Assembly: GCA_963930775.1 (NCBI GenBank)
Contig: OZ005694.1
Span: 1,860,001-1,924,000 of the forward strand
DNA length: 64,000 nucleotides
Reading direction: 5' to 3'
DNA from: Cliona cf. orientalis
Taxonomy: Eukaryota > Porifera > Demospongiae > Clionaida > Clionaidae
The stretch's first letter is position 1. The number at the start of each line of letters is the position of its first letter. The translations under genes were made by a program, and so were the position numbers. This document shows, one piece after another, positions 1 through 64,000 of the stretch. A model generated the notes under the pieces. It was given only the letters and a program-made list of their open reading frames with translations. It made no database searches and was not told the DNA's origin.

Positions 1-1614
1 ATTCTACAACACAAATTACATGGTAATTACCTAGAGTACAAATGGCATGAAGCTCATCTAGTTTAAACAAAATACTGCACGCATTAAGATACAACAAATT
101 AAGACATGTATTTGGGTGACTTACATTATGATTTACACCATTTAAATGTTTTCCATCTCTAGGATGTTGGGGCAAGTGGTCTAGCTATATCCCTGGGGTT
201 GAGTCCTGCACCTGATCCAAACAAGATTGGGAAAGGGAATTTGGGTTTGGTTTGGGTTTGTGATCTGGGAAACATGAGTCACGGATGTTTACTCGTAAGT
301 GCCCTGCTGTCTGCTAGCCACTGACTCTGAGAAATTAAGGAAGATGGTCAAAATAACTATGATGTAAGTAAGGATCCTAAATGCTTTTGACTAGTGATCA
401 TTAGTGGGGATCATCCTTGGCAAATACAGCATAGTAGTTCTGGGAAGCATGAGGATGTTTACAGCAGATTTAAGACAACACCTACCTGATAGCGTGTTAC
501 ATGGTTCATGGGCCATAATACAGGTACCTCACCCAGTGGTAAGACTCAGACACCACACTAGCTTAATTTGGGATACAAGTGCTGTATGACCATTTTAGCC
601 CTGTGGCCAATATTGTTGAATTCCAAGCAGCTACTAGCCACTGAGTTGGGGGAGGGGGGATTAAGGAAGCCAGATTGTCACAATTAACCATGACTAATTG
701 TTCACTAATATAGGTTGCTGATTTTGGTATTAGTGATTTAGTGGGGGAGCCCTTGTCAACTAGAAATTGGTACAGTATCATAGTAGTATCCTGTGTACTA
801 AAGTGCCCAATTGCAAGGACATGCACTCAAACAACTTGCAATTTTGGTCCATATGGATATTTTATCAATATAGATCTGCTATACATTGGCACCCTGGCAC
901 TCACCCTATAACACTATGGAAACTCTATGATGTACACTGAGTAGAACCCCACTAACGGACACCTGCGATATCAGAGCTAACGGGCAATTCTGAATATCCA
1001 GATTGTATTTCCATAGATTTCAATATGTTTTTTTTCCATGAATTAGAGTTATTTAATTATTTAAATATGCTTTTTTTCTACTTAGTGTGTGATAATTATT
1101 TGTCTATAATACTTTTTGCTTAGCAAAGGATGCACAATAGCTGACACAAAAAATAGCTAATCGTGTGTATATCCCATAAACGAAATATTAAAATTATATT
1201 GATACAAAAGTTATAATTATTACATCCCTAGTATAAATTTACTTTTCTGAAACAGTAAAGGTATCGAATCATAAGGGTATCGAATCGTGAAATTTGGCAC
1301 AGATACAGGTAAATATAAAAAATGATTCTAGAAATATTTTAAAGTTTGTCATAGGTTTTCATTTTCAAGTTATGCCACTTTAAAGCATTTGACGATTACG
1401 TAACATTACATAACTTGAGGATGTTACTTACATACATAGTGATCCTTTACCATATACATGCAATGAAGCTAAAATATACTAGGGATGTGGTAATTGTTTC
1501 ATAGTAGTGTAAAATAAGATACAGTACACAAATGAAGAATGTGTATAAGTAATGATAAAGTGAGTAATAGTTAGTGAGGTAGCCTTTTAAAAGCCTGTAA
1601 GCTGCTCGCAGTAA
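1..1614. other. Intergenic DNA with a dispersed repeat
   Basis: No convincing gene is visible. About 713-960 holds a copy of a dispersed repeat (landmarks GATTTAGTGGGGGAGCCCTTG, AGTAGTATCCTGTGT, CAACTTGCAATTTTGGTCC, CACTCACCCTATAACACTATGG). The same family recurs at about 13850-13905, 14380-14515, 14535-15370, 26160-26250 and 28175-28275. The segment near 1030-1095 resembles 19640-19710. The rest is AT-rich with no recognisable feature. Confidence 0.6.
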
Positions 1615-1814
1615 NNNNNNNNNNNNNNNNNNNNNNNNNNNNNNNNNNNNNNNNNNNNNNNNNNNNNNNNNNNNNNNNNNNNNNNNNNNNNNNNNNNNNN
1701 NNNNNNNNNNNNNNNNNNNNNNNNNNNNNNNNNNNNNNNNNNNNNNNNNNNNNNNNNNNNNNNNNNNNNNNNNNNNNNNNNNNNNNNNNNNNNNNNNNNN
1801 NNNNNNNNNNNNNN
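1615..1814. other. Assembly gap (200 N)
   Basis: A run of exactly 200 N, a round number that suggests a scaffold gap of nominal rather than measured size. The left arm of the large inverted duplication starts at the first base after it. Confidence 0.98.
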
Positions 1815-1973
1815 ATAGTTATCTACTTCCTGTGATCGACCATAATAATTATACCAAAATTGGCAATGAACTTTGAGGTGGCTAAAAGATATACATATGT
1901 CCGGACAGATTACGGGAAGCACATGTGTGCTATCTGTACTTAAGTCTTATTCTAATTAATTCACGGTTTTTAG

Positions 1974-2452
1974 CCAAAAGCACTGCTGTAAAAGATTTGG
2001 ATATTGCTGTTGAGCTGCAGCTTGCTACTGAAGAGCTATCTGAAGATACTGTAGTATTCAGGTAATATCATTATTGCTTCCAACTTACGACACTAATAAT
2101 TATATTATGACAATAATACAACAGGGTTCGATCAGCCACCATCAATGGAACTACGTATCAGAAGGGGATGGTGCTTATCTATGCCATGGAAGATGACCAG
2201 CCACTATTTGGAAAGATAGTAGACTTAATCATTACTCCAAATCAGGAGTGCCTATTTATTCTTTCAGCTCTAATCACATACCGCAACTACCACTTTCATT
2301 CATTTATGGTTAGTGCAATTGTTCAAAGCTCTGTGCTTGTACATAGGTATCATGGGCTTATTGACCACCATCCACTATGTCTAGCTAGACATTTTGGACC
2401 AAATGGAAGATTATCCATATGTCTTAAGTATCATGTGTTAAGTAGGGAGTGA
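1974..2452 (+). pseudogene. Truncated 3' end of CACTA-like transposase gene (two exons)
   Basis: Exons 1974-2061 and 2125-2452 are separated by a GT-AG intron. They match the last two exons of the gene at 44693-48365 one for one (88 and 328 bp) and encode its C-terminal domain, ending YHVLSRE. No upstream exon is present in 1-1614, so this copy is cut off in or at the assembly gap. The acceptor before 1974 is an intact TTTTTAG, whereas the matching site in the full-length gene reads TTTTTAA. It is either a real truncated duplicate or a scaffolding artefact; it cannot make the full protein. Confidence 0.75.
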
Positions 2453-2957
2453 TGTTCTTCATTGTGTGAATGTATTGATCATTATACGACAATATCTGAA
2501 CATGAGAACACTTGATTATTTAGAAAAAATAATGTATAAAATCAGTGCTGAGCTAGCTACAATAGAGTCATGTAGTACCACTATAAGTGTTTCACAATAA
2601 TTGCTAAAAGCAGCAATACTTCTCTCCCTGGTCTATAGAATGGTTCCCTGCATTGAAGAAATGAACAAACATGAATAACACAACTGTGCATGTATTCAGA
2701 TCAGCTAGTCTTGTACCCCCCCCCCCCCCCCCCCCCCCATATATACACACGCAAGAAAGCCTGATTAAAATGGTCATCCTTTCTCGTCTTTGACATAATT
2801 ATTATGACATTGTATTATTGTGACTCCGCAATCATTAAATTTCAGAAGCATACATTTCCTACTCCCATGGAATGTAATTACATATGATCTGTAGTTTAAT
2901 ACGCATATGCCTGGCACTGTATGGAAGTGGCAATTAGTTGCCAAGTATTATTGCAGC

Positions 2958-3112
2958 ATAGGCGTAGGAACCATTGGGGCTCCGGGGGCTGGTGCCCCCC
3001 TATGTTTTCTGAAAGTTACATAGCTAGGCTCAATTTTGTACACACTGATCATACTCCCCTTGCCTATAGATCTATAGAGCCCCCTTTACCAAACCATCTT
3101 CCTACGCCTCTG
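2958..3112. mobile_element. hAT-like MITE (inverted ends AGGCGTAGGAA)
   Basis: Inverted ends AGGCGTAGGAA at 2960-2970 and TTCCTACGCCT at 3099-3109 bound a G/C-rich tipped element of about 155 bp. A mirror copy lies in the right arm at about 44038-44192, so the insertion predates the arm duplication. No clean 8-bp target duplication was found; the hAT assignment rests only on similarity to other elements with GTAGGAAC ends in this window. Confidence 0.5.
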
Positions 3113-3789
3113 TCAATGCATTCCAGCTGTCCACATTATACCAGATGAGGACACAAAACTTTCTATTAAAAGCACACTCTACTGCACTTGGTGGCAGCAC
3201 ACAGACTTGCACATATCGTTGTCTTTTGTGTGTGTGGAGAGGAGGGGGGCTTACGTTTATTCCACCTATGATCGATTAGTCCACCCGTCGATATGCGATC
3301 ATGATCATCTAGTACAGTGTACATGTCAGTCTCGCAAGCCGCACCCTTCAGCCAGTTACAGTGATGTAAAAAAATGGGTGTGGTCCATTTAACTAATGGA
3401 CACGCCTACTAACATTGTTAACACAGCTCACGGATCGGACCGGACCAGCCCTCGGAGTGCGCTACTAGCCGTCATACCAGCAGACATACAGACCGTGGTT
3501 CCTCTGTCGTTAGTACCCAACTATTGACTCATTTTAATAAGTGGCCCAGAGACGATATGGCACTACTCGGGGCCATAGCTAAAACTTGCACAGGAGCCGC
3601 TTAGAGTCGTAAATATCATCAGAGTCATGAGTAGCTGAGTCGAGTCCACTCCTGAGTCAGAGGGTGCACTGTGACAACCTTAGAAACGGCCAGAAAGTAG
3701 CTAAGACTGATCTTGAAGCAGAAAAGGCCACGTACTTCTGTTTTTGGTAAGAGGCGCAAGCCTGCAAATAGTGATACATAGACAATCGT

Positions 3790-3944
3790 GCCGAGTACGT
3801 GCCAGTTACTACAATTGCTTGTAGTGAAAGGCGTGATGCATAGTGATTATCACTAAATACTGATTTCACTACCTAGTAGTGAACTGAATTATAGTGACAA
3901 TCACTTCATCCTGTAGTGAATATCACTAGCCAGTTTTTACAGTG
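3790..3944. repeat. CACTA-like element end in the left arm
   Basis: The terminus GTTTTTACAGTG (3933-3944) is preceded by a run of short palindromes of the form TAGTGA-n-TCACTA. It is the mirror of the terminus at 43206. Beyond 3944 the two arms remain identical for another 2.8 kb, so the duplication copied the element end together with its flank rather than being a new transposition. Confidence 0.7.
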
Positions 3945-4265
3945 TGCCACCTGGGTGGTGATGGTGGTTTCACACCTAGATGTGTTACCACATAGTGCTG
4001 TAACTTGCCTGGGCATGTTTCAGATCTCTGCACAATTAATACACCACAAAAACACTCTAGCTCTGGCCCTCTGACTCAGTAGATTTCATCTGCACACACC
4101 CATGCTTGCTCTCAGATTAACTCTTGCTTGAAATTTGATTCCCACCATGATCTTGCTCATCCATACAAGAGACAATTTATAGCCCTATGGTCCTCTATAC
4201 ATGTGTGCCCAACTGTCACTGATGACTTACATTCCACTAGTTTGAATATGAGAATAGCATGCTAA

Positions 4266-4312
4266 GTTAGCCAAGAGCGCATATTAAGAACTATGCGCTC
4301 TTGGTTAGGTAT
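4266..4312. repeat. Short hairpin CCAAGAGCGCAT
   Basis: CCAAGAGCGCAT and ATGCGCTCTTGG face each other across about 10 bases. The mirror copy is at about 42838-42884. No associated gene was seen. Confidence 0.55.
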
Positions 4313-5460
4313 AATGTTGTAGAGAGCTACTTTCAGGGGCATGCATGAACCTATAGCTAGTACATGCATATAGGACCTGTGAATGCATCAAGTAAAAAGG
4401 AAACTTTAGGCATGGTATGTATGATTATAATATTATTTGACCAGCTATGAGAAAAGGGACTGTTTGCATGGGATTGTTTTGTTTCTGCATGTATATAGCA
4501 TGTATACAATGTACTATTACAGCTGCAGTCTGCCTCTGTGTTTATGCATGGCTAAAGCTACACTGGTCTGTTACAAGTTCACTCACAACTACATTATAGT
4601 ACTATTAAACTGAAGTAGTAGTTTGTAGTGTGTAGCTTTAAACATTATTATGTACCATGCAATGTATTCTATGTGTAGTGGGTTTACTCTGTGTTTGTGG
4701 TAATAGCTACTCTGGTACAAGCATGCATACTCACTAGAAAGCATGCAAGTTGGATATTGAGACAATAAACAGAAATGGTCCTTTAACAGTAGCTGTTGAT
4801 TTTCTAATAATTGAAACTGTGCTTTAAGTTTCCTTTTTATTTGATACATTCACAGGTGTATACTATAACATGTAACAGGTATAAATGCATGTAGCTACCA
4901 TGCGTATACATTTTTATGCTTAGTGTGGTACTAGGTTGTTTCTACAAACATTATTGCAAACCATTTGTAGCAGCATGGTGGGCCAGTCTGACCTTCAGGA
5001 CATACTACTGGGATGATGTATACACATGCATGAGCTATTATAAGTAACTGGAAAAGGTAGGGGTGTATATACTACTTTCTTAATGAGAGCTCAGCTAGGG
5101 ATCTAAGCAGGTTGTGTCCCTTGTCCAATAATACACAGTGCTGTCATACAAATTAAGGTAAAATAGTGGTACGGGGAAAACTTCCTCAATAGTACCAAAA
5201 ATGTTTAGCAATGACAATGATCTATGAGTATCAATGTACCACACCAAGTCTGATCTGTTGTTGATATTAAAATAATTTTCCTATAGGTTTGTGCTGTGGT
5301 TGGCACCTTTTTCCAACCACAAGCATGCACAGAAAATTACTAGGACCACTGGCATCGTTAAAAATAGTTTCCATAGCAAATTAGCAAAGGTCTATTGTGC
5401 AATGTTGGGCATCAGTTGTTCATATGAAATGATTATCCAATTAAAGCTATGCAAGGGTTA

Positions 5461-5563
5461 GCCTCGTGCACCAGGCCTACCCTCCATACTACACATTGTC
5501 ACGCTATACGAAAAATAGTAGTGTGCATAGTATTATTGAGAGTATAGGCCTGGTACACGAGGC
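5461..5563. mobile_element. Foldback MITE (GCCTCGTGCACCAGGCC)
   Basis: About 17-bp inverted ends (GCCTCGTGCACCAGGCC and GGCCTGGTACACGAGGC) surround about 70 bp. The mirror is at 41587-41689. It resembles the elements at 6318-6390 and about 55740-55825, forming one small foldback family. Confidence 0.6.
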
Positions 5564-6317
5564 TTGCAAATTTAAGGACCATGGTTTTCAATAAGAGCCG
5601 GGACGAGTGATTCCATGCTACAATGTCTTGGAGGCATAATAGTTAATGTTATGCAAGCTGGAGTGTAATAAACAATTAGCTACCTACCAATAGAAGTTCC
5701 TCTAAATCAGTGAAGTGTAACCAACCCAGGGTTAAAGATACTAGTACTGGGAACTCAGATCTTATTAATAGTGTCTGATGGATAGCTAAAATAACCTCTT
5801 TGTAACAGGACAATGTTTATTTTTAGGGGAGTGAGTAGCTTGGAACAGCGCAGTATGTATGTAGATAACACTATTGAGGAGAGAGAAAGGGAGCTGTATT
5901 TGATACTGAATTTGTCTTCTGGGGATGGTAGCTATGTCATATTAATAATTGTGTCATAAGTACACCAAATTACACTCATAGGGGGTGTATGATTACTAGG
6001 TATTGGTGAATTGTGCTCAAAATCTGTCCTATTATGCTATGCTGGCAATGCTAGTAAAACCCTTCATGCTCACCACAATGCCTTATAATTAGCAAAGGTA
6101 CCGCTGCACTGAACAACAAAGGTTGCTGACATGCAGTCAAATATAGAAGGCAATTAGCATATTATGTATTATTATGCTCCAGTACCTTGGGCTCCAATAA
6201 GGATTCATGCAGCACACAAGATGAGAAAGAAATGGTTGAAGGGAAACCTAAATAAATTATAGAATCTATTATGCTAGCATATGCCCATGTGCTAATGGAA
6301 TCTATTATGCCCAAAAT

Positions 6318-6390
6318 TAGCCTCGTCCCCAGGCCTCCACCCATTCTGCGTGCAACACTGAAGCTGGGTGGAGGCTTGGGGACGAGGCTA
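6318..6390. mobile_element. Foldback MITE (TAGCCTCGTCCCCAGGC)
   Basis: Inverted ends of about 25 bp beginning TAGCCTCGTCCCCAGGC form a near-perfect 73-bp hairpin. The mirror is at 40770-40842. A diverged relative with GGGGACGAGGCTA lies near 55805-55822. Confidence 0.65.
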
Positions 6391-6905
6391 TAGCTCCAAA
6401 TTATACCAGCATAATTTGCCAATGCCTAATGGTTACAAAATGAAATAGCTAGCCCAATATACAGGCCAGCTCAGATGCCTTTAATACCCGTATTACTTTG
6501 ATGTGGTCACAAACCACACCCTCCCATTACTTTTCCTTAGGTGAACTCTGAGCCCATCAATGCAAAGTTAGCTAATATCCTTACGATGAGGATACCACTT
6601 GCAAGGGACGGAAGACCATTAATGACTTCTTGATGGTCTCAATATTCTAGTTAATTAATTCTTGATGGTTCATCGGCCTATAATTAGATCTAGGGGTCAT
6701 ATGCCAATTTCACTCTTCCGTGGGGGTGTATCATTCATTAATGGAAAAGCCCATTATAGCATAGCCATCAGAGAAGCGATTTTGAGAAGTCAGATGCCTA
6801 CTAGAGAGTGTCAAGGCTGATGCTCAAGCACAGCCAGCCAAAGAGATCGAGCGGTAAGCACGACTATAATTAAATTACCACACCCACTTAATTAAGAAAA
6901 ACGGA

Positions 6906-7131
6906 GTGGCTATTGATCCGGCAGTCGACGGCAAGCGAAGCCGGGTAGGACTAGGGTTTGGGGTAGGGTTAGGGGTTCTGCTAGGGTAAAATTATGGGTT
7001 TAGGCTAACCGTTGGGGTCTAGAACTTGCCTCGCTGCTCACAAAACGAGATACAAGCGAATCGTGATTGCGCATGCGTCGCGTGACGATCTCCATAGGCA
7101 ATGTATTACGGACTGCCGGATCAATAGCCAC
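6906..7131. mobile_element. MITE with perfect 21-bp inverted ends
   Basis: The 21 bases at 6906-6926 (starting GTGGCTATTGATCCGGCAG) are the exact reverse complement of 7111-7131. The 226-bp body holds degenerate GGGTTTGGGGTAGGGTTAGGG sequence and a GCGCATGCG motif. No gene; superfamily not assigned. Confidence 0.7.
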
Positions 7132-7250
7132 GGCGTAAAAAAAAAGGGCCCAGCAGCCAAAAACTGATGCGGGCGGGCCTGGGAAACTAAATATTTTTTT
7201 TCATCGCCTTATTATGCATAACAGAATCTGGTGCACAAATTTATCTTTAA

Positions 7251-8253
7251 GGTACCATTAAATTGCGTGGGCGTGAGGTGGGGATATGACACCTAAACCA
7301 CATCAAAGTCATTAGTGAGGTGCATGTTGTGTAACCACGCCCTTTTAATTGCACAGGTCTCAGGGGTGTGGCTGCTAGAGCCGGAAGTGTTCATTTAATA
7401 TCCTCCATGGACCGGAAGCCGAGCCGGAAGGGAGGGGCCAGGCCACGCCCAAAACAGCCCCACCCTGTTCCCCAAGGACCACCATTCTCAATCAAGTGCC
7501 TACTAACCACCGGATGTCCACCGGAAGCCCACAATCAATCCCAATTGAAACACACAGCTTCCTCAAGGCCAAAACACACACAAACACTTGGAGGCCGTTC
7601 TGCCACACCGCCCACGCAAGAGCTCACCTCATTTCCTGTGTGGGCGGAGTAACAACACGTCATCGCAACCACATCCGCTTCAAACCATCGTCAGCCTCCG
7701 TCCAGCCGTACAGGCCCCTCGATCGCACCGCCGTACAGTGCCTCATTAACAGACATGGCCTCACCTTTGACCTCCTGCCACGCCTCCAAAGCCTCCTCGC
7801 GGGGTTCAAAGGTCACCACCGCTTCCGGGACACGCCCACCTATCGCCGAGGCCAAGTCCCAGGCGCCGATGTCCAAGCACTGGCCCGTGAAGCCACGCCC
7901 AATCGGAAGCAATAAAACCTGCATTAACGCACACGCACACACTCCACACAGTGCCAGGAACACGCCCACACGCTTAATTAGGCCTAATAAGCTTTTTTTT
8001 TTTTTTTTTTTTTTTTTAAGTCGTTGCGGTTAATAGTTAAGAAAGTCTTGCTTTGATGTGGGCAATTACCGGCCTTTTCTTCAGGGGCCACTTCCGGTCG
8101 CTAATTACACGCGCATAATCATCCCTGGCCGATTCTGGACACGCCCACCTTCGACCAAAAGCACTCGTATGGCCTCTTCGGCCACGCCCCTTCTCGATTC
8201 GCTAATTGAATTAGCCATTCCTGACGCTCACGCCCACGCAATTAAATGGTACC
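7251..8253. mobile_element. TTAA-flanked inverted-repeat element, copy 1
   Basis: GGTACCATTAAATTGCGTGG at the left and its reverse complement at the right form inverted ends of about 30 bp, each flanked by TTAA (7247-7250, 8254-8257). A second copy lies at 61016-62289 in inverted orientation, also flanked by TTAA on both sides. TTAA duplications are typical of piggyBac-type transposition, but no transposase was recognised. The body is rich in CACGCCC/GGGCGTG. An open frame (7691-7969, minus, 92 codons) is conserved in copy 2, but its product is not recognised. It sits in the 3' flank of gene A: the paralogous flank is uninterrupted at 21200-21260. Confidence 0.75.
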
Positions 8254-8284
8254 TTAAATCACACATGTCATAAGCTATTGTTTA

Positions 8285-8601
8285 TTAAGCGCATGCGCTT
8301 AATAGGCGTGGCGTTCTATGAACCTGACCTTGACCGGCTGGAAAGTATTGGGAGTCAGGTATCTTTGGAGAAATGATGGCCACGAATAACGTTATCATGC
8401 AAGAAGATCGACAAATCGCCAACACTCGTCATCTTGAGCGGCAACAGTAAACGCTTAAGTGCTCGATCAATCGAGCGCTATCGCTAGCGGGCCTCGCATC
8501 CATCACGTGCCCAAACATTTGTGGGCGCGGTTATGTGCCATATAAGCGCATATCAAGCGCATACTGACATTCCGTTTACCGCTATAAGCGCATGCGCTTA
8601 T
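8285..8601. repeat. Segment bounded by two perfect 18-bp palindromes
   Basis: TTAAGCGCATGCGCTTAA (8285-8302) and ATAAGCGCATGCGCTTAT (8584-8601) share the 16-base core TAAGCGCATGCGCTTA. The 280 bp between is GC-richer than the surroundings and absent from paralogous flanks at 21.2 and 35.9 kb, so this may be a small element with palindromic termini. The core also matches an NRF1-type binding motif. Confidence 0.5.
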
Positions 8602-8759
8602 TAACCAGAGTCTACGGTAGTACTGAAACAAAAATTATCAATGATAATGAATACGAAAGGGGTGAGGATTCACTAACAACAGTTAATTAATAGTCTACAA
8701 TTGCATGCATAAAATTATTTAGCATCTGCTATATTATTATAATTATGAACCCTTGACCA

Positions 8760-9316
8760 TCTCCCCAGTAGCTGCACAGTGTAATGGTGCATGTGGTAAA
8801 AGGTCGTCAACAGAATGCGTACACATTGATCGATGCTGGCCCCAGAAATCAAGGAGATGGCGTCTAAGATCGACTCTCAACCTTGATAGCGACAAGCTTC
8901 GATGCTTCAATCACAGAGACGAACTCGACAGCAGAGTATTCCTTCCGAACTTCAGGTTGGTCGCGCTGCTGCAGTCTCCCGCGGGCCAGCCCCTTGTGAC
9001 AGCCCCTTGTGACAATGATGCGTGCTATATATAGCGCAAGGCTATCCACCGCATTACGTAAGCCAAGAAAACACGTGAAGTTCAACCAACAGTGCTTCTC
9101 AGAGAAAGTAGCGCTCAGCTTGTAATCTATTCGCTGGATACACGCGTAAGATACTCTACATATTTACTGACTTTCAAGTCCCAGAAAGGCTCCAGTGAGG
9201 CCCTGGATTTTTTCATAATTACCTCATAGGTTGCATCATAATTTCATCATAATTTCATCATAGATTACACCACAATTACCTCATAACCACAGAAAAGTAA
9301 ATTGCTACTGGGGAGA
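8760..9316. mobile_element. 557-bp inverted-repeat element in gene A 3' flank
   Basis: TCTCCCCAGTAGC (8760-8772) and GCTACTGGGGAGA (9304-9316) are exact reverse complements. Paralogous flanks at 21350, 29960 and 36110 run straight from the ATCTGCT landmark into AATAGAGATC without this insert, which supports a discrete insertion. No coding sequence recognised; superfamily unknown. Confidence 0.65.
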
Positions 9317-9409
9317 TAAATAGAGACCAATGGCAAAATAAATGTGTAGTTGAAAAATTATCACTCAAATTAATTTTGTGGTTTGAATTTATTTTGGTAG
9401 CTGCTTTGA

Positions 9410-12400
9410 TCAGTAAATTTTTGTGTATTTAGCAGAAGCTGGCATGGTAATGGGCCGAGGAGTATCATTGAACAGTGGTTCAAGTTCAGGATCTTCAATT
9501 CGCTCGTGAGCGATATCATCATCATCGTGGATGATGTCATTACCTTGATTTCGTTTACACCTCCAACCAGCACTGACGCAAGGCTTGATCAAACTCCACA
9601 CAACAATGACACAAAATTGAGCAAAGGTGATTCCAATTGACACCATAAGCAATTTTGTTTTTGAGTCAGTAGACTCCCATCTGCACAGAATTCCAGAACT
9701 CAAGACAATAAGGTTCAGCAAGGTAGAACTTTCTACAACTCTCACATTTATTTGCTTATAAACATTCTCAATCGATATGAAGGAAAGTAAGAAAGCTGTG
9801 AACAAGAACAGTGCAAGCACATTCAATTCTGGATTATCCACTGAAGTTACTGTCAATAGAGCCAGGAGTATTCCTCAAACAAGAAGCATTGCTCCAAACC
9901 AGTATCGGTGCTTGTCCTTCAAAGGAAAGAAGTAAGCATCGTAGACAGGGGCTAGCTTATTGATCCACTTGAGTGGCCTTAGATGAGACACTCTCCTCAA
10001 AGGCTGAATGAACAGAAGCACGAGTGTATAAGGAAGCCACAAGAATATAAAAGTAGCAATGGCAACTACAAAAAGGTAAGTGTGAGGGCGCTGGCAGTAG
10101 CGTAGGTTTCCATCGAGGTACCACACAGCATATGAGGTATTCTGTGGGTACTGAGCTATCACTGCAACTGAGATGGCATCTATCACAGTGTGAAGGAGTT
10201 TCATGTAAGATAGAAGGAAGAGAGTGGCTAGAAGAGGAACAGCTCTGCTACCGATGAGGTTAGTGAGGCGAGAGGAGTAGCGGCAAGCAACAATGATAAC
10301 ACCAGCAATGGCCCAGATGTAGAATGGGAATAGAAACTGCAGCCATGTCTTCCAATAAGCATCCAGTCCAACAAAGAAGCAAGTCTCGATTCCAAAATCC
10401 AAGTTGAGCCAGGCAATAAAAACTTGAAGAAATGTGAATGCTCCAATATCTGCGGGAAAGAGTAGTATCTTGTAGGCCCATACAATGTTAGCATAGAAGA
10501 TGACTCCATTAATGAGTCCTTGAGTGGCAGTGAGGTTGAGTGCAAGAATAAAGAACACAAGAAGGATACCAGCAGCAACAAAGGCAAGCAGAAGCGCCAT
10601 GTTATGACTGTTGGGACATTCAATGCACCGAGAAGATCCAATTGCCAGGCTAAAGCTGTCCATGCAGGCACCACACAGGATGCCGGTTCGGTTGGAGGCG
10701 CACTGCTTGCTGGGATCATCTCCGATGTTGACTGTCTTGTTACCTGACTTGCAGTAGAGTAGTGGACAGAATCTGTTGTAAATGATACCTGGACTATGAC
10801 CCTCACTGAAGATTGTATTCACCCACACAGTACCGTTCCACTGCAGGAAACCAGTTTTGATTTTTACTGAACAACTGAAGCCATTGTTAGTCAAGACAGG
10901 ATAACAGCTGCATGTGGTTTCATCATGATTTAGAGTCAGTCCTGGAGGGCAGCCTGGGAGTAACGTGACATTTATGAAAATTGGGGTTGTTAGGAGGTCA
11001 GGCTTGACACAACCAGACTGATTATGTGAAACATAATTAGATATTTGATTCTGGATTGCATTTTCATAGTTGAAGATATCATATTTTGTTGATTCATTGC
11101 TAATGACAGCAGATACTGGCAAAGGTGATGTTTGTAACAGTATAAATTCATGATCACGTTTTGAGTAAACGGTATAGTTAAAAGGAACACATTCTTCATG
11201 TTCACTGTCGATTACTAGCTGTGATTTGTCTTGTTCTGAGTGAGAATTTGAATAAAGAGATCTGGCATAGACCGTACCAACTGTAGTTCCAAAGTCATAA
11301 CCCACTATACATGCAGACAATGTGATGGTATCACCACGATAAATACTAGTATTGGTAAAAATGTATGAGATATTAGCACACTGTGGTTTACCATTGGAGT
11401 CACAGAGACACACACGCTGAGGAGCAGAGGATACTGGAGATAGGATCTCGTTGAGGCCAGGATCAAAGGAGAAGATATTTAATTTAATGTAACCATCAGA
11501 ATCTTTGTCTGGTATTGAACAGTGAGCTTTTCCTTGCTTATTCACGAGAGTTATGAATGGCGCAGAACATGAATCATCCCTTATACTTGCTCCATACATG
11601 TGATGACCAACACCGCGTTGTGCGTAATTTCCTGTAAAAGATATTTTAGCGGAGTAGTCTGTGATCATGAATATACAAGGTGAGAATGAACTGCTCCACC
11701 AACATCAAATGCTGTGTTGTTGATAAACTGAATACTCGACTGATATCCCACTGTGGTCATGAGTAATGATGGCATGCTACTATAGAGAGCACCTCCTTGA
11801 AATGCAGAGTTGTTGAAAAAGATTAATTTGGAATAATTATCAACAATGATAGAGGGGCTGACACCATCTCCTATATGAATTGCTCCACCTTGCACTTGTG
11901 CAGAATTCATAATAAAATTTACTGATTTATTAGCGTTGATAATCATGGTTCCATAAAAAAAATATATTGCTCCTCCATAACCTGCTGCGCTATTATTGTA
12001 AAATTCCATATTATTTGTGTTCACATGAACAGTTGAATTCATTAACACTAGGGCTCCACCGGTTAAGGCACGGTTGTATGTAAATATTACACATGATTCA
12101 ATACCTACAGTGATCATTCCATCCCACATGGCCACTGCCCCACCACTCCAACCAGCAGTATTATTCATAAAGACCACCTTTGCTTTAGCACCAATGTGCA
12201 TGATTGCATTCTGCTCCCCAAACACTGCTCCTCCATTGCCACATGTTAGGTTGATGAAGTACACAGTTGCACCAGTTATGATGTTAAGTGAAGATTTGAC
12301 CTCAGGGTGAGTGGCTTTTAGATACACTACTGTACCAACTGAATTAATTAAAGAGGGGATCCCTGTAGTACTGTCAGTAAAGTTTACATTTCCTGTTAAT

Positions 12401-13119
12401 GTAACTACACTAGAAAGGGCAGCAATAATTGATTTAAGTTGATGCCTATATGACTGAAATATGCTATTGCTCACAATTATCCCATCACTACGATTATTCC
12501 TAACAAAGCAGTTCTCTTTGAATGTACAGTTGTCCAGTAAAGCTTGTGAGCCTTTTCCTGCAATATTGATGAAGGATAAACTTTCATTTATGCTAGGATA
12601 GCCATAGATATTGGAACTCTTCACTGTAATGTAGCTCTCTGTAAGATTTATCGCAGGACATCTCATCGTCAGGGTTGTGATGTTCACATAGCTTACATTG
12701 AAGAACCGAATAACTGTACACTTGGGTTTATCAACAAACTGATGGTCAATGATGACATTCTCTCTGGATTCTGCAGCTCCTTTCATGACAAATGAGTGGA
12801 GATTTTGTACAACCAAGTTCTTTGTATAGTTGTGGACTCCACACATGAATGTCAGTATTACATTGACATGGTCTGGTGAAAAGAACTCACTGCTATACTC
12901 AGCTAAGTAGTCCATTGTGTGACAGAGCTGACCAGGTGGGCAGCTGTTGTTTCCAGGGCAAGAGCTGAGAGGCTCTGTTGGTGAGACGTGATAAACCACA
13001 TCCTTCTTGGTCTCAGCTAGCACATATAAATAATTATTAGTCCACATGTTAAGACAGGGGAGAGAAAGTAACTCTTCATTTTCATTTATCGATCCTATCA
13101 ACTCTATGCTTATTATCAA
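9410..13119 (-). pseudogene. Giant beta-helix/multi-pass membrane protein, paralog A (broken)
   Basis: This is a paralog of the intact gene at 36209-39841 and colinear with it. Seven GGA[ILV] repeat units with FxxN motifs are visible (for example FMNN-GGAV, FTYN-GGAL, FFNN-GGAL, FINN-GGAV), followed by the cysteine-rich CASNRTGILCGAC module and the membrane domain. Two lesions are seen. An in-frame TGA at 9875-9877 replaces the CGA arginine codon of the intact copy (a CpG-type change). A 10-bp deletion near 11680 shifts frame after VGGAVHS. No ATG with a clear signal peptide exists at the 5' end; the first in-frame ATG gives MWTNNYLYVLAETKKD, so a 5' exon may be missing. It lacks the FSHN unit present in B and C but has an FMNN unit absent from C. 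It is likely a pseudogene unless the lesions are assembly errors. Confidence 0.85.
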
Positions 13120-14534
13120 GAACAGTGAGAGATTGTAGGAGCATACACAGACACGCAGATAGCAGGCTCAGTTACTGTAGCTAGTATGCTTAAGCTAAAT
13201 ACAGCTGGTCAAGCGTGGGTGGTAGAGACCACAGCAAGCACGTGCATATGTGTGGTTTTTGGGGGGGGGGGGGGGGGGGGCTAGTATTAAATTTTATGAC
13301 TGCAGATCAGTACTGGTAGTAAAAATGTGCACAATGCATTAACCTAACTAGCTGGCTGATATAATCAAAACTGGAGCTCTCTACTGTCTAGAACACATAA
13401 GTCATAATTAACTGGTGCACTTCATCTACATCCTGCAAAGCATCTATTTGCACGCTAATGAAATAAGTTTTTTGAAGATCTCAACTGATTCATTAATCGC
13501 TCAGATACCTATAACATCTTGAGATCTGGCGTTTTTTGTGCTGACAGACAAAACCAATTGCTTTACGTATACCGCTTGCTGTGCACCCCCTGGCAACGCC
13601 ATGCACTGATAATGACAGCAAGCATCTCAAGCACAATGAGGGTGTTACTAATGACTAAATATTTGTCACGATTAATCACCATCTTCTTTTGTAATTTCCC
13701 CTCAGTGGGTACCTAGTAGACACTTTAGCAGAGTAGGTGGAGTAAACATCCATCATATTCCCAGATGTGCACTGGCAGCCTGTAGTATTGGCTGCCATAC
13801 TGTGGTCCCTAGCTTTTCTCATGATAATTCAACCAAGAACTAGATTCCTGAAGGCTTCTGATCTTGGCATTATTGATTTAGTGGGGGAGCCCTTGTCATG
13901 TTTGGGTATGGGTTTGGCTGCATGTATCTCATTCATGTGTATGCATGAATAAAATTACATTTTTAATCAATGCAATTATTACCCACACACATCTAGATCT
14001 GCTAGTGGTTAACCATATGGTCACACACCAATGCATGGTAGTGCTAGTGTGTTGTAGCTAGTATACCAGCACTGAGTTTGCTCAAGTATTTTTAAAATGG
14101 AAGCCCTGCCTACACATCAGTAGCAGACTGAAATCAGACAGAGAGAAACAGAGGAGGCTAACAAGTATAGCATCAGCAGTATTACAGCAGTAAATTGATA
14201 CTACAGAAGTCCAGTCCTGAAAAGATCAGTAAAATTAGTGACCCATTCATGATTCTGATTGAGAGACTGTATATAAATACTCTGTGCAGGTATCCCAAGG
14301 TTGAAATTCGCATGATTTTGATGACATTAATTTTTCATTTGATCAAAGTGACACTGAAAATGCAACACAGATTTCTTGATTTACGGTATTCATACAATGT
14401 CATAATAGCATCCTGTGTAAGTGCCCAAGGGCACCAAGGGCACTTGAACAATTTGCAGTTTCGGTCCACATGGGTGCTTACCCAGGATAATTATATTATA
14501 GCTGCTACATTGGTCATTAATTTAGATTCCTAAA
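13120..14534. other. Intergenic region with dispersed repeats and poly-G
   Basis: Upstream of gene A, GGAGCATACACAGACACG near 13139 matches GGAGCATGCACAGACACG upstream of gene B (25092), possibly a shared promoter remnant. A G run lies at about 13260-13280. Copies of the dispersed repeat lie near 13850-13905 and 14380-14515. No gene was recognised. Confidence 0.5.
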
Positions 14535-15370
14535 GGCTTCTGATCTTGGCATTATTGATTTAGTGAGGAGCCCTTATCATGCAATTACAGTCGAGCCTCC
14601 GAACAAAGGACACTTTGGGAACGGGCCTCTTGTCCTTTGCTCGGAGGTTGTCCCTATCTCAGAGGTTCATGATTTTTCAACCCATTTTGATTGTATTTTC
14701 CTAATAACAAGTTAGTAAATGCACTGAAATGCATAATAAGAGCAGTAGAGATGATAATCAAGTGGTTGGTATCAGTATCAACATAGCACAGGCTGAATTT
14801 TTTGCCTAAAGTACTGGCTATACTCCAAAATCGTTATCTGGATTCAAGGCTAATTATTATTATCGCGCGTGCAGCGTAATATCGCGACCGCCTAGATTGC
14901 GACAAAGGTGGGCGTGGCATCGTTAATTTAAGGGCGTGGTTTCCGGATGTCCGCTATTTAGAGGCAGTTTTGCATTGAAAAGTCACGTTGGGAGCTTGGA
15001 TCTTGTCCGCTGTCCGGAATCGAGAAGCGTCCGCTTCTCGGAGGTTGCTAATGTACTATAACTATGCTAAATTCAATCGGTAACGCGGCACTTGTCCGCT
15101 TTAGAGAGGTTGTCCGCTTCTCGGAGGGTCCGTTATCAGAGGCTCGACTGTAGATAATTATAGTATTCATAGTAGTATCCTGTGTAAGAAGTGCCCAAGG
15201 GCACTTGAACAACTTGCAATTACTGTCCACATGGGTGCTAATTACCCAGGATAATTATTATATAATATTATTATACAGCTGCTACATTGGCACATGGGCA
15301 CTCACCCTGTACCACTATGGCAAACTCTACAATGTAGCTACAATTAACTGCACTGAGCACCACAGTAGAT
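14535..15370. repeat. Dispersed repeat split by a MITE
   Basis: Homologous to 713-960. The left part (GATTTAGTGAGGAGCCCTTA) and right part (AGTAGTATCCTGTGTAAG through CACTCACCCTGTACCACTATGG) are separated by the inverted-repeat element 14588-15150. This gives the insertion order: repeat first, MITE later. Confidence 0.65.
14588..15150. mobile_element. Tc1/mariner-pogo-like MITE with TA duplication
   Basis: Ends CAGTCGAGCCTC and GAGGCTCGACTG are exact reverse complements, flanked by TA on each side (14586-14587, 15151-15152). CAGT-initial ends with a TA duplication are usual for pogo/Tc1-mariner elements. The body repeats GTCCGCTTCTCGGAGG-type motifs near the ends. No transposase, so it is non-autonomous. 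Confidence 0.78.
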
Positions 15371-15471
15371 ACAGCTAGTACCAAGATGTGGATACTTCAG
15401 ATTGATGTGTAGTCCAGTGCTCTCCACTTTGAAAGAGGTATGTGAGATTTTCATTACTCCCTCATAGCTAG

Positions 15472-16627
15472 CTACTCCAGTCTAGCCTTTGACTCCTTCT
15501 CAATTGCCCATGTTAGGGCAGCACACTTTGCGGTCGATTTTCTCTGGAGAAGTTGAACTACAAACGATTTTACTGGTTTGTCGACTAAAGTATGGCAGAT
15601 GGCTCTGAACCGTGATGCAGTAAGATGGCCCTTTCTGTGCTCGAACCACACCGTAGACTGAGCCCGTAGGCGGGTACACTGCGTGAGGTACATTGTTTCG
15701 GCATTCGTAACTTTTAGCTCCTTTTCGAACACATGTTGGCTCTCTTGCACAAGCATACTTGGGCTTAATTTCTGGAATCGTGGATGCTAGAGCGATATGA
15801 CTGTACGAGAAAGTTTCTTTGTTGTTGGCTGACAGTCTGGATTTTTCTTTGGGAAGAAGACAACTAGCTTTAACACAGCTGCTTTGGGGAAAAGATTGTG
15901 AAGCCCAGTCACAAACGTTCTTCTTTCCTCCGCTGTAGGTGGTACAGCAAGTGAATTGACAGCAAGCAAATCGTCCTGGGTACCTTCCTCAGCAGCTGGA
16001 TCATTGTTGCCCACTTTTGGTTGGGAGAAATTTATGTCGATGATCTTAGCAGGCTCGTGCTAAAGACAATGATAGTAATGAACATTGTGATGCTAAACCT
16101 AATGATTAATCATACAATATCTTACCTTAGTTGTGAACGCTTGATTCTATCCACAGAGAGTGGATGTAATGAAGTGTATCTGGCACACTCTATCTTGAAA
16201 AGGATAGCGGCATGTGAGCACCCCTCCCCTAGCCTGTCAAACTGAAACATTCATCAGTCATAACAGTACATGGAATAAATTATTTAGGCCTCGGCCTACT
16301 TACCCAGCCATACATGTACAGTGACGCTGTGATCACTGTGCCATCTAGGTTCACTCCTAGCCAGGCATGGTTAGCTTTATCAGGAGCATTTTGACTTGGA
16401 TTGACAAAAGCCATCATGACACCGTAACTCCGTGTGGCTCCAGGTAGCCTGAATAATCCGATATTACGAACGTGCCCACTCTGAAACATGGCGACCACCG
16501 AGTGGATGTGGGTGGAGTCAAGAGGCATGCAGGGGTGTAGATATTCTTTTTGTTCATAGTGGGGGCTTGTGTTTTGCCCATATTTGTGACCCCTCCTATT
16601 CATTGCATTGTCATGTGGCAGTTGCAT
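15472..16627 (-). pseudogene. SWIM zinc finger-YqaJ nuclease gene remnant
   Basis: Exon-like blocks on the minus strand are about 16627-16304, 16241-16126 (GT-AG bounded), 16044-15787 and 15775-15472. The first two join at the position of a SWIM zinc finger: LGVNLDGTVITASLYMYGW followed by RLGEGCSHAAILFKIECA. In this animal family the usual text is close to HCTCMAGLGExCSH, so the first cysteine pair appears replaced (SLYMYG) while CSH remains. The third block has the linker (PPTAEERRTFVTGLH). The last begins a YqaJ/lambda-exonuclease-like domain (CTRLRAQSTVWFEHRKGHLT) but stops at KARLE, before the nuclease core ends. Blocks three and four are in different frames with no room for an intron. 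This is a decayed copy; the family assignment is from motif memory. Confidence 0.6.
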
Positions 16628-17029
16628 GTGACTTGTTCCATTAAATGAAATGGTGGGTGGGTATTACACATAGCTAGTTAATTTCGTGATGAAAAATCTC
16701 TGGGGGGAGGGCTTCAGCCCCTTAGCCCCCCCCCCCCCCCCCCCCCCCACCCTATTAGCTACACCCTTGGTGCGGTAGCTACCGGGAGGAGGAGTGGAAG
16801 GAGAGGGAGGTGATGGAAAAGGGGGGAATTGGAGCACTTGTGTCATTAGTTGATGCCGGTCGTAAACTTCGTGTAGCTAGCTATGTTCCAGGTTGACAGT
16901 ATAAAGGAGAAGGTTCTGGCTGCCCACAGGACCGGAATTAGTCATGTGATCATTCCTCGGAGAAACAAGAAGACTTGAAGGAGCTACCCAAAGGATTGAA
17001 GGTCGGCAAGTCAATACTTTAACCACCAA
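16628..17029. other. Low-complexity spacer with poly-C
   Basis: Holds a C run at about 16729-16748, a purine-rich stretch, and sequence resembling 28680-28790 (both lie just upstream of a HIHSVVAM-encoding segment). No independent gene. Confidence 0.45.
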
Positions 17030-17264
17030 TTATGCACCTATCAATGTGATGCCCCACTATCCCCCTTACGGGACATGTGGGGCAATACAGGGGATTTGAT
17101 AGAATAATTAATCAATTGCCCCTACTAGGGGCTTCCTCTTTTTGTCAACTGCCCCACCCACCCCCACCATGGAACAAGGAGATTTGACTTGCAAGTATGA
17201 TGGGTGAGACTTACCATGATATAATTCGACCTGTGACCTCCCAGTGAAGCGCATGGAAGACTAC

Positions 17265-17861
17265 CGTATAGCTATTATGTTCTAATATAGGTGCCGCCCT
17301 GATTTAGGCGCCCTTTGAGACCTGCGCATTTTTTTCGGTTCTAATTTAAGGCGCCTTTCCGGACATCAATTATTTTTAGGCGGCGCCTATTTAATTGGAA
17401 CGTATTGCCACATGTAATACCATAATACCACCGTATCGTCGACTGATCTATCAAGCTATATAGCAGTTTGGATGTCAAACTAAGCTATCACTTACATTTA
17501 TATGGGTACTTACCTACTGCTTTGATGTCTTTCTGGAGTCAGAGACAACCATTCTGATGGCTACGGTACCAGCAACTCGAGCATGATTCAGTGATCAGAG
17601 TGAAACTTCCAAAAAGAACTGAAACTAAAACCATATTTTGTTGCTTTTGCCACTATCATATTCACTGCCACTAAATAGTACTGGTTAGTGATAGCGCTTG
17701 AGCTCGGGCAAAACTTCCAGAACCGTTCTAATTGCAGCGCTTAGGCGCCTCCCTAATTTAGGCGCCCTTTGACCTGCTCGTGAAGTTTTCGGTTCTAATT
17801 GGAGGCGCCTGCGTGATCTGTAATTATTTTTTTAGGGGCGCCTAAATTAGAAAGTATACGG
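17265..17861. mobile_element. Nested TA-flanked element (CCGTATA ends)
   Basis: Inverted ends CCGTATA...TTCTAATATAGG and its mirror CCTAAATTAGAA...TATACGG are flanked by TA (17263-17264, 17862-17863). GGCGCC-containing direct repeats lie near both ends. It may be related to 52735-53205, which has the same CCGTATA start and TA flanks. Confidence 0.55.
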
Positions 17862-17957
17862 TACTACATGTAGCACAGCAGTTATATAGATCTAGCGCGC
17901 TTATAGCGCTATAGCTAGCCTTTAGCTCTTCTTGGTATTATAAATCGAATCTAGCTA

Positions 17958-18945
17958 GAGTAAATGATCAGATTTCGGACACCAGGTTGATTCGGACACC
18001 TGCGCAGCCCGCACGAAAGACTTGGGCGAGTGGTCTTGGCATGATTACGTACCTTAGCCCGTATGGGGTCTGTGCCCCAGCAATGGCCATCGAAGTCCCG
18101 CTAGTACTGGTATGGTAGGCTCGAATTCATGCTGTCCGAACTCATCAATGGTCGGACGCTTTAACTGTTCGTCGGACAGGCCGTACGTCGATGTCCTAAG
18201 TCAACTTTTAGTGATCCTATGTGAAGTGCTCCCGCTGCCCGTCACGCGACGCGTTTGACCTTTGACCGCTGAAGCTTGCGAACGGCGCTGCTCCACCAAG
18301 CTCCAGCAGGTAGAAATTTTCAGAACGGTATTTAAATGATTTTTTACAACCTAAAACTGCTATTTTCGATAATTTACAATGTATCTGACTGATAAAAAAG
18401 GTACAAGATGTGTGAGATATATCACCTCCGTGGTGGCTGGATCAGGCTGTCCCATGGAGAAGAGTTCATCATTGTCTTTGCTTGTTTTTATAACTCATTA
18501 GCTGTAGTAAACGTAAGAAATATCCTTTATGACCCATATCAATACCATCCAAATTATTAAAACCGTTGATTAGAAGTTTTTGTGTTTTAGTCATCGAGTT
18601 TAGCTCAGAGGCACAGCGCGATACACGCGCCGTAGGGTCAAAGGTCGAATGCGTCGCGTGAAGGGTATCTGGAGCACTTCACATAGGATCGCTAAAAGTT
18701 GACCAAGGACATCGACTTACGGCCTGTCCGACGAAAAGTTAAAGCGTCCAACAATTGATGAGTTCGGACAGTATGAATTCGAGCCTGCCACACCAGTACT
18801 AGCAGGACTTTGATGGCCATCGCTGGGGCACAGTCCCCATACGGGCTAAGGTACGTAATCATGCCAAGACCACTCCCCCAAGTCTTTCGTATCGGCTGCG
18901 CAGGTGTCCGAATTAACCTGGTGTCCGAAATCTGATCATTTACTC
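17958..18945. mobile_element. Nested foldback element with about 320-bp arms
   Basis: GAGTAAATGATCAGATTTCG begins an arm that is inverted at the right end (to 18945). Similarity persists inward to about 18280 and 18620. TA flanks both sides. The arms are diverged by scattered substitutions, so it is not an assembly mirror. Only about 340 bp lies between the arms; no coding sequence recognised. Confidence 0.72.
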
Positions 18946-19305
18946 TACAAAGTTTTCGCCAGTGTCTGCTATGAGGGTAAGTTTCCAGGGAAGTGATAGT
19001 TTTGGGGTGCTAGCTAACAATGTGTGGGCGTGGCCAACTTGTCACGATGATGGGGAATGTTAAATCCCCCTGTGTGGGGCACAGATTTCTTGAAGAACCT
19101 GACCCGTGTGCTGCCCGTAAGGGGGGTAGTGGGGCATTACATTGATAGGTGCATTATATAGCTACACAGGCTAGCTAGGAGGGACCAGAAGAATGTGTTA
19201 CTGTTTGATATAAGGAGCTCAATGTAGGCAGGGCCTGGGGCTATGAAGTGTGTATATACTGTATAGCCGAAAAATTTGGCGGTTTGGCGGTCTATAATAT
19301 TATTA

Positions 19306-20240
19306 TGCTTTTATTTTTTTTTTTCAAGGCGACCGGAACACTAAGCAGAAAAAAAATTGTCTGGAAACCACCACATAGTTGAGCTGGATGCATAGTGGAA
19401 CCATACAATGCAAGCAGGCAATCTATGCTTCAATTTAGACCAAATTGGGTAAAGGTCGTCAAGTCAATGTGCGCGTGGGCGGAAACATTGCAAATACATG
19501 GCTTCCTATACAAACATGGGGAAACTTCAAAGGGCCATAACTTTAATTATAAGGTGTGAATCAAAATTTCCTGCCATCAAAATTCTAGTTTTGACCCATT
19601 CTGCGTGCCCATGTAAAAATTATCCCCCCAAGTACTCCCAAACCCTCCATGAATTAGATTATTTAATTATTTAAATTTGCTTTTTTTTCTACTTAGTGTT
19701 TAGTGTTTAGTGTTTTAATCTTTTTTTTTTAATATATAATAATAATGGTTTATACATGTATAAAGGATAAAGAAAGGGGTACAATGAGTTTCAGAGTTAA
19801 ACAGTGGATGAGATATTTGACTCGATGTTTACAAGGTCGACCGCAGTGGAGATCCTGATGGCGTGCCCGCATGAAGATCTAGCTCCTCTGATAGACTGGA
19901 TGGCAGATCGTAGCAGAGAAAACCCGCGGCGGCAACGCAGCCAGCACAGTGTGCTACTGTAGGGATGATCCCATTTGGAGGCAAGCATAGAAGCCAATCT
20001 CTTGTAGAAAGTGCTAGCTTCGTTAGCGAGACCTCCTGCGGCAGAAATCACTAAAGGAGTGAAAGAAGTGTGTTCCACTTCTCTACATCTTTGTTCATAT
20101 GCACGTTTCTTTATCTGCTCGTGTTTTCTGTAGCAAGATGAGAGGGTAGTATGCCTATTCGACGGGGCATGGGGATTGAACACTCGGACGTCAAAGAACG
20201 TTCTCTCATATGTTCCCCCCCAGAAACTGTTTGCTGCTAT
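19306..20240 (-). mobile_element. 5'-truncated non-LTR retrotransposon insertion
   Basis: The segment is bounded by a perfect 16-bp direct repeat GTCTATAATATTATTA (19290-19305 and 20241-20256). An A-rich 3' tail on the minus strand abuts 19306, and the coding remnant lies at the 5' side. Target duplication, A-tail and 5' truncation together are the signature of target-primed reverse transcription. A second internal A tract lies near 19722. Confidence 0.8.
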
Positions 20241-20242
20241 GT
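19797..20242 (-). pseudogene. Retrotransposon ORF C-terminal fragment
   Basis: The frame reads DIAANSFWGGTYERTFFDV, then RVFNPHAPSN, then YRKHEQIKKRAYEQR, and ends at a stop at 19797 after about 148 codons. I recognise this as the C-terminal part of reverse-transcriptase polyproteins abundant in corals and sponges; the exact clade is not certain. The reverse transcriptase itself is missing because the insertion is 5'-truncated. The open frame continues upstream into the duplicated target site only by chance. Confidence 0.6.
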
Positions 20243-20829
20243 CTATAATATTATTACAACCGCCAAATAAAAATCCGCCAAAATTTCCTACTTGCATATA
20301 TACGTATGGCGATCCCGTACCGAACCGCCAAATTTAAATCCGCCAATATTCTTGCATGCAATAGCGATTTTGGGCTCAACTGCCAAATTTAATTCCCGCC
20401 AATATTTTCGGCTATATGGTATGATGCCCGTAGTTTCTATACCTGCGCAGTGCTTAGTCAAGAGAAACTGTACTCTCATAATGCCTAATTTTGATAAGCA
20501 TCTGTATACGTAAAGTACTTAATGTTATGTTAACTTTCATGGTTGATGAATATTATCAACATCCCCAGTGAAAATGTATGTATTGTTTGTTCTCTGTTTC
20601 TCCTTCTGAGGAAACGTTGAAGTTTACACTAGTAGCTAGGCCCGCTGGAAGAGGTGCTGCTGATCACTTTACAATGAAATTTAATATTGATAGCAACTAT
20701 AACCTGTGCTAATTGGCCAGTTATAGTGATAATACATTTATCTCCATAATTAAAATGGACCTCGTTATGTACAGAGATCGTATGAGAACTTAGAAAAATT
20801 TTGAGTGAAAAAAAGAATCAAAGCATAAA

Positions 20830-20892
20830 GTGAGATTTGAACCCACTACATTCTGTTCCACACACAAGAGCCCTAACCACTACACCACTGCC
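20830..20892 (-). repeat. tRNA-like (SINE-type) sequence
   Basis: On the minus strand GTGGTGTAGTGGTTAGGGCTC resembles a polymerase III A box/D arm, and GTGGGTTCAAATCTCAC forms a perfect T arm with a B box. No 7-bp acceptor stem pairs, so it is not a working tRNA. A diverged copy is in intron 9 of the SAM gene (about 51860-51945), and both share the adjacent AGACAAACCCTAGAGACTAACC segment. Confidence 0.5.
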
Positions 20893-21059
20893 GTTGTTGC
20901 TGCCAATCATTATTTCCCCCCTTTCATAGACAAACCCTAGAGACTAACCCTGCTAACCATTGGAAATCCATCCCCAAACCCCCCAGCCCCTCCCATCCAT
21001 ACTGTGTATATTATTATTATACACTATACGCACACGTGATTGCATCATAACCACACCAC

Positions 21060-21098
21060 AAATCGTTATGTACAGATAATATCTGTACATAACGATTT
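21060..21098. repeat. Perfect 18-bp hairpin
   Basis: AAATCGTTATGTACAGAT and its exact reverse complement flank a 3-base loop. It lies in the 3' flank of paralog B. A partial relative (CGTTATGTACAGA) is at about 20763. Function unknown. Confidence 0.6.
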
Positions 21099-21434
21099 CG
21101 AATTAAAATGCATGACATTGCATATGGAAAATTTTGCTTGCTATTTCTGTAATTTGCTCGGCTGTGAAAGTTTTTCTCCCACTGATTTCATGTTCTGGCA
21201 TAACAGAATCTGATGCATGACTTTTACAAAATCACGCAATAATTATTATTCCTCGAAAGTTTAGAGTACTAAAAACAATAACTTACGATAATGAATTTGG
21301 AAGGGGTGAAGATTCACTAACAGGAGTTAATTATGCACGCATAATATTATTTAGTAACTGCTAATTAATAGAGATCAAAAGTAAATATGTAGCTGAAAAA
21401 TTTATCACTCAAACATTCAATTTTGCACTTAAAT

Positions 21435-24400
21435 TTATTTTGGTATCTGCTTCGATAATTTTGTGTCTTTAGCAGAATCTGATATGATAATGGGCCGAGG
21501 AGTAAACTTGATCAGTGGTTCAAGTTCAGGATCTTCAATTCGCTCATGAGCGATGTCATCATCATCACCATCACCTTGATTTCGTGTGCACCTCAAACCA
21601 GCACTGAGAAAAGGCTTGATCAAACTCCACACAACAATGATACAGAATTGAGCGAAGGTGATTCCAATTGACACCATGAGCAATTTTGACCTTGATTCAG
21701 TAGAGTCCCACCTGTACAGAGTTCCAGAACTCAAGACAATAAGGTTCAGCAAGGTAGAGCTTTCTAGAACTCTCACATCTACTCGTTTGTAAACATTTTT
21801 AATCGATATGAAATAAAATAAGAAGGCTATGAACATTAACAGTGCAAATACATTCAGTTCTGGATTGTCCACTGAAGTTACTGTGAGTAGAACCAGGAGT
21901 ACTCCTCGAACAAGAAGCATTGCTCCAAACCAGTATCGGTGCTTATCCTTCAAAGGAGAGAAGTAAGCATCGTATACAGGGGCTAGTTTATTGATCCACT
22001 TGAGTGGCCTTAGATGAGACACTCTCCTCAAAGGCTGAATGAACAGAAGCAGGAGTGTGTAGGGAAGCCACAGGAACACAAGAGTAGCAATGGCCGGTAT
22101 GAAAAGGTAAATATGAGGGTGTTGGCAGTAGCGTAGGTTTCCTTCAAGATACCACACAGCATAGGAAGTGTTCTGTGGATGTCGTGCTATCACTGCAACT
22201 GAAGTGGCATCTATCACAGTACGAAGGAGCTTCATGTAAGATAGAAGGAAGAGTGTGGCTAGAAGAGGAACAGCTCTGCTACTAATGAGGTTAGTGAGGC
22301 GAGAGGAGTAGCGGCAAGCAACAATGATAACACCTGCAATGGCCCAGATGTAGAATGGGAATAAAAATTGCAGCCATGTCTTCCAATAAGCATCCAGTCC
22401 AACAAAGAAGCAAGTCTCAATTCCAAAATCCAAATTGAGCCAGGCAGTAAAGACTTGAAGAAATATGAATAAGTAATTTGCTCCAATATCTACAGGAAAG
22501 AGAATTATTTTGTAGGCCCATACAATATTAGCATAGAAGATGACTCCATTTATGAGTCCTTGAGTGGCAGTGAGGTTGAGTGCAAGGATAAAGAACACAA
22601 GGAGGACACCAGCAGCAGCAAAGGCAAGCAAAAGCGCCACGTTATGACTGTTGGGACATTCAATGCACTGGGATGATCCAATTGCCAGGCGAAAGCTGTC
22701 CTTGCAGGCACCACACAGGATGCCAATTCGGTTGGAGGCACACTGCTTGCTGGGATAATCTTCAATGTTGACTGTCTTGTAGCCTGACTTGCAGTAGAAT
22801 AGTGGACAGAATCTATTATACATGATACCAGTACTAATACTCTCATTGAAGGTTGCATTCACCCACACAGTGCCATTCCACTGCAGAAGACCATTTTTAT
22901 TTTCTACTAAACAAATGAAGCCATTGTTAGCCAAGACAGGATAACAGCTGCATGTGGTTTTATCATGATTAAGAGTCAGTTCCTGGAGGGCAGCCTGGGA
23001 GTAAGGTGATATTTATTAAAATTGGTGTCGTTAGGAGTTCATTGTAGATACAACCAGACTGATTACATAAATTATAATAAGATACTTGAGTCTTGATCAT
23101 ATTTTGATAATATGTAAAGATACCATATTCATTGCTAATGGATGATTGTAACAGTAAAAGTTCAAAATCAGGTTTTGAGTAAACTGTATAGTTGAAAGGA
23201 ACATATTTTGCACTGTCAATTACCAGTTGTGATTTGTCTTGTTTCGAGAAAGAATCTGAATACAGGAATCTGGCATGGATCGTTCCAACTGTAGCTCCGA
23301 AGTCATAACCCACAATACATGCAGGCAATGTGATGGTTTCACCACGATAAACAGTGGTATTAGTGAAAATGTATGAAAAATTAGCACACTGTGGTTTACC
23401 ATTGTAGTCACAGAGACACACACGCTGAGGACCAGAGGATACTGGAGATAGGGTCTCGTTGAGACCAGGGTCAAAGGAGATGTTAAGCTCACGGTAGGAG
23501 CTTTCATTTGGAAGAAAACAGTAAAAGATATTTTAGCGGAGTAGTCTGTTATCATGAATATACAAGGTAGTGAAGACTGAGAATACACTGCTCCACCAAC
23601 ATCAAATGCTGTGTTGTTTATAAACTGAATACTTGACTGATATCCCACTGTGGTCATGAGTAATGATGGCATGATACTATAGAGAGCACCTCCTTGAAAT
23701 GCAGAGTTGTTGAAAAAGAGTAGTTTGGAATAATTACCAACAATGATAGCGGGGTGGACACCTGTTTCTATATTAATTGCACCACCTTTCACTTGTGCAG
23801 AGTTCATAGTGAAATTTACTGATATATTGGTGTTGATAATCATGGTTGCACAAAAAGAATTTATTGCTCCTCCATATGGTGCTCTATTGTCGTAAAATTT
23901 GATACCACTTTTGTTCACATGAGCAGTTGAATTAATTGATTCTAGAGCTCCACCATTAGAAGTTGCACAATTGTGGCTGAAAATCAGGTTTGCTTCTCTA
24001 TTAATAATCAATTTTGCACTGGCAAGCATAATTGCTCCACCGAGTGTAGCATAGTTGTATGTAAATATCACATATGAATCAGTGCCTATAGTGATCATTC
24101 CATCTGACATGGACACCGCTCCACCACTGTAATCAGCGGTATTATTCATAAAGATCACCCTTGCTTTAGCACCAATGTACATTTTTGCATTCATCCCATA
24201 CACTGCTCCTCCATAATTGTCACATGTTAGGTTGACAAAGTACACAGTTGCACCTGTTGTTATATTAAGTGAAGATTTGAGCTCAGGGTGAGTGGTTTGT
24301 AGAAACACTGCTGTACCTGATGAATCCAATGAAGAGTGGATCCCTTTAATACTATTGGTGAAATTTACATTTCCTGTTAATGTTACTACACTAGAAAGGG

Positions 24401-25109
24401 CAGTGATAATTGATTGTAATTGATGTCTGTAGGATTGAAATGTGCTGTTGCTCACAATTATCCCATTACTAAGATAGTTCCTAATAAAGCAGTTTTCTTT
24501 GAATGTACAGTTATCCAGTAAAGCTTGTGAGCCTCTGCCTGTAATATTGATGAAGGATAAGCTTTCATTTATGCCAGGATAGCCATTGAGGTTGGAGCTC
24601 TTCATTGTAATATGGCTCTCTGTAAGATTTATTGTAGGACATCTCATTGTCAGGGTTGTGATGTTCACAAAGCTGACATTGAAGAACCGAATAGCTGTGC
24701 ACTTAGATTTACCAACAAACTGATGGTCAATAATGACATTCTCTCTGGATTCTCCAGCTCCTTTCATGATAAATGAGTGGAGGTTTTGTACAGTCAAGTC
24801 CTTTGTGTAGTTGTGGACTCCACACATGAATATCAGTGTTATATTAACGTGGTCTGGTGAAAAGAACTCACTGCTATGTTCGGCTAAGTAGTCCATTGTG
24901 TGACAGAGCTGACCAGGTTGGCAGCTGCTGTTTCCAGGGCAAAAGCTGAGAGGCTCTGTTGATGAGACATGATAGATTGCACCCTTCCTGGTCTCAGCTA
25001 GTAGATAAATCAGCCAAAACAATATTAAAACCGTGGGGATGAGAAAGAAAGTCTTAATTTTTTCTGCTTTATTAATTTTTGTCAATACAGAAGGAGCATG
25101 CACAGACAC
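21435..25109 (-). pseudogene. Giant beta-helix/multi-pass membrane protein, paralog B (broken)
   Basis: Same architecture as the intact gene C, with eight GGA[ILV] units (it has both the FMNN and the FSHN units, more than A or C). Two frame-breaking lesions are seen. About 112 bp is missing near 23522, removing the GNYAQRG...GKPHC segment and shifting frame. One extra base near 22980 shifts frame after GCPPG. The membrane domain downstream is open to the end (SKQIPK, C-terminally extended relative to C). The 5' end has no ATG in frame at the position of a signal peptide; the open frame reaches back to a GTG at 25109 and includes a hydrophobic stretch (FFLIPTVLILFWLIYLLAE) that could be a signal anchor. 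Probably a pseudogene. Confidence 0.85.
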
Positions 25110-25277
25110 GTATGCAACTGTAGCTAGCTATTATATATAAAAAAAAATAATATGTAAAATATCTATTGCTGCCAGTGCACATCTGGCTCCTATATTGGTG
25201 ATCTAGATCTGGGAAACATGACGGATGTTTACTGACTCTAAATGCCCTGCTGCGCAGTATCAGACTCTACTATACTG

Positions 25278-25410
25278 CATGTAAAAAATAAAATTAGTGA
25301 ATATCACTACTTGGTAGTGATATCCATGGTAAAATGTAGTGACTGTTACTACATTTTACCATGGATATCACTACCAAGTAGTGACACTCATTATTCATTT
25401 TTTTGTAGTG
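25278..25410. mobile_element. Palindromic MITE of the CACTG/TAGTGA family, copy 1
   Basis: Two arms of about 38 bp (ATCACTACTTGGTAGTGATA onward) are perfect inverted repeats around a 4-base centre. The outer tips (ATGTAAAAAATA and TTTTTTTGTAGTG) are decayed relatives of CACTGTAAAAA. It resembles the subterminal arrays of the element at 43206-54148. Confidence 0.65.
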
Positions 25411-25658
25411 ATAGAAGTTCTAATTACAGTACCGCCACTCCAGTGTATATAATATGTACCACTGCCAAAACTGGTGGGTCGTATTAACCTAACGTGGGTT
25501 ATCTCAGCACTAACTTCTATAGTCACATGCGAATCAACAAAATGCTGATAAGAAATCACCATAATAATATACATTTGTTCACTTACCATGTATTGTTACA
25601 TGACAATGATTGTCTCTGTACGTAGTATTGATCAATAAGCATGCATGCATGCATGCAT

Positions 25659-25788
25659 CACTGTAAAAAATGAAAATGAATATCACTACTTGGTAGTGAC
25701 ATCTGAGGCAAAATGTAGTGACAGTCACTATATTTTGCCTCAGATGTCACTACCATGTAGTGACGTTCACTATTCATTTATTACAGTG
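25659..25788. mobile_element. Palindromic MITE of the CACTG/TAGTGA family, copy 2
   Basis: 130 bp, with tips CACTGTAAAAAATGAA and TTCATTTATTACAGTG. Internally it is nearly a perfect palindrome built from TCACTAC/GTAGTGA units. It shares the CACTGTAA tip with the 10.9-kb element and is a candidate non-autonomous derivative. No clear target duplication (flanks AT and TG differ). Confidence 0.7.
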
Positions 25789-27716
25789 TGCAATACTGCT
25801 TTCTATTATTGTTATTATTTGGCATTATCTAATTTAAATACACATAGCTTATCTTGAAATAATTCACATGTTTTTTTAGAACTAAAATTTAATTTATGGA
25901 CTGCAGTATTGCATGTGATTACTGATCAATACTATGAAAACAAGTGCTATCATGTAACAATGGCGAGGAAAGGATCTCTGATGATTCTTGTCGGCACTTT
26001 TTGTCTACTAGAAGCAAGTGCAACTCATGTTAGGTTAATATGTGACCCAGGCTGGTTTTTGCAGTGAATAATATATAGCTGGTCAAGGCGTGGATGGTAG
26101 AGAGATTAAGAAGCCACAACAAGCTAGGCGTGGTTTTGCTGCCAGTGCACATCTGGCCCCAATTGGTGATCTGGGAATCATGACAGGGCTTGAATGACTT
26201 GCAATTTTGTCCACATGGCTGCTTACCTAAGATAATTGTACAAACAGCTTCCAATTTTTATCGGAATTTTCTTTTATCATCATTCAGACAAAAAATGGGA
26301 GCATTTTGCACCGTTTCCCATGCAATCCTGTAATTTGTTTATTAGTTTGGGATCAGTTTATGCATCAATCCTGCAAACGGTCAGTGTGATGCTTTAAAAA
26401 TTAATGCAATACCATCCCATACATTCAGTACTAGTATCCAAATAATTATGAACCTGAAAGTGATCGATTATGGAATAGTGATCAATACATTTGCAAATAA
26501 AACAGTATAAAATTCGGTTCTTTTTTCCCAAAAAGATCATTCCAAAATCAAGCAAAATAACGATAAAAAGTCAACGAACAAAAAAGTCAGCCTTCCTTTT
26601 GTGATCCTCCACAAATAGCTCCTGACTCCAGAGACCAACAGAAAGGAAAATAAGAGACTTGAAATTGATTTCAAACACTACAATCGAAAGCCAGTGTATA
26701 CAAGGAAAACAAACTAATCTATAAGGACTTGAAATTTCAAAGGCCATGTTTAATTATACAAGGAGAAGCAAAATAAAGAACTTGAAACCATGATTGAATG
26801 TACGACAAGCTAAAGAACTTGAACTATCAATACCATGACCAAGATTGCTAAAATAGCTAATACTAGAAAGAGGAATAACGTACTTGAAATTCCAAACCCA
26901 ATTCACTCAAGCCAAGGGATTTGAAGTTTTGAATACCAACAGAGATGTAATGCTACCAGAAGAGGTTTGTCACAGATTCATGAATGCACTTGAGTGCAGA
27001 ACCCTCGAGCTCACCGCTACATGCATGCATGACTCATGCACATGTATAGCATGGCTCACTGTGTATGCATGCTTGTTCAATATCAGGAATATTGAACTAT
27101 AATATTAATACCCTGCACCTGAACATGTTTATGGTACTATTCAAGTCTCTTCAGAGTCAGTGCATGATCTAGGAGTAAGGGGAAGGCACCAGACTATGTC
27201 ACTATACAAACTGAAAGCTTTTGTGACTACCTAAACTGAATCATTCATTGTAGTATGCCCTTGAGAGCCACTGCCTGTTTTCACTGTATCAACTACAATT
27301 TATATACGTGCCCATCCAGGGCTGCATTTAGGGGCAGGGGGGGGGGGGGGGAGGGCAATCATCCCCTGCTGGCGGTTTAAGCTTACATGTCACTCCCTTA
27401 AGATTTACAATGTAGCTTAGACAAATGTGACCATCCACGAGAAACCATGCATGCATAATGCACTGTAAACAGTTATGGCCACCATGATTACAAAGTATAA
27501 CCTTTCAATTGTTGCTCCAGCAAACGTGAACTGAGTCTCTAGCCTGTGTAACTAGTCATGGGATATGAGCAAAAATATATAGTGGCTGGACACTTTTTTG
27601 CGTGTAGCTAGCTGCCACCCTTATCTAATCGCAAGGGCTCCATGTCATGGGCGCTCTTTGTAGCTAGTGTCTACATTTCTCACCTGGTCCTAGCCTATAA
27701 ATGATACCTGCATGCA
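25789..27716. other. Gene-free region with repeat fragments
   Basis: Contains a dispersed-repeat piece near 26160-26250. A segment at 26980-27290 recurs as a direct, diverged copy at about 30030-30340 (TACATGCATGCATGACTCATG onward). A G run lies near 27340-27352. The stretch 26500-26880 is A-rich with no recognisable content. Confidence 0.5.
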
Positions 27717-27724
27717 CAGTATGG

Positions 27725-28041
27725 CAGTGGCGGGTGTAGAGGCTGGACAGTGGGGGGGCCTAGACCTGTTGGGAGTGTTAGGAGTAAGACTGTTCGCGCT
27801 TGCGCGTGTGCAAATTTTAGCCACATCCATTTTTATACAAATTTCGCTGCCAAAATTACTGCAAATTGACTAGTTAGTACATGCATGTCAGTAAGATGAA
27901 CTTCCAAAATTTAAATTTTAATAGCTGCAAACAACGTGGATGCATGGCATCAAATCAAATAAAAAAGACCAGTACAGTGATGATAGGGATCATTTGGGGG
28001 GGCACAGGCCCCCCCCTGGCCCCCTCCTGGGCCCGCCACTG
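27725..28041. mobile_element. hAT-type MITE with perfect 8-bp duplication
   Basis: Tips CAGTGGCGGG and CCCGCCACTG are inverted and flanked by identical CAGTATGG (27717-27724, 28042-28049). An 8-bp duplication with CAGTG tips is the hAT pattern. The 317-bp body has no transposase. C/G runs lie next to the right tip. Confidence 0.85.
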
Positions 28042-28349
28042 CAGTATGGTCATGGCCAGCTGTGTACATGATCAGAAAAGGTCACTCATGATCCATTTTG
28101 GCCAAGGCATAGCTAAGAGCCCGTAGTTCATCACTCAACGTGTACTTAGCTACACCCACAAAGAGCATTGGTCATGTCTTCTGGGCACTTGAATAACTTG
28201 TAATTTCAGTCCACACGGGTGCTTAGTATAGGTGGTAGCTAGCTACATTGGCAGCCACACACAGGCACTCACCCAAAATCTTGATCTGGATCTTTTAATA
28301 ACAGATCAACACCCTGTGTTAATGTGATAATAACATTGAAATTCACTGT

Positions 28350-28715
28350 TTATAGCACCATCCATTCGTCGCTACCTGATAGATTTAAACCAGTCCCAGA
28401 GGTGGGAGGGACCAGTGACTGGGAAACACACCCACTTGTCCCTCCATCATCCCTCTTCTCTTTGTAGCTAGTCACTGAAATCTGCAAAATCAGTAATAAC
28501 ATACGTAGCGACTTGTCAAGTGATAGTTCGTAGTCTTGAACATCCGCTTCAAAAACATCATCAAAACTATGATTAGAATTTGGATTTTTGCAAGTAGAAT
28601 CAACTTCCACTGAAGTATTGTTTGCAGAAGTAGGAGGCTCTGTGGATTGAGTTGTTGCCATAGCGACCACTGAGTGGATGTGGGCAGAGTCAGGAGGTGT
28701 AGCTAGTGCTCAAGG
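28350..28715 (-). pseudogene. Exon-like segment related to the 16.5-kb SWIM gene 5' region
   Basis: The minus frame reads ATPPDSAHIHSVVAMATTQS and continues with acidic, serine-rich text (DDVFEADVQDYELSLDKSL) to a stop at 28350. The block DSAHIHSVVAM matches DSTHIHSVVAM encoded near 16500, and similarity continues upstream at DNA level (CTCCATCATCTCCCTC). It is either a duplicated 5' exon of that gene family or a shared repeat. No domain recognised. Confidence 0.35.
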
Positions 28716-29329
28716 AGGAGAAGAGGGAGATGATGGAGCCGGAGAAGGGGAGGATCGCGGCACTCCTTGATGCTGATTGCAATGATGTCCTCCTAAAGAA
28801 TAGCTAATTAGCTATACAATGTTCATAATAAAATTACACCAATCATGGTTATGTACAATTCATACATACATGTAGCTAGCTCCCTCAGTTTGCTGTTCTC
28901 CCTTCGACAGATTGTCACCAGTAAAATTCCTCCCAGTTCATCCAAGGCTCCACCCTCTGCTTCTACCTCATGATCGGTCATGTTCTTATTTTCTTTCCTC
29001 TCTTCTCTATCAACAGAACTCTCTTTGTAAAGACCTTTCTGTCAATTTTTCCTCACCCTTTCCTCCCTCCAAACAGATCGACCGCTCATGCATAGCTATA
29101 ATATCTATTCAGAAAAATCCGCGGGTGCCCATGGATATTATAGCTACTAGGAAGATGGTTTGATAAGGAGCTCTTGATCTATTGGTAATGGCTATGATGC
29201 AATAGTTAGAAATTTTAAGTAGCTATGGGGGTCCACACCTGTGTAGTACTAATATAGCCAAGAGTATAAATGTACAGTCCTAATTTTGTAATTATATTGT
29301 TATTATAAGCATCTACTAGTATGCAGAAC
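28716..29329. other. Spacer without recognised features
   Basis: A purine/pyrimidine-biased segment (28700-28790) related to 16780-16860, then AT-rich DNA. No gene seen. Confidence 0.4.
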
Positions 29330-30015
29330 AATTAATGTGAAGTACAGAAAACTATGTAACTTTTCAAGGTTGATGAACATTATCAAGATCCCCGGTGAAA
29401 ATGCATGCATTTTTTATTCTCTATGTCTCCTTCTGCAGAAGATATTGAAGTTTACACTATGATAGGCATGCTGGAAGAGGCACTGCTGAGTGCTTTTGAA
29501 GGACGAGGGCTAAGGCCTGCGTCAGCAAACTGTGACAGCAGCTACTCCATCTCAATCAATTCAAACTCTTCTCTCTATTTTATTTCAAAGAAGTAGCTAT
29601 TCCTAGACTGCACAGCTACAACAATAAAAATTTAATGTCGATATTCTCACCTGTGTAAATTATTATTGGCTATGATTATTAGCTATAACAACTCTCTCCA
29701 TTATTGAAATGCATGACATTGTAGCTATGTAGAAAATTTTGCTTGCTATTTGCTAGACTGCAAAAATTTTTCTTCCACTGATTCCATGTTCTAGCATATG
29801 CAAAACAGAATCTGATGCACGAATTTTGTTATTCAAAGGCCTCAAAAGTTTATAGTACTGAAACAAAAATAATTATTAATTCTAAAGGGGGGAGGATTTA
29901 CTAACAGCAGTTAATTACTATAGTCTAGAACTATTGCAATTGCATGCATAAAACTGTTTAGTATCTGCTCATTAATAAAGATCAATGGCAAAGGAAATGC
30001 GAAAAATTATCACTT
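29330..30015. repeat. Orphan 3' flank of a lost array gene
   Basis: Matches the downstream flanks of paralogs B and C (GTTGATGAACATTATCAAGATC, GTTTACACTA, AACTGTGACAGCAGCTACTCC, GATCAATGGCAAA, AAAAATTATCACT). Immediately after the point where the gene's 3' end should begin (about 30020), the match stops and unrelated repeat sequence follows. A fourth gene copy was probably here and was deleted or replaced. Confidence 0.6.
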
Positions 30016-30966
30016 AAATAATGAATACACAGGAGTGCAAAACTCTCACCTCTACATGCATGCATGACTCATGCACATGTAGATCTATAGTAGCTAGCAT
30101 ATCTCTGTGTGTATGCCTGCTCAATATAAGGAGTATTGAACTAGATACATACTACCATAATAATATGGTAGTATGTATCTAGTTCGATACTATATACCAT
30201 GCACCTGAGGTGGTCCAGTTTTCTTCAGAGTCAGTAGGCTAGGGGGGATGCACCTGCCTATGTCACTATAATAATTGAAAGCCTCTGTGACTACTTAAAC
30301 TCAATTATGCACCCAATTGAGAGCCACTGCCTGTTTACACTGTCACTGCACTGACAACACAGAATGGCAACCACAGCTGCACACTATTATACCACTGGGC
30401 AGGACTCATAGGCTCCAACATTTCCTGAACAGCTCCAGGGACATGGACCACACCCACTAGATCTGTCCATCATTAATTTAAACTCCACCCACACCACACC
30501 CAATTTGATTGAATTTGATGACCACAAAGCCCAGAATATATTTTCTAGAGAATGAATTTGCAAGCCTAATAGACCTCTTGTAGGTTGCTACTGTAAAAAC
30601 CAAAGTTTGTAAGGCACTACCACAAGCAGCTTGTTCATTTTACCACCAATAAGTGATTAGTTGTACTACTACTACAGTGTTTATGCTAGTGTCTGGACCT
30701 CTTCCGGGACCAATAATACACTTATAGAAGAGCCTTCCGGGACGCGGGACAATTGCTAAAAATCCGGGACTGTCCCTGAGATTCAGGGACAGTTGGAGCC
30801 TATGAGGACTTAATGTGACCACTCTTCCTTGATGCCTGGTAATCCTCAGATGCGTACTTTCTCTCAGACGACCCTTACCACACGGAAGGACGGACGGACG
30901 GACGGACAAAAATCGCCAAACGATTGCTGTAACCCTCCGCCTACGCTTTGCGGCGAGGGTTTAATT
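30016..30966. other. Repeat-rich spacer
   Basis: 30030-30340 repeats 26980-27290. 29985-30090 is also present inverted at 35017-35127. A GGAC microsatellite (about 30885-30905) follows CAGACGACCCTTACCACACGG, a block also found at 34345-34410. No gene seen. Confidence 0.5.
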
Positions 30967-31569
30967 GGGGCGAGCCTGAGCGAGCCCCACATAAACGGTA
31001 CATCCATGCGCGAATTGTATATATATATGTGGTACGTCGATCACGTCGGTATAATAGCCAGCTATGGACATAAACGCGAAAATTATAGTCTATTGCGCAT
31101 TCTCATGCCTGACACTACGACCCGTATATATGCCGTTCTAATTTAGCGAATTGCAAATTTACACTCGAGCTTGTGTTGCATTGCTAGCTACCGTACCGCG
31201 CCGTACAGAACATGCAGAAGCAAGCAGAAGGCTCCAAAGGAGGAGATTCTATATAGAGCCTGTCATCAGCTCAATAGCACAAGGACCAGCTAAGAACACG
31301 ATAAACTCGGATAGGCTAGACGTGCTGCTCACTCAGTGATGACTCTGGTGACCGGCTTTGTATTGACTGTCGGCCGCTGGCTGAAGGATGGAGGGGACTA
31401 TCATGCTGCTGTAGACCTAAAGGCTTACACGGCATTATGACACTGTCTGTCATTGTTTGCTTGGATCTGTATCGGTGGTCTTTAAGATCTATCGTGCTAT
31501 GGCTTTATTAAAGTTTTTGAGTCGCAGCTACTGACAGAGACTTTCAGAGGCTCAGCTCAGGCTCGCCCC
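30967..31569 (+). mobile_element. GGGGCGAGCC element, unit 1
   Basis: Begins GGGGCGAGCCTGAGC and ends with the inverted GCTCAGGCTCGCCCC; 603 bp. Shared internal blocks include CCGTACCGCGCCGTACAGAA, AGCCTGTCATCAGCTCAATAG and TTTATTAAAGTTTTTGAGTC. A trailer AAACAGGCC-TGCATGTCACTAG follows the right tip in this and other units. No protein recognised. Confidence 0.65.
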
Positions 31570-31626
31570 AAACAGGCCATGCATGTCACTAGTATAATAA
31601 ATGGTGTGATTTGAGTTCATTTTATT

Positions 31627-33141
31627 GGGGCGAGCCTGAGCGAGCCCCACATAGACGCTCGCAATCCATATATTTTTATGTTTATTATTATATATGTATG
31701 GTACGTCCGTCACGCGCGAACCGCCATAGACATTGTACAGCGCTGCGCGGTATATTTCAAAAGGCCGCATGAAAATATTTGCGTCAGCATAGTCACGTGT
31801 TTTTTTGACACATTGAATTATTTCAGTGAATTTCGCCACTTTTTTTTTGGCCACTTTATTACGACTATACTTGTTCTTTGCTACTGTTTTAGTATGAGTT
31901 CTACTAACACTCAATCTGCTGCTTCTAGCGTAAAACCTCGACTATCGGCCATGTTTTTCGCCTCCGGGCGTAACTCGAAGTAGGAACGGTTCTAGGCTCT
32001 ACTTCAAAGACCTACAGACTGGTCTTATGGTTCTCTACACAGTGATATAAAAATAATGTACCTTTGAACAACAGACACAGTACAGCGATCTCTTGAAACT
32101 CCTGTTCGCTGGCCTGTATTATCGATAACCACCTGGTATTATCGGCTGTACATACACATGCAGTACAATTATTATCGGCTAAATCGAGCCTTTTTGTCTG
32201 TCGACTCTTACCTGTTCAAAATTGCCACTCCTGGTCAACAGTACTGAAACCAGCAGGTGTGATTACCCTTTACCAATTACAACTAACTCGTTCTTATGCA
32301 GTATTGCTGAATACGAGCTATGAATAATTATTACTGCATTGTATACAATACATTTTATGATTGATAATGACATGATATAAATGCTAATATTAACTTCGGC
32401 GATGCTTTCTGGGGTTCATATGAGTACTGTCTCCTTTCTTCTGATCTGGATAAAAGTAAGTCAAGTGTCTAATATCAGATTAGGCGATGTAGCTAGCCTC
32501 CAGCCCTCACGATCTGCCACCATTCAGCACGCCATGTTCCGCCCATTCAAATTGGTTCAACACCATTCTATACCCTTCTCTCCCTTGTATTTAAGTTGTA
32601 GAAGTAAGTTAAGCCTACCTGGTGTCTTCAAACGAGTCTAAAACCTCTGATCCAGTCTTCGAGCATAAACGGAGCTCCGCATCATCTTTGTAAATTTTTC
32701 CGTATAAACGCGTAAACGTCGGTAAAATAGTGGTCGATAATCGATGTACGCTCGGCCGATAACACAAGTCGGTCGATAATCGAGGTTTTACGCTACTTGT
32801 ATGATCGAGCAAGCTACCGTGTGGCGCCGTACAGAAGTAACTGAGGCTTCAAGGAGGAGAGAGCGAGACAGAGCTCATCGTCAGCTCAACAGCGCAAGCA
32901 CCACCTAAGAACGCGATAAAGATAGACGTGCTGCTCACCGACTCTGACAACAGCTCGAGGCAGCTAAAAATTATTCTGTTGGCACAAGCACTATGAGACT
33001 GTCTGTCATTGAGCCTGCATGGCCTGCTTGGATCTGTATTAGTGGTCTTCAAGATAGCTATTTGTGCGGCTATGATTAAAGTTTTCAAGTTGCAGCTACT
33101 GCATGACAGAGATTTTCAGAGGCTCAGCTCAGGCTCGCCCC
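31627..33141 (+). mobile_element. GGGGCGAGCC element, unit 2, interrupted
   Basis: Same tips and internal blocks as unit 1, but 1515 bp long because an 866-bp TA-flanked element (31928-32793) lies inside. Without it the unit is about 650 bp, matching its siblings. Confidence 0.65.
31928..32793. mobile_element. Nested TA-flanked inverted-repeat element
   Basis: GCGTAAAACCTCGACTATCGG at the left and the inverted CGATAATCGAGGTTTTACGC at the right, flanked by TA (31926-31927, 32794-32795). TTATCGGC-type motifs recur internally. Tc1/mariner-like by target duplication only; no transposase. Confidence 0.7.
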
Positions 33142-33199
33142 AAACAGGCCCTGCATGATACTAGTATATATTATTACTAGTGACATGCAGGGCCTGTTT

Positions 33200-33761
33200 G
33201 GGGCGAGCCTGAGCTGAGCCTCTGAAAGTCTCTGTCAGTAGCTGTGACTCAAAAACTTTAATAAAGCCATAGCACGATAGATCTTGAAGACCACTGATAC
33301 AGATCCAAGCAAACAATGACAGACAGTCTTATAGTGCCGTGTAGGTCTACAGCTGCATGCAGTGCCTCCAAGTATACAGATTTATCAGTATTTTTACTGA
33401 ATTCTGACCATAAATAGCTACTGATAAAATTTCAAAAATACTGAAAACTGGGAGAATTTAGTACATACATCATATATGGGGCTCTTTGTAAAATACTGAA
33501 AATGTATGCATAATACTGAAAAATGGGAATATTTATACTGAAAGACAGGAGAGCAGCTTGGAGGCACTGTGCATGATAGTCCCCTCGGCGTCCTACAGTG
33601 CCCGACAGTCAGTCTAGTCTATCTTTATCATGTTCTTAGCTGGTCCTTGCGCAATTGAGCTGACAACAGGCTCTATCTCGCTCAGAGTCTCCTCCTTTGG
33701 AGCCTTTTGCTTGCTTCTGTACGGCGCTTGATCAATGTAGTCTCGTGCCCAGACCCGCCCC
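33200..33761 (-). mobile_element. GGGGCGAGCC element, unit 3 (reverse)
   Basis: Reverse orientation relative to unit 1; its tip GGGGCGAGCCTGAGCTGAGCC faces unit 2 across a 58-bp near-palindromic spacer containing ACTAGT. An insertion near 33360-33560 carries repeated ATACTGAAAA motifs. The far tip is degenerate (CCCGCCCC) where it meets unit 4. Confidence 0.55.
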
Positions 33762-34298
33762 AATTATGGTACGTCCGACCGTCACTCACGTATAGCTCTA
33801 CAGACATAAACGCGAAATATTCTATTGCGCATTCTCGTGCCTGGGACACGGGCCGTATATACGCCGTTCTAATTTAGCGAATTGCAAATTTACACTCGAG
33901 CTTTAGTGATCAAGCAAGCTGCCGTACCGCGCCGTACAGAAGCAAGTAGAAGGCGGAGACTCTGAGCGACATAGAGCCTGTCATCAGCTCAATAGCGCAA
34001 AGACCAGCTAAAAACATGATAAAGATAGACTACACGTGATGCTGAGGCTCACTGATGACTCTGATAACATATGCAATAGTAAAACGTTGTACGTATTGAC
34101 TGTCAGGCACTGAAGGATGGAGGGGACTATCATGCAGCTGTAGATCTACAGGCCTACACCGCACTATAAGACTGTCTGTCATTGTTTGCTTGGATCTGAA
34201 TCAGTGGTCTTCATGATCTATCGTGCTATGACTTTATTAAAGTTTTTGAGTCACAGCTACTGACAGGGACTTTCAGAGGCTCAGCTCAGGCTCGCCCC
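33762..34298 (+). mobile_element. GGGGCGAGCC element, unit 4
   Basis: The left tip is truncated at the junction with unit 3; internal blocks and the right tip GCTCAGGCTCGCCCC are intact. It is followed by AAACAGGCCCTGCATGTCACTAG-type trailer sequence and a GGAC microsatellite. Confidence 0.55.
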
Positions 34299-34429
34299 AA
34301 ACAGGCCCTGCATGTCACTAGTTAGCTAGCTATGGAATTCCATACTTTCTCTCAGACGACCCTTACCACACGGACGGACGGACAAACAAACGGACGGACG
34401 GACGGACAAAAATCATGCAGGGCCTGTTT

Positions 34430-35011
34430 GGGGCGAGCCTGAGCTGAGCCTCTGTCAGTAGCTGCGACTCAAAAACTTTAATAAAGCCATAGCACGATAA
34501 ATCTTGAAGACTACTGGTACAGATCCAAGCAAACAATGACAGACAGTCTCATAGTGCCGTGTAGGCCTGTAGGTCTACAGCTGCATGATAGTCCCCTTCC
34601 ATCCTTCAGTACCGACAGTCAATACAAAGTTTTACCAGAATCATCAGTGAGCAGTACGTCTAGTCTATCTTTATCGTATTCTTAGCTGGTCCTTGCGCTA
34701 TTGAGCTGATGACAGGCTCTATCTCGCTCAGAGTGTCCTCCTTTGGAGCCTTCTGCTTGCTTCTGTACGGCGCACGATGCGCTCTCTCTCTTTCGCGCCT
34801 TCTTTGAAGCCTTTTCTCTCTCTTCGCTTCAATGTGTCAAAAAAAAAACACGTGACTATGCTGACGCAAATGTTTTCATGCTGCCTTTTGAAATATACCG
34901 CGCAGCGCTGTACAATGTCCATGGCGGTTCGCGCGTGACGGACGTACCATACATAATATATGGATTGCGAGCGTTCATCTCGTCTATGTGGGGCTCGCTC
35001 AGGCTCGCCCC
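34430..35011 (-). mobile_element. GGGGCGAGCC element, unit 5 (reverse)
   Basis: Reverse copy with both tips (GGGGCGAGCCTGAGCTGAGCC at left, GCTCGCTCAGGCTCGCCCC at right). Followed by an inverted copy of 29985-30090 at 35017-35127. Confidence 0.65.
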
Positions 35012-36208
35012 AACTATAGATCTACATGTGCATGAGTCATGCATGCGTGTAGCGGTGAGGGTTTTGCACTCCTGTGCATTCATTATTTAAGTGATAATTT
35101 TTCAGCTACGCATTTCCTTTGCCATTGATACCTAGCTAGCTGCTTCGATCATTTTGTGTAGCTATATTTAGCAGAAGCAAATGATCGAAGCAGCTAGCTA
35201 CCTATCAATGGCATGGGTGCATGGTTGGGTATACGTAGGGTATTCCGATAATTTTTAACCAGATGGCGTAAGAACCAGGGGGGCTGGGGGGGGTGGAGGG
35301 AGGACTTCAGCCTCAAGGCTCAAAATATAGAAGGTCTTAGCCCCTCTCCTGTGAAAATTACTCTACCCAATAATAATATTACCGTAGGTTGGGTTTTAAT
35401 TGCGAGTATCTATTAATTGCGAATTGTGAGTTTTTCTACGTTTCACAATTAATAGATCACTCACTGCTATGTTCGGCTAAGTAGCTAGTCCATTGTGTGA
35501 CAGAGCTGACCAGGTGGGCAGCTGCTGTTGTGAACTGTGACAGCAGCTAGCTACTCCACCTCAGTCCATTCAAACTCTTTACTATTTCATTTTCAAAGAA
35601 GAGTTTCATGATTGTCGCTACAACAGTAAAATTTAAAATTGATATTACTGTTACTTGTGCTAATTGGCTAGTTAGTTAGTGCTACGTAGTAACATAACAA
35701 CATCATTAAAATGCATGAAATTGTATGTGGAAAATTTTGCTAGTTATTTCTATGATTTACTAGACTGTTTTTTGCCCACTGATTCCATGTTTTGGCACAA
35801 CAGAATCTGATGCATAAATTTTACAAAACCACGCAATAACTATTACTCCTCATAAGCTTACAGTACTAATAATAATAATAATTTGGAATAATATATGACA
35901 ATGTATTTTTATGAGTGAGCTATCAGTGATCATGATAATTTATTCCAGTGTTATTGACTACGAATTATGGAATATAACCACTTTTGGTTGGTGGTTTTAA
36001 TAATATTATAGTTCTTGTCTCTTGTCTGTTGGGATGAAGATTCACTAACAGCAGTTAATTACTAATCTAGATCTATTATACACAATTGCACGAATAAAAC
36101 TGTTTACTAACTGCTAACTAATAGAGATCTAAAGTAAATGTGTAGCTGAAAAATTATCACTCAAATATTCAATTTTGCAGTTTAAGTTTATTTTGGTATC
36201 TACTTCGA
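35012..36208. repeat. 3' flank of gene C with adjacent repeat debris
   Basis: 35017-35127 is the inverted copy of 29985-30090. 35265-35370 is a decayed GTAAGAACCAGGGG/GGGGCTGG element also seen at 40045-40160. 35530-36205 is the array-type 3' flank (AACAGAATCTGATGCATAAAT, GATTCACTAACAGCAG). A gene fragment lies at 35458-35529. Confidence 0.55.
35458..35529 (-). pseudogene. 70-bp fragment of an array gene 5' region
   Basis: The plus strand reads ACTCACTGCTATGTTCGGCT and GTCCATTGTGTGACAGAGCT, matching the coding region for QLCHTMDYLAEHSSE near the N terminus of genes A, B and C. A 4-base CTAG insertion interrupts it. Flanking coding sequence is absent on both sides. It is a stranded scrap of another copy. 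Confidence 0.7.
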
Positions 36209-39200
36209 TTATTTAGTATATTTAGCAGAAGCTGGAATGGTAATGGGCCGAGGAGTATCATTGATCAGTGGTTCAAGTTCAGGATCTTCAATTCGCTCAT
36301 GAGCGATATCATCATCATCAATGATGTCACGGCCTTGATTTTGTCTGCATCTCCAACCAGCACTGAGAAAAGGCTTGATCAAACTCCACACAACAATGAC
36401 ACAGAATTGAGCAAATGTGACTCCACTTGACACCATAAGCAATTTTGACTTTGATTCGGTAGATTCCCACCTGTACAGAGTTCCAGCACTCAAGACAATA
36501 AGGTTCAGCAAGGTAGCGCTTTCTAGAACTCTCACATTTATTCGCTTGTAAACACTCTTAATCGATGTGAAGGAAAGTAGGAGAGCTATGAATAGGAACA
36601 GTGCTAACACATTCAGTTCTGGATTGTCCACTGAAGTTACTGTCAATAGAACCAGGAGTACTCCTCGAACAAGAAGCATTGCTCCAAACCAGTATCGGTG
36701 CTTATCCTTCAAAGGAGCAAGGTAAGCATCGTAGACAGGGGCTAGCTTGTTGATCCACTTGAGTGGCCTTAGATGAGACACTCTCCTCAAAGGCTGAATG
36801 AACAGAAGCAGGAGTGTGTAGGGAAGCCACAGGAATAGAAGAGTAGCAATGGCCGCTAAGAAAAGGAAAATGTGAGGGTATTGGCAGTAGCGTAGGTTTC
36901 CATCGAGGTACCACACAACATAGAAGGTGTTCTGTGGGTACTGTGCTATCACTGCAACTGAGGTAGCATCTATCACACTACGAAGGAGCTTCATGTAAGA
37001 TAAAAGGAAGAGTGTGGCTAAAAGAGGAACAGCTCTGCTACCGATGAGGTCAGTGAGGCGAGAGGAGTAGCGGCAAGCAACAATGATAACACCAGCAATG
37101 GCCCAGATGTAGAATGGGAATAGAAACTGCAGCCATGTCTTCCAATAAGCATCCAGTCCAACAAAGAAGCAAGTCTCAATTCCAAAATCCAAGTTGAGCC
37201 AGGCAATAAAGATTTGAAAAAATGTGAATAAATAATTTCCTCCAATATCTGCGGGAAAGAGTATAATCTTATAGGCCCATACAATGTTAGCATAGAAGAT
37301 AACTCCATTAATGAGTCCTTGAGTGGCAGTGAGGTTGAGTGCAAGAAAAAAGAACACAAGGAGGACACCAGCAGCAGCAAAGGCAAGCAGGAGCGCCACG
37401 TTATGACTGTTGGGACATTCAGTGCACCGAGAAGATCCGATTGCCAGGCTAAAGCCGTCCTTGCAGGCACCACACAGGATGCCGGTTCGGTTGGAGGCAC
37501 ACTGCTTACTTGGATCATCTCCAATGTTGACTGTCTTGTTACCTGACTTGCAGTAGAGTAGTGGACAGAATCTATTGTACATGATACCAGTGATATTACT
37601 CTCATTGAAGGCTGCGTTGACCCACACAGTGCCGTTCCACTGCAGGAGACTAGTTTTGTTTTTCACTAAACAACTGAAGCCATTGTTAGCCAAGACAGGA
37701 TAACAGCTGCATGTGGTTTCTTCATGATTTAGAGTCAGTCCTGGAGGGCAGCCTGGGAGTAAGGTGATATTTATGAAAATTGGGGTTGCTAGGAGGTCAG
37801 GTTGGATACAGCCAGACTGATTACATGAAACATAATCAGATATTCTATCCTTGATCACATATTTATAATTTAAGATATCATGTTCTGTTGATTCATTGTT
37901 TATGAAACCAGATACTGATGATGTTTGTAACAGTAAAAGTTCATAATCAAGTTTTGAGTAAACTGTATAGTTGAAAGGAACACATTTTGCTCTGTCAATT
38001 ACCAGTTGCGATTTGTCTTGTTTTGAGAAAGAATCTGAATAAAGGGATCTTGCATGGATCGTTCCTACTGTAGTGCCAAAGTCACAACCCACTATGCATG
38101 CAGGTAATGTGATGGTTTCACCACGATAAACACTGGTATTGGTGAAAATGTATGAGAAATTAGCACACTGTGGTTTACCATTGGAGTTACAGAGACACAC
38201 ACGCTGAGGAGCAGAGGATACTGGAGATAGGATCTCATTGAGGCTAGGGTCAAAGGAGATATTAATAATATTATACTCTTCAGGTTCCTCATGTCGATAA
38301 ATACAGTGAGGTTTTCCTTGTTCATTTACAAAACCCACGAAACCTGAATTACATGATTTATCCCTCACACTTGCTCCATACATGTGGTGACCAATACCGC
38401 GTTGTGCATAGTTTCCTGTAAACGATATTTTAGCGGAGTAGTCTGTGATCATGAATATACAAGAATATGAAGACTGAGAATACACTGCTCCACCAACATC
38501 AAATGCTGTGTTATTGATAAACTGAATACTCGACTGATATCCCACTGTGGTCATGAGTAATGATGGCATGGTACTATAGAGAGCACCTCCTTGAAATGCA
38601 GAGTTGTTGAAAAAGAGTAGTTTGGAATAATTACCAACAATGATAGCGGGGTGGACACCTATTTCTATATTAATTGCACCACCTTTCACTTGTGCAGAGT
38701 TCATAGTGAAATTTACTGATTTATTGGTGTTGATAATCATGGTTCCATAAAAAAAATTTATTGCTCCTCCATATGGTGCTCTATTGTTGTAAAATTTGAT
38801 ACCACTTGTGTTCACATGAGCAGTTGAATTAATTGATTCTAGAGCTCCACCATTAGAAGTTGCACAATTGTGGCTAAAAATCAGGTTTGCTTCACTATTA
38901 ATAATCAATTTTGCATTGCCAAGCCAAATTGCTCCACCGAGTGTAGCACGGTTGTATGTAAATATCACATATGAATCAGTGCCTACAGTGATCATTCCTT
39001 CTGACATGTACACTGCTCCTCCGTAACCATTGCATGTTAGGTTGACAAAGCACACAGTTGCACCTGTTGTGATGTTAAGTGAAGATTTGAGCTCAGGGTG
39101 AGTGCCTTTTAGATACACTGCTGTACCTGATGAAGAGTGGATCGTACCGTTGGTAAAATTCACTTTTCCTGCTAATGTTACTTCACTAGAAAGGGCAGTG

Positions 39201-39841
39201 ATAATTGAAAGAAATTGATGTCTGTATGACTGAAACGTGCTATTTCTCACAATTATCCCATCACTAAGAATACTCATAATAAAGCAGTTTTCTTTGAATG
39301 TACAGTTGTCCAGTAAAGCTTGTGAGCCTCTTCCTACAATATCGATGAAGGATAAGCTTTCATTTATGCCAGGATAGCCATAGAGGTTGGAACTCTTCAC
39401 TGTAATATGGCTCTCAGTAAGCTCCATTGTAGGACATCTCATCGTCAGGGTTGCAATATTCACAAAGCTGATATTGAAGAACCGAATAACTGTGCACTTG
39501 AGTTTACCAACAAACTGATGGTCAATGATGACATTCTCTCTGGATTCCGTAGCTCCTTTCATGATAAATGAGTGTAGATTTTGTACTGTCAAGTCCTTTG
39601 TATAGTTGTGGACTCCACACATGAATATCAGTGTTATATTGACGTGGTCTGATGAAAAGAACTCACTGCTATGCTCGGCTAAGTAGTCCATTGTGTGACA
39701 GAGCTGATCAGGTGGGCAGCTGCTATTTTCAGGGCAAGAGATAAGATGCCTCACTGGCTTGACATAGTAGACCTTACCCTCAGTTAGCCTGATGCAAATT
39801 GATCCAAATATCAAGACGAAGAAAAGGGACACCAGTCTCAT
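36209..39841 (-). CDS. Giant Pmp-like beta-helix/multi-pass membrane protein, paralog C (intact)
   Basis: An uninterrupted 1210-residue frame from an ATG with a good signal peptide (about residues 1-22, MRLVSLFFVLIFGSICIRLTEG). Residues about 30-270 are a cysteine- and N-glycosylation-rich region. Residues about 270-455 hold seven repeats spaced about 28-31 residues apart, each ending GGA[ILV] and mostly preceded by FxxN (FTYN, FSHN, FYNN, FTMN, FFNN, FINN), the pattern of right-handed beta-helix Pmp repeats. Cysteine-rich segments follow at 697-724 and 757-812 (CASNRTGILCGAC...SRCTEC, EGF/laminin-like spacing). About nine or ten hydrophobic segments follow (starting near 814, 841, 869, 902, 937, 990, 1052, 1076, 1107 and 1133), then an acidic tail (DDDDIAHERIEDPELEPL). 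It is most likely a plasma-membrane protein with a large ectodomain; an adhesion or recognition role is inference only. No introns are needed. Two broken paralogs lie downstream in the same orientation. Confidence 0.9.
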   Translation of the reverse strand: MRLVSLFFVLIFGSICIRLTEGKVYYVKPVRHLISCPENSSCPPDQLCHTMDYLAEHSSEFFSSDHVNITLIFMCGVHNYTKDLTVQNLHSFIMKGATESRENVIIDHQFVGKLKCTVIRFFNISFVNIATLTMRCPTMELTESHITVKSSNLYGYPGINESLSFIDIVGRGSQALLDNCTFKENCFIMSILSDGIIVRNSTFQSYRHQFLSIITALSSEVTLAGKVNFTNGTIHSSSGTAVYLKGTHPELKSSLNITTGATVCFVNLTCNGYGGAVYMSEGMITVGTDSYVIFTYNRATLGGAIWLGNAKLIINSEANLIFSHNCATSNGGALESINSTAHVNTSGIKFYNNRAPYGGAINFFYGTMIINTNKSVNFTMNSAQVKGGAINIEIGVHPAIIVGNYSKLLFFNNSAFQGGALYSTMPSLLMTTVGYQSSIQFINNTAFDVGGAVYSQSSYSCIFMITDYSAKISFTGNYAQRGIGHHMYGASVRDKSCNSGFVGFVNEQGKPHCIYRHEEPEEYNIINISFDPSLNEILSPVSSAPQRVCLCNSNGKPQCANFSYIFTNTSVYRGETITLPACIVGCDFGTTVGTIHARSLYSDSFSKQDKSQLVIDRAKCVPFNYTVYSKLDYELLLLQTSSVSGFINNESTEHDILNYKYVIKDRISDYVSCNQSGCIQPDLLATPIFINITLLPGCPPGLTLNHEETTCSCYPVLANNGFSCLVKNKTSLLQWNGTVWVNAAFNESNITGIMYNRFCPLLYCKSGNKTVNIGDDPSKQCASNRTGILCGACKDGFSLAIGSSRCTECPNSHNVALLLAFAAAGVLLVFFFLALNLTATQGLINGVIFYANIVWAYKIILFPADIGGNYLFTFFQIFIAWLNLDFGIETCFFVGLDAYWKTWLQFLFPFYIWAIAGVIIVACRYSSRLTDLIGSRAVPLLATLFLLSYMKLLRSVIDATSVAVIAQYPQNTFYVVWYLDGNLRYCQYPHIFLFLAAIATLLFLWLPYTLLLLFIQPLRRVSHLRPLKWINKLAPVYDAYLAPLKDKHRYWFGAMLLVRGVLLVLLTVTSVDNPELNVLALFLFIALLLSFTSIKSVYKRINVRVLESATLLNLIVLSAGTLYRWESTESKSKLLMVSSGVTFAQFCVIVVWSLIKPFLSAGWRCRQNQGRDIIDDDDIAHERIEDPELEPLINDTPRPITIPASAKYTK

Positions 39842-40406
39842 TGTTAACGTTGGGCATATATATAGCTAATATTCTATCTTGACTGTTTATATGACAACAG
39901 CCAAGAGATAGCTATAGGTGCTTTTTAAGAAGAGTGAGAGTGCACAGACTCAGTCTGACTAGTGCAACAGAACTCAGTGACTTAAATACAGTAGGTCCAC
40001 CGTGGGTGCATGGTAGGTTAGGGTATCATGATAATTTTCAAACAATGGCATAAGAACCAGGGGAGCTGGGGGGACTTCAGCCCCATGGTTCAAAATATAA
40101 GAGGGGGAGAGGCTTAGCCCCCTCCCCAGTGAAATTCCTCTACCCAATAATATTATGTGCCCTAGTACCGGCATTTAAATTACTGTATTTTGAGTGTGAC
40201 TAGCTGTATGAAAAGGGACCCTACTTGTGCAAGGGTCAACAACATATTATAGACTGACTACACACACAGACATAATTATATTTGTTGTATACTTAAGACT
40301 CATTCCCATAGACTCTGCACATATCAAGACGTTTGAGGACATAGCATGTTTTTGTCACTACCTTGCACCTTTCATGTCTATAGAGATTTGTATTAGAAAG
40401 TTATAT
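39842..40406. other. Upstream region of gene C
   Basis: Includes GTGCACAGACTCAG near 39930, similar in place to the GCACAGACACG upstream of A and B, so possibly a retained promoter element. 40040-40160 is a decayed GGGGCTGGGGGG element shared with 35265-35370. No gene. Confidence 0.45.
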
Positions 40407-43400
40407 TGGGCTTTTCCATTAATGAATGATACACCCCCACGGAAGAGTGAAATTGGCATATGACCCCTAGATCTAATTATAGGCCGATGAACCATCAAGA
40501 ATTAATTAACTAGAATATTGAGACCATCAAGAAGTCATTAATGGTCTTCCGTCCCTTGCAAGTGGTATCCTCATCGTAAGGATATTAGCTAACTTTGCAT
40601 TGATGGGCTCAGAGTTCACCTAAGGAAAAGTAATGGGAGGGTGTGGTTTGTGACCACATCAAAGTAATACGGGTATTAAAGGCATCTGAGCTGGCCTGTA
40701 TATTGGGCTAGCTATTTCATTTTGTAACCATTAGGCATTGGCAAATTATGCTGGTATAATTTGGAGCTATAGCCTCGTCCCCAAGCCTCCACCCAGCTTC
40801 AGTGTTGCACGCAGAATGGGTGGAGGCCTGGGGACGAGGCTAATTTTGGGCATAATAGATTCCATTAGCACATGGGCATATGCTAGCATAATAGATTCTA
40901 TAATTTATTTAGGTTTCCCTTCAACCATTTCTTTGTGCTGCATGAATCCTTATTGGAGCCCAAGGTACTGGAGCATAATAATACATAATATGCTAATTGC
41001 CTTCTATATTTGACTGCATGTCAGCAACCTTTGTTGTTCAGTGCAGCGGTACCTTTGCTAATTATAAGGCATTGTGGTGAGCATGAAGGGTTTTACTAGC
41101 ATTGCCAGCATAGCATAATAGGACAGATTTTGAGCACAATTCACCAATACCTAGTAATCATACACCCCCTATGAGTGTAATTTGGTGTACTTATGACACA
41201 ATTATTAATATGACATAGCTACCATCCCCAGAAGACAAATTCAGTATCAAATACAGCTCCCTTTCTCTCTCCTCAATAGTGTTATCTACATACATACTGC
41301 GCTGTTCCAAGCTACTCACTCCCCTAAAAATAAACATTGTCCTGTTACAAAGAGGTTATTTTAGCTATCCATCAGACACTATTAATAAGATCTGAGTTCC
41401 CAGTACTAGTATCTTTAACCCTGGGTTGGTTACACTTCACTGATTTAGAGGAACTTCTATTGGTAGGTAGCTAATTGTTTATTACACTCCAGCTTGCATA
41501 ACATTAACTATTATGCCTCCAAGACATTGTAGCATGGAATCACTCGTCCCGGCTCTTATTGAAAACCATGGTCCTTAAATTTGCAAGCCTCGTGTACCAG
41601 GCCTATACTCTCAATAATACTATGCACACTACTATTTTTCGTATAGCGTGACAATGTGTAGTATGGAGGGTAGGCCTGGTGCACGAGGCTAACCCTTGCA
41701 TAGCTTTAATTGGATAATCATTTCATATGAACAACTGATGCCCAACATTGCACAATAGACCTTTGCTAATTTGCTATGGAAACTATTTTTAACGATGCCA
41801 GTGGTCCTAGTAATTTTCTGTGCATGCTTGTGGTTGGAAAAAGGTGCCAACCACAGCACAAACCTATAGGAAAATTATTTTAATATCAACAACAGATCAG
41901 ACTTGGTGTGGTACATTGATACTCATAGATCATTGTCATTGCTAAACATTTTTGGTACTATTGAGGAAGTTTTCCCCGTACCACTATTTTACCTTAATTT
42001 GTATGACAGCACTGTGTATTATTGGACAAGGGACACAACCTGCTTAGATCCCTAGCTGAGCTCTCATTAAGAAAGTAGTATATACACCCCTACCTTTTCC
42101 AGTTACTTATAATAGCTCATGCATGTGTATACATCATCCCAGTAGTATGTCCTGAAGGTCAGACTGGCCCACCATGCTGCTACAAATGGTTTGCAATAAT
42201 GTTTGTAGAAACAACCTAGTACCACACTAAGCATAAAAATGTATACGCATGGTAGCTACATGCATTTATACCTGTTACATGTTATAGTATACACCTGTGA
42301 ATGTATCAAATAAAAAGGAAACTTAAAGCACAGTTTCAATTATTAGAAAATCAACAGCTACTGTTAAAGGACCATTTCTGTTTATTGTCTCAATATCCAA
42401 CTTGCATGCTTTCTAGTGAGTATGCATGCTTGTACCAGAGTAGCTATTACCACAAACACAGAGTAAACCCACTACACATAGAATACATTGCATGGTACAT
42501 AATAATGTTTAAAGCTACACACTACAAACTACTACTTCAGTTTAATAGTACTATAATGTAGTTGTGAGTGAACTTGTAACAGACCAGTGTAGCTTTAGCC
42601 ATGCATAAACACAGAGGCAGACTGCAGCTGTAATAGTACATTGTATACATGCTATATACATGCAGAAACAAAACAATCCCATGCAAACAGTCCCTTTTCT
42701 CATAGCTGGTCAAATAATATTATAATCATACATACCATGCCTAAAGTTTCCTTTTTACTTGATGCATTCACAGGTCCTATATGCATGTACTAGCTATAGG
42801 TTCATGCATGCCCCTGAAAGTAGCTCTCTACAACATTATACCTAACCAAGAGCGCATAGTTCTTAATATGCGCTCTTGGCTAACTTAGCATGCTATTCTC
42901 ATATTCAAACTAGTGGAATGTAAGTCATCAGTGACAGTTGGGCACACATGTATAGAGGACCATAGGGCTATAAATTGTCTCTTGTATGGATGAGCAAGAT
43001 CATGGTGGGAATCAAATTTCAAGCAAGAGTTAATCTGAGAGCAAGCATGGGTGTGTGCAGATGAAATCTACTGAGTCAGAGGGCCAGAGCTAGAGTGTTT
43101 TTGTGGTGTATTAATTGTGCAGAGATCTGAAACATGCCCAGGCAAGTTACAGCACTATGTGGTAACACATCTAGGTGTGAAACCACCATCACCACCCAGG
43201 TGGCACACTGTAAAAACTGGCTAGTGATATTCACTACAGGATGAAGTGATTGTCACTATAATTCAGTTCACTACTAGGTAGTGAAATCAGTATTTAGTGA
43301 TAATCACTATGCATCACGCCTTTCACTACAAGCAATTGTAGTAACTGGCACGTACTCGGCACGATTGTCTATGTATCACTATTTGCAGGCTTGCGCCTCT

Positions 43401-45330
43401 TACCAAAAACAGAAGTACGTGGCCTTTTCTGCTTCAAGATCAGTCTTAGCTACTTTCTGGCCGTTTCTAAGGTTGTCACAGTGCACCCTCTGACTCAGGA
43501 GTGGACTCGACTCAGCTACTCATGACTCTGATGATATTTACGACTCTAAGCGGCTCCTGTGCAAGTTTTAGCTATGGCCCCGAGTAGTGCCATATCGTCT
43601 CTGGGCCACTTATTAAAATGAGTCAATAGTTGGGTACTAACGACAGAGGAACCACGGTCTGTATGTCTGCTGGTATGACGGCTAGTAGCGCACTCCGAGG
43701 GCTGGTCCGGTCCGATCCGTGAGCTGTGTTAACAATGTTAGTAGGCGTGTCCATTAGTTAAATGGACCACACCCATTTTTTTACATCACTGTAACTGGCT
43801 GAAGGGTGCGGCTTGCGAGACTGACATGTACACTGTACTAGATGATCATGATCGCATATCGACGGGTGGACTAATCGATCATAGGTGGAATAAACGTAAG
43901 CCCCCCTCCTCTCCACACACACAAAAGACAACGATATGTGCAAGTCTGTGTGCTGCCACCAAGTGCAGTAGAGTGTGCTTTTAATAGAAAGTTTTGTGTC
44001 CTCATCTGGTATAATGTGGACAGCTGGAATGCATTGACAGAGGCGTAGGAAGATGGTTTGGTAAAGGGGGCTCTATAGATCTATAGGCAAGGGGAGTATG
44101 ATCAGTGTGTACAAAATTGAGCCTAGCTATGTAACTTTCAGAAAACATAGGGGGGCACCAGCCCCCGGAGCCCCAATGGTTCCTACGCCTATGCTGCAAT
44201 AATACTTGGCAACTAATTGCCACTTCCATACAGTGCCAGGCATATGCGTATTAAACTACAGATCATATGTAATTACATTCCATGGGAGTAGGAAATGTAT
44301 GCTTCTGAAATTTAATGATTGCGGAGTCACAATAATACAATGTCATAATAATTATGTCAAAGACGAGAAAGGATGACCATTTTAATCAGGCTTTCTTGCG
44401 TGTGTATATATGGGGGGGGGGGGGGGGGGTACAAGACTAGCTGATCTGAATACATGCACAGTTGTGTTATTCATGTTTGTTCATTTCTTCAATGCAGGGA
44501 ACCATTCTATAGACCAGGGAGAGAAGTATTGCTGCTTTTAGCAATTATTGTGAAACACTTATAGTGGTACTACATGACTCTATTGTAGCTAGCTCAGCAC
44601 TGATTTTATACATTATTTTTTCTAAATAATCAAGTGTTCTCATGTTCAGATATTGTCGTATAATGATCAATACATTCACACAATGAAGAACATCACTCCC
44701 TACTTAACACATGATACTTAAGACATATGGATAATCTTCCATTTGGTCCAAAATGTCTAGCTAGACATAGTGGATGGTGGTCAATAAGCCCATGATACCT
44801 ATGTACAAGCACAGAGCTTTGAACAATTGCACTAACCATAAATGAATGAAAGTGGTAGTTGCGGTATGTGATTAGAGCTGAAAGAATAAATAGGCACTCC
44901 TGATTTGGAGTAATGATTAAGTCTACTATCTTTCCAAATAGTGGCTGGTCATCTTCCATGGCATAGATAAGCACCATCCCCTTCTGATACGTAGTTCCAT
45001 TGATGGTGGCTGATCGAACCCTGTTGTATTATTGTCATAATATAATTATTAGTGTCGTAAGTTGGAAGCAATAATGATATTACCTGAATACTACAGTATC
45101 TTCAGATAGCTCTTCAGTAGCAAGCTGCAGCTCAACAGCAATATCCAAATCTTTTACAGCAGTGCTTTTGGTTAAAAACCGTGAATTAATTAGAATAAGA
45201 CTTAAGTACAGATAGCACACATGTGCTTCCCGTAATCTGTCCGGACATATGTATATCTTTTAGCCACCTCAAAGTTCATTGCCAATTTTGGTATAATTAT
45301 TATGGTCGATCACAGGAAGTAGATAACTAT
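40407..45330 (-). repeat. Right arm of the 4.9-kb inverted duplication
   Basis: Reverse-complement partner of 1815-6753. Its inner edge (TGGGCTTTTCCATTAATG) also occurs as a repeat terminus at about 60050-60079. Its outer edge falls inside an intron of the transposase-like gene, which continues without a break to 48365, so this arm is the more complete locus. Confidence 0.93.
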
Positions 45331-48300
45331 TTTTGAATATTAATGCTGCATACGTATCCGTTCTAATTATCGTGCCACTTAAAATAATTATCAAACATGG
45401 GTGGTGCATACCATAGTGTCCTAGGTAAGTGCCCATCGGCTTAGAGCGAAAATGTGGAAAACATAGCTTCCAGTACTAATTAAGCCAGTGGTATACCGAC
45501 TGTAAGTTAGTATATACAGTACCACTCTAATTGGAATTAAATTTTATCAGGAAAAACTAATTAGAATGGATATGGAATGATGAATAATAATTTCCAAGCA
45601 TCAGGAATTAATTAAACAAGTACTTAAGTTGAAGTGGCCTAATAGGTATAATACCACGAACATAACTACGTGAGATAAAGTACAATGGAGCCCTAATTAA
45701 ATTAATTAAGTAGTTTGAATTGTAATCCCCCTCCCTCTCACTTGAATAATACAGACCCTTGAGCTGATACAATGTGAGGTAGGTAGTCAATAGCTATGAA
45801 TTCACATACAGGATAATTTACACAAACCTAACCTCCTGTGTATGATGATTTTGACTTCATGTATGTGGAAGGGTCCATCATCTGGTAGCAAATGTAATTC
45901 TGATGGCGAGTTGCTAGAGTCTTGGGGATATTTATAAAATTCCCAGTGACTCTTGCAAGATGCTTAAAGTAGCTATGCTTCGCCTCATATCTCATACACC
46001 ATAGGCGTACAAGAGGACCACACCTGTACCAATAATAATTTCTATGATAGACTCGAGTAGCTAAAATAATTATTGTGAATTTCATACCATCCGAAAAAAT
46101 AATTAATTTTTACCGTTTCATCCATGATGGCATGTGCACCATGTAGTGCATTTTTGGTGTCAATTGTCTTGATGGATACAGCTCTTTGAATGTTTCTAGG
46201 AAGTCTTCCACTAACATAGCAACATAGTCCGCCCTTTCAGGAGTGGTTACAGGAGCAAACAACTCATCCACAATGTCTAAAAGTAGCAAGAAGTTTTCCC
46301 AGTACTCGTCTCCCTCTGGAACTAGGTCTCCAACCAGCGTAGGGAGGAATCGTCCTAGGCACCACATCTGACAGGCTATACAAACATTATTAAAATTAAA
46401 AGTTAATTATACAATTGCCATACCAGTTTGTTTCAATTCTCCATTTGGTGATATATGATGAGCTGCTATCTCAGAGGGACGGTTCTTGCATTCCACTGAT
46501 CCAAAGCTGAATGCTCCAATGCGTTCATTCAAACGCTTTAGACTAAATAGCCTTTCCTCTGTTACGTAGTGTATCAATAGGTGTTTGATACACAACGATA
46601 AACTACCTGATGGTGCATAAATTTAATAAGTAACTTTTTCAATCATAGTAAAAACTAACCTTCAAGAATATCATGCATTACATCAGGTACTAGTCCACGG
46701 ACGACATGAAAGTATTGACAGTTATTTAGAATAGAATTCCTAGTCACTCCATATGTTGTTGCAATGTGGCTTTGAAGTGAACCTGCTCCTGTGAGTGCCT
46801 CACAGTGCGCAGCATATATTTCCTCTGTACGAAGCTGAACATCTTGCTCTTTGAACTAAATGCCAGAACACATAATACAATAAACATCGCAGCCACAGTA
46901 TATGCACCTTAGTCTGCATTCCTTCCATTGTGACCATGCAGAATTGGCATTTTCGAAAGGCAGACGCAAGATTTTTAAATCCTCCCAGAGGCCATGCAGC
47001 AAGATTATCTGCTGAGACGACAGTCAGGGTTCCACGGAAAGCCACCTTCTTCCCATCAAAGTCAAACACCACACCCTCTTCCTATATAAACTTTATACTA
47101 ATGGACAAAATTAATTAGATTTAATTATACCTTTTCAAGGTCTAAAATTGAGTCCAGAATGGGTTCTAAGACCTCTTCAATTCCATATTTTTTGATAATG
47201 TCGTAAGCCGCTACACACAGAAGATGTATATTTTTGAGAGATGATCGAAGAATGGGATCAAGGTTCCCCAAAGTGTAGTAAAAGAAACCTATTAATAATT
47301 ATCCAGAAGGTTTGATAACTATAATAATTTAATTATTATTATTTTACCAAGTTTATGCTTCTTGGACCCAAGTGGATTACAAAGTTCAAGCTCATCATAG
47401 TACAGCTGAATCTGCAATGCACAAGGATCTTCTTGGAACAGTAAATTATTAGCATAAAGGGTTCCATCACAGTAATCACCCAATAAGCCATCACGTAATG
47501 AATGTGAATTCATCACCTATCAACCATAATAGTGTGCGTATTAAAAATTATACAAAAGATGACATAATCGAGCTTATATACCTGCTCTCTAACAATATCC
47601 ATTCTCAACAGAGCTTGTAAAGACTGGTGCAAAGGTATATCGTAACAGCAGTCTTTGATTTCAATTGACTTCCCATTCTTTTCTCCAAGATAACGGCCAA
47701 GTACACGTTCAACTGGTTCCTATAATATTATTGAAACGTCATTGGAAAATAATTATTAATTAGTACATACCACATAGCTGAAGTGCTCCCTGTAATACTT
47801 CTGTTGTAAATACTGTGTCTCGAGACCATCAAACGGGGTATTGTTGAAAATCGATTTATCGATATTAAGCTCTACATCAGGTGAGGATTGTTTCAAACGT
47901 TCCTGTAAGCCACACATTGCTTCACTCCATAATCCTCTGACACTGAAAACAATTTTATCCACAGATGCTTGTGTAAGCTTACATTCCTCCTTGATTTGGA
48001 GAAGAAATTTGGCTTCACTAAGCTGTAGATTGACACCCGTACCGCTGGACTGCTGATCACTTGTGATTGGATCATTTCGTGTAGTAATATCATCGTCAAT
48101 AGGATTATCCAACATTGTAGAGAGGTTCCGATGGATACTTTCAGTATGAGTGCTCTGCATGGGAATCATCCAGGTGTAAGATATCCCTGTGCTTTCTGTA
48201 TACATGAGATCTGAAGGACTCAAAATTGGTATAGGTTTCAGGACAAGCTTTAATGCCACATCTAATGGATAATCCAGGATCAAAGCGATGAATCGAACCT

Positions 48301-48365
48301 ATATGGCGGAGAACAGAAGCAAAACTTCTGCCAGCAAATTGATCGCATATCGTACACACGAACAT
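44693..48365 (-). CDS. C2H2 zinc-finger CACTA-like transposase gene, 11 exons
   Basis: Exons: 48365-47771, 47719-47582, 47516-47348, 47288-47131, 47081-46908, 46855-46660, 46606-46424, 46375-46114, 46023-45833, 45171-45084, 45020-44693, joined by GT-AG introns in consistent phases. Exon 1 has two zinc fingers: C4-x2-C7-x13-H21-x4-H26 and C36-x4-C41-x12-H54-x4-H59. Later motifs include LELCNPLGSKKHKLG, RGTLTVVSADNLAAWPLGGF followed by CQFC, VPDVMHDILEG, VECKNRP and LWCMRYEAKHSYFK. I know this set from an animal transposon-derived family, and the D-containing motifs resemble Tnp2/Plavaka-type DDE transposases. Two defects: a +1 frame change in exon 1 between the fingers and the next domain (about 48150-48180, no intron signal), and AA instead of AG before exon 10. 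Likely nuclear; it would excise and insert the element. Family name is inference. Confidence 0.7.
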
Positions 48366-48545
48366 TCTGATTCTCTCCTTTCCGAATCTTCCCGCTCAAA
48401 ATGAAGATGCTTTGTTATGCGCATGCGCATTTAGCTCCATTGCAGCTGCAGCTGGCTATCTGGCAGCTGCAAAACTTTTGAAGAGCAAGACAGAGCTAAA
48501 AGCTAGAGAGAAGCTGAAGAGGCGCTAAGCTATCTTTCCGCTAGA
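48366..48545. promoter_or_regulatory. 180-bp bidirectional promoter region with NRF1-type palindrome
   Basis: Lies between the two divergent start codons. TGCGCATGCGCA at 48418-48429 is a perfect palindrome and a canonical NRF1-type site. No TATA box is obvious. CAGCTGCAGCTGGC follows at about 48445. With so little space, the transposase-like and SAM genes are probably co-expressed from here. Confidence 0.6.
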
Positions 48546-51500
48546 ATGGCAGTTGGAGATAAAAGCATTAAAGAGCTTGGGGAATGGTTGGAGAAAGAAG
48601 GATTTGGCGAAAGTGTGGTCGAGATTTTTGCTAGTAAGTCTGATTTCTAAGGCTATATACGAGTCGTAGCGAATGCCTGGGTCTGTAAGGATGATTAACA
48701 AGCATGCGGGTTTTTTTCTCTTTGACAGAAAATGAAATCGATGGGGAGGCCTTCCTTCTGCTCACAAAAGAGGACGTGAAGGATTTGGTAAAAGCTGTGG
48801 GTCCACGAACGAAATTGCTACTGAAGCGGAGTAATCTCCTGAGGCTGAAAACATCGAGCACGCCTTCTCAGGTACAAATTGCTGTATAGGTAGACATTGT
48901 ATCACCATTTATATAGCTAATTTAATATGATAGCTATGTATTAATTTAATATGTATGGCTATAAAAGTAGTGTTTGACTCTGAGCTGAGTTTTAATAGGG
49001 GTGTCTTTATTAATTTTAGTGGAATAGAACGGTGGAATGGAATGATGGAATGGAATGGAATAGTGGAATAATCATGCCCACCGAGTGTGTTTTGTGACAA
49101 CCTTGTGTAGTGGGGTATACCGTAATAATAATAGAGTCACGAGGTTTATTCATGTGCATAATTATGTGCTGCTTGTGGTGCGACTACTATTCAAGTGAGG
49201 CGACCATTTCTTTTAGCACTTCCAGAGGTGTGGCAACTATTTGTGAGGGCAACTAATCAAGAGTGGCATCTGAATGAGCAAATTTTGCATATTATCCTAG
49301 ACAGCTTGCTGGAGCCTTAGTTGACCACTAATCAACAAGCCTTTGATAGGTGATCTGTCCTATCATAGGTGAACACAATATTATGTGATCATCACAGCCC
49401 ACAACAGAGCTATTGACATGATAATAATAATATTATAGCTACTTAATAGGCAGCTGGCCACGTTAGAATCATACATGTACATTTACAGTCTCTATCATGC
49501 ACGTGTCCGTCCGCCTGTAAAAAAACTCATAGCTTTCATTTCTACTGTTACAGGACATCTCTACTGCTCTTGGAGAAACTTCCCCTGAAGATGTTGGCAG
49601 CTCATCTCTTCTGGTATGCTGTAGTTGCTTAGTAGTTGATTTTATAGTAGACCAACGGAGAGTATAATATCATGCCTGCATGGGGGGGGGGGGGGGGGGG
49701 GGGGGGGGGGTGGTGTTTGAATTTGTCATTATAAGATCAATTTAAAGCTTGATCCATACCAGAGTCACATCATTTTTGTGGGTATATATGTGTGAGCCAC
49801 GTAATTAACAGTCACATGTGCTTTTCTTATAACTTCAGCCTCCCACGTGGAGTAAAGCCAGCCCTTCTATCAGTCAGGAGGCTAGCACTGAGGCAACTGT
49901 AGGAGAGGTAAATACAGAGTAAGACCTAATATTTTTGCTCATTGTTCCATATAATTTGAGGTCTTGGACAAATCCCCTGCCTACACAAATGTAAAAGTTT
50001 GTCAAGCTAGCTCTATCTTCTTAATATTATAGCCTGAAGCTGCCAAGGAAGGTACTCTTAGTGGCATGAGTGATTTTGAAGATGACAGCTTTGATCAAGA
50101 ATCTGAGAGAGAAGCGAATCCTGAGCTGAGTGACCAGGACAGTGAGGAAGATGGTGCTAGAGTTGTAAATGTAATTTACCAATGTTAGCTATACATATGA
50201 TAAAATATTATGGCACCATAATCAGATTTTTTTTGCTACTTTGGTTTTGTAGCAATCATCCGTAGCCAAGAAAATAAAATTAGAGCCTGCAGCTGTTATT
50301 AAGCTACCAGTATCTACGACACCAATGTCCAAGAAGAAGCAGGAACCTAGACTACCACGACCGTTCCAACTGCCCGACAATTTTAATCCAACGATCGCTG
50401 ACGCCTTGAAAAAGGAAGCCCTTTCTGGAAAAGTTCGGGGTAAATTCCTGCAAGTAATCGCTGACTCCATATTCCGGTTTAAGAGTTATCCAACAGAAGA
50501 CGAATATACACATGTCACTCAACAAATGGTGAAGAAATGGCCTTTCCTCAGCAACGGAGGCAATTATGTAAGTAGTGTGCTATAGTAAGATGTTGGTGGT
50601 GGTGGGGGGGGGGGGGGGGGGGGAGAGACACATCTAACAGCTAGAGGATGATTTGGCAACCATAATTTCATTATGCTAAGCAATACTACATGGGACCAGT
50701 AGATTGTACTGAGCTTAAAGGGATAATTACTTAAAGTATTGTGTATGGGGGAGGGGGCAGAGAACAAACTTGGCACTTTCATATAACTATTCCTGTCTGA
50801 ACTTTATGCCAATGTTTCTAGGGTTATCTTGTGGTTGGTTTGAAGGAAAAAATTGCATACAAACGAAAACCGGATGACTGCAAAAGAGGCAAGAAGAGTG
50901 AAAAGCCATATAAAGTGAAGAAACCTCAGATGCCTGCTGCGCCGGCCGCTCCCCTTCCTGGTATTGGAGAGGATGAAGCTTCTCATAAAAGGCACGTCAC
51001 CCTACTCAAGGCTGAATGCAAGAAAGCCAATCCGAACAAGTATACGTACCAAGATCTCATGAAGCGAACATTTTCATTTCGTCGCCAAATGCTCCTTGAG
51101 AATCCTATCTCTGTTGAACAGCTGATGGCTGACTATCCAGCAATGAAATTTCCAGATGAGGTAATACATTAACTCTTTCATTCTAGGCACATTTTTATGC
51201 ACAAAATACTTCTTCATTATTAAGATTGTTCGTGAGTTTGACAGAATCAATGAGGCTGCTGTGAGCAAATCAATTCTTCAGACGTGGGAGACTCTTGTTC
51301 CGACTATCCTGGAATTGGCTGCAAATGAAAGTTGTTCTGCCATTAATAATATGATAGAGGGAGCTGACCATTTTTCCGAAGGTAGATATGCCTGCACTTG
51401 TGTTCACAGCGTAACTCTATAATATTGTAAACCGTAGATCTGTTGTGTGTGTGTGTGTGTGTGTGTGATAAGATACATTGATACAATTGCAGAGTACAAA

Positions 51501-53652
51501 AGTATTGTGGCCATCAGCGTTCTCTACTATATGATACCTGATGTGAGGACATCACAAGACCACACAAGGATAATTACTTTCGTTGAGGTGCGTTAACTTA
51601 ATTCTTTTAATGTTAGTTTCTCATCCTCTACTTTTGGGATACTAATTTTTATTAAATTAGCATGGCCACACCTACAGACTAAATGAGATCGGTGTATTTT
51701 CATGTTCATCTTCCCATTACATAACTACTTTACCAAGAACCAGGATGAGAAACTAATTTTATGGCTACCTAAAAGAACTATCATAATGTGGGTGCACTTA
51801 AATAAGATTTGTGTCGTTGAATCAGGTTCACCACCCGTGTGTGAAATGTTAGCTAATTCAATGTTTGGGTGGGGGAGCTTGGTACACCTAAACCCGCTCT
51901 ATTTCGTATCATACACAAGAGCCTAAGCACTCGGCCACCACCGTTGTCACTGCTAGTAGACGTTACTTTATAGATAAACTCTACACAATCCAGCCCCTCC
52001 TATCCGTACAATCAACCTATAGACAAACCCTAGAGACTAACCTTGCTAACCATTTGCAACCCATCCCCAGACCTCCTAGCCCCTCCCACACTAACCCTGC
52101 TAACCATTCGCATCCCAGCCCCTCCCATCCGTATCATCCAGCGATCGCGGCAGCATACATGTATGTACCGGCGTATCATGATCGGGTTGCGATCGCATTT
52201 GTGTCCTTACATGGTACCAAGAGTATATAATAGAGAGGGAGGGAGAGTATCCTACTTCACTATGGGCCTGTGTTACAACACTTTATGGGGGTCATGACCT
52301 TTATAATGATATTCACAGGCTTGAGGCCCCAGTTCTAGCCGTTTGTGGGCATGTATAGCTGTACTGTAGAGCACTAATGCAGCTGCTATGTGATGTTGTA
52401 GGACAATCTGTGAAACCACTTTGTATGTGAAAAGGTCATGACCCCCGTAAAGGGTTGTAACACAGGCCCATAGTTAAGTAGGATACTCTCCCTCCTTCTC
52501 TATTATATACTCTTGATGGTACGATCACAAACAAAGCACTGTCTCCACATCGAAGCACACGATTGGCCTAAAACTTGAACATGGGTTAGCTCTGTAGTTG
52601 GACCTATCAAACACACATTAAACTCGATTTTTATATGGAGGATTTTCCCAAATCTGGTCATATTATCATTAAATTTTGCTGTATGTGGAGTCTGCCATAC
52701 CCAAATGATAATTGTCATGACAATCATGTGCATACCGTATAGCGGGAAATTTTCGTTGGTGCTAATTTTCGTATGATTGACCAAAACACCCTTAGAATAA
52801 ATTTTCGTACTTTTTTAATTTCATATGCTTGCTGCGGGAGATTGTGCGCATGCGCAGCTGATAGCACTCACACTTACGTGCAGTATAATATGGTTAAACG
52901 CTAGCATCACTGGCTTCCTTGCATGATCATAGCTAATCGATGCTGATAGCGATCCACTGGGATCAGAAAGGTCACTCCGTTTCGACGCCTTGGCAAAGAA
53001 CCGATAAAGAAACATCGTTGAGTGAGCTAGCCTTGCATTTAACACCTGCTGCTAGCGACCGCATGTGGCCGTGGTAGGCGTATAGGTCGCGCATAAAAGA
53101 AAAAAATCGCACGTTCAAATTTTCTCGGTTTTTATTTTCGTATAAGGGATGGAGCATACGAAATATACAAAAATTAGCACCATACAAAAATTTTCCGCTA
53201 TACGGTATGACATGCTACATACAGTGTGTCCCCAGACAAAGTGCTCAGTGTGTCGCTATATACCAGACCCTCCTTGAGGGTGGGATCTGGGGATGAGACT
53301 AGAATGTGGCTACTAACTTGAATTATATTTTTCCTATTAGGATACTGCAGATGTGAAGGCAGTAGCCAGAGCTGTACCATCTCCTCAGCCCTGCATTGTG
53401 GCACGTGCAAGTGATGGCAATGTTAAAGATGCCTTCTTGGTTATTGAACGCTCACCATTGATCAAGAAAATTTCAGTTGTCAAAAGCTGTTTGTTGGTAC
53501 TGTTTTCGTCATACTATGCCTTTAATGTGCATTATCCACATGGCTGTTGCAACTTCTTTACTTTGCTGGAGGTACTTTTCTTAAACAGGAAAGTTCCTCC
53601 AAGGAAGCCAAGGCTTTCTGCACTAGCATCACAGCTACAGGCTCTGTTGTAA
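48546..53652 (+). CDS. SAM-domain protein (SAMD3-like), 10 exons, 571 aa
   Basis: Exons: 48546-48633, 48729-48871, 49554-49613, 49839-49907, 50033-50170, 50253-50567, 50822-51160, 51225-51381, 51493-51587, 53341-53652. All introns are GT-AG and phases agree, giving 572 codons with the stop. Residues 1 to about 70 form a SAM domain (ELGEWLEKEGFGESVVEIF, NEIDGEAFLLLTKEDVKDL, GPRTKLL). An acidic linker (SDFEDDSFDQESE) and a basic patch with VAKKIKLEP, a possible nuclear signal, follow. The C-terminal half carries LPDNFNPTIADAL, KWPFLSNGGNYGYLV and YPAMKFPDE, as in the SAMD3-like proteins expanded in fish and cnidarians. It starts 181 bp from the oppositely oriented transposase-like gene and lies inside the same CACTG-ended element, so it may be the accessory protein. 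No frame lesion was seen. Intron 9 (1.75 kb) is swollen with repeats. Confidence 0.8.
49019..49072. repeat. TGGAA microsatellite
   Basis: Irregular GGAAT/TGGAA repeats in intron 2 of the SAM gene; a scattered relative (CCATTCCATCATTCC) lies near 63275. Confidence 0.6.
49681..49710 (+). repeat. Poly-G tract
   Basis: An uninterrupted run of about 29 G in intron 3 of the SAM gene. A second run of about 20 G lies at 50603-50622 in intron 6. Both could form G-quadruplex structures. Confidence 0.8.
51436..51469. repeat. TG microsatellite
   Basis: About 13 GT dinucleotides in intron 8 of the SAM gene. Confidence 0.85.
51860..52140 (-). repeat. SINE-like repeat copy in SAM intron 9
   Basis: The minus strand holds GGTGGCCGAGTGCTTAGGCTC (A-box like). 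The adjacent AGACAAACCCTAGAGACTAACC and CCATCCCCAGACC blocks match 20935-21000 next to the tRNA-like sequence at 20830-20892. The AACCCTGCTAACCATT block is partly duplicated here. Confidence 0.5.
52213..52522. mobile_element. Foldback element with about 95-bp arms
   Basis: GTACCAAGAGTATATAATAG at the left is inverted at 52503-52522. The arms continue through GGGAGAGTATCCTACTTCACT and GGGCCTGTGTTACAACACTT with few mismatches. About 110 bp separates them. Lies in SAM intron 9. Confidence 0.75.
52735..53205. mobile_element. TA-flanked MITE (CCGTATAGCGG ends)
   Basis: CCGTATAGCGGGAAATTTTC and the inverted AAAATTTTCCGCTATACGG tips continue for about 40 bp, with TA on both sides (52733-52734, 53206-53207). 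471 bp, no transposase. The third recognisable insertion in SAM intron 9. Confidence 0.75.
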
Positions 53653-54148
53653 CTGGCCTAATCAGCCCTGGTATCATATTATAATATAGTATTATTATAG
53701 AGTTAGGCTTCATTCTTATACATGTAGACTACATGGGCTATATACAGTATATTACGCCTTTGGCCTTGGCTTCAGCATACATATTATTATAATTGCTGTT
53801 TATTATTATTAATATTATTTCTGGAAGAGATTTTGACTCAAGTTACCTTTAGGCTACACACCTTTAGTTATTATTTGTTATAATTTATGTTGCTCTTCGT
53901 CATTGTGATGATAATATTATTGTAATAATTATTGCTATTGTCATAGTAATTCAGCTACATGCATGGTGCATGGTCGAAGTGCACAATCAGCAATGCATGC
54001 TCAATACAACTTGCGTAGTGCCATTCACTGACTATTGTAGTAGTGATAAATCAATGTAGTGAACATCACCACAGCAAAATCAGTGATATCTGTGGCAGGT
54101 ATTTCACTACTAATTTGTAGTGAAATTCACTATTTTGTTTTTACAGTG

Positions 54149-56068
54149 CAGTAGTAGTGGTTACCCCACTAGACTGCTTGTGGGTGTCTGCTGATTTTCA
54201 GTACTAGGCTCACTAGACTTTTGGGCATGGTATAGCCACCTAAGCATGCATACCCTAATCATGCATACCCTTACCACGCGTACCCTAATCACGCATACCC
54301 TAATCACATCACCTCTCACATATTCCAATTATCTCTCATATACATACCTTAAATTATAATCACTTCATAATGTCATACACACACAAGCACTGCATGGTAT
54401 GCACATACATATACACATATCATCATTTCATGTCTTTAACACATACCCCATGCAACCACTCACATCTCTCATACACATACCCATCTCACTGTGTGTCATA
54501 TACTGCCCTATTACTTCATTTCTCATACCCTAACTACACATACCCTAATCACATCACCTCTCACATATTCCAATCCCTGTCACTTTATCTCTTATATACA
54601 TACCTTAATCACTTATGTTGTCATGCACATACCCCAATCACAAGCACTGGTACACACATACACCATACATATTATCCTAATCATTTCATGTCTTAATTAA
54701 GCACATACCCCATGCAACCATTCGACACATACCTGGCTATCTCACTACTGTGTGTCATATTATACTACAATTGTGTATAGCCCTAGCTATTACTTCATTT
54801 CTCATACATATACCCTAATTACTTCATCTCTTATACATATGTCCTAATCATTTCATCCCCACTCATCTCTCATATATACTGGCCTATTACTTCATTTCTC
54901 ATACACATACCCTAATCATTTATAATTATGTCCTGATCATTTCATCCCTCTCATACAAAAATGCATCTCATTCCCACCCACTGATCACTTCATCATAATA
55001 TTATGCATACTCCCATCACATTACCCATTTCATCTTCTATGCACCCTAATCATAATATGATGTACTAAGTCACTATAGTAAACTCCCATAGAGAAGTAGG
55101 CAATAATTCTTGTATCTAACAGTGCAAGTGTAATCGCTCACTGATTAGATATACAGTGTTGATTTAATTACAGTTTGCACCTAATCACATGCTGATTGGG
55201 TAAAATCACCCTTCGTTTTGTTAGTACAGCTGCAAGGTCAAGAAGAAAGCCACTAAACCTGCTGATGCTACACAAGCTCTACAAAGCATCCCTTCACCTT
55301 GTGGGGGTAGCCAGGCTTCTGTTTACTTAGTGGACCTATACTACTGCTGGTGGTCTATTAGTCAAGTAGATAGGCGTCCTTACATAAGCGCTTCATATGA
55401 TTAGTAATTGATCACATCCTTCTGAGTGCAATTTGGAAATAATCACACTCGTAACTGCCAGTTGTAAAGCAATTTAAATTGCACTTGGCTTCATCTCATG
55501 CAATTTCAAGCTTTCCAACTGGCAGTTACTCGTGTGATTATTTCCAAATTGCACTCAGAAGGATGTGATTAATCATTCTAATCACTTCATCTCATCGATC
55601 CCTCCTATACATACCCAATCACATACACTTTGAGCTGCCCACTTTAGTCCTTTACTTATTCCCCTCAACATGTGCCCATAATAATTCTTTGATAGCCCCG
55701 TAAGACATAGATATTGTAGTATATTTCCCCTAGGGTATATACCTCATTCCCAGGCCCTATATTCCCAGCTATTCAATGTTGCATGCAAAGACAACATCAG
55801 GGAGACTGGGGACGAGGCTACCCTAGGATAAGTTGTTAAGTGGCCTACGCATGGCCTGGAAACATGAAAAGGAATAATAGACTTACAAGAGGGAAATAAA
55901 CATAGTAGTAATGAGCTAGGGATGTGGCCATGGGATTGTTGAATCCACTGTCATATTAATTAAAGTGAGCTAACTGGTTTCCTATAACTTCTAGGAGTCT
56001 CTCTATAGTTCTCTCCCTCACCCCCCCCCCCCCAACCCCCCTTCTGAATGTGTGTTAAATTGCCATAT
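54149..56068. other. Gene-free region with degenerate CATACCCTAATCAC repeats
   Basis: 54230-55080 is a pyrimidine/A-rich, irregular repeat of about 13-15 bases around CATACCCTAATCAC and TCATTTCTCATACA. It is not a clean tandem array. A foldback follows at 55400-55577 and a decayed GGGGACGAGGCTA hairpin at about 55740-55825. Frames through it look like low-complexity translation, not genes. Confidence 0.55.
55400..55577. mobile_element. Foldback element with about 55-bp near-perfect arms
   Basis: ATCACATCCTTCTGAGTGCA (55411 onward) is inverted at the right (TGCACTCAGAAGGATGTGAT). The match runs inward through AACTGCCAGTT. About 40 bp separates the arms. Confidence 0.78.
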
Positions 56069-56606
56069 ATGCATCAGTGGAGTAGGAACCGGGGGGGCTG
56101 GGGGGGGCCAGTGGCCCCCACCCTCCCCCCCCCCCCCCCCCGCCCCAATCCTGTAGAAGGGGGGGGGGGGGGGGGGGCCCTGGCCCCTCCAATAAAAGGG
56201 TGAATAGCTAATTATACTTAGCAAGGATAGAAGACCAGAAAGTCTTAAGCCCCGTTTACACGTACTAATCCAGATTAATTAACGCGCATTCTAACGCGCG
56301 TTATCTCTGTCCACACACGAAACCACAAACCGCGTTAAGGAAGTGGTATGTAAACGCAATTGTGGATTGTGACACGAGTTAACCAGTCACCTGAGGTGCT
56401 CAATATTTGGAAAAGGCAACAAAGAAGCTCAGAAGACGAAGAGGAGGGCTCGATGGCTCGTTTAACACACAAGAACAGGTTGGCAGGTAAGTATTTGTTC
56501 GTATTGTTGTGTGTATGGGGTCTGAGCATGCGCGCAGGGAGTACGATTGCCTAGTAACCACTTCAAAACTTACAAGTAGTAGCTACGAAGTGGGACTGAC
56601 TTGACA

Positions 56607-57855
56607 ATGAATAAGCGACTTGTTGCTGCTTTGGTAGTTCGGACCCTTGCACTGAAGAGAAAGCGTAGGGCTGCTAAGAGACTGGAGAGAATGAAAGAGG
56701 AGAGGAGAAGGCACAGACAAGCATTTGTGAGGAGGCAGGCTATGGAGCGGTTAATGTTTGTTGTTTTGATGTCCGTGACTTGCTGCAATCTATCGCCAGA
56801 AAGGATGATTTGGACGAAGGAGAGAAGTAGCCAATGGTGGGAGCAAGTCGTGAAGTCCACGTTCACACCACAGGACTGGCTGGAGAACTTTCGCATGTCG
56901 CAGCATACCTTTATATACTTGTGTGATAAACTACGGTCCTCCATTGAAAAAAAGGATACCGAAATGAGAAGGGCAGTACCTACTGACATGCGTGTCGCGC
57001 TTACGCTATGGTTTTTAGCGACTGGTGCCGATTATCGTACTGTTGGTCATCTGTTTGGTATCTCAAAATCGACTGTATGTTTGGTTACAAAAGATGTGTG
57101 TTCTGCTATTATCGAGACTCTACTACCTCAGTATATCATGTTTCCAACGGGAGCTGCTTTGAGAGAGATAGTCAGTGGTTTCAGAAACGATCTTGGCTTT
57201 CCCCAGTGTGCAGGAGCAGTCGATGGATCCCATATCCCCATCATTTCTCCACAGGAGTGTCCAGCTGATTATTGTAACCGTAAAGGCTGGCACTCCATTA
57301 TTTTGCAGGGAACTGTCGACCATCGAGGGCGTTTCATTGATGTTTATGTAGGCTGGCCTGGTCGAGTGCATGATGCCCGTGTCTTTTCCAATTCCAGTTT
57401 GTACCAACGAGGACAAAACGGTAGTCTTTTTCCTGACTGTACGGAACAAATAGCCGGGGAGGATGTTCCAATTGTCATACTTGGTGACCCTGCATACCCA
57501 CTGTTGCCATGGCTGATGAAAGCCTATCCTAACAATGGACATCTGACCCGTGAGCATAAGCGGTTTAACTATCGACTCTCCAAAGCTCGAGTGCTGTTAT
57601 GGTAGATTGAAAGGAAGATGGAGATGCTTGCTCAAACGGCTGGATGTAGATACCTGTGATGTACCAAAGGTAGTCTCTGCTTGTTGTGTTTTGCACAACA
57701 TCTGTGAAACACATAAAGAAATGTTCGACGAGGAGTGGTTAGAAGGAGTGGAGAGTGAAACGAGTGAGAATGGATCAGCTATGACAGGTGTTGCACAGCC
57801 GCTAACTACTGCAGTTGCCATAAGAGATGCATTTACTACACACTTTGCTGCTTAA
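56607..57855 (+). pseudogene. Harbinger transposase (HARBI1-like), frameshifted
   Basis: The first frame runs from ATG 56607 to a stop at 57605 and shows a basic N terminus, a helix-turn-helix-like region (ADYRTVGHLFGISKSTV) and the DDE nuclease: first aspartate D206 (GAVDGSHIPI), then NRKGWHSI, second aspartate D256 (GRVHDARVF), then LGDPAYPLLPWLM. The glutamate block LECCYGRLKGRW and CCVLHNI lie in another frame (about 57580-57855). The switch falls near 57586-57591, where a few bases appear to be missing between SKAR and ECCYGR. Without that block the catalytic triad is incomplete. The transposase normally acts in the nucleus with the SANT partner encoded opposite. Confidence 0.88.
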
Positions 57856-58044
57856 GGGATATAACTGCACAGAATATGTACAAAGACATCGATAACACAT
57901 GTATACATAAATATTACAGCGTTAGCAGCTAACAATCACGTATATGTATCAGTATGTAACAGCTAATTTCTATACTTGGACTATGCAGACTATGCTGTTG
58001 TATGTATTCCATAGTTAGTATTGTTGGTTGGTGTTACATGGTGA

Positions 58045-59057
58045 TCAAAAATCATACTGCCCTGTGTAGCCGCTCTGGTAGGTTCCACCCTGAAACATCT
58101 CCCCCAGCATCATCATCATCCTCATATCATGTTCTCGATCTTCCTTCCTCCTCCTTTCTTCAAGCTCATTTGCTTCCTTCCAGCGATCATTGTCCTGTTT
58201 CTGGTATCTCTCCTCTGCTGCTTGCTGATACGTCACAAAAGATTCCATCGCCTTCTCCAGGGCTTTCTCCGCTTTGTTTTTCTTTTGTATTCTTCGTTTC
58301 TTTGTAGGTGGGATAGCTAGTGAAGGTGTAGACATTGTAAGTTTTGTGGGTGTGTGTGTACATACATGCGATAACGTTAAATGGATTTTGGGAGCTTGCA
58401 GCATGTGTACATAACATAGTATTATATTATCACACTTTGACACACCCACACCTGTTACATCCCCAGGTTCTTTGTCGTCTGTGGTGCTCTGTGTACCTCC
58501 AGCTGCCTGTGAAATAAGTGCACTGTCCAGCGGTGAATTTGCGTGAACATCATCTCCATCTATTTTGAAGAAAGCAATGTGTGATAGTACATGTACATGT
58601 AAGTAATGATACCCTATATGTAATGTTATTATTTACCATTTGTCACAAGTTCTTCTCTTTCTTCAGTACCATCATTCAGTGAATTTTATAACATATTGCT
58701 GCTGGTGGTGGTCCCGGTGTCCAGCAAAGCTGCTGGCACTGATGCTGGCCGGTGACCCAAGATATCGTCAAGCTCTCTATAAAATTTGCATACTTTCCTC
58801 CCTCTCCCAGTTTGCCCATTATGATCTTTTGTCTGTCTGTATTCTTTCTTAAGATTTTTTATTTTTGTTCTACACTGTTGCCAGTCTCTCTCATATCCTT
58901 TCTCACGCATCTTAGTAGCAATGTTATTGAATATTGTTTGATTCCTCACTGCTCCATCAAGCTGGTCTTGGATGTTATCCTCTCCCCAGATGCTGATAAG
59001 GGTCCTGACCTCATTGTCTGACCATGAGGAGCCATGAGAAGTGCTTGGGGTTGCCAT
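58045..59057 (-). pseudogene. Harbinger SANT/Myb-like DNA-binding protein, with in-frame stop
   Basis: Exon 1 is 59057-58637 and exon 2 is 58559-58045, joined by a GT-AG intron with matching phase. The N terminus has a SANT/trihelix-like domain with W12, W24 and W59 and the motif ERDWQQCRTKIKNLKKEYR. Exon 2 ends in a charged coiled-coil tail (ERRRKEDREHDMRMMMML), usual for this partner protein. A TAA at 58686-58688 interrupts exon 1 in frame; the frame stays open after it (NSLNDGTEEREELVTNG). This copy would therefore make only the DNA-binding half. In Harbinger biology this protein carries the transposase into the nucleus and to the tips. Confidence 0.85.
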
Positions 59058-59805
59058 AATTGCTCTGTGGTCACTGTGTGGTGGCTAGCTGCTTCAACCC
59101 GCTTCCTTTAACTCGCGTCAGCTGTTTACACGCACACATTTCGCGCCTAATCCAGATTCAATCCGGGTTCAACCCACATCCTGAGGTGGGTTACATAATC
59201 CAGCTTCCAATGCGCGTTAGCGCGTTTATACGTATGCGAGTTAAATTAACGCGCGTTCCAATCCGCGTTAAACACTGCGTGTAAACGGGGCTTTAGTTTA
59301 TTAGCTAGTAGGATAAGGTCTCGAATGTCTAAATTTTAGCATACTGATTAATGTCAGTAACATGTGTTAAAAAAGGTAGGCTTTTAGAAACTAGCTGCTA
59401 TCTGGGGTTTATCTGCATAGAGCCCAGCAGGATGTGTTTCCCCCCCAAAAAATTTACAAAAAATTAATTAAAATTCATGAGATTTCACAATTAAATGCAC
59501 ATAATGTTATATCACCTGGACTAATTATGTTGAAGTGTTACTTAGGTGCCTTTATGGGAACATTAATATTAATTTATGTTTTAGCTTACCGCGCTTTGCG
59601 CGGAAGGGGGCACATCCCCCTCCTGCACCCACCCCCTTGGGCCGCCAAGGCGGCCCATTACTTCAACTTCTCCCATGTTTCCCCCCCTAAATTTTTGGGC
59701 CAGTAAAACCCTGGCTATGACTAATTTACGTCCCTGCATCGCGCATGGCCGAGTACCTTGGCCCCCCCCCCCATGTACAATTGCTTCCTACTCCACTATG
59801 CATCA

Positions 59806-61011
59806 CATGATAGCATTAATTAGACAATTAACTGCACAATGTCACATATAGATCATGTAAAGAAAAACATTTTCTAGTGATACCCTGTCAATTAATTACA
59901 CCTCCAACTATTAACAACACCGTTTGGAATCATTAAAATTGCATTAGCTGACCATCAAGAATTAATATAAAGTGGCTAAATATCCATCAAGAAAGTAATT
60001 AAAATTTTATAGGTTATACCGTCAGGAAGTAATTATTGGTCTTCCGTGGGGGTGTATCCTTTATTAATGGAAAAGCCCATTTTGGACTATATCTCTCTGA
60101 TATTACCATTTAAGCACAATTAGAGGTCACCACTGTATTCTCCATGTCTTTCCCATCTCAGCAGTACCAAAATTATGCTGGAAACACCATGGGCCGATTC
60201 CAAAGTTGTGCTGGCCACTCTTTGTACTACGCATATATGGGAATAGCAAAGGTCATGCACTTTGAGAGGTTGATACTCCAAATACACAAAGAAAATGAAA
60301 AATTAGAGGTCACAGCCAGTATTTGGGAGGATGGAACTAAGCTTGTGAGTGCTTGTCATGTTGCCTGGACGTTCACTGTTTGGGCCGATTTGTTTCAAAG
60401 TCGGCCACTTGGTTGAGAGAGTATGGCCATAGTAGCTAGTACAGAAGCTCAAGGAGAAGACACATTCCTGGTATTTTACACCTCGGGTATCAAAGGCAAG
60501 TGTCATTCACACTCTCTAGGCCAATGTCCAATACAGCCCCAAACTTCTTGATATGAATAACAACATAACTGATGTTGTACAGGAAGTGATGTTGCATATG
60601 CAACATATTTTGCCCAAGGGTAAAATGCAGTCACTCCTATAGAAATAAGGTTGAAATGCCCTCATGTTTTTGCCAGAAGGGAAATACAACAAGTCAGTTA
60701 TTACCCAAGAAATGTTGCAACATGGGTTAGTTGCCCTCGGGCTGATGTTTCACTCGGGCTACGCCCTCGTGACAACATCCAGCCCTTGTGCAACATAACC
60801 CATGTTGCACCACTTCTTGGGTAATAACTATTACATATACAACGAAAAATATTTTTCAGAGCGACAATTTTCTTATAATATTATAGTCCGTGTCATTACA
60901 TGAGGGCATGGATACGCGTCTTGGAAGCGCCCGGTTGCTATGAACGAGCCGCACTACAAGGCTCGGGATTGGTCAGAACTGTAAGGGCCGTGTGCACAAA
61001 GAAGAGTAGCC
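59806..61011. other. Spacer with a repeat terminus and a foldback
   Basis: About 59940-60079 ends CCGTGGGGGTGTAT...AATGGAAAAGCCCA, matching the inner termini of the 4.9-kb inverted arms. An open frame of about 90 codons at 60144-60416 (plus) has no recognised domain. A foldback lies at 60707-60828. Confidence 0.5.
60707..60828. mobile_element. Foldback element (GTTATTACCCAAGAA)
   Basis: GTTATTACCCAAGAA and TTCTTGGGTAATAAC are exact inverted tips. Inner ATGTTGCAACATGGGTTA pairs with TAACCCATGTTGCA. GCCCTCGGGC and GGGCTACGCCC hairpins lie in the centre. Confidence 0.75.
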
Positions 61012-61015
61012 TTAA

Positions 61016-62289
61016 GGTACCATTTAATTGCGTGGGCGTGAGCGTCAGGAATGGCTAATTCAATTAGCGAATCGTGAAGGGGCGTGGCCGAAGAGGCCAT
61101 ACGAGTGCTTTTGGTCGAAGGTGGGCGTGTCCAGAATCGGCCAGGGATGATTATGCGCGTGTAATTAGCGACCGGAAGTGGCCCCTGAAGAAAAGGCCGG
61201 TAATTGCCCACATCAAAGCAAGATCAAAGCATTCTTGCTTAAAACTTATCTACTGTACACAGTATATGGCATAGTAAAAAGCTTAAGGTAGCATCAAAGT
61301 GCGCGGGCGTGAGCGTCAGGATTGGCTAATTTAATTAGCGAATCGTGAAGGGGCGTGGCCGAAGAGCCCATACGAGTGCTTTTGGTCGAAGGTGGGCGTG
61401 TCTAGAATCGGCCAGGGATGATTATGCGCGTGTAATTAGCGACCGGAAGTGGCCCCTGAAGAAAACACCGGTAATTGCCCACTTCAAAGCAAGATCAAAG
61501 CATTCTTTCTTAACTATTAACCGCAACGACTTAAAAAAAAAAAAAGGTTAATTAGGCCTAATTAAGCATGTGGGCGTGTTCCTGGCACTGTGTGGAGTGT
61601 GTGCGTGTGCGTTAATGCAGGTTTTATTGCTTCCGATTGGGCGTGGCTTCACGGGCCAGTGCTTGGACATCGGGGCCGGGGACTTGGCTGCGGCGATAGG
61701 TGGGCGTGTCCCGGATGCGGTGGTGATCTTTGAACCCGGCCAGGAGGCTTTGGGGGCGTGGCAGGAGGTCAAAGGTGAGGCCATGTCAGTTAATGAGGCA
61801 CTGTACGGCGGTGCGATCGAGGGGCCTGTACGGCTGGACGGAAGCTGACGATGGTTTGAAGCGGATGTGGTTGCGATGACGTGTTGTTACTCCGCCCACA
61901 CAGGAAATGAGGTGAGCTCTTGCGTGGGCGGTGTGGCAGAACGGCCTCCAAGTGTTTGTGTGTGTTTTGGCCTTGAGGAAGCTGTGTGTTTTAATTGGGA
62001 TTGATTGTGGGCTTCCGGTGGACATCCGGTGGTTAGTAGGCACTTGATTGAGAATGGTGGTCCTTGGGGAACAGGGTGGGGCTGTTTTGGGCGTGGCCTG
62101 GCCCCTCCCTTCCGGCTCGGCTTCCGGTCCATGGAGGATATTAAATGAACACTTCCGGCTCTAGCAGCCACACCCCTGAGACCTGTGCAATTAAAAGGGC
62201 GTGGTTACACAACATGCACCTCACTAATGACTTTGATGTGGTTTAGGTGTCATATCCCCCACCTCACGCCCACGCAATTTAATGGTACC
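61016..62289. mobile_element. TTAA-flanked element, copy 2, with duplicated left end
   Basis: Inverted relative to 7251-8253 and flanked by TTAA at both sides (61012-61015, 62290-62293). The first about 250 bp is repeated in tandem: TTAAGGTACC at 61012 and TTAAGGTAGC at 61283 both lead into GCGTGAGCGTCAGG. An open frame at 61570-61848 (plus, 92 codons, MGVFLALCGVCACALMQ) corresponds to the minus frame in copy 1 with several substitutions and no frame break. Its product is not recognised and it may be chance. Confidence 0.75.
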
Positions 62290-62293
62290 TTAA

Positions 62294-64000
62294 TGCCTCG
62301 GGCCATAGCTACAGCTAGCGACGCGATCGAACGATCGGGGCGAAGCGCCGCGCGTTTCGAAAGGCCTGCTAAGCAGGTGCTGGCGCTAGCCACCAAGCCT
62401 CGAGCGAAGCGAGAGACGAGGTCTGTTCATACCTGTCAGTAGTCGGTAGTAACGTTCGAGCAGAGCGAGAACGTTGCCATAGCACACTTGCTTGCTTTGC
62501 TAAGGGGTGTGGCCTCCGCAACCGCTCCATCTGCGCATGCGCACGGTACCAATGGACAATCTTGCCCAGGCAGGATACTGTTTGTGCATGAACTATGTAC
62601 TGTTAATAGATGATCATGCATGCTAGCCACACTATCCCATGATTATGACATTAAACATACTTCAATGTTACTATCGTGAAATAACACCTGACATAACACA
62701 CATACACTAATTCATAGCATAATAAGTGATTGCATGACATAAGTGACAACACAATACATCAGCCACGCACACTATAGCTAGCAGGTGCTAAGTTAGTACA
62801 GCATGAATATACATGCATGCACCACAATAATAGATGCCCTCGGGTATAGCAATTAAATACAGCTCCATATTATGTAGGGCAATCAGCAATTTTTAATCAC
62901 ACCCACATTTACATGGATGAGAGTGAGATATTCAAGGCGTGTGATGAATAATAAGCATGCACTAAACATAATTTCATTATTATCACCTGAAGGTAGTAGC
63001 TAAAACTACAAATAGGGATAACCTTGCTGACCACTTGGATCAACCACACCCTTACTACTAGTGTATACTCACAGTGCTGGTGTACCTATGTAGCCAACCC
63101 CTTCATAAAAAGGACTACACTTTCTCTTTTATGCATGTGCCCCCCATATACATGCATACTAGAATGTTGTTTACATGGCTTGCAATACGATTGAGACTTG
63201 AGCTGTGAATTAGCTATGTGCGTGGCTGACCATAGACATTAGAGTACTGACAGGTCCTCTATATCATTCCACCACTCCATTCCATCATTCCAGTCCACCA
63301 AATCCAAACATCCAAAATCAAGAGTTATGCATGTACTTATTTAAGTGTCCATGGATGCTTATACCCGGGTCACTATGGTATTATCATAATGACATTCATC
63401 AGCTGTTTGGAAATAGTGACCAGCTATGAGAAAATGGGAAAGATAGCTAGTAGCGTAATGTGCCAATTACCGACAGGTATCAACTATCGGAAGTACGGGT
63501 ATCGATTATCGACATAGGGCCTTAGTATAGGCAGTGGGCGTGGCGCGTTTAATAATAACTTCGCGTGGTCGATCGCGACTCGCTTCTGTGCTTCAGGCTG
63601 GACTTTTGAAGGTAACTTTTGCTTCATTTGTGATAAGATGACCCTCACAGTGTCTTACTTTCTCAATACAGGGGCAAAGACGCGATGGTGCCGTTCCCGA
63701 GGCGCTTCTGCCAGGATTGAAAAAACGATAAAGATCGAACAAGCTCACCTATGAACATGAAGTTGTCTCAGTAGTTAGAGCTCATGATTATGCACCTGCT
63801 AATATTTTTTATATAATTTTCTTACTCTTGGATTGCATGCACTGTGATGACAAAGCTCCAAGTGACGATAATTGATTGTATTGAAAGTATACGGTGTGCC
63901 GATACGTACCGACTGTTGATAATTGGCATTCGCAATTATAAGCTAAAATTGCCATTGCAGACGTATTTTGATCGGCAGCCCCCTGAGACTTTAGGTACTT
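62294..64000. other. Right-end region without a firm gene
   Basis: 62300-62560 is CpG-rich with GCGAAGCG motifs and a GCGCATGCGCA palindrome (about 62532). 62640-63530 is AT-rich without features. Near 63590-63740 a GT-AG pair (TTTTGAAG/GTAACTTT ... ATACAG/GGGCAAAG) could be a small intron of a transcript running rightward, but no protein was recognised. Confidence 0.35.

Follow-up and report, generated by a model that had tools for sequence, protein, structure and literature searches.

The window analysed here, 64,000 nucleotides of the sponge Cliona cf. orientalis (C6:1860001-1924000 of a 217 Mb genome in 149 contigs), holds two divergent genes, one for a SAM-domain protein, between matching inverted tips. 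This raises the question of whether both genes are working parts of a mobile element and, if so, what a SAM-domain protein does in it. A reading made from the letters alone (the sequence-only reading) had proposed a CACTA transposon in which the two proteins are functionally linked, and its claims were followed up here by searches of the genome, of profile and structure collections and of the literature.

Ends and insertion site of the element

The left tip (43206-43217) reads CACTGTAAAAAC, the complement of CACTGTAAAAAC stands at 54137-54148, and the two match perfectly over 12 bp, as the sequence-only reading had described; the inverted arms as a whole reach a length of 33 nt at 82%. A 2-bp target duplication, CA, flanks the element. 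The two flanks were joined, minus the element and one CA, into a query of 300 letters that was searched across the genome. This gave 39 matches, 32 of which crossed the junction and 16 of which covered all 300 letters, the best being 100% identical over 300 bp (C1:11550275-11550574); three of the 7 that did not span the junction were the element's own locus and its duplicate. The uninterrupted copies indicate that the element was inserted in a dispersed repeat, with its ends and its 2-bp duplication as read. Sites lacking the element, which the earlier reading had suggested looking for, were hence found within the same genome, as copies of this repeat, and the element ends exactly at 43206 and 54148 with CA duplicated. 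Table 1 lists its features.

Genome searches with the tips turned up no other full-length member of this family, which was counted against the best explanation. A perfect second left tip in the window (3645-3944) was considered as a second element and rejected, being part of a 4.9-kb inverted duplication that includes flank (1815-6758 versus 40402-45330, 99.66% identity).

Table 1. Features of the element, in coordinates of the window
Feature	Position	Strand	Details
Whole transposon	43206..54148	.	10,943 bp; from tips and empty sites
CA target duplication, left copy	43204..43205	.	from flank reading and empty sites
CA target duplication, right copy	54149..54150	.	from flank reading and empty sites
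12-bp terminal inverted repeat, left	43206..43217	+	perfect versus right tip
12-bp terminal inverted repeat, right	54137..54148	-	perfect versus left tip
TAGTGA/TCACTA motif array, left	43222..43381	.	motif count versus resampling
TAGTGA/TCACTA motif array, right	54041..54132	.	motif count versus resampling
Transposase gene	45833..48365	-	672 aa from 10 mapped exons; uncertain first junction
Transposase exons 1-5	48365-48204, 48154-47771, 47719-47582, 47516-47348, 47288-47131	-	gene model
Transposase exons 6-10	47081-46908, 46855-46660, 46606-46424, 46375-46114, 46023-45833	-	gene model
Likely further C-terminal transposase exons	44694..45163	-	open frames; similar C-terminus in a relative by eye; not firmly spliced
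Region between both starts	48366..48545	.	180 bp; shared promoter presumed
SAM-domain partner gene	48546..53652	+	10 exons including stop, 571 aa
Partner exons 1-5	48546-48633, 48729-48871, 49554-49613, 49839-49907, 50033-50170	+	gene model
Partner exons 6-10	50253-50567, 50822-51160, 51225-51381, 51493-51587, 53341-53652 (with stop)	+	gene model

Subterminal arrays and relatives with the same tips

The motif arrays noticed inside each tip stood up to counting: within the outermost 130 + 160 bp (290 bp) of the element, AGTGA/TCACT was counted 16 times, whereas 2,000 Markov resamplings of these tip sequences averaged 1.23 and reached 6 at most. Three perfect TAGTGAnnnTCACTA palindromes start at 43222, 43295 and 54118. 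The pattern of tip plus first palindrome was found at 37 places in the genome and its reversed control at 0. Several of these places are the paired tips of shorter, non-autonomous relatives, whose lengths are 2,703-2,875 bp and 200 bp; the likeness of the 2,852-bp relative at C5 to the window element is confined to the tips and one 25-nt match.

An exact 2-bp duplication (TG, CA or TA) was seen at 9 of the 11 two-tipped elements whose flanks were read, made up of 7 of 7 for the window element and its tip relatives and 2 of 2 for the second family described below (C1 and C7 copies). The two without it, an element at C5:3597757 that sits in an AGCT repeat and a 130-bp element at position 25659 of the window, were both counted against the best explanation. 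Other copies with boundaries elsewhere would have spoken against the sequence-only reading; on inspection, the boundaries of the window element agreed with those of its relatives and with the empty sites.

Two divergent genes between the tips

Two head-to-head multi-exon genes do lie between the tips, with 10 mapped exons each and starts 180 bp apart, a gap that presumably serves as a shared promoter. Going by its motifs, the minus-strand gene is a predicted DDE transposase with C2C and H3H spacing of the CMC/Transib type (D269, D362, C382xxC385, H598xxxH602 and E622, with roles given by eye from motif and spacing), and C2H2-like motifs were recognised by eye at its N-terminus. The frame is open for 672 aa across the 10 mapped exons. 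Exons 1 and 2 were joined in the model across a 47-bp intron; as this intron removes a stretch that is kept in a relative, the junction is uncertain and a frameshift is possible there, so that the window copy of the element may be dead, a point counted against the best explanation.

In Pfam, the window transposase did not reach the cut-off of Tnp2 (PF02992), a result counted against the best explanation, and its matches were DUF4218 (E 0.07) and DUF728 (E 0.19), both below cut-off. Among five relatives of the transposase, the paralogue L016 passed Tnp2 (29.7 versus a cut-off of 28.6), three matched Tnp2 below that cut-off, and one matched DUF4218 only, below its cut-off. The Tnp2/EnSpm profile search that had been recommended was thus negative for the window protein and positive for its paralogue, and the possibility of a non-CACTA family was tested with the outcome of this Tnp2 match instead. 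Neither the transposase nor the partner core had a confirmed relative in scans of viral contigs.

The identification of the plus-strand partner as a SAM-domain protein was confirmed by a match of residues 10-61 to SAM_1 (PF00536) in Pfam (38.3 bits versus a cut-off of 23). An 11-exon model of 547 aa was replaced, comparison with a relative having merged the last two exons and put the stop at 53652. Outside the SAM domain, there was no match above cut-off in Pfam, scanned with the older 547-aa version, or in NCBIfam, scanned with 571 aa. Among solved structures, the partner matched SAM domains, including those of the chromatin proteins L3MBTL3, Sfmbt and polyhomeotic (weakly, E 0.006 to 0.4), plus Utp6 at E 0.99; a profile of the partner core had 0 matches to solved structures, which was counted against the best explanation. 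The fold predicted for partner exon 6 alone has three helices and is of low confidence (mean pLDDT 62, pTM 0.33), which likewise went against the best explanation.

A second family that carries both genes

A search for further copies with both genes, also recommended by the sequence-only reading, led to a second family at C1, C7 and C5. It is 8,431 bp (8.4 kb) long, as delimited by comparing the C1 and C7 copies, and has CACTG tips, starting with CACTGCAAAAA and ending with TTTTTTGCAGTG. These two copies are 99.9% identical across 4,693 columns and fully identical across 1,304, with the middle of the C7 copy outside the comparison, and have their own 2-bp duplications, TG and TA; the third copy, at C5, stands at about 97%. 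The joined flanks of the C1 copy likewise matched repeats that lack an insertion, of which the best was 92% identical across all 240 letters.

Besides a partner and a transposase, the second family has a frame, located downstream of the transposase, that encodes a PARP catalytic domain (36.8 bits versus a cut-off of 26.7). A PARP frame with 44% identity to it occurs at a further transposase locus, L022, where a head-to-head partner is likewise present. The transposases of the second family and the window are 37-40% identical; their partners align at E 6.8e-21 over 396 columns with 25% identity, the SAM parts alone at 36% (E 1e-4), and the C1 partner passes SAM_1 (24.9 versus 23). As both genes are present and strongly diverged, the pair moves as one unit in this related family. 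Its subterminal motif is GTTAnnnTAAC, unlike the TAGTGAnnnTCACTA of the window; different arrays in the two families are what a diverging end-binding protein would produce, and either protein could be the binder.

Recurrence, selection and co-divergence of the pair

The genome was searched with two transposases and two partners, which gave 98 and 84 rows for the transposases and 50 and 54 for the partners. Clustering all of these rows, at the E-value limits set for the searches, with gaps of 5 kb (transposase) and 12 kb (partner) and pairing them within 20 kb, all limits of my own choosing, resulted in at least 67 transposase loci and at least 41 partner loci; the counts are lower bounds because the search scores only the best candidates. 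For 25 of the 41 partner loci, the nearest transposase within 20 kb was arranged head-to-head, for 3 it was on the same strand and for 0 tail-to-tail. The remaining 13 had no transposase among the matches listed and were counted, together with the 3 same-strand pairs, against the best explanation. For a random point, the chance of having a transposase locus no more than 20 kb away is 1.3%, or 4.6% on contig C1. The recent copies at C1, C7 and C5 enter this count separately, and at C1:32.38 Mb a single transposase is shared in the count by two partner rows, being head-to-head with one of them and on the same strand as the other. The 41-locus count supersedes an earlier one on part of the rows (31 partner loci: 19 head-to-head, 2 on the same strand, 10 with none). 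Spacing between the genes was also short elsewhere, the distance from the transposase start to the partner's first exon being 177 bp in a pair on C12 (where that exon was matched weakly, E 0.009) and 285 bp in the C1 relative. With the same pair present in distantly related elements of this genome, the partner seems to have belonged to the machine for a long time.

A comparison of the C1 and C5 copies put dN/dS at 0.19 (p 7e-6) in exon 2 of the transposase and at 0.33 (p 0.015) over the partner as a whole, and both genes of the second family are under selection. Transposase exon 1 (0.28, p 0.21), one partner exon taken alone (0.49, p 0.20) and a 2-nt gap in the last exon of the C5 partner relative to C1 were each counted against the best explanation; the PARP frame gave 0.52 from 3 changes (p 0.50). 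Distances between transposases and between partners were correlated with r 0.92 (3 of 120 permutations were as high) over the five pairs with usable stretches of both proteins, some of the partner comparisons spanning only 66-93 positions. Head-to-head recurrence, co-divergence and selection thus support the proposed link of the SAM protein to the transposase; a binding role for the SAM protein is still inferred.

Place among known transposons

It is nearly certain that this is a two-gene CACTA-type element, which I class as a cut-and-paste DNA transposon of the CMCT clade. The superfamily call of the sequence-only reading is supported by the Tnp2 match in L016 (Tnp2/Transposase_21, PF02992, whose cut-off the window protein does not reach), by the DDE residues with C(2)C and H(3-4)H between the second D and E (by eye), by CA..TG ends in terminal inverted repeats (CACTGTAAAAAC at both ends) and by 2-bp target duplications, within the 2 to 5 bp of the clade. 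Repeated motifs occur inside each tip, and the partners of both the window and the C1 relative pass SAM_1. The element is not a classic En/Spm, because its tips are CACTG and not CACTA, its target duplication is 2 bp and not the 3 bp of plant CACTA elements and of EnSpm in the narrow sense, and its second protein is a separate divergent gene on the opposite strand and not a splice form of the same transcription unit.

In Spm/En, both element-encoded proteins are required and TNPA recognises subterminal repeats (PMC2613891). Plant En/Spm, Tam1 and soybean Tgmt* share with the window element a Tnp2-type transposase, CAC.. tips, short repeats inside the tips and two proteins; TnpA arises there by alternative splicing of the same unit, in contrast to the separate divergent SAM gene found here. 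The animal TRC element SmTRC1 of Schistosoma is similar in its Transposase_21, its introns and its direct repeats of 2 bp, present at 7 of 14 copies, but has CCC tips, is about 4.7 kb long and makes extra proteins by splicing, and no SAM partner is described in the available text (PMC1636069). The transposon group treated in PMC12730594, as far as its available sections go, has C(2)C and H(3-4)H motifs, mostly CA..TG ends and duplications of 2 to 5 bp; CAC..GTG with 3 bp is taken there as EnSpm, as opposed to 2 bp in the window element, and these sections do not speak of a SAM partner placed head-to-head with the transposase. Nuwa, among the Harbinger relatives, likewise combines a transposase and a second DNA-binding protein in one element, but belongs to another superfamily, and its partner has Myb/SANT and not SAM (PMC12730594, same sections).

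The accessible parts of PMC1636069, PMC12730594, PMC2613891 and PMC2884549 do not describe a head-to-head layout of transposase and SAM gene. Nor was it found in the literature searched on CACTA/EnSpm, SAM/SAMD3 and PARP with transposons, and prior notice in Repbase or in subscription journals is possible; a PARP domain in CACTA or other DNA transposons was not found among the literature matches listed. On the literature searched, the divergent two-gene layout with a SAM partner appears to be new within a known CACTA kind.

Possible role of the SAM partner

The reading that I consider quite probable as a whole is that of a CACTA-type two-gene transposon with the SAM protein as a required end-gathering factor. 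The element was inserted into a dispersed repeat, duplicating CA, and the DDE transposase with its N-terminal zinc-finger motifs would cut and join at the CACTG tips. The SAM protein would be the second factor that the process requires: binding to itself through its SAM domain, it would gather the palindromes inside the two tips, directly or via the transposase, into a single complex, by analogy with maize En/Spm TnpA. From that analogy, the SAM protein may do TnpA's job at the palindromes, although confidence in the exact role of the partner is about evenly balanced.

The main alternative accepts an integral pair and makes the SAM protein a regulator or counter-silencing factor, which would sustain expression via host chromatin contacts and not act at the ends. 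In fungi, transposons carry TET/JBP genes whose proposed function is to counteract silencing (PMC12730594); the weak matches of the partner's SAM domain to chromatin proteins and the PARP frame added in related elements point the same way, and a transposase with zinc-finger motifs of its own may bind the ends alone. The SAM structure matches are generic, however, and a pairing as old as the transposase divergence seen here, with a partner under purifying selection, fits a core function at least equally well, so that I regard this alternative as possible but somewhat doubtful. Capture of host genes by transposable elements is common, and a partner captured once from the host and carried as a passenger would suit the 13 loci at which no transposase was among the matches listed. 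This is disfavoured, and quite improbable, in view of the 25 head-to-head pairs, partners diverged down to 25% identity, the correlated divergence of both proteins and selection between recent copies. Two ordinary host genes sharing a promoter between coincidental tips, an idea to which multi-exon and mostly open genes lent some colour, are refuted by the empty sites at the exact element ends, and further by same-tip relatives with 2-bp duplications and the Tnp2 match in L016, which leave it practically no probability.

Plant CACTA elements need two proteins, and no conserved second protein is named for animal ones in the literature searched. Given a partner gene that is found repeatedly beside diverged transposases, evolves under selection and travels with the element, the question of a second protein in animals becomes directly testable, and some SAM-domain genes that may have been annotated as host genes would be explained. 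A wider and more tentative proposal, which taken as a whole is rather unlikely, is that a deep animal CACTA branch is an obligate two-protein machine, with a SAM end-gathering factor independent of plant TnpA and a sub-branch that adds PARP. Animal SAMD3-like genes, which I take to resemble the SAM partner, would in that case possibly be tamed descendants of it.

Partner loci and PARP-domain frames

Among the clustered loci of the genome search, 13 of the 41 carrying the SAM-domain partner gene had no listed transposase within 20 kb, including C6:439154, C6:861225, C6:988349 and C6:1171587 together with nine others. These may be decayed copies, cases of missed partners, or possibly tamed genes. 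One partner locus, L092, contained two SAM-like exon sets in tandem.

In the second, 8.4-kb family, a PARP catalytic-domain frame lay directly downstream of the transposase at L016, and also at L017 and L018, and another transposase locus, L022, contained a PARP frame with 44% identity to that of the second family. This frame is possibly counter-silencing cargo.

Possible nested inserts, an inverted duplication and a miniature element

Both inverted-repeat structures found in intron 9 of the partner gene look like nested inserts. At L043, a reading frame that appeared integrase-like by eye adjoined the C12 partner exons on the same strand, and is perhaps a nested element within an expanded intron. 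The window also held a 130-bp miniature element with CACTG tips and TAGTGA/TCACTA motifs, whose flanks lacked a matching 2-bp duplication.

An inverted duplication of 4.9 kb (99.66% identity) took in the left tip and 2.1 kb of the element, and may reflect a recent rearrangement or an assembly effect. Element ends were arranged in tandem at L012, where 286 bp separated two right tips with identical flank sequence.

Positions of the features described
Feature	Position
Inverted duplication	window 1815-6758 and 40402-45330
Miniature element	window 25659-25788
Partner-gene intron 9	window 51588-53340
Inverted-repeat structures	window 52218-52515 and 52725-53214
Tandem right tips	L012:1583-1880
PARP frame, second family	L016:3377-4123
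PARP frame, other locus	L022:3542-4060
Integrase-like frame	L043:1560-2726
Tandem SAM-like exon sets	L092:43-868
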